Source: a virus. From it: DNA of 38,390 bases. This document shows, in pieces, positions 1 to 38,390 of this stretch; the stretch's first letter is position 1; each line of letters begins with the position of its first letter. Both the position numbers and the translations under genes were made by a program. The stretch lies in IMG/VR virus record IMGVR_UViG_3300032287_000322, positions 1 to 38,390 of that record. One strand, written 5' to 3'. The notes beneath the pieces are model-generated. The model was not told the DNA's origin. It searched no databases and was given only the letters and a program-made list of their open reading frames with translations.

Positions 1-2412
1 CACATCACTATCGACCCCGTGGTGACTGCCGATGCTTCACGCATCATGCGTTCACCTGACACGTTCAACTTCAAGACAGACCCGCCGCGCCCTACGTCCG
101 TTATCAGCGATGAGATTCATGTCTATGGCTGGCAGGAGTTTCGTGAGTTCTTAGGTGGCCCAGCAGCAGAAGGGGCGCAGACTGAAGAGGCACTGCCCAT
201 AGCCGTAGCAGACATCCTTGCTGAGATTCCCAAGGGGTTGGACGATGACACCAAGGCCATGCTCAAGCTGGACAACTTTGGCAAGACGTTTGCAGTGCTG
301 GCGCAGAAGAGCGTGGATGAAGAAGGTGGCTGCAACCAAGTCAAGCACATGCTGGAGAACGCCGCAACGCTTGAGGAGCCGATGTGGTTTGCAGGGCTAT
401 CCATAGCCAAGTTTTGCGATGACGCAGCCACAGCAATCCACGACATATCTAACGAACACCCTGACTACAACTATGATAAAACAGAAGACAAGGCAAGTCG
501 CTTTCCTGCTCCGCGCACCTGCTCATGGTTCATTGAGAACTACCCCGAACGATGCGATGGCTGTCAACACCGGGGAAAGATTGTTAGCCCCATCGTCCTT
601 GGACGGGAGTTCAAGGTCGCAGCAAAAGCTGATAAAGAGGAATCAGTTTGGGAAGAACCGAATACCAAAACGGTTTCAGAATTTCCAGAATTCTTAATGC
701 CCTTTGTGCAGGGCATCAACGGCGGTATCTACTTCGTCCCTGCACCCAAGATAGACAAAAAAGGCACTAAGCACCAAGACGATCCTATCCTCATCCTTCC
801 CCATGACCTGTACCCTATTCAGCGGATGTTCAGCCCACACGATGGTGAATGCTTGCTGATGAAGTTGGTTCTACCTAAGGACGAGGTACGGGAATTTCTT
901 GTGCCGATGAAACAGGTGTATGCGAAGGAAGCGTTCAAGGCGCTCATGGCAGCGAACGGGGTATTCGCTTCAAGCAACAACACAGAACACCTAATGAACT
1001 ACGTAGTGAAATGGGCTCAATATATGCAGACAATAAACAAGGCAGACCAAATGCGGATGCAGATGGGTTGGACAGAAGAACGAGTAGACGAAGCTAGGTG
1101 GCCTAAACGCAGCTTCGTCATAGGCAAGAAGGAAATCACAATCACCGGAGAGACCATTGACGCGCCGTCCTCCCCATTCGTTAAGAACCTTGCAAAACAC
1201 CTAGTGCCACACGGCACGTATGCACGTTGGCGTGAGTCGATGGACTACTTGAACAACCCTGAGTTTGAGTTGCATGCCTTTGCATCGATGAGTGGGTTTG
1301 GGTCTCCATTGATGTGCTATACGTCCACTTCGGGCGTAGCTATGAGCCTTTTTGGGAAGTCAGGCAATGCCAAGACCGGCGCTATGTATGCGGGTCTCAG
1401 CGTGTTTGGAAACCCCAAGAACCTGAGCGTTGTGGCAGCTACTGAGAACGGCTTAACAGGCCGCTACCTTGGACTGCACAGCTTGATGTTTGGGCTTGAT
1501 GAGATAGGCGATAAGAAGGCCGAAGACTTGGGGCGGCTCATCCACGCTGTGTCGCACGGCAAGGCCAAGATTCGCATGCAGGGGTCGGTCAACGCTGAGC
1601 GGGAATACGAGATGTCCGCATCTATGATTGCCACGTTCACCACCAACCACACCATCTACGGCAAGCTGGAGAGTGTCAAGGCTAACCCCGATGGAGAGGC
1701 AGCGCGGTTGATTGAGTTGCACATCCATAAACCCTCGCTATTGGAACGTGAAGGTCAATTGGGGGAATATATCTTTGATGCGTTCAACTTCAACTATGGT
1801 CATGCGGGGCCAATGTTTATCAAGGAAGTGATACGCTTAGGTGACAATTACGTGCTAGACCACATAGCCAAATGGAATGAGAAGTTCAAGAGCGACTTCG
1901 GAACCCACACCCAGTACCGGTTCTATCAGAATTTGGTAGGCGCTAACTTTGGTGGGGCATCAATCGCCAACGAGCACAACATAACCGCCTACAACCTTGA
2001 CCGCATCTATCACGAGACTGTCCGCGCCATGATCGACATCAGGGACAACGTGGTCAAGGTGAACCGTACTGACTACTCCTCATTGCTGGGCGACTTCATC
2101 AACCGGAACATGGGCAACATACTGGTCATCAAGAACAACAACGTAACGATGGAGCCCCGTGGACAGATCGTGGCTAGGATTTGCAGCGACGAGCATCTGC
2201 TGCAAGTATCGAAGTCAGAGTTCAAGAGGTTCCTTGCTGAGAAGCAGATCAGCCCACGCGAGTTTGAGTTTGAGATGAAGGGCAAGAAAATCCTGATAGA
2301 CGACAAGAAGGGCCGGTTAACCACTGGCTGGAAGTCAGCTATCCAAGTAGACCCAGCGTACCTGTACTGGTTCAAAACCGAACTGGATATCTTTGATGAT
2401 TCTGGAACCTGA
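1..2412 (+). CDS. Primase-helicase, DUF927-like ATPase (5' truncated)
   Basis: The reading frame is open from base 1, so the N-terminus lies outside the window; 803 residues are visible. The GTG at 19 is not a credible start because the codons before it read HITIDP and continue a primase-like block. The first 30 residues (SRIMRSPDTFNFK) resemble the end of an archaeo-eukaryotic-type primase domain. A Cys/His cluster follows (C174, C185, C188, H190), probably a zinc site. A Walker A-like loop GKSGNAKT (about residues 452-459) and a Walker B LDE (D500, E501) match the DUF927 group of phage helicase ATPases. Its role would be priming and unwinding at the phage fork. It is the only large gene on the + strand and overlaps the next small gene. 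Family recognition is from memory of motifs; the exact primase class is uncertain. Confidence 0.85.
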   Translation, partial: HITIDPVVTADASRIMRSPDTFNFKTDPPRPTSVISDEIHVYGWQEFREFLGGPAAEGAQTEEALPIAVADILAEIPKGLDDDTKAMLKLDNFGKTFAVLAQKSVDEEGGCNQVKHMLENAATLEEPMWFAGLSIAKFCDDAATAIHDISNEHPDYNYDKTEDKASRFPAPRTCSWFIENYPERCDGCQHRGKIVSPIVLGREFKVAAKADKEESVWEEPNTKTVSEFPEFLMPFVQGINGGIYFVPAPKIDKKGTKHQDDPILILPHDLYPIQRMFSPHDGECLLMKLVLPKDEVREFLVPMKQVYAKEAFKALMAANGVFASSNNTEHLMNYVVKWAQYMQTINKADQMRMQMGWTEERVDEARWPKRSFVIGKKEITITGETIDAPSSPFVKNLAKHLVPHGTYARWRESMDYLNNPEFELHAFASMSGFGSPLMCYTSTSGVAMSLFGKSGNAKTGAMYAGLSVFGNPKNLSVVAATENGLTGRYLGLHSLMFGLDEIGDKKAEDLGRLIHAVSHGKAKIRMQGSVNAEREYEMSASMIATFTTNHTIYGKLESVKANPDGEAARLIELHIHKPSLLEREGQLGEYIFDAFNFNYGHAGPMFIKEVIRLGDNYVLDHIAKWNEKFKSDFGTHTQYRFYQNLVGANFGGASIANEHNITAYNLDRIYHETVRAMIDIRDNVVKVNRTDYSSLLGDFINRNMGNILVIKNNNVTMEPRGQIVARICSDEHLLQVSKSEFKRFLAEKQISPREFEFEMKGKKILIDDKKGRLTTGWKSAIQVDPAYLYWFKTELDIFDDSGT

Positions 2413-2590
2413 GTGGCTGTTCCCGTTTAGCGGTATGGAGATTGGGGATAGCTTTTTTATCCCTACCCTCCGATTTGCGGAGATGATCTACGCCCTAGAC
2501 TGCGGGGCTAAGCGCGCTGGGATGCTGGTCAAGTCCTTTGTGACCCATAAGGATGGGCACTTAGGAGTTCGCGCTTGGCGTGTCCGCTAG
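2396..2590 (+). CDS. Small conserved phage protein of replication region
   Basis: A 64-residue frame starts at ATG 2396, inside the end of the primase-helicase gene (17-base overlap). A TTG at 2393 is directly upstream, and a second ATG at 2435 gives a product starting MEIGDSFFIP. The core GDSFFIPTLRFAEM followed by a C-terminal GVRAWRV resembles short proteins seen near phage replication genes; I cannot assign a function. No convincing Shine-Dalgarno precedes either ATG, so coupling to the upstream gene is likely. The stop TAG (2588-2590) shares the CTAG with the stop of the giant minus-strand gene. Same-strand position after the helicase supports a replication or regulatory role only by association. 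Confidence 0.65.
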   Translation: MILEPEWLFPFSGMEIGDSFFIPTLRFAEMIYALDCGAKRAGMLVKSFVTHKDGHLGVRAWRVR

Positions 2591-5500
2591 GGTTCAATAT
2601 CAAGGGCTTTAAACATCTCAATCATCTGCCGCTTAATGATGTTTTGCCGGAAGATATTAGCCCGTAATAGTTCTTGTCTGTCTTTTTGTGGGATTGGCAA
2701 AAGACGAATTTTGTTAGCCTGTTCTCTAACATCATTTAAGCTACCTAGGTGGGCATAGTAGACCCCTATAGCTGCCGGTGCTGTAGGATGCTTAGTGATA
2801 AATTCAACGTACGCTGTAGGCGACGTTTTCTTTAGTGTTTTAAGCCGCTCATCATAATTTTTTAGCTTGTCCTCAACTGCTGTGAAGTCGCGTGCATCTA
2901 CGTTGGACTTAGCACCAAAGAACGAGCCAAGCAACGGTAAGTCAGTTTTAGGGTTGAAAGCCTTTTCGCCTGCGCCAATGTCCTTCCAGCTGTACACAAG
3001 TTCACCCACACGCGCAAAACCATCTATGTAACTATTAGCAAGGAAGTACGCTGTATTGGGAGGGATGTTTAAACCCCCGCCGGTCTCGTTGTACACCCAT
3101 GCTGAAAAGTCTTTCCATACTTCGGGAATCCTATCCCCACCAGTGAAGGCATCGCCAAATTTCCGTTGTGATGCGCTGTTGATAGTCTGTCCAATGCCGT
3201 TCACGTTCCATAGGTATTCAAAGTAGGGCCGCATAACGGACGGTAACATGGAGTCAGCAAGCCAAAGGCCGGGTTTTTCTGTGATGGGTATTTTGGATAC
3301 AGGTATTGGCAAGAACGAGTCAGCCAAAGCACCAAGCACAATGTTGCCTAGGCCATCTTTGACAGAAGTATTCCCATGCACCATACCTGCTAACTGCGCT
3401 CCCATGGATGCAAACGAGCCAAGTCCAAAGCCCCAAGGTATTTGGAACACAACGTCTTTGCCCATGCCCATAGCTTCAGACACCCCATTGGGGATGTGGA
3501 ACCGAGCAAACTTAGTCCACTGCTGCATGTTGTCGTATTTAGTGGAGTTGCGCTCCCACTCATCATCAGGGGCCATCATTGCAGACATCCACCATAGAGC
3601 ATAGCCTGCGCCAATTAATGTGCCAGTCATTATTTGAGAATTGGCGCGAAGTTTTTTAAACTCCTTCAAGTATTTTTCTTTTGCCACTGGGTCATCAGCT
3701 ATGTTGGCAGGCATATTATTTTTAGCCCACGTTTCAAAAGTGAATGCAGGGGCTACAGTCTCAATAGCACGCACTGCACCAGTAGCAGACGGCTTAATGA
3801 ACATAAACCACGAACCCAAATACTGCGCCCACTCACCGGATTTTTCAAAGTTAGCTAAGTTTTTTGTCTTTGCCGCAGCTTCTACAGCCGCCGCTTGTTC
3901 TGCTGGAGACATTGGACTGCCCGGATTTTTAACGTCCGACATTTTGGCTTTGTTCTCTGCATAGGCTTTTTCTTTGTAGAGCATATACGCAGCCGTACGG
4001 CTGGTAAGTTCAAACATACCGTTCCAGCTATCAAGCAATGCTTCAATGCTGTCTTTGGTCTGCAAAATGCGGTTCCGCTTGACGTTCTTCAGCTTCTCAA
4101 GATTAGCCTTGAGTGAAAAACTTTCTATGAAGATGGTCTTGCCCCCAATTTGAATCATCTCCAACATGGCTTGCACAAACGGGTCTTTAGCCGCCATATC
4201 TGCTAGCCGTTTTTGGCTCGCAGGATCGCCCTTCTCATGGTACATCGCTACTTCAAGAGCCTTGCCAAGACCGTTTTTGCTCACTTGGTACGCAATGTCT
4301 TTAATGTATTTAGCAGATGCTAATGGGCCAAGTTCACCCCCACCAATATTCCAAGCGTTGGTCAACGCATCAACGATAAAGTTTTTTGGAGCAAAGTTGA
4401 GGTTGTATCTAGTGTGCGTTGAACCAATCCATGCCGTAATGTTGTTAGCCAGTTGCAGCACTATGTTGCTGTCTTTGAATGAATAACGCAGCGCTTGCAG
4501 CATCTTGGGGTCTGTCACTTTCAAGATGTCGATAGAGCCATCTTGGTTGTAGTGAAATATGTATTGACCGCCTTTGAACTCTTGCAAGTTGGCTACACCA
4601 CGGTCTTCAAATTTGATGTTCCTATGGACGTTACCGCGCAAAATGCCTGTACCGTTGGGGTTGTACTTGGGGTCTGCGGAGAGAGCGTTCTTGATTGACT
4701 GTGTGTAGTTACGCACACCAGCGCGCCGTGCGCTACGGAAGGCATCGTTCAATACTTGCAGCACAGGGTTGTCGGCAATACTGAAACGGCCCGCAGCTTC
4801 GTACTCAATCTCTTGTAGGTCTTTCCCTTTACCCAGTGAGTTGGGGTCGAGCGAGTGGTCGATCTCAGAGTCTTTTGCTTTGCCTTTAAACGGCATGTAG
4901 TGCTGGTAGTTGTATATCCCTACAAGGTTATCAACAGGGGTAGACCAGTAGTTGCCGATTTTGTTCAAGTCAGCAGTAGCTTTGTTTAGCTTCTGCATCT
5001 CAGCAAATACTTTCATAGCCGCTGCTCTACGCTCAGGGGACACTATGGCGTCATCATTAAACTGAGTCTCGCGTAGCTTAACTTCATCGTTTGTTATACC
5101 CAGTGCGTTGTACATGGAGCTATACATGTCAATCCGTATATCCACTGTAGGCAGGGGTTTGCCCGGATTATTTTTTATCCACGCATCACGCGCTGCCTTC
5201 ATGTGCGCTGCAGAATAACGAGGACTATCACCATATGCATCAGCATGGTTCTTAGCCAAGTACTCTAGCTCTGTACGTAATGCGGCCCGTTGAGCCTCTG
5301 TCAATTTAAATTGATGGATGATGCCCGGCTTACCAGTACGCATGTCCCCAAGAATATCAATGCGGCGATCTGCAGCGCTAATAAACTTACCGTTATGCAT
5401 TAAATTTTGTATCTTGCTAAGCGGCACAGACACGACGTACTTCATCAAGCGACGCTCAGGCTCATGCAGCATCTCGCCAAACAAGTGCAAATCCACAAGC

Positions 5501-8500
5501 GCCTCATCGTACCCTTTGCCAGCTATCTTGACGTACTCATTGACTGCCTTTTTGTAGCTTTCAAGAGGGCTTCGTAAGTAGTGGTCAAGAAAGTTGCGCA
5601 TCTCTCCCATAGAAAGATCAAGGTGCTCCGTCACGTTGTTAAACGATTTGGTCATATCACGGACAATTTTTAAGCCCATGTCTTGCCGGTTGAAATAGCT
5701 TCTAGCTTCGTACGTCCGGTCTTGCACCAAACGCGCCATGTTGCGCCATCCATCCTGCGTAAGTAAAGACTTGAATACCCCAGTGGTTTGACCCACATCG
5801 GGGAGCCCATGCCTTGTCATGGCTTCTCTTAGCTTACTGTTATTAAAACCGCCGCCACGAAGCTCTTGCGCTGTGCGCGGCGTAGGCGCGGCTTTAGCCG
5901 ACAAGTCTCCTTCCTCAAGCAAGATAGCTTTAGTCTGCGGAGCCATGACATCTTCAAAAGCAGCGGCTAGCTCCATCAAGAAATTTTGATGGACGTACTT
6001 ACCTTGCTCAGTTTCACGCTTTTTTGAGCGCACAAAATCAGCTAACGATATTTGTTTATTTAAATATCTATAGTCACTAACCGCTGCTTCTTCTTCAGAA
6101 ATTGACCCAGTTTCTACTTCTTTTTTTAATTCTTTTTGTCTGGCTTTGTTAATTCTTGTTTTAACTTGCCGAACTCCAACAACAATAAGTTCAGCAATAG
6201 ATAGTTTAAGCGCCGTCCACGCAGACATAGGCGCTTTTGATATGTTACTTATATCTGTGGCTCCGGTCCCGTCAACTTCATTAAACAATAAAAAAGTTAA
6301 ACGGCTAGTTGCCGGTAAATCAATATCGGTTAATTCAATTTGAAACTCACTATCGGTTATTGCATAAGCAAGAAATTCAAAAACGCTTTCATATGCATTA
6401 GGGTGTTTTATCTTAAACCGTACGCCTTCTTCATCAACATGGTTACTAGTAACCGCCATGATTTTGAATATTTGTTCAGCCGCTGCCCGTTGCGAGGAGG
6501 TCAACGACTCAGGGTTGTTTAGGTACTTGTAAAGCACCTGCACGGTAACCGCATGGACAGCTTCGTGCAAAAGAATAGTAGGTGACGCAGACCTAATGGA
6601 AATTTTGCCAATGTGTACATTGTCTCCAGATACATGGCTAGGGTCGTACTGCCCAAGGTCGTTGTTAGATAGCTTTCTTGTAAGTACAAGCAATGGAGGA
6701 GACTTCATCTCCTTAACCATAGAAGCTACTGCGTTAGCAATAATTTTGTTGAACGCGCTTACGGACTTCATTTTGCCAATATGGACCAGCGCCTCATGCA
6801 GCTTGCCATCAGCTATTAGCTCTTCCAGTTTTTTGTAGTCGTTAAGGTTCTCTGACCTAACTTCATTAGCGCCACTTCCAAACCGGGGCTTAGTAACCTC
6901 TCCCGTAAATATATCGACTTCGGGTACGTACCCTTTATTTAAGCGTTCTTTTAGCTCTGCTGACTCACGCTGAACCCGCTCTTGAGCGGTCTCAAACTTT
7001 TTGCCTTCTTTTGAAAAACGCTCTTCATTGCCCTGTCTAATTTGGGCTTCGTCTGCTGCAATCTCATTAGCTGCTTCTTTGTTTAAGTACTCAGCCAAGT
7101 TGGTAAACGCTCGGTCTATTTGCAATCCAGCAAAGACGGTCTCGCCTTCTTCGTTATTTAGGCCCTTGATAAAAGCTTCTTTAGCTTTTTCGGTAAGGTC
7201 GCGCCATGCGGGGAACGTCTGTTTGAACTCTCTACCCATGCTAGTAAGTGTTTCGTTGTACACATTAGCAACACGTTTTTCTTCAATAGACAGGCCTTTG
7301 TACGAACGGTCTGTTAGAGCTTGCACCACGGCCTGAGCGGCTCTGCGGTGTTCAAACATAGATACGTCTCTTGGTGGCGGCGCACCCCGCTCTGCTTCAA
7401 GACTAGCTTTTGTTGGCTGTTCTTCTTCGCGGAGGTAGTCTCCGTATCTAATTTCTCTAAAGTAGATGTCTTTAAGCGGCCCCATCTCTTTGCTTGACCA
7501 AGCAGGGATGAACAGTAGTGGCTCAGGGTTAAATGACCTGACTAATTCATTAGCTTTTTCTTCTTCGGCAATAGCTTTGCTTACTACATTTGCTAGTTCT
7601 GTTAACTTAGCCTTATCGCCTTTTAATCTTTTTAACGCTCTAGTAGTGGCGTAATCTGTAGGCTCAACGTCTTCGGTAATGCCAACAGATTTTTTATACT
7701 CCGCTTCTGCATTCAACGCCGTATTAGTTTTGTCAGTAGCATCTTTCAACGCCTTAATTGCCGCTAGGCGATTTTCGTTGTGCTCTTTAGCCTTGGTATT
7801 GTGGTCTGTCCTAACTGTTTCAAACGCAGCAATGTCTTCTTTAGAGGTTTTAAATTTATGGGCTTTTTTCTTGTCTACTGCTTCAAACTCAGCCCTACGT
7901 TTTCTCTCTACTGCTCGGGCTTCTTTGGCTCCGCGCTCAATAGCGTACTCATAATTTTCTGCTGGGGTTAGGTCAGGGTCATACTTGTACGACCTGCTTA
8001 TCATGGAACGCTTTAGGTTCTCTGCTTGAGTTAGATTAGGGTCGTATTTGTACGCTTCGCTTGGTTGCTCATCAGCTTTAGCCTGCTGCTGTTGCTCAGG
8101 CTTTGCAGGCGCTTGTTGACGCACAAAGGGGCCCGGCGCGGTCTCAAGTTTTCTAGTTTTAAATCCGGGCCAAAACCAAAATTTGCTAGGCGCGCCGGTA
8201 TCAGGGTGAAACCGCACACCTCCAGCTAGAGTTACGTTCTCACTAGCCAGTTTTGCAAGGCGTTCTTTTGCCTCTGCTGCTCGGGCCCTAGCTGCTGCCG
8301 AAGAATCTGCTGCGCTAAGTACTCCACCTTTGGGGCCAGTAGCTCCCGTCAGTGGCATGTTGTGCGTACGCTCTAGCGAGTTGATTCGTTTAAGCAACGC
8401 CATATTGTCAGGCTTCTTAATAAGCTTGGCAAGCGCGTCTTTATAGGTCTCGCTGTCTATCTCATCCATGGGGATAGCAACAAGTGCGGGCTTCTCGGGC

Positions 8501-10395
8501 TCAACCGTCTTAGTTGGTTCAGCGGCTTGTGTCTGGGGCTGTGCTAAATCAAGGGGGCGTTTTCCTTCAGTAGGAAATACAAATTCAGTAGAACCAGCAT
8601 GTCCTTGAGCAGCATGTTGGCTTATTGTTTCAGCAGGTAAAGTGACGCTTGTAACCGTTCCAAATTTTGCAGCCTTTGTAGGGTCAGTTGTCCACCATTG
8701 CCCGCCCGCTACGTTTTCTTTGTTTTCCCCCCGATACAACGTCACTTGTTGCCCGGGCTGCATCGTACTTAATGTTACAGGGGCTGCGGGTGCTTCTTGT
8801 TTTTGCGTTTCTGTTTGCTGGGTTTGAGCGGCTTGAGTGCCATCGGTGGTTCCTTGTATGTCGGGGATATCTGTGAGTTGTTCACCGCCAGTGGCAAAGT
8901 ACTGGCGCAGTGCTTGGACAGCCAACACCCTAGTGCTTTCACCTTTGCTCTTATCAACTTTAGGCGTGGGAAGGCCAAGCTGATTCATCTTTGCTATCAG
9001 GCTTTTTACTTCATCCTTGCTAATCATCTCCGTTTCTTTGCCTACGGGGATGTTATCTATGCGAGCTTTAAGCTCTTGTGCAAGGGGCGATGGGGGAGTA
9101 GGAGGGATGACTGAACCGGGCGGCGCAGGCACAGTGCTGTTAAGCATGTCCAACTCTTGCTGAGTAGGGGGCCTATCAGAGCCCCTAATGTCCATACTGG
9201 CAGTTGTAAATTTGTCTTGCTTGAGTTTTTCTTGCTCAGCATCGTTCAATTTAAGGGCGTTCTGTAGAGCAATTTCGTTCTTAGCGGTATAGGCTTCCCG
9301 CCCGCCAGTAATCGTACCCATCCCAGCGCCTGCTAAGCCTTCCAAAGTGCCTTGTCCAACAACGCCACGCATTGTGGGAACAGCAAAACCTTGTCGTTGT
9401 AGTGCAAGGTTTGCAGCTAGTTGTTCTTGCCCACCTTGGCCTCCTTCACCTAAGAAATCTTTGCCTGCAGTGAATACTGCATTTTTAACTACACCCCGTT
9501 TAGCGGCTTCTTTAGCAGCGTTTTCAGTTACTATTTTGACTGCTTCTTTTTGGGCTGCGGTAGTGGCAATTCCTTTGGCGAGTTGCCGGGCTAGGATGGC
9601 TTCTCCGCCAGTTGATGCACCAAAAGCGCCAAGCCCCGCACCCAGCAAAATTTGATCTAGGTTTTTACCATCGTATTTTTGGGCTTCAATAGCAGCTTTT
9701 TCAATTTGCTCTGGTGTCATCTTAGTCTGTTGACTAAGTACCTCTTTGGTAGCGTCGTAGATAGAGCTCTTAACTGTTCCTGCGCCCATCAATGCGCCAG
9801 TACCAAGCGTTAGCCCAGCTGCTGCAATTGGAGCGCCCCCAGTAAAAATAGTAGCTACCCCTGCAAGAATTGCAGGAGCGGCTGTACCAAGGGCATTAGC
9901 AAGTAAGTCTACAGGTGCAACGCTGGCGGCTTTAACAGCAGCACCCACGTTATCCCAGATGCCCTTGTCCTCCACCTCTTTCATTATGCGGGCTATCTCT
10001 TTGCTGTCCCGCTTAGACTGGGCGCTATACAGCGCCGCAACGTAGTCCTCTACGCTTCTGAGATTTTTGGATACAGCATTATCCGCACCAAAAGCATCGG
10101 CAATCATACGTACGCCAGTAACCGCACCAGAACCTACCTTTAACGGTACGTCAGCAACCTCGCGTAGGAGAGGAAACGCCTCTGTATCGTCTCTAGCTAC
10201 AGGGATTACAGGGGATTTTGCAGGTGCTTTTGCAGGGACAATTGTTTCCCAGCCTTGTTCATCTTTAGCGGATGCGGTTGCAGGCGCGGGAGCGGGGACA
10301 ATTGTTTCCCACCCCTGTGCATCCCTAGCGGGCGCAGGGCGAGTAGCAGGGCGCGGAGCCGGGACGATTGTTTCCCACTCAGACTCTTTTGCCAT
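2587..10395 (-). CDS. Giant polyvalent internal virion protein (2602 aa)
   Basis: The largest gene in the window. It opens with three WETIVPA repeats (residues 7-56) and a Gly/Ala-rich hydrophobic stretch (about 158-206) that could insert in membranes. An ADP-ribosyltransferase-like patch follows (YRGE with R555, then QWWTTDP at 566-572). A charged coiled-coil zone lies at about 770-930, with two YKYDPxLTxAEN repeats near its start. A zinc-peptidase motif HEAVH (1277-1281) is followed about 60 residues later by ESVFEFLAYA, whose E1336 or E1340 could be a third metal ligand. The C-terminal third has NLNFAPKNFIVDALTN (about 1996-2011), like the LPD38 domain of large polyvalent proteins, and a membrane-type segment near 2255-2275. 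Size, membrane segments and position as the last structural gene fit a DNA-ejection protein such as T7 gp16, delivering enzymes into the host. Catalytic activity is inferred, not shown. It starts 2 bases after the upstream gene stops. Confidence 0.82.
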   Translation of the reverse strand: MAKESEWETIVPAPRPATRPAPARDAQGWETIVPAPAPATASAKDEQGWETIVPAKAPAKSPVIPVARDDTEAFPLLREVADVPLKVGSGAVTGVRMIADAFGADNAVSKNLRSVEDYVAALYSAQSKRDSKEIARIMKEVEDKGIWDNVGAAVKAASVAPVDLLANALGTAAPAILAGVATIFTGGAPIAAAGLTLGTGALMGAGTVKSSIYDATKEVLSQQTKMTPEQIEKAAIEAQKYDGKNLDQILLGAGLGAFGASTGGEAILARQLAKGIATTAAQKEAVKIVTENAAKEAAKRGVVKNAVFTAGKDFLGEGGQGGQEQLAANLALQRQGFAVPTMRGVVGQGTLEGLAGAGMGTITGGREAYTAKNEIALQNALKLNDAEQEKLKQDKFTTASMDIRGSDRPPTQQELDMLNSTVPAPPGSVIPPTPPSPLAQELKARIDNIPVGKETEMISKDEVKSLIAKMNQLGLPTPKVDKSKGESTRVLAVQALRQYFATGGEQLTDIPDIQGTTDGTQAAQTQQTETQKQEAPAAPVTLSTMQPGQQVTLYRGENKENVAGGQWWTTDPTKAAKFGTVTSVTLPAETISQHAAQGHAGSTEFVFPTEGKRPLDLAQPQTQAAEPTKTVEPEKPALVAIPMDEIDSETYKDALAKLIKKPDNMALLKRINSLERTHNMPLTGATGPKGGVLSAADSSAAARARAAEAKERLAKLASENVTLAGGVRFHPDTGAPSKFWFWPGFKTRKLETAPGPFVRQQAPAKPEQQQQAKADEQPSEAYKYDPNLTQAENLKRSMISRSYKYDPDLTPAENYEYAIERGAKEARAVERKRRAEFEAVDKKKAHKFKTSKEDIAAFETVRTDHNTKAKEHNENRLAAIKALKDATDKTNTALNAEAEYKKSVGITEDVEPTDYATTRALKRLKGDKAKLTELANVVSKAIAEEEKANELVRSFNPEPLLFIPAWSSKEMGPLKDIYFREIRYGDYLREEEQPTKASLEAERGAPPPRDVSMFEHRRAAQAVVQALTDRSYKGLSIEEKRVANVYNETLTSMGREFKQTFPAWRDLTEKAKEAFIKGLNNEEGETVFAGLQIDRAFTNLAEYLNKEAANEIAADEAQIRQGNEERFSKEGKKFETAQERVQRESAELKERLNKGYVPEVDIFTGEVTKPRFGSGANEVRSENLNDYKKLEELIADGKLHEALVHIGKMKSVSAFNKIIANAVASMVKEMKSPPLLVLTRKLSNNDLGQYDPSHVSGDNVHIGKISIRSASPTILLHEAVHAVTVQVLYKYLNNPESLTSSQRAAAEQIFKIMAVTSNHVDEEGVRFKIKHPNAYESVFEFLAYAITDSEFQIELTDIDLPATSRLTFLLFNEVDGTGATDISNISKAPMSAWTALKLSIAELIVVGVRQVKTRINKARQKELKKEVETGSISEEEAAVSDYRYLNKQISLADFVRSKKRETEQGKYVHQNFLMELAAAFEDVMAPQTKAILLEEGDLSAKAAPTPRTAQELRGGGFNNSKLREAMTRHGLPDVGQTTGVFKSLLTQDGWRNMARLVQDRTYEARSYFNRQDMGLKIVRDMTKSFNNVTEHLDLSMGEMRNFLDHYLRSPLESYKKAVNEYVKIAGKGYDEALVDLHLFGEMLHEPERRLMKYVVSVPLSKIQNLMHNGKFISAADRRIDILGDMRTGKPGIIHQFKLTEAQRAALRTELEYLAKNHADAYGDSPRYSAAHMKAARDAWIKNNPGKPLPTVDIRIDMYSSMYNALGITNDEVKLRETQFNDDAIVSPERRAAAMKVFAEMQKLNKATADLNKIGNYWSTPVDNLVGIYNYQHYMPFKGKAKDSEIDHSLDPNSLGKGKDLQEIEYEAAGRFSIADNPVLQVLNDAFRSARRAGVRNYTQSIKNALSADPKYNPNGTGILRGNVHRNIKFEDRGVANLQEFKGGQYIFHYNQDGSIDILKVTDPKMLQALRYSFKDSNIVLQLANNITAWIGSTHTRYNLNFAPKNFIVDALTNAWNIGGGELGPLASAKYIKDIAYQVSKNGLGKALEVAMYHEKGDPASQKRLADMAAKDPFVQAMLEMIQIGGKTIFIESFSLKANLEKLKNVKRNRILQTKDSIEALLDSWNGMFELTSRTAAYMLYKEKAYAENKAKMSDVKNPGSPMSPAEQAAAVEAAAKTKNLANFEKSGEWAQYLGSWFMFIKPSATGAVRAIETVAPAFTFETWAKNNMPANIADDPVAKEKYLKEFKKLRANSQIMTGTLIGAGYALWWMSAMMAPDDEWERNSTKYDNMQQWTKFARFHIPNGVSEAMGMGKDVVFQIPWGFGLGSFASMGAQLAGMVHGNTSVKDGLGNIVLGALADSFLPIPVSKIPITEKPGLWLADSMLPSVMRPYFEYLWNVNGIGQTINSASQRKFGDAFTGGDRIPEVWKDFSAWVYNETGGGLNIPPNTAYFLANSYIDGFARVGELVYSWKDIGAGEKAFNPKTDLPLLGSFFGAKSNVDARDFTAVEDKLKNYDERLKTLKKTSPTAYVEFITKHPTAPAAIGVYYAHLGSLNDVREQANKIRLLPIPQKDRQELLRANIFRQNIIKRQMIEMFKALDIEP
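10235..10377 (-). repeat. Three direct repeats encoding WETIVPA
   Basis: Near-identical 17-base blocks (gggacaattgtttccca type) begin at 10235, 10295 and 10361, giving units of 20-22 codons. Each encodes WETIVPA followed by a Pro/Ala-rich spacer. They form the N-terminal 56 residues of the giant virion protein. Copies 1 and 2 are identical over the 17 bases; copy 3 differs at one base. Confidence 0.85.
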
Positions 10396-10397
10396 TG

Positions 10398-13361
10398 TTA
10401 TTTATTCCTGCGTTGGACAGAGCCATCAGCATTAATTTTATATTCAAATTTATCAGGTTCGTACTTTTGACCGCCAGCTTCTACTTTTCTTTGGATGTCC
10501 CCCGCACTGCCAGCAGCGGGAGGTAACGCCTGTCCTTGCAAACGCGCAGAGTTTATTTCTAATGTCTTTTTAGCGTTTTCAATACTAGTTGTTGCGGACC
10601 CATCAATACGCTCAATCGTTTTTAAAGCTGCGTCATAACCGGGTTTTAGCGCAGGGGCTATTTTTGATACATCAATGTCTCCATTAGGCAATTTTGGCAC
10701 GTTCATAGTAGCCAGTTCAATTTTTTCCATTGCGCTTAGGTAGTCTTTACTTGTTCTCATTCTTTCAGCGTCAACGAGAGCAAGCCGTAATTTGTCTGCA
10801 GATGCGTTGTACAACGCTTGATTTTTGAGGTCTTCTGCGGTCTTAGCACCTTGCTGACGAGTTTTGGCATCTTCTGCTATTTTTAACCTGTCCGTTGCGT
10901 CTTTAATGTTAGCCGTAGCCAAAGCGCTTTTTGCCATAACATCAGCGTGATACCCGCTACTTGCTCTACTTTGCTCAGCAGAGTACCTAGTCGCACCAGA
11001 TTGAGCCAAGTCACCTTCAAGTCTCTTTTCAGCCCCGCTTTGTTGGACAGATGCTGTAGTCAAATGCGACTGTAGGTCTGCCATAGTCTTAATGGCTGCT
11101 TGTTTTCTAGTGTCTGCTTTATCGTAGACCCCAAGTTTTTCCATCCGCATAGACTCTTCCAAATCATAGATGGCTTTGTCTGCTTGCTGGCGTGCCAGTT
11201 TTTGGTCTTTATCATTTTGAATGATGTCAGGAATATTCTTTTTCAGCGCAAGCAAACTTGCGACCAGCGTGTTGCCGGGTGTAGAGCCTAGTTCTGCAAA
11301 AAACTTTGCACGTTGCAGCAAATTTTGCCGATTAGCTTCTTCACTTAAATTAGCCCGCTCTGCCATCTGCTGCTGCATTAGTTTTTGCTTTGCTTCAGAA
11401 TTATCTAGGCCCAAAGCTTTTCTATCAGCTAGGTCCTCTTCATATAGCTGTCTTGTTGTCTTATTTGCTATTGCTGCAAAAGGCTCCATCGTTTTTTTAG
11501 CGTCTGCAATTGCAGCCCTGCCGGGGTCAGTCTCAACAGGAGGAGCCGCAATAATGCCAGCCGGGGCCGCAGGAGCCGCAGCAGAGGGAGGAGGAGGAGG
11601 AGGAGCGGCAGGGGAAGCTTGAGCCACAGGAGGAGCCGCTGCAATACCTGCTAAACGCGCGCCTGTATCTTGTCCAGTAGATGTAATAGGACCGGGGGGA
11701 ACAGAGGGGGCCGTACCTCGAACTCTGTCTGTAATAAGCTTTTGTTCATCATCAGTTAGTGCGGGGGGAACCGTTTGGCCTTTAGCAAACGCAATGATGC
11801 CGCCACCAGCGTAACCAGCGTTGTAATCCACACCCATAGGGCCTACGCCCTCAGGCGCAGCAGCCATCTGAGGCCTTGCATCCATACCAGCTTGGCGTTG
11901 TTTAAGGATTGCTACAGCCATTTCTCGAACTTTAGGACTAGGAGATTCCGTGGCCTCTTTCTTTAAGGCCTCATCTGGCATGGTTGCAAGCTGGCTCATA
12001 ACTTCACCACCTACGTCATAGCGGGGAATGGACGTAATGCCGCCCGAGGCCATGCTCTTAACAGCGCCACCTTTAGCTCTCATCTGCGCCAAAGAACCTA
12101 GAGCGCCAACAGCACCGATGCCCTGCGTGATGGGGTTAGCCTGCGCTTGGTACTGCTGGGTAGTCTGGGCCTGCATAGGCAAGCCACGTAGCATGTTAGA
12201 CATCGTGCCCAACTGCATCAGCGGATACTGCTGTGCGTTGGCGTAGTCTTGCATTGCTTGGTTGATAACCTGCTGCTGGTTCAACTGCTGTTGTTGACCC
12301 ACTTGGTTCTGCAGACCGTAGATGCCTTGCTGCGCCTGCAGTCCTTGGTTACCAATACTAGCTAGTTGGTTAGCGCCCTGTAGACCAGTCTGTAAACCTT
12401 GCATCCCGTAGCCTGCACCGTACTGACGCGACTGCTCGTTAAGTTGGTTGGCTGCCTGTCCGTATTGAGCACCCAAGCTTGCTGCTTGTAGGTTCTGCCC
12501 AGCGTTGAACTGCCCTGCTTGATTCAGTGCAGCTTGGTTAGCCAACCCAGTCTGTTGCGCAGCGCTCAGATTCTGTTGGCCTACAGTAAGACCTGCTTGT
12601 TGATTAGCTTGCTGCGCCGCTAACCGTGCTTGCTGTTCTGCATTGAACTGCTGCTGTGCTTGCTGATACGCGGCTTGGGAACCCTGCGCTTGGATGTCAC
12701 CCATTTGCTGACTGAGGTTACGCTCACGTTCTGCACGCATGATGGCATCGCGCCCACCGCCAAAAGCACCGGCCTGAGCAGCTTGTGCTTGCTGTTGTGT
12801 ACCTTGAATACCCGACTGGCGCTGTGCTTCGCGCTTTTGGATGTCCACCACGCTCTGCATATACGGAGACATGTAAGCGTCCGCTGCACCGGGTCGAGCA
12901 AAACTCTGGGTGCGAACACGTTCCGCAGGTCCCATCTGATAACCCTGCATTGTTTGTGCGCCATATTCAATGCCCTGAGGATTGAATTGACTGCCGTAGT
13001 TGCTTGGAGCGTAGTTAGCCCCTAAAGCCCGTTGCGTTGCCTGTTGAGTAGAGCCTGCCGCCGCGCCAAATTCACCCGGTACTTGTAAGCCTCCAATACC
13101 CCGTTGGGCTTGTTCTTGTAATGGGCTAAATCCTGCAATAGCTCTGCTAGGGTCGTAATTAGTTAAATTGCCAGCAGTGTCATATTCACCGCCATATGCT
13201 TTATAAGGTTGGAAGCCAGTTATATTGCTTCCATCCATTTTGAACAATTGCTGTTGGGTTGCCCCCAGCATGTTTTCCACATACGGACGTGCGTACTCTG
13301 GTACGTTTGTATTCTGTACCGTACTGCTAGTTTGCGTAGGCGCTCCGCCACCTTTACCCAT
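10398..13361 (-). CDS. Gln/Ala-rich putative ejection or internal virion protein (987 aa)
   Basis: The N-terminus has a VPEYARPYVENML block that I associate with aquatic phage virion proteins. Residues from about 60 to 430 are extremely rich in Gln, Ala and Gly with helical QQA/AAQ runs. Then come RAKGG, MASGG and YDVGG motifs, a Pro/Ala-rich linker (APPPPPPSAAA) and a long helical, charged C-terminal third. No enzyme motif is seen. Low-complexity helical composition and position just before the giant ejection-type protein suggest it is packaged in the virion and ejected with DNA. The start ATG follows AAGGAG at good spacing and overlaps the end of the GNAT-like gene by 8 bases. Function is inferred from context only. 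Confidence 0.75.
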   Translation of the reverse strand: MGKGGGAPTQTSSTVQNTNVPEYARPYVENMLGATQQQLFKMDGSNITGFQPYKAYGGEYDTAGNLTNYDPSRAIAGFSPLQEQAQRGIGGLQVPGEFGAAAGSTQQATQRALGANYAPSNYGSQFNPQGIEYGAQTMQGYQMGPAERVRTQSFARPGAADAYMSPYMQSVVDIQKREAQRQSGIQGTQQQAQAAQAGAFGGGRDAIMRAERERNLSQQMGDIQAQGSQAAYQQAQQQFNAEQQARLAAQQANQQAGLTVGQQNLSAAQQTGLANQAALNQAGQFNAGQNLQAASLGAQYGQAANQLNEQSRQYGAGYGMQGLQTGLQGANQLASIGNQGLQAQQGIYGLQNQVGQQQQLNQQQVINQAMQDYANAQQYPLMQLGTMSNMLRGLPMQAQTTQQYQAQANPITQGIGAVGALGSLAQMRAKGGAVKSMASGGITSIPRYDVGGEVMSQLATMPDEALKKEATESPSPKVREMAVAILKQRQAGMDARPQMAAAPEGVGPMGVDYNAGYAGGGIIAFAKGQTVPPALTDDEQKLITDRVRGTAPSVPPGPITSTGQDTGARLAGIAAAPPVAQASPAAPPPPPPSAAAPAAPAGIIAAPPVETDPGRAAIADAKKTMEPFAAIANKTTRQLYEEDLADRKALGLDNSEAKQKLMQQQMAERANLSEEANRQNLLQRAKFFAELGSTPGNTLVASLLALKKNIPDIIQNDKDQKLARQQADKAIYDLEESMRMEKLGVYDKADTRKQAAIKTMADLQSHLTTASVQQSGAEKRLEGDLAQSGATRYSAEQSRASSGYHADVMAKSALATANIKDATDRLKIAEDAKTRQQGAKTAEDLKNQALYNASADKLRLALVDAERMRTSKDYLSAMEKIELATMNVPKLPNGDIDVSKIAPALKPGYDAALKTIERIDGSATTSIENAKKTLEINSARLQGQALPPAAGSAGDIQRKVEAGGQKYEPDKFEYKINADGSVQRRNK

Positions 13362-13785
13362 GATTTACTCCTTCAAGAGGCAGTTGGAAAGTAACCCAAG
13401 TGCCTTTGTAGCCGTCGTTCTGAAAGACTTTAGCCCAGCCCCGGCGTGCTGTGGACTCGATGCCATCGCATCCCATGTCTTTAGCGTAACGTTTCAGCAA
13501 GCTCAGCATAGGGTCTTTCCAACTTTTTAGCTCTACACCACCACAAAACTGCATCGTCAAGTACTTGCTGCGTGGATACACGGCAAAATTAGTGACTACA
13601 GCGCCTTTTATTTCAACACCGTCATAAGCCACCCACAGGTCATGGTCATAACCAATAATGGAATTATAGATGTCGTCAACTGTAAAGCGCCCATGCGTGT
13701 GCTCGGCTGCTTTTTGTAAATACCCCTCAACTTTGTCCCAGCAGGTGTCTATAAACTCCCTAGGAACCATTGAGACTTCAATCAT
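13354..13785 (-). CDS. GNAT-like acyltransferase-fold protein
   Basis: This 143-residue protein has the layout of a small GNAT fold: an N-terminal helical part, a strand reading LWVAYDGVEIKGAVV (about 50-64), a second strand near KYLTMQFCGG, and a C-terminal RRGWAKVFQNDGYK block (114-127) typical of the last strand-helix of GNAT proteins. A clear acetyl-CoA loop (RxxGxG/A) is not obvious, so it may be a degenerate or structural version. T7 internal virion protein gp13 is also, as I recall, a small GNAT-like protein placed before large ejection proteins, and this gene sits between two such genes. Its start overlaps the upstream stop (ATGA). Acetyltransferase activity is uncertain. Confidence 0.68.
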   Translation of the reverse strand: MIEVSMVPREFIDTCWDKVEGYLQKAAEHTHGRFTVDDIYNSIIGYDHDLWVAYDGVEIKGAVVTNFAVYPRSKYLTMQFCGGVELKSWKDPMLSLLKRYAKDMGCDGIESTARRGWAKVFQNDGYKGTWVTFQLPLEGVNHG

Positions 13786-16496
13786 GCAGGCAAATACTTA
13801 CGAGGATCAATCTGTTTACCTTGCTTTGAAGTGCCTGTTCGGCCTTTGCGTATTCGTTTCATCATTGCATCAAGTTGTTTTGCGCCCGCTTCGGTTGAGC
13901 CATTACCCAGATGTGACACCACATCCGCAGTGATGACGTACTCTCCGTCGGCTAAACGTGCTGGTTGGCGATTGTTGATGGTAGCAGGGATGTTGTCACT
14001 CATGCCATCACCGGGCCCACGAAGTAGCCTAGGGTTTCCCCCAGCAGCGTAGCCACCAAGGTTGTACGGCGCGTGGATAGAAGCAATACCACCGTGGGCA
14101 TACCCGCCACCTCTACCCCATCCACCTCTATCTCCACCAGGCTCACCTCTTCCAGCAGCACCATCACCACCTCCGCCGTATCCACCACCGCCACCTCTTC
14201 CAGATTCTCCAGGAGATTGGACAAACCCAGCGCTTGCGGCTGCGGCTGCGTTAGCTTGGGCTTGGGCTTGGGCTTGGGCTTGGGCTTGGGCTTGGGCTTG
14301 GGCTTGGGCTTGGGCTTGGGCTTGGGCTTGGGCTTGGGCTGACGGAAATTGACTTGGGATAGAAGTAATTCCAACAGGGGCTTGGGCTGGGGCTGATTCG
14401 GTAATTGGAGCGGGAGTAGTAGGACGGAACGCTGCTTGAGCTTGCGCAGGATCAACACTCATAGGATTAGCTGGTATGCCTGCGCCAGTTGGAGTTGTTT
14501 GCGTCCCAACGGGTCCATATCCGCCACCAGCAAAAGTACTCTTGTCACTAGGTGGAGCACCGAACATAGTTCCCTCTGCATAACCTTCTTTTGCTGCCTC
14601 TAACGCTTTATCCGAATTTATTCCAGCCTGTTCTAATTCCTTGGTAAGCATACTTTGAGATATCATCTTTGCAGGTAGGGAACCGGGCGCAACAATAAGA
14701 TTTCCATATGCATCAAGAACTTGAAACGTCGTACTACCTAGCTCTGGTGATGCCAAAGGACTGGTTGGGGTATACCTAGATTCAGATGGTTCTGATGCGC
14801 CGCGTCCGCTACCGCCGCTACCACCCGTAATACCTGCGCTTTCCGCGCCTTCTGGGGTACTTGGAGCATTTGGATTAAAATTTATAGGGCCTGGGGCAGT
14901 AAGATTTAACGATGAAGGTTGACTGGACCTTGCAAGTGCATTAAAAGCGTAATCCTTCACCGCCTCAGTGCCGGGGGCAAAAGTACCTGAGCTAGGGGCG
15001 CTATACCCACCCTCAGCAAAATGCATAATCCCGCCCCGCGCAGCAGCGACGGGTTTGAAATCCAACTCACCCATGCGTCTATTGGGAGTCATAGTTGGAG
15101 CTTGCACGTTAGTACGGCTATTGAGCTTGGACATGCGCACCATGGCGGCTTCCATTGGGTCAAGATACCGCGTGTCTGGGTCTACGTCGTAATAGATACC
15201 TACACTGCCAAGAGCGGGCGCTGCCGCTGGCTCAGGGTTCATGGCATCGTAGAAGTCCATCGCCGCCTCAGTCTTAGACCGCCCACCTTTTTTGTACCCT
15301 TGCACGCTGGCAATACCACCTTCGGCGTAACGGGGTCTGTATTGGTAAGCATATGGGCTAGGCGACATGCGTTGGAAATTAGCCATGCTGTACGGGTTCT
15401 TGTAGTTGTCCGCAGGGGCCTCTACCGGCTTCTGATCAAGCATGCCGGTTTTGTACGCAGTGTAGTAAGCTAGTCCAGCAGCAGGATATGGGTAATCTTT
15501 TGCAAATGTTGCTGCTTTATCAAAATACTTTCCAGCGGTTTCCATGCCCCGCTGAAACGGGTCTAGAGTATCGGTGTATTCACCAGTAATACCGTTGTTG
15601 AAATACCCACCTCTTGTTACTATAGGCGGTTGAAAACCTGCTTCGGCAGGATTGCCCCGGAACATATTCTGAGTAGTAGACGCCGGGTTTTCAAATTGCT
15701 GAATAGTAGAAGGCGGCGCAGCGGCGGACCTAGCAGCAAGCTCATTATCAAACTTAATTCTTTGGTAGTCGTCAAAACTACCTTTATAACGATCAGTATT
15801 TGCTGCCTCTAAATAATTAGCGTACTCGGGGGTGTTTTGTTTAATTAACTCTTCAGTTGGTTCGCTAAAATCTGTGAACGCCCCGCTTCTCATGGGTTGT
15901 GTTCCGTAATCAGCAATTTGTTGAGCATTAATTTGAGCTTCTAAGCCGGGCGGTACTTTATTTAAATCTGCTAAAGCGCTAGTCCTTGCAAATGGCTGTT
16001 CTGCGTGAAGCGACACATAATCCGGAGGCATTTTTGAAGGGTCTAACTCAATCCCTTCAGCCAGATATTTATTTTTGACGAGGTAGTTTTGGATATCATT
16101 ACCAAGCCCAGCAGTCTGTTTTATTCCAGCAGCATTGGGTTCAAGGGAAGCTAGTAAATCAGGAGGTAGCTGGTTTGCTTGTAGGATTCCCTGTTGGGTA
16201 GCTTCTTGCGCAGCGAGGCGGGCGGCTTCTTGTTCGGCGGCTAGGCGGGCGGCTTCTTGTGCAGCAGCTTCAGCGGCGGCGGCTTCGGCAGTGCCAGTGG
16301 CGGTAGCGGTTTCAACGGCAGCAACGCTTTCTGGAGTGACTGGAATGCCATTCGTTGCAAGATAAATAGCCGCTGCCGTCATGGCAATATCTTCAGGCTT
16401 TTGCTGAAGCAGTCCTACGCCTCGCTTACCAGACGTACCGAGTAGGTCGGATACCGGGTCAAAAAACTTTGCAAAATCGTTAAAGCCGAAGGCCAT
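13782..16496 (-). CDS. Low-complexity virion protein with poly(AQ) tract (904 aa)
   Basis: The protein begins MAFGFNDFAKFFDP and soon enters an Ala/Glu-rich helical segment (about residues 60-100, EAARLAAEQEAARLAA). The middle contains repeated GG motifs: YAEGG, YKKGG, FAEGG, YAHGG and YAAGG. A tract of about 14 Ala-Gln dipeptides (near residue 720-747) is followed by a Gly-rich hinge. The C-terminal block runs from LLRGPGDGMSDNIPA through PARLADGEYVI and HLGNGSTEAGAKQLDAMM; I have seen this type of conserved tail in phage virion proteins but know no function. ATG follows GAGGTAAATT. It is translationally coupled to the GNAT-like gene (ATGA). It is probably a virion or ejection-module protein; there is no enzymatic signature. 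Confidence 0.75.
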   Translation of the reverse strand: MAFGFNDFAKFFDPVSDLLGTSGKRGVGLLQQKPEDIAMTAAAIYLATNGIPVTPESVAAVETATATGTAEAAAAEAAAQEAARLAAEQEAARLAAQEATQQGILQANQLPPDLLASLEPNAAGIKQTAGLGNDIQNYLVKNKYLAEGIELDPSKMPPDYVSLHAEQPFARTSALADLNKVPPGLEAQINAQQIADYGTQPMRSGAFTDFSEPTEELIKQNTPEYANYLEAANTDRYKGSFDDYQRIKFDNELAARSAAAPPSTIQQFENPASTTQNMFRGNPAEAGFQPPIVTRGGYFNNGITGEYTDTLDPFQRGMETAGKYFDKAATFAKDYPYPAAGLAYYTAYKTGMLDQKPVEAPADNYKNPYSMANFQRMSPSPYAYQYRPRYAEGGIASVQGYKKGGRSKTEAAMDFYDAMNPEPAAAPALGSVGIYYDVDPDTRYLDPMEAAMVRMSKLNSRTNVQAPTMTPNRRMGELDFKPVAAARGGIMHFAEGGYSAPSSGTFAPGTEAVKDYAFNALARSSQPSSLNLTAPGPINFNPNAPSTPEGAESAGITGGSGGSGRGASEPSESRYTPTSPLASPELGSTTFQVLDAYGNLIVAPGSLPAKMISQSMLTKELEQAGINSDKALEAAKEGYAEGTMFGAPPSDKSTFAGGGYGPVGTQTTPTGAGIPANPMSVDPAQAQAAFRPTTPAPITESAPAQAPVGITSIPSQFPSAQAQAQAQAQAQAQAQAQAQAQAQAQAQANAAAAASAGFVQSPGESGRGGGGGYGGGGDGAAGRGEPGGDRGGWGRGGGYAHGGIASIHAPYNLGGYAAGGNPRLLRGPGDGMSDNIPATINNRQPARLADGEYVITADVVSHLGNGSTEAGAKQLDAMMKRIRKGRTGTSKQGKQIDPRKYLPA
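14254..14340. repeat. Hexanucleotide tandem repeat (gcttgg), about 14.5 copies
   Basis: Perfect tandem copies of the 6-mer gcttgg on the + strand fill 87 bases, lying in frame in the 904-aa gene and encoding alternating Ala-Gln on the minus strand. Six-base units change length without breaking the frame. Confidence 0.97.
16216..16260. repeat. 18-bp direct repeat in Ala-rich helix segment
   Basis: An exact 18-base sequence (aggcgggcggcttcttgt) occurs at 16216-16233 and 16243-16260, a 27-base period. It encodes the repeated QEAARLA-type helical segment of the 904-aa protein, consistent with local duplication. Confidence 0.8.
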
Positions 16497-16537
16497 AATT
16501 TACCTCTTTTCTATAGAGCAGCGGCTCATTGTATCTT

Positions 16538-16888
16538 TTAACCTATTTTCCAGTTGGTTCCGTCCGAGTAGACGGGGACTTTGTTTGCCCCTGTACCGGC
16601 GACCGTGGAAGCAAATGTCGTAGCCGTTGCGTCAGACACAAAAGCCCGCGCCCCAATCCCTGCGGTAGCTGCGCTGGGAAGGGTTGCTACCGTGTAAACA
16701 GTTAAAGATGGGATGTACCCCGAAGCTGAACTCAACTGGCCTAGTATGTTGTCTACTTGGTTGAAATACAACCGCAAGACGTTGTTTAGCTGGTTGATGT
16801 AGTTGATGTCATATTGCACAGTAGCCGCAGGCAGGCGCGGCGCAACTACCCGATTAAGGGCTGTATCAGAAGTGATGATGTAGGTCAT
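16538..16888 (-). CDS. Small collar/fibre-like virion protein
   Basis: This 116-residue protein has an N-terminal helical part (YINQLNNVLRLYFNQVD) and a C-terminal module with TVATLPSAA, GARAFVSDAT and VPVYSDGTNWKIG. That C-terminal pattern recurs at the ends of many phage fibre and collar proteins, where it forms a small beta-structured tip. It overlaps the upstream gp10-like gene by 4 bases (ATGA). The likely role is a tail-associated structural protein. About 41 non-coding bases separate it from the 904-aa gene. The module is recognised from memory; the exact position in the virion is unknown. Confidence 0.7.
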   Translation of the reverse strand: MTYIITSDTALNRVVAPRLPAATVQYDINYINQLNNVLRLYFNQVDNILGQLSSASGYIPSLTVYTVATLPSAATAGIGARAFVSDATATTFASTVAGTGANKVPVYSDGTNWKIG

Positions 16889-18996
16889 CGTCTGCCGTCC
16901 GGTCTAATGTCAATACGGGGAGCGCCAAGCTGCCACTGCGTACCAAGCGTGTTGGAGGTAATCTTCATCTGCATCTGACGACCACGGATACGGATGTAAA
17001 GCTGCCCTGTGAACTCGTCTACATTGATGACCGCCGGGGCAGGGCCGTTGTAGGTTACCGCAGCATTGCCGGTCTGCGTGATGCCAGAGCCTGAGTTGTT
17101 TAAACCCTGTAGGTACATAGTCACCGCAGGGGTTGTGCCGCCCGTGGAGCCACGGAATGTCATGTCAGGAATCATGCGATACACAAACGCAAAGTTGTGC
17201 CCATCCCCAATATCAAACTGCGCGGAGGTGATGGATGCCTCAATTGGAAGCGCTGTGCCGGTCTCGCTGTCGTCCACACCGGATTCTTGGTTGACGATGT
17301 TGTAGGTGTAGGTAGCTGCCATCGGGAAATTACGCAAACCCGAATCTATCCAAGCTGTGCGGGCCATAGTGCCGTAGTACCAGATGTCTTCTGTGTAATT
17401 GTAGATAGCGTATCTGTCAATGGTATTGCTGCTGGTGGAACAATAAAACCACCAAACCTCATTAAAACCTTCGTTGGTGTTGGCAAACACTTGGTCGTAC
17501 TGGAGGGGGTTAATGTCACTGTAGATGTACCGAAGCAAGTCACAACGCAGGGTTTGAATCCGTCCGTCGTACTTGTAAAACTTGTCTACGCCCATCCAGT
17601 AAGTGACACCAGAACCGATTGCGGCTGCGTTTGGCCCAGCGATAGATACGTTGTCGGCAAGAATCTGCGTACCCCACACATAGGGTGGCCCGAGGTACTG
17701 CAAGGAGTAGACCGCTTGGTCGGTGAAGACCAAAATCTCCTGACGGCTTTGTAGCGTAGTGACAATCTTGGAGCCATGAGATAGGCGCACACTGCCTGCT
17801 TGGTTGGTGACCGCCGGAACCCACGTAGTCAGCGACTCTTGGTCAGACCACCGGATAAGCATGGGGTCGAGGATGGTGCTGCCGTAGTCGTTCGTCCCAA
17901 ACACAATCAGAAAACGGCTGGCATCGGAGATAGCAAAAGCGTTTTGGTACAGCGGGCAGCTTCCATCTGAGCCAGCAAGTGCAGAAAGCAGTACTCCCCT
18001 AGGGGTGACGGAATGCACCCCGGACTGTGTGCCGGTAGTGATAATAGGTGTTCCACTAGCAGTGGCTGCAAGGTTAAACGTGGTTGCGGTTAGATACAGG
18101 GCGTAGTAGGTAACCCCCGGTAACAGGCCAGTCGGCAACCACTCGGTAGTGGAGAAGTTGATTGGGGTGTTATTTGCAAGCCCCAGATTACATGTAACCA
18201 CGCAAGGGGATGCAATGGTCATTGTCACCGTTGTAGAGGTAACTCCTATGGATGCATCCCAGTAATACAAAGGAGACCCACGGGGGCCGTATATAAGGTC
18301 TTCCCCCCAGTTTGATTGATTCCAAATACGCAGCGCATCTGTAGATGCAGTGCCAATACCCCAAGTACCAGAGCCCCAAGTACTTGAGCCCCAGCCAACT
18401 AATGGAGCCGCGTATGAAGGGCCAGTGTTGACTTGGTAGACGGCGTAGACAGTCCCACCCCCAGCCGAGCTTGCAGATGCCGTACCGGTGACCGTGATGG
18501 TGTAGGTCGTGGAGCTTACATACGCAATCTGGTACTGTGTGCCAGAGGCAAGAGATATACCGTTAAATGTGACCGTTGCAGCGTTATTAAAGTAAAAGGT
18601 AACGTAGTCGTTGTTGATGAACCCACCGTTAGCGTCCGTTACCGTTACGGTCGTAACCGTTCCTGTGTTGGTAGACGTAGCCGTAGTGAACGGGCTGGCA
18701 AGCGTGTAGGTAGCCCGGATTGGAGTGATGTCGTTGTAAACGCCGCCGCTCTCAATGTAGAACTTAAGGTTTGTACCAACACCCAGCAGGTTCAGTGAAC
18801 CCAGCGTCACCCAGTTCCAAAGAGAACGGCACACACCGAGGAACGTGTCAGCAGATATGCGCTGCCAGCCACCAATCTTCTCGGGTGTACCTTGACGGAA
18901 CCTAACCTTGTCGGACTCGTAGTAACCCCCCTCGTTGGTGTAACGGGTGTTCTCCCTGTTTACACCGGGCTTGAGAAGGATTTTTTGTAGTGGCAT
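16885..18996 (-). CDS. Neck/tail closure protein, P22 gp10-like (tentative)
   Basis: This 703-residue protein starts MPLQKILLKPGVNRE and continues through KVRFRQGTPEKIGGWQ, a start I associate with phage DNA-stabilisation or tail-hub proteins of the P22 gp10 type. The N-terminal half has Thr/Ser/Gly-rich beta modules (about residues 95-175) and a Trp-rich GWGSSTWGSGTWGIG stretch. The C-terminal half (LIRWSDQESLTTWVP, YWMGVDKFYKYDGR, FNEVWWFY) looks like a beta-propeller-type fold. It follows the endolysin gene by 2 bases, so the lysis genes sit inside the structural operon. P22 gp10 is shorter (about 470 aa); the added length is explained here by inserted Thr/Ser modules. The family call is moderate. 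Confidence 0.65.
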   Translation of the reverse strand: MPLQKILLKPGVNRENTRYTNEGGYYESDKVRFRQGTPEKIGGWQRISADTFLGVCRSLWNWVTLGSLNLLGVGTNLKFYIESGGVYNDITPIRATYTLASPFTTATSTNTGTVTTVTVTDANGGFINNDYVTFYFNNAATVTFNGISLASGTQYQIAYVSSTTYTITVTGTASASSAGGGTVYAVYQVNTGPSYAAPLVGWGSSTWGSGTWGIGTASTDALRIWNQSNWGEDLIYGPRGSPLYYWDASIGVTSTTVTMTIASPCVVTCNLGLANNTPINFSTTEWLPTGLLPGVTYYALYLTATTFNLAATASGTPIITTGTQSGVHSVTPRGVLLSALAGSDGSCPLYQNAFAISDASRFLIVFGTNDYGSTILDPMLIRWSDQESLTTWVPAVTNQAGSVRLSHGSKIVTTLQSRQEILVFTDQAVYSLQYLGPPYVWGTQILADNVSIAGPNAAAIGSGVTYWMGVDKFYKYDGRIQTLRCDLLRYIYSDINPLQYDQVFANTNEGFNEVWWFYCSTSSNTIDRYAIYNYTEDIWYYGTMARTAWIDSGLRNFPMAATYTYNIVNQESGVDDSETGTALPIEASITSAQFDIGDGHNFAFVYRMIPDMTFRGSTGGTTPAVTMYLQGLNNSGSGITQTGNAAVTYNGPAPAVINVDEFTGQLYIRIRGRQMQMKITSNTLGTQWQLGAPRIDIRPDGRR

Positions 18997-18998
18997 GT

Positions 18999-19337
18999 TT
19001 ACACGTTGCGCTCAAAGTGTGGGCAGTCTACCAAGGACTTGAAGTTGCCGCCCCAACGGTTCTTAGGATGTAGGCTCTCCCAGTACGCGCCCAACGGAGC
19101 AAGAATAGCCTTGTCCCAGATGATTTTGCCATCACGGAAGAAGTTGAGGTCGGCAGCGCAGCGCTTCAGGTGGATGGAGTTCATGGTCTTAGACCGCCCC
19201 GTCTTGAAGTAGATGGCCTGCTGTTCTGGGGTACGGGCAAGTTCCCCGCCTGTGACCATGAAGCCTTGGTCGGTGGCGTACTGCACCAGCTTGCAGAAGT
19301 CCAGCAGGAACGCTGCTTGTTCAGTGCTTAGGCTCAT
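18999..19337 (-). CDS. Endolysin, M15-family peptidase
   Basis: This 112-residue single-domain enzyme belongs to the VanY/M15 group, which cleaves peptidoglycan cross-bridge peptides. The zinc-site residues are visible: SIHLKRCAADL gives H56 and D63, and VDCPHFE gives catalytic D104 and ligand H107. RTPEQQAIYFKTGRSKT is the usual substrate-side loop of this family. There is no signal peptide, so it depends on the holin encoded just upstream, with which it shares an ATGA overlap. The size matches compact phage L-alanyl-D-glutamate or D-Ala-D-Ala endopeptidases. The bond specificity cannot be told from sequence alone. Confidence 0.9.
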   Translation of the reverse strand: MSLSTEQAAFLLDFCKLVQYATDQGFMVTGGELARTPEQQAIYFKTGRSKTMNSIHLKRCAADLNFFRDGKIIWDKAILAPLGAYWESLHPKNRWGGNFKSLVDCPHFERNV

Positions 19338-19846
19338 TTGTTGCTCCTCATTTCAGCCAGCTTCTCGACAGTACGTCCGCCGAAGTACGCGCCCATAATC
19401 AGCATGCCCCAGTTACCCAGCAGGGTCACGTAGGACTCGTTTGCGTTGTAGCCAAAGGCTGACATCATGGCAAACAGGAAGTAGCCCAAGAAGATGGCAA
19501 TCAAGCTCATGGGCCGGATGTTCTTGGACAACCAAGAGTCGGAGGACATATCTGCCTGCCAGCGGTCTGTGATGTTGTCGGCATCGGCTTGTGCAGCCTT
19601 GGCAAGCAGTTCCAACTCAGCCATCTCCAGCTTGGCTTTCTCAATGCCAAGTTCAATCAGGCGCTCTTCATGCTCATACTGAAGCTGCCGTAGCTTGGCA
19701 ACGTCTTCGGGGGTAGGGTTGTCGGGAATTTTCACGCCAAGCGTGTTCTCAACCACTTCCTTACCCTTGGCTTGGATAGCCGAGGACAGCAGACCTAGCC
19801 CGTTTTCAGCCAGTGTGCCTAGCAATGCACCGATAATTGGAATCAT
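19334..19846 (-). CDS. Holin, GTA-type 3TM family
   Basis: This 170-residue protein fits the holin family with three hydrophobic segments found in gene transfer agents and many phages. An N-terminal hydrophobic segment (residues 1-24) is followed by a long charged helix (about 45-90) and then SWLSKNIRPMSL, a hallmark block, leading into membrane segments at about 113-132 and 139-156. It would form pores in the inner membrane to release the M15 endolysin encoded directly downstream. The ATG overlaps the stop of the preceding membrane protein gene by 4 bases. Confidence 0.85.
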   Translation of the reverse strand: MIPIIGALLGTLAENGLGLLSSAIQAKGKEVVENTLGVKIPDNPTPEDVAKLRQLQYEHEERLIELGIEKAKLEMAELELLAKAAQADADNITDRWQADMSSDSWLSKNIRPMSLIAIFLGYFLFAMMSAFGYNANESYVTLLGNWGMLIMGAYFGGRTVEKLAEMRSNK

Positions 19847-20190
19847 TTATCTTCCTTTTTAAACGTGGTTTTCATCCCGGCCCTGTCTTCCAAGATGGCA
19901 ATGTGCAGACGGTTGACTTGAATATCATCCCTGTTCTTTTGGATTTCTTTTTCCAAGTCTTGGCGTAACTTTTCCCTCGCCAACTCAGCACCTGTGTTAC
20001 TTGCTTGCTTGTTGTCAGAGGTCACCACCAAGCTGATTTTGCTGTTAAGAATAGTGACTTCATGGGACAGGTTAGATAGCGCCGACATGAGATAAACCAC
20101 GCACGAAAACAATAGCGGCAACAAAGCAAATGTGATTTTTTCAACCAAGGCGCTTTTGGTTTCCATTGCTTGAATTTTCTCTTCACTCAT
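19843..20190 (-). CDS. Lysis-region membrane/coiled-coil protein (possible inner spanin)
   Basis: This 115-residue protein has one N-terminal membrane segment (about 18-37, FALLPLLFSCVVYLMSAL) and then a hydrophilic coiled-coil tail (about 60-105). This is the topology of an inner-membrane spanin or of small phage membrane proteins of unknown role. No lipobox partner (outer spanin) was found nested in it. It lies 1 base after the stop of the frameshifted gene and overlaps the holin start, so it is part of the lysis operon. The spanin call is inference from topology and position. Confidence 0.7.
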   Translation of the reverse strand: MSEEKIQAMETKSALVEKITFALLPLLFSCVVYLMSALSNLSHEVTILNSKISLVVTSDNKQASNTGAELAREKLRQDLEKEIQKNRDDIQVNRLHIAILEDRAGMKTTFKKEDK

Positions 20191-20191
20191 A

Positions 20192-20682
20192 TCAAAAGCC
20201 CCTGTTCGTTACAACGTGAAACGCAACACTTATAAGCGGGACGATGATAGCGGAAGCACCGGTAATCCAGAGCGTGTTCATAATGATTGCCACCTTCATC
20301 TCTTTCTCCTTTTGCTTGCGCTCCGCTTCTTCTCGCTCCAGCGTGTTGCGTTCCTTTATCAGCCTAGTCCGTTCTGACATCATCTCTTCCCAGACCGGGG
20401 CATTCCCGCTGTAGAAGAGTATGTCTTTCAGTTCCTTCTCGTGTTCCCGCAATGCCTTGGATGCCAGTGCAATTTGGAGAGCTTCAGAACTGATTTGTGC
20501 ATTCGTCTTTCCAATACTAGCAATCCGCGCCTTACTGCTTGCTAGGTGAACCGTGTCCGCTGCTTGATAAAAACTGCTGAATTCTTTATATAAGCTGTGG
20601 ATATCCTTACCAAGAGCGACTGCTTTTTTATGCCAGCTACCGCGCCTTGAGCAAGGGCAAACGCGGTAAACGGGTCAATCAC
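20192..20682 (-). CDS. Coiled-coil/membrane protein split by a -1 frameshift
   Basis: Read with one -1 shift, this gives a 163-residue protein. The first 20 residues come from frame 0 (GTG at 20682, MIDPFTAFALAQ...GIKK), followed by AVALGKDIHSLYKEF in the -1 frame, continuing through HEKELKDILFYSG to a C-terminal membrane segment (about 132-157). The -1 frame is open back to 20675 but has no ATG at its head, whereas frame 0 supplies a sensible start, overlapping the upstream gene stop by 8 bases. Without shifting, frame 0 ends at TAG 20544-20542 after 46 residues. The shift point is A_AAA_AAG (20629-20623). A TTG at 20452 could give only an 86-residue C-terminal fragment. The alternatives are programmed frameshifting, a real homopolymer mutation, or a sequencing error. 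The protein itself looks like a conserved phage family of unknown function in the lysis cassette. Confidence 0.7.
20623..20629 (-). promoter_or_regulatory. Slippery heptamer A_AAA_AAG
   Basis: On the minus strand, frame 0 reads ATA AAA AAG, which is the heptamer A_AAA_AAG in the register used for -1 ribosomal slippage. The -1 frame continues GCA GTC GCT and stays open for more than 140 codons. No obvious stimulatory hairpin or upstream Shine-Dalgarno-like element was seen, so a homopolymer indel is an equally simple explanation. Confidence 0.5.
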
Positions 20683-20821
20683 TAGGTTCTACGTCAGGCG
20701 CTTGCTTGACGGCCTCGGCTTGAATTGCTCCAACAAGCTGAAACACCTCGCCGTATGGGCGGGATGCCATGTATTGAAGGATGGCGTTTACGAGGTCGGT
20801 GGGTAGGGTGATGTTTTGCAT
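20675..20821 (-). CDS. 48-aa conserved-looking small phage protein
   Basis: A 48-residue frame runs from ATG 20821-20819 to TGA 20677-20675 (MQNITLPTDLVNAILQYM...FQLVGAIQAEAVKQ). Its ATG overlaps the stop of the upstream gene (TAATG), and its stop is overlapped by the GTG of the frameshifted gene, so it fits the operon without gaps. It is a mainly helical, soluble-looking peptide with no membrane segment. Together with the frameshifted gene it accounts for the whole 20453-20820 stretch, which otherwise looks empty. I recall similar short proteins beside lysis genes of aquatic phages but know no function. Confidence 0.75.
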   Translation of the reverse strand: MQNITLPTDLVNAILQYMASRPYGEVFQLVGAIQAEAVKQAPDVEPSD

Positions 20822-21141
20822 TAGGCGCTCCAAGGTAGTGCTTGTGAAGTGGGAGAAACGGGTGGGGTAATCATGCTGTCAATCTGGCCCTGCACACACG
20901 CTTGCATATTGCTCACGGTCTGCGGGTCAGCCCAGCCAACCACTTGGGCTTGGGTCAGTTGAGCGTAGGGCGTGAACGCCTCGCCCTGCTGGATGGTGAA
21001 CTGCTGGCTGAAGCCAATGTCGGCGGTGTTTGCGCCGTCTACCCCAGTGACGAGGTAATTGACGTTCACAACAACATCGGTCTGCCCTGCCTCTTGGGGC
21101 AGCGTGTACATCTGAGTTACGGTGGTGGTAAAGGTGGTCAT
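20821..21141 (-). CDS. Conserved small virion-region protein (106 aa)
   Basis: The start is taken at ATG 21141, preceded by AAAGGACTT; the longer frame up to 21234 would run into the preceding gene. The product begins MTTFTTTVTQMYTLPQ and contains YLVTGVDGANTADIGFSQQF, a beta-rich pattern common in small proteins next to phage tail-fibre genes. The C-terminal half has QLTQAQVVGWADP and a Cys. There is no enzyme motif or membrane segment. Its likely role is a fibre accessory or assembly protein, by position only. Its TAA overlaps the ATG of the 48-aa gene. Confidence 0.75.
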   Translation of the reverse strand: MTTFTTTVTQMYTLPQEAGQTDVVVNVNYLVTGVDGANTADIGFSQQFTIQQGEAFTPYAQLTQAQVVGWADPQTVSNMQACVQGQIDSMITPPVSPTSQALPWSA

Positions 21142-21151
21142 GGTAAGTCCT

Positions 21152-21400
21152 TTAAGTTTGGGTTGATTCAAGTGCCACCTGATACGCGGCAATAACTTCA
21201 GCAGTCCAAGCCGTATTGCAGATTGCAACGACATTGGCAGGGATGCCTGTCAGGTCTTGTCCCGGTGTGAGACTTGTGCGGTGGTAAGTCTTGCTGAGTT
21301 CGTTGCCATCTTCCATGACGCGAATTGCTTCACGATACAAAACTATTCCGCTTTCAGTCACGGTGATTTGGTCAATGTTGGTTGTTTTGATAAGTGACAT
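21152..21400 (-). CDS. Small tail-fibre-linked protein (82 aa)
   Basis: The ATG follows AAAGGAAATATC, a good ribosome binding site. The 82-residue product (MSLIKTTNIDQITVTESGIVLYREA, then YHRTSLTPGQDLTG) starts with beta-type sequence that includes a REAIRVMEDG turn and ends in a helical part. It sits 14 bases after the tail fibre and 10 bases before the next small gene. I recall similar short proteins near phage tail genes, but the function is unknown. There are no transmembrane segments. Confidence 0.7.
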   Translation of the reverse strand: MSLIKTTNIDQITVTESGIVLYREAIRVMEDGNELSKTYHRTSLTPGQDLTGIPANVVAICNTAWTAEVIAAYQVALESTQT

Positions 21401-21414
21401 GATATTTCCTTTGA

Positions 21415-24400
21415 TTACACTCTGTAAGTTAATATGCCAAATACTGCTGTATTATTATTAAAATTTGTGTTATCTAAAGCACTGCTACCGTTTGTACCAA
21501 TCTGGCGCAAGTTGCCGCTAACTCCACTCTCCATTGACCAGTACATACCAAACCCAGCACTAAATCCAGCAGCGTTATCATGGATAAGATAGTTCTGAGT
21601 GTATGTTCCTCCAACTGCGAAAGGTAGACCGCCAAGAACAGCGCTTCCTGTGCTGGAACCTTTACTAGACAAATTTATTCTAAATTGCACAGTAACGGTG
21701 TTTCCAATTTTTGTATAAAATCCTTGCTGAGAAGAATATGTTATTCCAGTTGACCCGCCACCAAAAGTTATTGCTGGTGTCCAAGTCCCTTCCTCATAAT
21801 CATCCAGCGTGTTGGCATTGGCTGAAGCTGATTGCGTAGCGGGGAATGAAATGCCTGTACCAGCAGATAATGTTCCACCTTCTAAAGTAAAAGTGTTGCC
21901 TGTTTTGGCAGAGGCTACGATATTACCGCCACCGTCCGACAGCACAACAAAGTTGCTGCCAGTAGCAGAGATGGGAGCAGCAGAGCCTGAGTAGCCGCCA
22001 ATGATGGTGTTACTAGCGCCAGTAGTTATTGCGTTACCAGAACCATAACCAATGACCGTGTTATTGCTACCTGTCGTAGTAGCTAGTAGCGCCGTTGTTC
22101 CAACAGCCACGTTGTTGCCGCCGGTAGTGTGAGCCTGCAAGGCTTGGTAGCCAACAGCCACGCTGTTTGCGCCGGTAGTGTTGCCTGCAAGTGCAGACAC
22201 CCCCATTGCCGTATTTGTGCCCCCAGTTGTATTGGCCCCCAGCGAACCAGACCCAACCGCCGTGTTGTTTGCGGCGGTGGTGTTTGCCCCCAACGCACTA
22301 TTACCAACGGCGGTGTTGTTAGTTCCGGTAGTATTCTTATTTAGCGTGTAATACCCCACCGCTGTAATAGCATCAGCCGTTGTATTGTTTTGCAGCGATT
22401 CGCTGCCCACAGCCACATTGAACCCCCCTGTAGTGTTGGAGTAAAGGGCATACCACCCCAAGGCTGTATTTGAAGTGCCTGTGGTTGTGCTGAATGCGGC
22501 GGAAGACCCAACAGCAACGGTGCGTATGGAGGATGTTACGTTGTATGCCGCCTGATACCCCACCGCCGTGTTAATGCTGCCCGTAGTGTGAGAGTAAAGG
22601 GCTTGGTAACCCAACGCCGTGCTGTTATTGCCAGTGGTATTCGTGTACAGCGACTGATACCCCACAGCGGTGTTGTTGCTTGCGGTGGTGTTGGCATCAA
22701 GAGCTTGTTGCCCAATGGCTATATTATTGCTGCCGGTTGTGTTTTGCCGCAAGGCATAAAACCCCATAGCGACGTTTGTACCGCCAGTAGTGTTGAGTGA
22801 AAGTGCTTGCTGACCAACAGCAGTATTGGTTGCACCAGTAGTATTGGCGTTAAGAGCACTCCCGCCCACTGCAATGTTATATGAGCCTGATGTTACATAT
22901 CTAAGTGCGCCGTCACCAACCCCCACATTACCACTTGCGGTAGTTGCCGAGGCTCCCGAAGAGGCAGTGTTTCTACCAACATAAGTATTGCTATCGCCAG
23001 TTGTTTGGTTAGCGCCAGCGTTAGTACCGACGAAGGTGCTGTATCCGCCAGTCGCTGTATATCCTGCTCTGGCACCAATGGCGACTACATCAGGGTTGCT
23101 GACATTAGAATAAAGAGCTTGATAACCTAATGCAGTAATGCTTGTCGCCGTTGTACCTGAGTAAGCAGCCTGATACCCCACAGCGGTGTTTTGGCTGGCG
23201 GTGGTGTTGGAGTAAAGTGTTTCACGACCAATAGCCACGTTATTACCACCGGTGGTGTTGGCCGAAAGTGTGTTCCATCCCACCGCTACATTATTGGAAC
23301 CGGTGGTGTTTGCGGTCATCACTATATAACCTACCGCGGTATTATCTTGGCCAGTAGTTATTCTTCCTAATGCTGTTGATCCTATTGCAGTATTACCGTT
23401 TCCAGTTGCTGCGGAACCCGAAACACCCATCGCGTCGCGACCAACTGCCAAATTCTCTGAGCCAGTTGTTATTCTGTATCCCGCTCCGTATCCAAATAAC
23501 ACATTATAGTTGCCAGTAGTTATGTTATACCCAGCCTGATATCCAAACGCTTGATTTTGAGTGCCTGTGCTGTTGGTGTACAGTGCTTGATAACCTACAA
23601 CGGTTTGATTAGCTCCAGTAGTATTACTATACCCAGCCTGATACCCCACAGCGGTGTTGTTGCTGGCTGTGGTGTTGGATGCTAATGCGTTACTGCCAAG
23701 TCCAGTATTATTAGAACCAGAAGTGTTGTATGTAAGCGTACCTTGTCCAAATGCAGAATTTGATGCGCCTGTGGATGCGCCACTAATTGCACTTAAAGCA
23801 TAGTCACCAACGGCAGTATTATTTCCACCATTTGCCAAATATCCAGCCCTAGAACCAACAAATACGTTATTGTCAGTTGTATTGGTATATCCAGAAAAAT
23901 AACCAACATATGTATTTCTGCTACCAGTGCTAGAGTAAGCAGCTTGATTTCCTACAGCAGTGTTGTAATTTCCAGTAACATTGTTTAAAAGTGCTTGTGT
24001 TCCAACGGCTACGTTTATCGAACCCGTTGTATTAGATACTAACGCACTAGCACCAACCGCCGTATTGCTTGCCACAGCACCAGCGCCTCGGCCTACGGTG
24101 AGTCCGTAGACAGTCAGGTCAGTACCTGAGTACAGCAAGTTAGCGGAGTCGGTCTCAAGCCCGCCGGTAGTGGAATAGACCACACGGCCCGAGGTCAGGC
24201 CGGTGTTGGTGATGGAGGAGAACGTGCCCGCACCGGAGATGTTGGACACCTTGATAAAGTCGGAGCCGTTCCAAGCGCAGACTGCTGACTCGCCCTTGAT
24301 GATGGTCACCCCGGTGGTGGGGCCAACTCCGCGCAGCACAATGCTCTGAGTGCTGGAGCTTTTGTTGATGACGATGTAGGTCTTAGACTGGGCCGGGGCC

Positions 24401-24642
24401 GTGATGTTGCGGGTTACAGTGCCGCCCGCTGTCCACAGCAGGATGATTTGCCGGGAGGTGTTGGCGGCTCCAGTGGTCGTGGTCAGGGTTACGTCTGCGT
24501 CGGAACTGATTGTGGTCGTGCCCGCAATGGCGGAGTCAAGCAACGAGGTGATGGCATCGTTGACCGTGGTTCCCCAAGTACCCGACAGTTCTCCCGTGAC
24601 TGGAAGGGCCAGACCAAGTAGAGATGTATATGCTGTAGCCAT
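21415..24642 (-). CDS. Tail fibre with about 41 YadA-head-like repeats (1075 aa)
   Basis: The N-terminal 130 residues (MATAYTSLLGLALPVTGELSGTWG...) are a typical virion-anchoring start of phage fibre proteins. From about residue 190 to 890 the protein is a run of about 41 units of mostly 17 residues with consensus NTAVGYQALYSNTTGxN, the pattern of left-handed beta-roll heads of trimeric autotransporters such as YadA. The C-terminal part reads NTLDDYEEGTWTP, then GFYTKIGNTVTVQFRI and GSAVLGGLPF, a common receptor-end module of phage fibres. It would form a trimeric fibre that binds the host surface. ATG follows GAGGTAACAC. Repeat number is from reading by eye. Confidence 0.88.
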   Translation of the reverse strand: MATAYTSLLGLALPVTGELSGTWGTTVNDAITSLLDSAIAGTTTISSDADVTLTTTTGAANTSRQIILLWTAGGTVTRNITAPAQSKTYIVINKSSSTQSIVLRGVGPTTGVTIIKGESAVCAWNGSDFIKVSNISGAGTFSSITNTGLTSGRVVYSTTGGLETDSANLLYSGTDLTVYGLTVGRGAGAVASNTAVGASALVSNTTGSINVAVGTQALLNNVTGNYNTAVGNQAAYSSTGSRNTYVGYFSGYTNTTDNNVFVGSRAGYLANGGNNTAVGDYALSAISGASTGASNSAFGQGTLTYNTSGSNNTGLGSNALASNTTASNNTAVGYQAGYSNTTGANQTVVGYQALYTNSTGTQNQAFGYQAGYNITTGNYNVLFGYGAGYRITTGSENLAVGRDAMGVSGSAATGNGNTAIGSTALGRITTGQDNTAVGYIVMTANTTGSNNVAVGWNTLSANTTGGNNVAIGRETLYSNTTASQNTAVGYQAAYSGTTATSITALGYQALYSNVSNPDVVAIGARAGYTATGGYSTFVGTNAGANQTTGDSNTYVGRNTASSGASATTASGNVGVGDGALRYVTSGSYNIAVGGSALNANTTGATNTAVGQQALSLNTTGGTNVAMGFYALRQNTTGSNNIAIGQQALDANTTASNNTAVGYQSLYTNTTGNNSTALGYQALYSHTTGSINTAVGYQAAYNVTSSIRTVAVGSSAAFSTTTGTSNTALGWYALYSNTTGGFNVAVGSESLQNNTTADAITAVGYYTLNKNTTGTNNTAVGNSALGANTTAANNTAVGSGSLGANTTGGTNTAMGVSALAGNTTGANSVAVGYQALQAHTTGGNNVAVGTTALLATTTGSNNTVIGYGSGNAITTGASNTIIGGYSGSAAPISATGSNFVVLSDGGGNIVASAKTGNTFTLEGGTLSAGTGISFPATQSASANANTLDDYEEGTWTPAITFGGGSTGITYSSQQGFYTKIGNTVTVQFRINLSSKGSSTGSAVLGGLPFAVGGTYTQNYLIHDNAAGFSAGFGMYWSMESGVSGNLRQIGTNGSSALDNTNFNNNTAVFGILTYRV
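21985..24080. repeat. Tandem 51-bp-type coding repeats in tail fibre
   Basis: About 41 imperfect units, mostly 51 bases, encode N-x-A-V-G-type repeats. Several neighbouring units share long near-identical stretches (for example cataccccacagcggtgttg-like blocks recur), so length change by recombination or slippage is plausible. Confidence 0.85.
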
Positions 24643-24650
24643 GTGTTACC

Positions 24651-25472
24651 TCAAGTTACTATTTCCGTCCAATTGGCAGTCTGGGTATTGCTTATTGTGC
24701 CCCAGTTCGCCGTTTGCGAAGTGCCTATATTTTGCCAGTTTGCTACCTGCATGTCATCAATCAGCTTCCAGTAGACGGCGATAACAACACCAACGTCTCC
24801 CTGCGCGTAATTGCCTGTCAAAGCAAAGCTCCTTGGCCCTATACCAACCGTACCAACCGCGCCGCTGGCAGACACGCCAGACAGCAACATATTTATCACA
24901 GGGCCAGCCGTACCAACTTCACCAATTGCCGTATTCGGCAGCAGCGGGACAATGGCCTGACCCAACGCCCCAGCAGCCTCAACACCAACCAAAACCTCAG
25001 CGTTGGTGACCGCAACCGTTCCAACCGCCCCGCTGGCTGCATTGCCGCTCAAGGCAAAGGACGCATCCCTTGTCAGGGTTCCAACCGCACCCGCCGCCAC
25101 ATCGCCGGTCAGGGCCACAGTAGTGGAGTTTGTTAGGGTTCCTACGCTACCTGTAGCCTCATCGCCTGTTAGGGCAATGTCTTTGCTGTGGACAACCGTA
25201 CCTACCGCGCCTGTAGCTGCTGCGCCGCTCAATGCGACCGTGCTGACCGGCCCAACCGTACCTACAAAACCTTCCGCCGTATCGCTGGTCTCCGCTGAAG
25301 ACCGACTTGGAACGACTGTGCCTACTGCTCCTGCGGCTGATACCCCGGTCAGGGCAATCGTGCGGCTCGGAGTCGCTGTTCCCACGGCCCCCGAGGCGGC
25401 AACCCCCGTTGCTGCAAGAGTACCGCCCCAACCGTTAGCGCCCCAAGTACTGTCGCCCCAGCCGAGAGACAC
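24651..25472 (-). CDS. Repeat-rich tail structural protein (273 aa)
   Basis: It starts at GTG 25472 with MSLGWGDSTWGANGWGG, a Trp/Gly start typical of some phage tail proteins. About ten units of roughly 20 residues follow, with consensus ALTGxxAxGAVGTVxxS. The last 50 residues switch to a folded-looking strand (VIAVYWKLIDDMQ) and three ANWxxI copies (ANWQNI, ANWGTI, ANWTEI). No enzyme motif is present. The repeats suggest an elongated beta-solenoid or fibre shaft. It sits between the tail fibre and the paralogous 158-aa protein, so it is most likely a fibre or appendage component. Confidence 0.75.
   Translation of the reverse strand: MSLGWGDSTWGANGWGGTLAATGVAASGAVGTATPSRTIALTGVSAAGAVGTVVPSRSSAETSDTAEGFVGTVGPVSTVALSGAAATGAVGTVVHSKDIALTGDEATGSVGTLTNSTTVALTGDVAAGAVGTLTRDASFALSGNAASGAVGTVAVTNAEVLVGVEAAGALGQAIVPLLPNTAIGEVGTAGPVINMLLSGVSASGAVGTVGIGPRSFALTGNYAQGDVGVVIAVYWKLIDDMQVANWQNIGTSQTANWGTISNTQTANWTEIVT
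24790..25420. repeat. About ten 60-bp coding repeats (GAVGTV units)
   Basis: Imperfect repeats of roughly 60 bases encode ALTGxxAxGAVGTV-type units in the 273-aa protein. The DNA similarity between units is clear (ccaaccgcgccgctggc-like blocks recur). Confidence 0.75.
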
Positions 25473-25481
25473 AGCCTATCC

Positions 25482-25958
25482 TTATGTTGTAGCCAACCGC
25501 AGTAAAGCAGTAGTTGTGGTGTTGGAGGGCATGGTCAGTGTGAACGTGCCTGCCGTGATGGTCTGGCTACCAAACGTGTAAACAGCCACAGCCTTGTTGC
25601 TCTGCGTGGAGTTGTATATCAGCACCGCGTCAAACGCTGTAGTCAAAGTGACCGTTGTGTACGTGATTGATGCTGAAGGCGTAAAAAACGCCACGCCCGC
25701 AGTTGCTGAACTGTTGGTTGCCGTGGGAGCCGTTGCTGCCGTTACCGTTACACCGCCCGCCGTGTATCCCGTACCAGAGACTTCTCCAGTAGCTGAATAT
25801 GCCGTGGTTGCTGCGTTGTAAGTGGCTGAAGCCAAGTACAAGGCCGCTTTGAATGTATCGGTTGCGGATGTTCCCCTTGTCGGGGCCGTGCCGAAATTAT
25901 GGGTCGCAGTCATTAACTCGCCCATGAACGAAGTACACATTGATTGAGTATTTGCCAC
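25482..25958 (-). CDS. Beta-rich tail-associated protein, paralog A (158 aa)
   Basis: It starts at GTG 25958 (MANTQSMCTSFMGELMTATHNFG). This start aligns residue for residue with the start of the neighbouring 138-aa protein (26156-26572), which supports GTG over the internal ATG. The shared pattern includes KAALYL, SGTGYTAGG, AVLIYNSTQSNKAVAVYTFG, TLTMPSNTTTTALLR. The fold is predicted all-beta. This type of protein is often found beside phage fibre genes. It likely decorates or links the tail appendage; no catalytic residues are evident. Confidence 0.8.
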   Translation of the reverse strand: MANTQSMCTSFMGELMTATHNFGTAPTRGTSATDTFKAALYLASATYNAATTAYSATGEVSGTGYTAGGVTVTAATAPTATNSSATAGVAFFTPSASITYTTVTLTTAFDAVLIYNSTQSNKAVAVYTFGSQTITAGTFTLTMPSNTTTTALLRLATT

Positions 25959-25967
25959 GATAGTTCC

Positions 25968-26159
25968 TTAAAGAGAGGCCGTTTCACCGCCAGCAAAGCT
26001 GGGTATTTGCTTCAGCGTTACATCTACAGACCGGTGAACCAATTCACCATCCAGCCAGTACTCAGTCCACGTAGTGAACTCATTGTCGTTGTCAACCGTG
26101 CCGGAACGATGCTCCAGCAGGGAGGTATCCATCTCACCTTTGGTCGTAGTAACAATCAA
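25968..26159 (-). CDS. 63-aa conserved small protein between paralogs
   Basis: It starts at TTG 26159, overlapping the stop of the upstream paralog by 4 bases (TTGA). The product begins IVTTTKGEMDTSLLEHRSG and has TTWTEYWLDGELVHRSV, an antiparallel strand pair, before SFAGGE. An internal ATG at 26132 would remove the first nine residues. I recall similar short sequences as standalone genes in other phages, which argues that it is real. The function is unknown; its position suggests a tail-appendage accessory. Confidence 0.72.
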   Translation of the reverse strand: MIVTTTKGEMDTSLLEHRSGTVDNDNEFTTWTEYWLDGELVHRSVDVTLKQIPSFAGGETASL

Positions 26160-26572
26160 TTTGAACTCCTGATAAGTGCGGTTGTGGAGGTGTTGGCAGG
26201 CATGGTGATTGTAAAGGTCGTGGTCGATGTTTTATCTGCCCCGAAGTCAATCACTGCAATGGATTTATTTCCCTGAGTCACGTTGTAAATCAAAGCGCAC
26301 CGGGCCGTCAAAGCCGCTGTCCAAGACGTATTTGCAAAATTCACATAGGCCGTGTAGTCAGCAGAACTGATGGTCACCCCAGTTAGAGTATTACCGCCTG
26401 CTGTGTAACCTGACGCTACAACCTCGTTGGACGTTGTGTAAACCGTGGTGTCCTCGTTTAGGTTTGCATTGCCGGTGTACAGCGCAATCTTGAGTGTGTT
26501 TGTGGAAAGATTGTGGACGGCCTCGTACAACTCCTTCTTGAAGCTGGTGGTCTGCGTCTGAACGATGCTCAT
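26156..26572 (-). CDS. Beta-rich tail-associated protein, paralog B (138 aa)
   Basis: A clear paralog of the 25482-25958 protein. Shared blocks are TSFxxEL, KIALYTGNANLNEDTTVY, VASGYTAGGNTLT, ALIYNVTQGNKSIAVIDFG and FTITMPANTSTTALIR. It lacks some of the Thr/Ala-rich loops of paralog A and so is 20 residues shorter. The start overlaps the stop of the SU10-like adaptor gene (ATGA). It is likely a virion component close to the neck or appendage. The two copies flank a 63-aa gene, consistent with an old duplication. Confidence 0.8.
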   Translation of the reverse strand: MSIVQTQTTSFKKELYEAVHNLSTNTLKIALYTGNANLNEDTTVYTTSNEVVASGYTAGGNTLTGVTISSADYTAYVNFANTSWTAALTARCALIYNVTQGNKSIAVIDFGADKTSTTTFTITMPANTSTTALIRSSN

Positions 26573-27264
26573 GTAACCGCCTGCCTATACTGACCGCTGC
26601 GGTACGCATCCTGACGCTCCAGACCGTCACCCAGACGTTTAGCCAATGCAAGGGCTTCCTTGTACTTGCCCTCATACAGACCAATCATGTCCGCCTCACC
26701 CTTCATAAAGGTGTACGCCTCTATCAAAGAACCATACAGCAGCACGGTGTCAAAGTTGTCGCCCAGCCAAGTTGTAGACGCAGTCACGATGGACTCAGGG
26801 TAGTAGTAGTAGTGCAGTTCAGCGGAGTAGGTTGCGTCGGGTGTTGGGCCAAGAATGAACGACAACTCGTTGCTGATAATAGAACTAGCGACTGTTGGGC
26901 CAAACAAAGCGTAGTACTTAGGTGTTCCCGTGTCGGTCGGCGTAGGGTACGCCTCACGCATGAAGTTCACATCCTTGTTGAGCAAGAACGTGTACGGGCC
27001 AGAACCAGAGAAGATAGCCAAGGAGTACGATGACAGAAAGTCATCAGGGCAGGACAAGTACTTGTTGTTTGCCGTAATCGTTCCCGTCACGTTCTTGCGC
27101 AACGAGGGGAACTGCACCGAGTTGTATATACGTTGTTCCGCCTGCTGGATGAACCGGTTAATCTGAGCCGTAGGCGAGACCGTAGACGAATCCGCAAGGG
27201 TAATCGTCGGAAAGTTGTTTTCCGTGTAGGTCTGTATCGCCGCCGAAAGCTCAGAATAGTTCAT
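26569..27264 (-). CDS. Adaptor (head-tail connector), SU10-type
   Basis: This 231-residue protein has the pattern of the SU10/P22 gp4-like adaptor that docks under the portal. The pattern runs RFIQQAEQRIYNSVQFPSLR (about 37-56), CPDDFLSSYSLAIF (72-85), GTPKYYALFG (113-122), ILGPTPDATYSAELHYYYYPE (137-157) and a C-terminal helical LLYGSLIEAYTFMKGE part. The mostly alpha protein should form a dodecameric ring. It is encoded just before the paralogous beta-rich proteins and after the small-gene cluster. Start and stop overlap neighbours by 4 bases each. Family call is from motif memory, with good confidence. Confidence 0.82.
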   Translation of the reverse strand: MNYSELSAAIQTYTENNFPTITLADSSTVSPTAQINRFIQQAEQRIYNSVQFPSLRKNVTGTITANNKYLSCPDDFLSSYSLAIFSGSGPYTFLLNKDVNFMREAYPTPTDTGTPKYYALFGPTVASSIISNELSFILGPTPDATYSAELHYYYYPESIVTASTTWLGDNFDTVLLYGSLIEAYTFMKGEADMIGLYEGKYKEALALAKRLGDGLERQDAYRSGQYRQAVT

Positions 27265-27512
27265 GCCATCGGGCCCCTTGCCATCGTGCCTTTGGTGGCG
27301 CAGCCGTTACCGCGAGTTTGGATACCAGTTGTCTTAGGTTGTTCGTTACCAGCGGACTTGCTATATGCGCCGATGGCAATATCAAGTGTATCCAATTTAC
27401 TTTGGTTAGAACCTGAAGAGCCCTTCATGGGCTTACCATCCATTGTGTGCGGAGGTGCGTAGACGCTGGCGGGGCCAACTTCCTTACCGCCTTTTTTCAT
27501 GCTATAGGCCAT
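27261..27512 (-). CDS. Small Gly/Lys-rich protein with GNGCATKG tail (83 aa)
   Basis: This 83-residue protein has an N-terminal MAYSMKKGGKEVGPA part and a C-terminus reading TRGNGCATKGTMARGPMA. The tail is a variant of the DGIAQRGKTRG-type motif found in three other small proteins of this window. The centre is low-complexity and polar (KPMKGSSGSNQSKLD). There is no membrane segment or enzyme motif. The ATG overlaps the upstream stop (TAATG) and the stop overlaps the adaptor start. It is probably a virion-associated small protein; the function is unknown. Confidence 0.72.
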   Translation of the reverse strand: MAYSMKKGGKEVGPASVYAPPHTMDGKPMKGSSGSNQSKLDTLDIAIGAYSKSAGNEQPKTTGIQTRGNGCATKGTMARGPMA

Positions 27513-27709
27513 TACTTGCTCCCTTGGTTTTTAGCTCGGGACATGTTACGACCAAGGCGCATACGGTCATCCGTAGTAGGCCCACCCTTCTTTAACTTCA
27601 GCGTAGTGCCCTTGCTGCCCTTGTGTTCTTGGGCGTCATGTTGCTTGAACGCTTTCTTAATCATGGCCTTGTCTTGCGCCTTGTCACTCTTCATGTCTTC
27701 TTTAGCCAT
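27512..27709 (-). CDS. Tiny lysine-rich protein (65 aa)
   Basis: ATG 27709 is preferred over the adjacent ATG 27712 because AGGAGT upstream is then better spaced. The product (MAKEDMKSDKAQDKAMIKKAFKQHD) is strongly basic, with an LKLKKGG motif before the end. The N-terminal helix with alternating charge resembles short phage proteins that carry AQDKxMIKKAF; I know no function. It is one of a run of tiny basic genes between the capsid and adaptor genes. Confidence 0.7.
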   Translation of the reverse strand: MAKEDMKSDKAQDKAMIKKAFKQHDAQEHKGSKGTTLKLKKGGPTTDDRMRLGRNMSRAKNQGSK

Positions 27710-27718
27710 CATGGACTC

Positions 27719-28108
27719 CTATGAAACCGTTACTGTTACCGTGCCAACACTCGTGGTTCCGACCAAGTAGTTGGGTGTTAAACCTGCATCAAATAAACTA
27801 GCCCCACCAATTGGAGCCCAACCCCACTGAATGTCTCTAGAACCCCCAGCAGGGTAACCATTTATGTCTGTCCCTGAAGCTACATAAGACACATCAGGGC
27901 GAGGTTCACGCACTGCTTGCGGGTCATTTACTGGGTACAAACCTAATGATAGCTGAGGTTGGTCTGGGTCCCAACAGGTGGGGCAGACTTTGATCTGAAA
28001 AAGCTTTGTCTTAATGACCTCTTTCTTGAGCTCACTAAGTTTATATCGTTGCCCGCATCGGTCACATTCTGCAATCGCAAACTTGCCAGAAGCGTATTTA
28101 GTAGCCAC
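27719..28108 (-). CDS. Zinc-ribbon protein with beta tail (129 aa)
   Basis: GTG 28108 follows GAGGTG. The N-terminal half is a zinc ribbon with C15, C18, C42 and C45 (ECDRCG and VCPTC). WDPDQPQLSLG and PVNDPQAVREPRPD follow, a combination I recognise from many phage structural regions. The C-terminal 60 residues are Gly/Thr-rich and end in TVTVTVS, likely a small beta domain. It lies between two neck-type proteins. The role is unknown; it may be a structural protein stabilised by zinc rather than a regulator. Confidence 0.8.
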   Translation of the reverse strand: MATKYASGKFAIAECDRCGQRYKLSELKKEVIKTKLFQIKVCPTCWDPDQPQLSLGLYPVNDPQAVREPRPDVSYVASGTDINGYPAGGSRDIQWGWAPIGGASLFDAGLTPNYLVGTTSVGTVTVTVS

Positions 28109-28116
28109 GCTTCACC

Positions 28117-29040
28117 TCAATAGAAAAGCATTCTTGGGACAAACCGGTCAGAGGCTTTCTCCCGGTCTTCTTGGGAAGCCAGCAGCCACTGCTGCTCATA
28201 CTCATCCTTTAGGAACCCAACCCGCATAGGGTCAGCATCGGCCCTCTTAGCTGCAATGTAAAACGCCAAGCCTGCAACCATGCAAGGAATAAACCGGAAG
28301 GGGATGTCTTCGACGTTCACGCCGTTCCCGGCATCCTGCAACCGGCGTAGCCGCCAGTAGACGAAAGTGTAGTCGCCCCCCGCATCAGGGGTGGGCCAGA
28401 CGTTGATACAGGGTAGGTTTTGAACGTAGATCGCCGCCGCAGCCGTGTGTGCCGCTGCCGTAGTCCCGTTCTGTCCACGCAGACAATTGATCAGGCTATT
28501 GCCGCTGACGTTGGTGTACCCGATGGTTTCCGAGTCAATCTTAATGAACCCAGTAGTAGTTAAATCAGATACATCACTAAGGGTAATGGTCGTAGCTGTG
28601 CTGGTGATGGTAGAGCTAAGAGTCACAGACGTAGCATTGGTCTGCGCCGATTGGCGGTTTACCCATACTTGAATAGGCCGACCGTTGGTCAGCTTGTTCG
28701 GAATCGTCGAGTAGGTGGACTCAGAGATGCGAGTGATGTTGATGTCCGACTGCGTGCTCGCAGTGCCGTTGTTCTGGCGGATAACGTGGTCTAGCAGGTC
28801 GATTGTGTCTGCTGGTAAGGGGTAGATAGCCTGACCCGTAACCAACGCTATAGCGCCCTCTTGGACGGTCCACAGGTTGATACCCCGGTTAGCCCACTCA
28901 ATCGTCATCAGGTTCAAAGACCTACGCGCCGTACGGAACTCATAGCCCGTACGTACCTCAATACCAGCCCGCTCATAAGCCTCCTCAATCAGGTCGTTGA
29001 GGTCTAGGTTAAAAGTGGTTGTGCCAGTAGTGTAGGCCAT
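28117..29040 (-). CDS. Connector-like virion protein with inserted beta module (307 aa)
   Basis: The N-terminal 130 residues (LNDLIEEAYERAGIEVRTGYEFRTARRSLN; NRGINLWTV) and the C-terminal 100 (INVWPTPDAGGDYTFVYWRLR; then a helical KRADADPMRVG part) look like a split helical connector or adaptor protein. Between them (about 132-207) sits a Thr-rich beta module with IDSETIGYT and RGQNGTTAAAH, a unit I know from phage tail and fibre proteins. The fold without the insert resembles P22 gp4-type proteins, and WPTPD parallels GPTPD in the SU10-like adaptor nearby. The ATG overlaps the upstream stop (TAATG). Its likely place is the neck of the particle. Confidence 0.72.
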   Translation of the reverse strand: MAYTTGTTTFNLDLNDLIEEAYERAGIEVRTGYEFRTARRSLNLMTIEWANRGINLWTVQEGAIALVTGQAIYPLPADTIDLLDHVIRQNNGTASTQSDINITRISESTYSTIPNKLTNGRPIQVWVNRQSAQTNATSVTLSSTITSTATTITLSDVSDLTTTGFIKIDSETIGYTNVSGNSLINCLRGQNGTTAAAHTAAAAIYVQNLPCINVWPTPDAGGDYTFVYWRLRRLQDAGNGVNVEDIPFRFIPCMVAGLAFYIAAKRADADPMRVGFLKDEYEQQWLLASQEDREKASDRFVPRMLFY

Positions 29041-29273
29041 TATCTAAATCCTGCGGTCTTCTTTGCAATGGTTTTGGGTTGGGCTACAAACTGTTTACCT
29101 GCTGCTTTACCGGCGCGTTTGGCTTTGGTGGTTGCAGCGTACTCGGCAGAGGACAAGGACTTTATAGCAGTTTCAGGGAGATAACGCTCACCTGTTTTTG
29201 ACGACGGCTTTCCCGACTTGGTACGCCACTTCTGGTCGCCCCAATTTTTGAGGGACTGCTGCGGTGCTTTCAA
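29040..29273 (-). CDS. Small basic protein, WRTKSGKPS family (77 aa)
   Basis: It starts at TTG 29273, overlapping the upstream stop by 4 bases (TTGA); no ATG is available near the N-terminus. The core WGDQKWRTKSGKPSSKTGER followed by YLPETAIKSLS, then AEYAATTKAKRAGKAAGKQF, is a conserved small phage protein, possibly the DUF5872 type. It is rich in Lys and Arg with a helical second half and could bind nucleic acid. Biochemical function is not known to me. It is part of the tiny-gene cluster. Confidence 0.78.
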   Translation of the reverse strand: MKAPQQSLKNWGDQKWRTKSGKPSSKTGERYLPETAIKSLSSAEYAATTKAKRAGKAAGKQFVAQPKTIAKKTAGFR

Positions 29274-29548
29274 TCTCTGTATCCCCCACCAGAAGCTTTG
29301 TACTTCTTAGCCACAAGCTGCGCTTTACGGGCTGACCATTGCCCTGCACCCGTACCTTGCGTAGCCGCAGCCTTCACTTGAGACACGATACGCTTGCGCA
29401 AGCTGGGCTTGGTGTAGTTACCCGCAGCATTTACCGTACCGCCTTCAGCGTACATGGTGACATCGTTCGGGTTGTCTTTACGGACAATCGTCTTTGCCTT
29501 CGGCATCTTCGAAGGATTGATGTCACCCATGCCGCGAGAGGCTCTCAT
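29270..29548 (-). CDS. Small basic protein with QWSARKAQ motif (92 aa)
   Basis: It starts MRASRGMGDINPSKMPKAK and has a YAEGG motif (33-37), NYTKPSLRKRI (44-54), then GAGQWSARKAQLVAKKYK (67-84) and ends GGGYRD. The TKPxxRxxI...GQWSARKAQ pattern recurs in many phages as a very short gene near capsid genes. It is strongly basic and without membrane segments. The start overlaps the upstream stop (ATGA). The function is unknown; a virion or DNA-contact role is plausible from charge and position. Confidence 0.8.
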   Translation of the reverse strand: MRASRGMGDINPSKMPKAKTIVRKDNPNDVTMYAEGGTVNAAGNYTKPSLRKRIVSQVKAAATQGTGAGQWSARKAQLVAKKYKASGGGYRD

Positions 29549-30096
29549 CGCATCATTCCTCGGGTCTTGCCACGCTGGGCAATACCATCGCCACGGCTGG
29601 ATGCGCTAGATACTTTACCGCCTTTGGCGTACTTAGAACCTAAAGCAGCGCGAATATCTTTTCCCGATGGAAGCACACCATTTTTTAAATTCGCGTTGGG
29701 AGTTGTCCACCACGATCTATTTTTTTCTGAATCCTGTTGAGCTTTATTTTCAGCCTCAAGTTTTGCGTTGGTCTTAGCTGTTTCGCCATATGCATCGGAC
29801 CTACGTTGAGTTTCCGTGGAACGCCACTGAGATTCTGCCAATCTATCGCTGCTATTCCCTGCGGGGTCAAAATTTGGAGTTTCTTTAGGGGCTTCAGAGG
29901 TAGATGTAGCAGCTTTTGCTGGAGCTTTTGCAGAAGGAGCAGAACCATCTCGGCGTTTCAACCCTTTGTCTGCATTTAATAAATCCCGAAGGTTTTTATC
30001 TGCGCCATACTGTTCTTTGAAGTCAGCTAGCTCTTTAGCAGAAACCATTGCCTTACCGTCTTTAACTTCACGATTGGGGTTAGGTGAGTACGCCAT
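29545..30096 (-). CDS. Low-complexity protein with C-terminal AKGG/DGIAQRGKT tail (183 aa)
   Basis: The start is ATG 30096, preceded by AAGGAGAAAATT. The longer frame to 30174 overlaps the preceding gene and has no matching binding site. The product begins MAYSPNPNREVKDGK, continues with a charged helical part and an Ala/Lys/Ser-rich linker, and ends with YAKGG, then GDGIAQRGKTRGMMR. The same tail closes the neighbouring 76-aa protein. No catalytic or membrane motif is present. It is probably a small virion-associated protein. Confidence 0.75.
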   Translation of the reverse strand: MAYSPNPNREVKDGKAMVSAKELADFKEQYGADKNLRDLLNADKGLKRRDGSAPSAKAPAKAATSTSEAPKETPNFDPAGNSSDRLAESQWRSTETQRRSDAYGETAKTNAKLEAENKAQQDSEKNRSWWTTPNANLKNGVLPSGKDIRAALGSKYAKGGKVSSASSRGDGIAQRGKTRGMMR

Positions 30097-30106
30097 AATT
30101 TTCTCC

Positions 30107-30337
30107 TTAGCACATTGTGCCGCGAGTCTTACCACGCTGAGCAATACCGTCCGCGCGGCTGGAAGCGGAACCACCCTTAGCCATCTTCTTCACGCCTCGC
30201 ATGCCTTGCCCTGCACCCGCAGTAGATTTGGGGTTTGCAGGGGTGCTATCAGCAGCGTTGTACGCAGCGTCCTGTTTGACCTGCGTCTTGGCGTCCACTA
30301 CCTCATCGTAGTTGGAGGGTTTTTTATCGTCAGCCAT
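30107..30337 (-). CDS. Small protein with MAKGG and ADGIAQRGKTRG tail (76 aa)
   Basis: ATG 30337 follows TAAGGAGCTAATC, a strong site. The 50-residue N-terminal part is polar and disordered-looking (MADDKKPSNYDEVVDAKTQV). The C-terminus holds MAKGG and ADGIAQRGKTRGTMC, nearly the same tail as the next gene. At the DNA level the tails are also similar, suggesting duplication or exchange of the tail. The function is unknown. Confidence 0.75.
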   Translation of the reverse strand: MADDKKPSNYDEVVDAKTQVKQDAAYNAADSTPANPKSTAGAGQGMRGVKKMAKGGSASSRADGIAQRGKTRGTMC

Positions 30338-30347
30338 GATTAGCTCC

Positions 30348-30731
30348 TTAGCAGGCCATGCCGCCTTTTTTCATCTTCACTTGACGAGCCTTGGTCTTAC
30401 CCTTAGAGGCAACACCGTCAGCGCTCTTGTGACCGCCAGCTAAGCCGCCAGTAGCCATCTTAGCCATGCCACCTTTTTTCATCATGCCCATAGGGGCAGC
30501 GGGGGCCGCTGCAGCGCGGGGGGCTGCTGGTGATTTTTTCTTCATCATCATAGCCATCATCTTGGGGTCCATCTTTGTAGCCATCTCACCACCTCGTTTA
30601 AAAGTTTTGCCTTTGTCGGCGTTGCTGAAATCTTTGCCCACGGATTGTGGGACTCCTACTTCCTTGGCGAACGATGGACTGTGGGCCACCGCTTCCATGA
30701 ATCTATGTTGTTTCTTGCTCGTGCTTGGCAT
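30348..30731 (-). CDS. Small protein with SKKQHRFM start and Met/Lys/Gly-rich tail (127 aa)
   Basis: The start is ATG 30731, overlapping the upstream stop (TGATG). The N-terminal 45 residues (SKKQHRFMEAVAHSPSFA, then GKDFSNADKGK) match a short domain common in aquatic phage genomes. The rest is low-complexity: DPKMMAMMMKKK, then Pro/Ala, MMKKGG, MATGG, ADGVASKGKTKARQ and a final MKKGGMAC. It combines a small conserved domain with several copies of the GG-type motif. No function is known to me. Confidence 0.78.
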   Translation of the reverse strand: MPSTSKKQHRFMEAVAHSPSFAKEVGVPQSVGKDFSNADKGKTFKRGGEMATKMDPKMMAMMMKKKSPAAPRAAAAPAAPMGMMKKGGMAKMATGGLAGGHKSADGVASKGKTKARQVKMKKGGMAC

Positions 30732-30970
30732 CACTTCCCCGCTTGAATAAGCTGGTCAATTTTTGCTTCAAGGCGGTTAAACCGTTGGTCAATGTGGTCA
30801 GTAATGCGCTGCACTTCTGTTTGAGTAGTGTAATCACGGGCAATTTCCTCGCGTGTCTTGTTGAGCAGTATGTCCAACCGCTTGAGTTCCTCGAACTTCT
30901 CTTTGAGCAAGAAGCCGATTACGCCGGTTATTAAGGTCAGGGCAAGCGACCATGCTGAGTTCAAGTCCAT
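30731..30970 (-). CDS. Small membrane-anchored coiled-coil protein (79 aa)
   Basis: An N-terminal hydrophobic segment (about residues 6-22, AWSLALTLITGVIGFLL) is followed by a charged coiled coil to the C-terminus (EKFEELKRLD...FNRLEAKIDQLI). The topology is like XhlA or other small phage membrane proteins. ATG follows the upstream stop directly (TAAATG). It lies among capsid and tiny-gene proteins rather than in the lysis cassette, so the role may be membrane contact during assembly or entry; this is inference. Confidence 0.72.
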   Translation of the reverse strand: MDLNSAWSLALTLITGVIGFLLKEKFEELKRLDILLNKTREEIARDYTTQTEVQRITDHIDQRFNRLEAKIDQLIQAGK

Positions 30971-31228
30971 TTAGCATTTCCATCTTGCTAAGGAAGCCGC
31001 CTTGCGGGTAGGCTTGCCTTTTTCATCTTTCATTGGCCCCGGCATACCACTCATGCGGGCGCAGAACGAGTCCTTGCGCGGCCCGCCTTGGGGCTGCGGA
31101 GCCTTGAGGTTGCTGCCGGTTGCAGCGTTGTACTTGGCTCTACCTTTGGCAGTCAGTCCAGCCCCCTTGGAGACGGGTAGCTTCTCGCCACGACCAACCG
31201 AGAGAACCGGGCCTTTCTTCTTAGCCAT
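30971..31228 (-). CDS. DUF6321-like small basic protein (85 aa)
   Basis: The start is ATG 31228, inside the stop region of the upstream gene (8-base overlap); the longer frame to 31318 has no support. The product begins MAKKKGPVLSVGRGEKLP and carries GLTAKGRAKYNAATGSNLKA (24-43), then APQPQGGPRKDSFCARM and a C-terminal ASLARWKC. This pattern fits the DUF6321 family of small phage and marine-virus proteins. It is strongly basic with conserved Cys residues. No function is established that I know of. Confidence 0.8.
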   Translation of the reverse strand: MAKKKGPVLSVGRGEKLPVSKGAGLTAKGRAKYNAATGSNLKAPQPQGGPRKDSFCARMSGMPGPMKDEKGKPTRKAASLARWKC

Positions 31229-31514
31229 AGAACACCGTGATACCTGTAACAGTGCCAACGCTGAGAGTAAGGTACAGTCCTGTGGAAGCCAAAATTCCTT
31301 CGCCCGGTACAAGGACATAAAAGGAGTTTGCTACGGTTTGGCTTGTAATGTCCATCGTGAACAAAATTGCGCCAGTGGCGCTGCCATCACGAATTTCAAA
31401 TGTAGAAGCAGTAGCTACAGCAGGTGTAGCAATAAAGGCTTTTAGTCGCGTACGTCCTACGTAATAAGAGCCCGCTGCACTCAAGTGCGCACTTTTAACG
31501 TCTGTCTGCATCAT
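31221..31514 (-). CDS. Beta-rich small virion protein (97 aa)
   Basis: ATG 31514 follows AGGAGATTGATT and is preferred over the TTG at 31520 and the ATG at 31511. The product (MMQTDVKSAHLSAAGSYYVG) reads as alternating strands: RLKAFIATPAVATASTFEIRD, AILFTMDI, SFYVLVPGEGILAS, GLYLTLSVG. It is a compact all-beta protein typical of head decoration or small structural proteins. It lies downstream of the 167-aa virion protein, separated by a stable hairpin. No catalytic motif is seen. Confidence 0.72.
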   Translation of the reverse strand: MMQTDVKSAHLSAAGSYYVGRTRLKAFIATPAVATASTFEIRDGSATGAILFTMDITSQTVANSFYVLVPGEGILASTGLYLTLSVGTVTGITVFYG

Positions 31515-31532
31515 AATCAATCTCCTGTAAGA

Positions 31533-31550
31533 CGGGGGCCGAAGCCCCCG
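31533..31550 (-). other. Intercistronic hairpin with UUCG tetraloop
   Basis: Minus-strand RNA would fold as CGGGGGC-UUCG-GCCCCCG, a 7-bp GC stem closed by the very stable C(UUCG)G loop. It lies between the 167-aa gene and the ribosome binding site of the next gene. No U-tract follows, so it looks like an mRNA-stabilising or processing element or a weak pause rather than a full terminator. Confidence 0.8.
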
Positions 31551-31557
31551 AGACTAA

Positions 31558-32061
31558 TTACTGCTGGGTTGCAGATGGGTTGGCAGAGCCGTCAGAGTCA
31601 CGAACGATGTACTCAACAGTGACAGTAATCGTACCGGCAGTAGCGTCAGCGGTAGCCGCAGTAAAAGTACCGTAAACGAGTACATCAGTTGTTCCGATGC
31701 TGTCATAAACACCTGAAGTAGCTGCTGCGATGGTAGCTGGAGAAGTCTGAACCGCCGAAGTGCCGGTGTTGACCGTAGCCATGTACAAGTTGGCAGTGCC
31801 GCTGCTACCGATGGTAACGCCGCAGTTAGTTGCGCCAGTCAGGGCAACATTGACTTCAAGGCCAAAACGAACAATCTTAGCGCCAGCAGGGAGCGCAAAC
31901 ATCAATTGCGCCGCAGGGCTTGCCAGAATGACAGAAGTGGGGGCTGTGTAGGTCTGGGCAACGATAGTCGCGCCCATGTTGCGAACGGTTCCAGCGGTAG
32001 TGCCGGTGGTGTTTTTGACCGTGCCAAGCAGCCACGGGCCAAGATGAGTAGCGAATCCCAT
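31558..32061 (-). CDS. Putative head decoration-type virion protein (167 aa)
   Basis: It begins MGFATHLGPWLLGTVKNTTG and is almost entirely Thr/Ala/Val-rich beta sequence, including SPAAQLMFALPAGAKIVRFGLEV (split strands) and TAGTITVTVEYIVRDSDG near the end. A protein of this form directly after the capsid gene is common in aquatic phages. It probably binds the outside of the head. The weak binding site AAGGACTCATC precedes the ATG. It is the first gene after the terminator that follows the capsid gene, so it needs read-through or its own promoter; none is recognisable. Confidence 0.72.
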   Translation of the reverse strand: MGFATHLGPWLLGTVKNTTGTTAGTVRNMGATIVAQTYTAPTSVILASPAAQLMFALPAGAKIVRFGLEVNVALTGATNCGVTIGSSGTANLYMATVNTGTSAVQTSPATIAAATSGVYDSIGTTDVLVYGTFTAATADATAGTITVTVEYIVRDSDGSANPSATQQ

Positions 32062-32163
32062 GATGAGTCCTTACATACAAGTGAAGCGCATCAATCGGTA
32101 TGTCGTCTGCCGGGACAGTTTGATACGCCGGTAACCCCGGAGTAAGAGCAATATACACCAAAA
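32062..32163. other. Intergenic spacer after capsid gene, no recognised promoter
   Basis: The spacer between the capsid terminator and the next gene is the longest non-coding stretch apart from unresolved edges. It shows no convincing -35/-10 pair, no tRNA and no repeat. A minus-strand frame (VYIALTPGLPAYQTV) runs through it but has no start with a binding site. Confidence 0.6.
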
Positions 32164-32192
32164 AGAAAAGGGGCACAAGGCCCCTTTTCTTA
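32164..32192 (-). terminator. Intrinsic terminator after major capsid gene
   Basis: A perfect 12-bp inverted repeat (aagaaaaggggc / gccccttttctt) with a 5-base loop starts 7 bases past the capsid stop codon. On the minus strand the stem is followed by CTTTTT, the U-tract of a Rho-independent terminator. It should cap the capsid transcript and lower expression of downstream genes. Confidence 0.88.
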
Positions 32193-32198
32193 GTCCTT

Positions 32199-33110
32199 TT
32201 AGGACGAACCGGGCGAACCGAACATACCCAGAGGGTCAGACCAGCCGAACGAATAACGCTCGCGGGACTTGTAACGGACGTTACCGGTGTCGAAGTCGCC
32301 GTCCATGCTGTTAGCCAGCGGAGTACGAACGAAATGCTTCATGCCGTTAGGCACATCAGTACACAAATACCAACCGTTACTGTCGGTCAGGTAGTTGTTG
32401 ACGGTGTAGCCTTCAGGAATCGAACCATTGTTCTTCAACGCATTGATATCGTTGTCGGTAGTGCCAACACGGAGGCTGGTTTCCAACAGACGGGTAGCAA
32501 CGAATTGCAGGGCAGGAGGGACAATCAGCTTCTTGGGCTTAGCTGCAATCAGCAAACCGCGCTCATCAGTCCAAGCAGCGATCTGAATAACGGCGGCTTC
32601 CAAAGAAGTCTCGTTAAGGTCAGCGCCAGTGGAAGGACGATTGCTGTTAGTGCCGCCGCTAACCAGCGGGTGAGCAGTGCTGAACAGAGCAACGCCGTCG
32701 CCGCCAACATAGCTGGCAGAGAAACCGTTGTTGATGACAGAAGCTGCTTTAACCTGCTTGGTGTACGCCATACCGCGAGCCAGAGCCTTGGTGTAACGAG
32801 CGGACAAGCTGTCATACAGATTGTCTTCGATTGCCTCTTCCGTCAGGGAGAAGCCCAAAGCGATGGTTTCGTGGTTGTAGCGAGCAGTCCATGCCTCTTG
32901 TGCATTGTCGTAAGCGATGGCAGAACCCTCGCTCTTAACCGGTGCAGCAGAGAAGCCAGACAGCTTGGTTTCCTCTTCGAAGGAACGCTCAGAGGTCTCA
33001 GTTTCATAGAGCTCTTTGTGCTGTTCCTGATAGGTAGCGTATTCCAGACCAAACAAAGCGTTCAATCCGGGGAGCAACTCTTTAAGTAGCTGTGCGCGTG
33101 AAATAGCCAT
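32199..33110 (-). CDS. Major capsid protein, Mu gpT-like
   Basis: This 303-residue protein has the pattern of the Mu-like major head subunit (gpT) family with an HK97-type fold: KELYETETSERSFEEE (32-47), ARYNHETIALGFSLTEEAIEDNLYD (split at about 76-100), GGDGVALFSTAHPLVSGG, then DLNETSLEAAV, LIVPPALQF, NDINALKNNG, YLTDSNGWYLCTD and a terminal RYKSRERYSFGWSDPLGMFG. This is the capsid shell protein, expected in hundreds of copies. ATG follows AAGGAG at a long spacing. Position after scaffold and before a strong terminator is normal for the gene. Confidence 0.92.
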   Translation of the reverse strand: MAISRAQLLKELLPGLNALFGLEYATYQEQHKELYETETSERSFEEETKLSGFSAAPVKSEGSAIAYDNAQEAWTARYNHETIALGFSLTEEAIEDNLYDSLSARYTKALARGMAYTKQVKAASVINNGFSASYVGGDGVALFSTAHPLVSGGTNSNRPSTGADLNETSLEAAVIQIAAWTDERGLLIAAKPKKLIVPPALQFVATRLLETSLRVGTTDNDINALKNNGSIPEGYTVNNYLTDSNGWYLCTDVPNGMKHFVRTPLANSMDGDFDTGNVRYKSRERYSFGWSDPLGMFGSPGSS

Positions 33111-33123
33111 TTTAAGTTACTCC

Positions 33124-33954
33124 TTAAGCAATGCTGGTAGCAGCGTAATACTGATGCTGACCAAAGTTAATCTTGACCAGAATCTCTGGGTACTGCATAA
33201 GCACAAGCGTGGAGCTAGCGCCAAAAGCTGTAGCAGGAGCTTGGTTCAAGATAAACGAGGTAGCACCGGCAGAAGCGGCGGTATCAACGAAAGAACCCGA
33301 ACTGATATAGTTTCCGTTCGAATCCAACGAGCCAACATCAGTGCCAACTGGCAACGCAAACGGCAGAGCCGAACAGGTCACAGTAGCAGTAGAAATGCTG
33401 GAATAGGTTGCAGTCCCAAGAGAAACAGCCGTGTCAGTCACCAAGCCGAGCACGCGAACGGGCAGAGTAGAGGTGGTGGCAGGAGTATCACTTGGAGCCA
33501 AGATAGCGTTCTTAGAGTTGCCGGTTGCAGTGCTACCTGTGTTGTTGATCATAGCCAAATTTTGGCCGATCATGGCGCGAGCGCCAGAAGCAACAGCGGT
33601 AGTAGCAGAGCAAACAACACCCTTGAATACTTGGTCAGGATCGTCAGCAACAATAGCCACTGCATCACCAGCCGCAGTTGATGCGGGATAGTACTGCGCG
33701 AAGGTCAACTGTTTAGTGACGGGGTTGGTATAACGGCATCCCAAGAAGATACCAGTTTGATTACCTGCCGTGCCAGTAGACACAGACAAGCGCACGATTT
33801 CACCACGAGACAAACCTACGTAATCGCCGTAGAAAATGCTCGTAGCGTAACCGTTAGTGATCGGATATTCACGAGTAGAACCCGCAAATACCTGACCGCC
33901 GATCAGGTTGATCGGCTTTAGCCCGTAAGGGGCATCAATAACCGGATAAGCCAT
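33124..33954 (-). CDS. Head-associated virion protein (276 aa)
   Basis: It starts MAYPVIDAPYGLKPINLIGG and QVFAGSTREYPITNGYAT, then IFYGDYVGLSRGEIVRL. The rest is beta-rich with Ala/Thr/Ser segments (FLGCRYTNPVTKQLTFAQY, VLGLVTDTAVSLGTA) and ends in YPEILVKINFGQHQYY. The PYGLKPxNLIGG start is known to me from virion proteins encoded directly before capsid genes in aquatic phages, where it may be a capsid decoration or minor head protein. ATG follows GGAGTCCTTT. The function is inferred from position; no catalytic site is evident. Confidence 0.75.
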   Translation of the reverse strand: MAYPVIDAPYGLKPINLIGGQVFAGSTREYPITNGYATSIFYGDYVGLSRGEIVRLSVSTGTAGNQTGIFLGCRYTNPVTKQLTFAQYYPASTAAGDAVAIVADDPDQVFKGVVCSATTAVASGARAMIGQNLAMINNTGSTATGNSKNAILAPSDTPATTSTLPVRVLGLVTDTAVSLGTATYSSISTATVTCSALPFALPVGTDVGSLDSNGNYISSGSFVDTAASAGATSFILNQAPATAFGASSTLVLMQYPEILVKINFGQHQYYAATSIA

Positions 33955-33970
33955 AAAGGACTCCTAAAAA

Positions 33971-34420
33971 TTAAACACCTTTTCCAAAGCTTGTCGTGGA
34001 TCGGCGTTCTTTAAACATCGGCATCCTCGGGTCGCTCTGGCGCATCATAGTATTGTCTACAGCATCCACTTGAGCTTGTGCTTGGCGTGCGAAATGCGCA
34101 TCACGTTGCTCAACAAACTCTTGCGGCGTCTTGCAGAGCAATAGCCCGCCAATCTCAATGTTGCCTTTAAATTGGCTACTTGGATCAGCTAGTAACCGAA
34201 ACTTAGGTTGCTCTTCAACTGCTACTGGCTCCCATCCTTCTCGGAATTTGCCCGACATGTTACGGGGGTCAGGGGCACTCAAAGTAGAAACCCGAATCCA
34301 TCTGTACGCATAGCCCGGCTGTTTATCAGGTTCAGGCAGCATCTCTGCTGGCATCCATTGTTTAGGACGCTCATCCATCACCCGTGCAGTCATCTCGCGT
34401 TGCAATCTGTTCTCAGCCAT
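33971..34420 (-). CDS. Head-region protein of unknown function (149 aa)
   Basis: Recognisable blocks are PGYAYRWIRVSTLSAPDPRN (35-54), GKFREGWEPVAVEEQPKF, GNIEIGGLLLCKTPQEFV, and a C-terminal AQVDAVDNTMMRQSDPRMP. The pattern recurs in phages between scaffold and capsid genes. It has a mixed alpha/beta N-terminal part and a helical end, with no membrane segment. Binding site GGAGG precedes the ATG. It is probably an assembly factor or minor head protein; I cannot name its role. Confidence 0.72.
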   Translation of the reverse strand: MAENRLQREMTARVMDERPKQWMPAEMLPEPDKQPGYAYRWIRVSTLSAPDPRNMSGKFREGWEPVAVEEQPKFRLLADPSSQFKGNIEIGGLLLCKTPQEFVEQRDAHFARQAQAQVDAVDNTMMRQSDPRMPMFKERRSTTSFGKGV

Positions 34421-34422
34421 TT

Positions 34423-35397
34423 TTAGGCCTCCAATTTACTAATTTCCCGAGCGTATTGCTCAAGAGTTATACCAAGTTTTTTAGCCAACCCTGCCTGAGT
34501 TTTAGTCAGTTGGATTTGCTTCGGCGCAGTACTGCGTTTAGCTGGTGCTACCACCGTGCTTGGCCTTGTACGCTGGGGCTTATCACCACCATCGTTTTTA
34601 GAAGCTGCAAATTCTTCTGGGAACCTGCGTTGAACTTCTTTGTCAATACTGCTGAAATATTCATCAGTACCTACGAATGCTCTACCATACCGCACTTCTA
34701 GCTCTTCGTGAACCCCCTCAGCATACTTGCGCATTGCTACTTTGTCACGGGACACAAACCAAGGGTTTTTGGACACCCAGTTTGCGACCTTGGGGTCCAT
34801 CTGAGGAGCCGCCTGCGGTTGCGGAGTAGTTTGTACACTATTTTCCTGCGGTTGTACAGTAGGGCGGTAATTTTTAGTCTTGTCCAGCTTCATTTCCGCC
34901 CGCGTCAACTCTCGCTGTGCAGCCAGTAGTTTCTCGGAATCGCCTGAATCATAGGCCTCCCGATAGCTCCGAGAAGCCTTTTCAAGCTCCATCTCAGCCG
35001 AGTTTTGATAGGTGGTGATGAGTTCTTTCTCACCGTTCTGCACCATATTTCTCAACCGACGATTCTCATCCAGAATCTGCTGCGCAGCCGTCAAAGCCTC
35101 ATGCTGCTCTCGGAGAGCCGCCTCTTTAGCCCGACGTTCGTCATGCCAAGCTTTTTTGTACTGCGTAAATTTCTGTTTTACATTTTTAGAATATTCAGCA
35201 GACTCATCAGCCTTCTCAAGGTCATCCTTGATTGACTCCGGCAAGGGGTCAACGTGCCGGTCTTCTTTAGGAGTGTCATCAACGATATTGACTTCTACGT
35301 CATCGTCACCTTCAACAGTAATTTCCAGCTTCTGGTCGTCATCTGTTTTGATGTCAATCTCGTCGGGAAACTTGTACTCTTCTTCAAATTTAGGCAT
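34423..35397 (-). CDS. Scaffolding protein (324 aa)
   Basis: The first 60 residues are strongly acidic (DEIDIKTDDDQKLEITVEG). A long coiled coil follows (about 60-180, with ERRAKEAALREQHEALTAAQ and ELEKASRSYREAYDSGDSEK), then a Pro/Gln linker, a compact helical domain (ANWVSKNPWFVSRDKVAMRK) and a basic C-terminal tail (KQIQLTKTQAGLAKKLGI) suited to gripping the inner capsid surface. No protease domain is present, so maturation would use release rather than self-cleavage, unless a protease is encoded elsewhere. GGAG precedes the ATG. Confidence 0.85.
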   Translation of the reverse strand: MPKFEEEYKFPDEIDIKTDDDQKLEITVEGDDDVEVNIVDDTPKEDRHVDPLPESIKDDLEKADESAEYSKNVKQKFTQYKKAWHDERRAKEAALREQHEALTAAQQILDENRRLRNMVQNGEKELITTYQNSAEMELEKASRSYREAYDSGDSEKLLAAQRELTRAEMKLDKTKNYRPTVQPQENSVQTTPQPQAAPQMDPKVANWVSKNPWFVSRDKVAMRKYAEGVHEELEVRYGRAFVGTDEYFSSIDKEVQRRFPEEFAASKNDGGDKPQRTRPSTVVAPAKRSTAPKQIQLTKTQAGLAKKLGITLEQYAREISKLEA

Positions 35398-35405
35398 GTG
35401 CGCTC

Positions 35406-35810
35406 CTATTTGCGTTTGATTCCCCGTGGGTCTTCTACAACGCCTTCGACAGAATCGTCGTTGATGATGCGGAATTCACGGTCGTGGATGAGAAGCCGAG
35501 TGCCAGCGTGGGGCCGGACCAAGACAAAATCACCTTTTTTGCACCATGGCCCGGTAGGGAACCGAGTTGGGTCTTTGTAGCAGTCGGGACCCAGATCAAC
35601 GACAAACAGAACCGTGGTGAGCAACTCTTCATTGCGCATCATCTCTGTTGACTTGATAAGACTCGACCCTTCGATAGTTTCCTCAGCTTCCGGTACGGCG
35701 CACAGAATCCGATAGCCCGAAGGCATGGGTAACTGTTTTGCTTTCTCTTCTGCTGATGTGTTCAGTACAGCGGACAAGTCCACCGCCCTGATGTCATAAG
35801 CTTTATTCAT
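35406..35810 (-). CDS. Phage GroES-like co-chaperonin
   Basis: This 134-residue protein has GroES/Cpn10-type architecture: PSGYRILCAVPEAEET (30-45) as first strand, a possible mobile-loop region around residues 46-62 (EGSSLIKSTEMM), TTVLFVVDLGPDCYKD, WCKKGDFVLVRPHAGTRL and REFRIINDDSVEGVV as last strands. The N-terminal 25 residues and an RFPTGPWC insertion are additions to bacterial GroES. It would cap host GroEL to help fold capsid proteins, as T4 gp31 does. It is encoded between portal and scaffold; its ATG overlaps the preceding stop by 8 bases. Confidence 0.78.
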   Translation of the reverse strand: MNKAYDIRAVDLSAVLNTSAEEKAKQLPMPSGYRILCAVPEAEETIEGSSLIKSTEMMRNEELLTTVLFVVDLGPDCYKDPTRFPTGPWCKKGDFVLVRPHAGTRLLIHDREFRIINDDSVEGVVEDPRGIKRK

Positions 35811-36009
35811 CGTCTAACTTCTCCAGTTGGTATGTAAGGTCTGACAGATAAGAGCGAGCGGTGAGCAGACCTTTAATAACCCCACACATCTCGCAATACT
35901 CTTCGAAGTTCTTAGCCCCTTTTGCGGCTAGAGATTCTTCGATATGTTTGACGCCTTCGTCAATTCGTTGGTTAATGATGCTAATTAGTTTGCGACCATC
36001 GTCCATCAT
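35803..36009 (-). CDS. Small helical protein next to portal (68 aa)
   Basis: A 68-residue all-helical protein (SIINQRIDEGVKHIEESLAA; NFEEYCEMCGVIKGLLTAR; LSDLTYQLEKLDDE). The start is ATG 36009, overlapping the portal stop by 4 bases; a second ATG follows at once. Short proteins with this CEMCGVIKGL core occur beside phage portal genes. It could be a portal or packaging accessory; there is no further evidence. The stop is overlapped by the GroES-like gene start. Confidence 0.75.
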   Translation of the reverse strand: MMDDGRKLISIINQRIDEGVKHIEESLAAKGAKNFEEYCEMCGVIKGLLTARSYLSDLTYQLEKLDDE

Positions 36010-38390
36010 TCACCTTTCTTCGCGGGCTTAGCCGCTTGATTTTGTGCAGCCTGTGCTGCTTGCATTTCTCGTTGCTGTTGAAGCTGTGCATTGTGTTTCA
36101 CCATATCCACCTTGGCCTTAAAGCCTTCCGATGTATGCTGGTGGTCACGCTGCTCCTTGTTGTTCTGAGCCTGTACAGCAAGCCTAGCTCCATCAGTTTC
36201 CTGCTGGGCTTCAATCCGCTTCATCTCAACATCGATCTGCGCCATCTTGGCTTGCATATCCTGCATGTCTTTTTGGGTCTTGCGTTGCAATTCACCCTGC
36301 TTGATCTGCAGTTCTTGCTGTTGAAGCTGCAGTAGCGGATCAGCCGCTGCCTGTGCATTCTTAGCCTGTTGAGATTCTTGCTGATGCTGCTGGAGCAACA
36401 TCTGACCTGCTTGTGCTGCCATCTGAGAGACCTTGACCTCCATCTCTGGAGACATCATCACTTCATCTTGATCATCCTCGTAGGCCGGTAGTGTCTGACC
36501 CATAGCCTGCTCAAGCTGCTTGCGATACTCCATACCCAAGTGGTCCGCAATGTGGGCCGACATAGCCCCCATCACTTTCTGTTGAAGCTGCGGGTCTTGC
36601 CCCACTAACTCTTGGATGTGCGGGTCTTTTATCGCCGCCATATGCACGGTGATATGCGCCTTGTGGTCTTGGTATAAGAAGGCCTTGACCGGCTTGCCCT
36701 TGAGGATGTTCATGTTCTCCGTCACGGGATCGCGCGGCTTCATGTCGTCTTCAATGGGTACAAGTTTCTGGTAGTTCTTGATGCCGAGTACATCTAACAT
36801 CTGACGATGCAAGATGGGTAGGTCATACAACTGAGGAGCGGTCTGAGCTAACTGTAGAGCCGCTTGATACTGCACAACCTTCTGCGCCATGGTAGTGGCG
36901 TTGGGGTCGCTAACAGGAATGACATCCACCAAGTCATAGTCAGACTGCTTAGCTTGCCGCCCACCTTCTTCGGGCTCGTAGCTGTAGTCATCAGGGGTGT
37001 AGTCGCGGATGATGTTTCGCAGGAGCTTGAACTCTTGCTTCATCGCATAGTGGATGCGTGCCTGAATCGCACTCATCGTCTTCAGACTACGCTCAAGAAT
37101 CGCCAACGTCGTGCCCACGGGGGCTTGTGCGGACATGTCAGAAGCATTTAACTCCATAGAACCAGCGAAGCTGCGGCCCTCTTGAATCATCTGTTGCAAC
37201 AAGGCCATCAGCACTTGGCTAGGCTCTTTATAAGGCAGCGCCATCAAGTTGTCCTTGATAGTGCCACTCGGTACATCTACGTCTCGGAACTCTCCCGGCG
37301 AGATAGGCGTGTCATCACCTTTGGTGCGAAGTCCTCTAGTCTTGAAACCACCGGGGAGATTAGATAATGTCCCAGCATCCACAAGCTGACGCAGAATACT
37401 AGTGCTAGATTTAGAGTAAGCACCAATAAGATGAATAAGGCCAAAAGCATAAAAGCCAAAACCTGGAATATAGGGGTAATGCACGAAGTGAGCACGTTTC
37501 TGATGATGGTCATCTTCAGGTCTCCAGTTGCGGCGGATAGAGAGAATCTCACCCGTACCCTTCTCAATAGTGACGATGTACGGTAACGCTATGCCTGTCT
37601 CTTCGCCCTCCTCATCTGTATGCTCATAGCCCTTGAGGTCGAGGTCAACCTGCATCTCCAAAAACTTGTACCGGTTGTCTTGGGTAGCGCGGAAGCCCAG
37701 CTTCTCAGCGATCTTCTTCTCAATGTCATCCATGACATTAATAGGGTCTCCAAGGTCTACATCCCTGTAGAACCCGTCATGCTGAAGTCGGCGTAGCTCG
37801 TTCTTTGTTTTACGCATGACGTGCGTAACCCGCTCGGAAGACTCTAAGCTAGATGCACCGTACGGCACAACCACATCCTCCGCTGGCACGTACATAGACA
37901 CCTGACGGTTCAACGACGGGTCGAAGTACACCTTCTTGAACGCATTGCCCGCCAGCCCCAAGCCCCACAACATGCGCTCATGCTCAGGCCGGTACTCGAC
38001 CATCACATCAGTCATCTGATAATTCATGTCGTTCTGAACGCGCTCAGCCGCAGCTTTCTTCTCGGGGGTCTCTTTGCCAATGATCTGGGTCTTGACCGGG
38101 CCCGATGCCGGGAAAGTCTCCATCATGGTCTCAGCTTGAAACTTGACCACGGCCTCTGCCAACAGCGGGTGGTACACACCACAAGCACCGGGCCATGGCT
38201 CCATCCGCTCTTCAAGCTTCAGGCCCAACAACTGCAACCCATCCACGTATGTCTGCACCCAGTCCTTGCGACTGGCAATGTCGGTGTCGTAGTCCTCAAT
38301 CAGGTCACCTGCCAACTGGGCTAGGTCACCCTCACTCATACTCTCAGCTAGGTTATCGTCGAAGTCATCTTCTTCGTCATCGGCAGGCTC
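36006..38390 (-). CDS. Portal protein, P22-like (5' truncated)
   Basis: The frame is open to the right edge: 795 codons including the stop. Upstream of the ATG at 38339 the frame reads EPADDEEDDFDDNLAES, an acidic N-terminal part that fits P22-like portals, so the gene very likely starts outside the window. Typical portal blocks are SRKDWVQTYVDGLQLLG, WPGACGVYHPLLAEAVVKFQ, LAGNAFKKVYFDP, YIPGFGFYAFGLIHLIG, GRSFAGSMELNASDM followed by APVGTTLAILERSLK. The last 200 residues are a Gln/Ala/Lys-rich coiled coil ending KKGE, likely the barrel or internal extension. Terminase genes are expected further right. Confidence 0.92.
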   Translation of the reverse strand, partial: EPADDEEDDFDDNLAESMSEGDLAQLAGDLIEDYDTDIASRKDWVQTYVDGLQLLGLKLEERMEPWPGACGVYHPLLAEAVVKFQAETMMETFPASGPVKTQIIGKETPEKKAAAERVQNDMNYQMTDVMVEYRPEHERMLWGLGLAGNAFKKVYFDPSLNRQVSMYVPAEDVVVPYGASSLESSERVTHVMRKTKNELRRLQHDGFYRDVDLGDPINVMDDIEKKIAEKLGFRATQDNRYKFLEMQVDLDLKGYEHTDEEGEETGIALPYIVTIEKGTGEILSIRRNWRPEDDHHQKRAHFVHYPYIPGFGFYAFGLIHLIGAYSKSSTSILRQLVDAGTLSNLPGGFKTRGLRTKGDDTPISPGEFRDVDVPSGTIKDNLMALPYKEPSQVLMALLQQMIQEGRSFAGSMELNASDMSAQAPVGTTLAILERSLKTMSAIQARIHYAMKQEFKLLRNIIRDYTPDDYSYEPEEGGRQAKQSDYDLVDVIPVSDPNATTMAQKVVQYQAALQLAQTAPQLYDLPILHRQMLDVLGIKNYQKLVPIEDDMKPRDPVTENMNILKGKPVKAFLYQDHKAHITVHMAAIKDPHIQELVGQDPQLQQKVMGAMSAHIADHLGMEYRKQLEQAMGQTLPAYEDDQDEVMMSPEMEVKVSQMAAQAGQMLLQQHQQESQQAKNAQAAADPLLQLQQQELQIKQGELQRKTQKDMQDMQAKMAQIDVEMKRIEAQQETDGARLAVQAQNNKEQRDHQHTSEGFKAKVDMVKHNAQLQQQREMQAAQAAQNQAAKPAKKGE

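Follow-up and report, generated by a model that had tools for sequence, protein, structure and literature searches.

Frameshift genes that are well known in tailed phages mostly encode tail chaperones or capsid and tail extensions. In the prfB gene for RF2, a +1 slip at an in-frame stop is autoregulated by RF2, and the ancestral protein is made in full only through this early slip, the 0-frame product being a short peptide. The tail assembly chaperone G/GT of lambda and other tailed phages is a late gene in which a -1 slip late in an already complete protein leads into a C-terminal extension (PMC5009743). In dnaX of E. coli the short product arises far into a long gene, at an A_AAA_AAG heptamer followed by a 3′ hairpin (PMC5009743) and preceded, about 10 nt before the slip site, by a Shine-Dalgarno-like stimulator. 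The gene studied here, in a 38,390-nt stretch of DNA from a freshwater phage (the window), shares the heptamer, its register and the hairpin with dnaX, and shares with G/GT its standing as a phage late gene with a -1 slip to a C-terminal extension. Unlike in either system, the slip comes 20 codons into the gene and, unlike in dnaX, slipping yields the ancestral protein at full length; this recalls prfB, except that the shift is -1 at a tandem Lys site without a stop at the slip. No consistent Shine-Dalgarno-like element was found upstream of the slip (AGGG in 32 and AAGG in 29 of 87 relatives, otherwise rare). Profile searches gave no homology to tail chaperones, the only confident match being to phrog_32327, and the neighbours are a holin and an endolysin rather than a tape measure context. 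We found no earlier report of frameshifting in the phrog_32327 family in the open-access literature, and the locus is best read as genuine -1 programmed frameshifting in a gene family new to it. In E. coli, few sites slip more readily than A_AAA_AAG (PMC5009743).

The complete gene occupies 20192..20682 on the minus strand, which the earlier note had not specified; the coordinates and the junction peptide given there are correct. Frame 0 opens at GTG 20682, and this segment of 20 codons, the GTG included (20623..20682, VIDPFTAFALAQGAVAGIKK) reads VIDPFTAFALAQGAVAGI-K-K as it meets A_AAA_AAG at 20629..20623. Without a shift, the reading continues as QSLLVRISTAYIKNSAVFIKQRTRFT to a TAG at 20544-20542, giving an unshifted ORF of 46 aa (20542..20682). 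A -1 slip on AAA-AAG instead enters a frame that had been described as open for more than 140 codons and that runs for 143, from 20623 to a TGA at 20194-20192 (segment with stop, 20192..20623), so that the fused product has 163 aa and contains the expected junction peptide GIKKAVALGK. A second in-register A_AAA_AAG, at codon 1456 of a 2602-aa gene (2587-10395), is probably incidental.

For comparison, we gathered 87 distinct full-length split-type IMG/VR sequences from about 50 metagenome data sets by pooling all hits with a pattern search for the N-terminal motif; L097, whose -1 ORF is long but spurious, was left out. Among the closest 80 IMG/VR loci, where the -1 part is 87-98% identical, 78 share heptamer, register and split; of the other two, L070 is in frame and one is truncated. 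All 87 split sequences carry ATA-AAA-AAG, an X_XXY_YYZ heptamer in the 0-frame register, although ATA makes up only 17% of Ile codons in the source phage, and we take the heptamer to be conserved beyond chance. Synonymous sites in this set are near saturation (pairwise dS 1.0-1.4), and third-position changes mapped on the tree number zero in the three slip codons versus 3-26 in each of the other 17 frame-0 codons. Both frames are under strong purifying selection: omega is 0.05 in frame 0 (18 codons ahead of the slip), 0.041 over codons 1-50 of the -1 frame and 0.048 over the remainder (codons 51-143), against values above 1 when the same DNA is read in the wrong frame. The in-frame homologues span both parts.

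A spacer of 5 nt (20618..20622) separates the heptamer from a predicted stimulatory hairpin, within the range of about 5-9 nt downstream, with its 5′ arm at 20617-20603 and its 3′ arm, which holds one bulged base, at 20574-20559. A first look with RNAalifold and simple shuffles gave no significant structure; the stem was picked from a single inspected fold, and we then examined it with shuffles, slid partners, the sister clade and co-changes mapped on the tree. Standard pairs fill 94% of its cells over 55 distinct rows, compared with 36-57% when the partners are slid by 1-3 nt and 62% at the same places in the in-frame sister clade, and none of 300 synonymous-column shuffles reached 94%. Ala codons 2 and 20 of the -1 frame, 54 nt apart, co-change at their third bases on six branches where 0.33 would be expected, always between C-G and U-A; the sites between them are mostly unlinked to them, while sites 52 and 64 are partly linked too. 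Energy-based tests are weaker and, taken alone, marginal, with 13%, 7.7% and 5.7% of shuffles equally good. The stem is absent in 5 of the 55 rows, two of which (L061 and L095) carry another hairpin at similar spacing. We consider the hairpin likely rather than proven. As a separate observation, at Ala codons 20 and 21 of the -1 frame (20563-20558 in the window) the third bases alternate in the split clade as GCG-GCA or GCA-GCG, rarely otherwise, to a degree that exceeds what the hairpin pair explains.

The frame-0 TAG is maintained too, a signal that, like the hairpin, the earlier note had not listed. At codon 26 the -1 frame has CTA, TTA, GTA or ATA in all 87 sequences, so that Leu, Val and Ile interchange and yet the TAG survives, whereas 15% of other Leu, Val and Ile codons end in TA. 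Third-position changes per codon average 6.5 in the overlap versus 13.6 late in the gene. The retained 0-frame stop is a further sign of selection in the split clade. In 25 of the 87 sequences an earlier TAG lies one codon past the slip and would give a 21-aa peptide; the same relatives retain the second TAG at codon 26, where it is redundant for the unshifted product. The earlier note suggested that the phage could set a ratio of short to long products; since the short product varies in length (21 or 46 aa, with its end 1 or 26 codons past the slip), the split may equally well throttle the long protein as supply two working products. A working short peptide is possible, though its tail is not conserved.

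Profile searches returned 127 homologues that read as one frame and 34 short ones (32 split, two truncated at contig ends); L268 and L274, counted among the 127 and labelled in-frame in the tree, proved split-type on inspection. In-frame members occur in Puniceispirillum phage HMO-2011, Roseobacter CRP phages, Limnohabitans phage DC31 and large freshwater phages, in similar surroundings close to lysis and tail genes, and all of those examined have one frame, unlike the split clade. At about 60% identity, the nearest sister sequences have codons such as ATT-AAA-AAA-GCA and ATA-AAA-AAA-GCA here, and relative to the latter the split sequences have one A fewer. In a quick maximum-likelihood tree all split sequences group together with support 95; L070 falls inside this group, and the in-frame sequences are outgroups. 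Because distant and sister relatives are single-frame, several of them with seven A residues, the comparison indicates that the split is derived from an in-frame ancestor by loss of one A, once. L070 has an in-frame junction, ATC-AAA-AAG-GCC (L070:2940-3060), and a disturbed 5′ end with an extra base after MIDPF and probably a TTG start; these features and its nested position make this one contig look like a reversion to a single frame, and the split is therefore not indispensable. Genome contigs gave a single match, a distant homologue in one frame from a Rhodoferax MAG, which is not enough to identify a host. Some in-frame loci have features of their own: in L227 (2984-3200) and L235 a second gene, beginning MDPLTLFALANGAVSAVKAG and with the same N-terminal motif, directly follows the family member and is apparently a tandem paralogue, and in HMO-2011 (L083:1917-3456) the family gene directly follows a methanesulfonate monooxygenase alpha-subunit gene.

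The seven-A relatives bear on whether the split could be a sequencing or assembly error hiding seven A residues and one continuous frame, an outcome that the earlier note proposed to check by the count of A residues in relatives. Seven-A relatives with a continuous frame do exist, since several in-frame sister homologues read ATA-AAA-AAA-GCA, but they belong to a clade separate on the tree from the window's, which is uniformly six-A with an invariant ATA-AAA-AAG. As the same six-A split recurs in nearly all of the nearest relatives, from about 50 metagenome data sets, we rejected an error, whose probability we put close to nil; the frameshift arrangement is, by this comparison, almost certainly real and selected. 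The -1 segment might also be expressed independently from an internal start, with the upstream peptide as a separate small gene, and ATG, GTG or TTG codons do lie in frame further down. In nearly all sequences, though, the first ATG or GTG of the -1 frame stands at codon 52, 76 or 80, an early TTG (codon 3) is found in five sequences only, and the window has a TTG at 20452; the conserved first third of the frame is thus hardly reachable except via the slip. The strongest selection falls on precisely the 50 or more codons that precede the first start, and in the in-frame homologues the two parts are one 163-aa protein. Independent initiation was rejected on the start-codon positions and the omega of the early -1 codons, and we consider it extremely improbable.

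Two further readings accept the arrangement and concern how, or why, it works. Transcriptional slippage, by which one A added in some transcripts would yield the long protein without a ribosomal slip, draws on the fact that the site is an A homopolymer in which one extra A restores the frame. Such slippage usually needs about nine A/T, however, and the run here is six A in all 87 sequences, never longer in the clade. The Lys-Lys register with AAG last and the hairpin 5 nt 3′ of it fit the ribosome instead, and a polymerase cannot be stimulated by RNA that it has not yet transcribed; we rejected this mechanism on the six-A run and hold it to be very unlikely. A near-neutral one-base deletion that was fixed and is tolerated because A_AAA_AAG slips, leaving a frameshift without regulatory role, would account for a derived state that equals the in-frame relatives minus one A, for the variable length of the short product and for the reverted L070. 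Against this, any one-base insertion would repair the gene, yet one in-frame lineage is seen among about a hundred, and mere tolerance does not predict that the 0-frame stop and the covarying hairpin are kept. We judge it unlikely, while giving it appreciably more weight than slippage by the polymerase. The gene is very probably expressed by -1 programmed ribosomal frameshifting, a reading that sequence comparison supports through the slip site and its register, selection in both frames, the 0-frame stop, hairpin covariation and in-frame ancestry; the ribosome as the agent of slipping, its efficiency and its purpose are what we infer.

The fused product matches phrog_32327 (E 6.1e-11, residues 1-146 on profile positions 1-139 of 152), as do 44 of 44 in-frame homologues. 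No Pfam family scored above the cut-off; matches to EssA and TRI5 fell below it and were rejected. Hydropathy peaks at 2.07 at residue 140 of the long product, marking a hydrophobic C-terminus with a predicted membrane segment at about residues 133-158 (20210..20287, minus strand), and the model built for an in-frame homologue, with a mean pLDDT of 73, has four helices, the last one long. No PDB entry matched this model at E ≤ 0.001 in a structure search, and a BFVD search matched only unnamed phage proteins. The long product is thus predicted to be a helical, C-terminally membrane-anchored protein of an uncharacterised family.

The placement in a lysis region, as the earlier note had it, holds good. 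The gene sits between tail-fibre genes and, all on the minus strand, a 115-aa protein with an N-terminal hydrophobic (TM) segment and no confident family (19843..20190), a holin (19334..19846; phrog_3427, E 2.4e-13, with GTA_holin_3TM below cut-off) and an endolysin of the M15 peptidase type (18999..19337; phrog_465, E 3.2e-16, with PF13539 above cut-off). The -1-frame stop shares one base with the start codon (ATG) of the next gene, mostly a 170-aa holin, in 73 of 87 relatives, so that only slipped ribosomes would reach this re-start point; AGGGG precedes the next gene in 63 of 87, and it can therefore also start on its own. That the frameshift is a lysis-timing device, with the slip frequency setting how much membrane protein is made and, in part, how much holin, is a tentative idea that we think doubtful. 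The family gene is often immediately preceded by a small gene whose product is hydrophobic near its N-terminus and carries a VC-x-W or VCRIP motif (in L239, L244, L210 and L226, and in the split-clade L005 and L036); this small gene is possibly a partner. Elsewhere in the window are a 1075-aa tail fibre-like protein with many NTAVGYQAL-type repeats (21415-24642) and, near the capsid and portal genes, a GroES-like co-chaperonin gene (35406-35810; phrog_3188, E 1.1e-7).

Under programmed ribosomal frameshifting, ribosomes would initiate at GTG 20682 and read 20 codons, and at AUA-AAA-AAG the two Lys tRNAs would shift back one base onto A-AAA-AAA, aided by the hairpin. The shifted fraction would make the 163-aa membrane-anchored helical protein, and the remainder would terminate at the conserved UAG to give the 46-aa peptide (21 aa in some relatives). 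Most likely, the purpose would be to hold a membrane protein of the late lysis region to a fraction of initiations. Automatic gene calling would overlook the full-length protein in split-clade phages. The gene adds a third setting for phage frameshifts, a membrane protein adjoining holin and endolysin, and the comparative evidence for it is unusually strong. Together, the derived split clade, its in-frame sisters and the one lineage that reverted form a testable natural series for the birth and retention of a frameshift; if the reading is true, they would record such a birth, in which one A was lost from an in-frame AAA-AAA and a hairpin stabilised the arrangement later.
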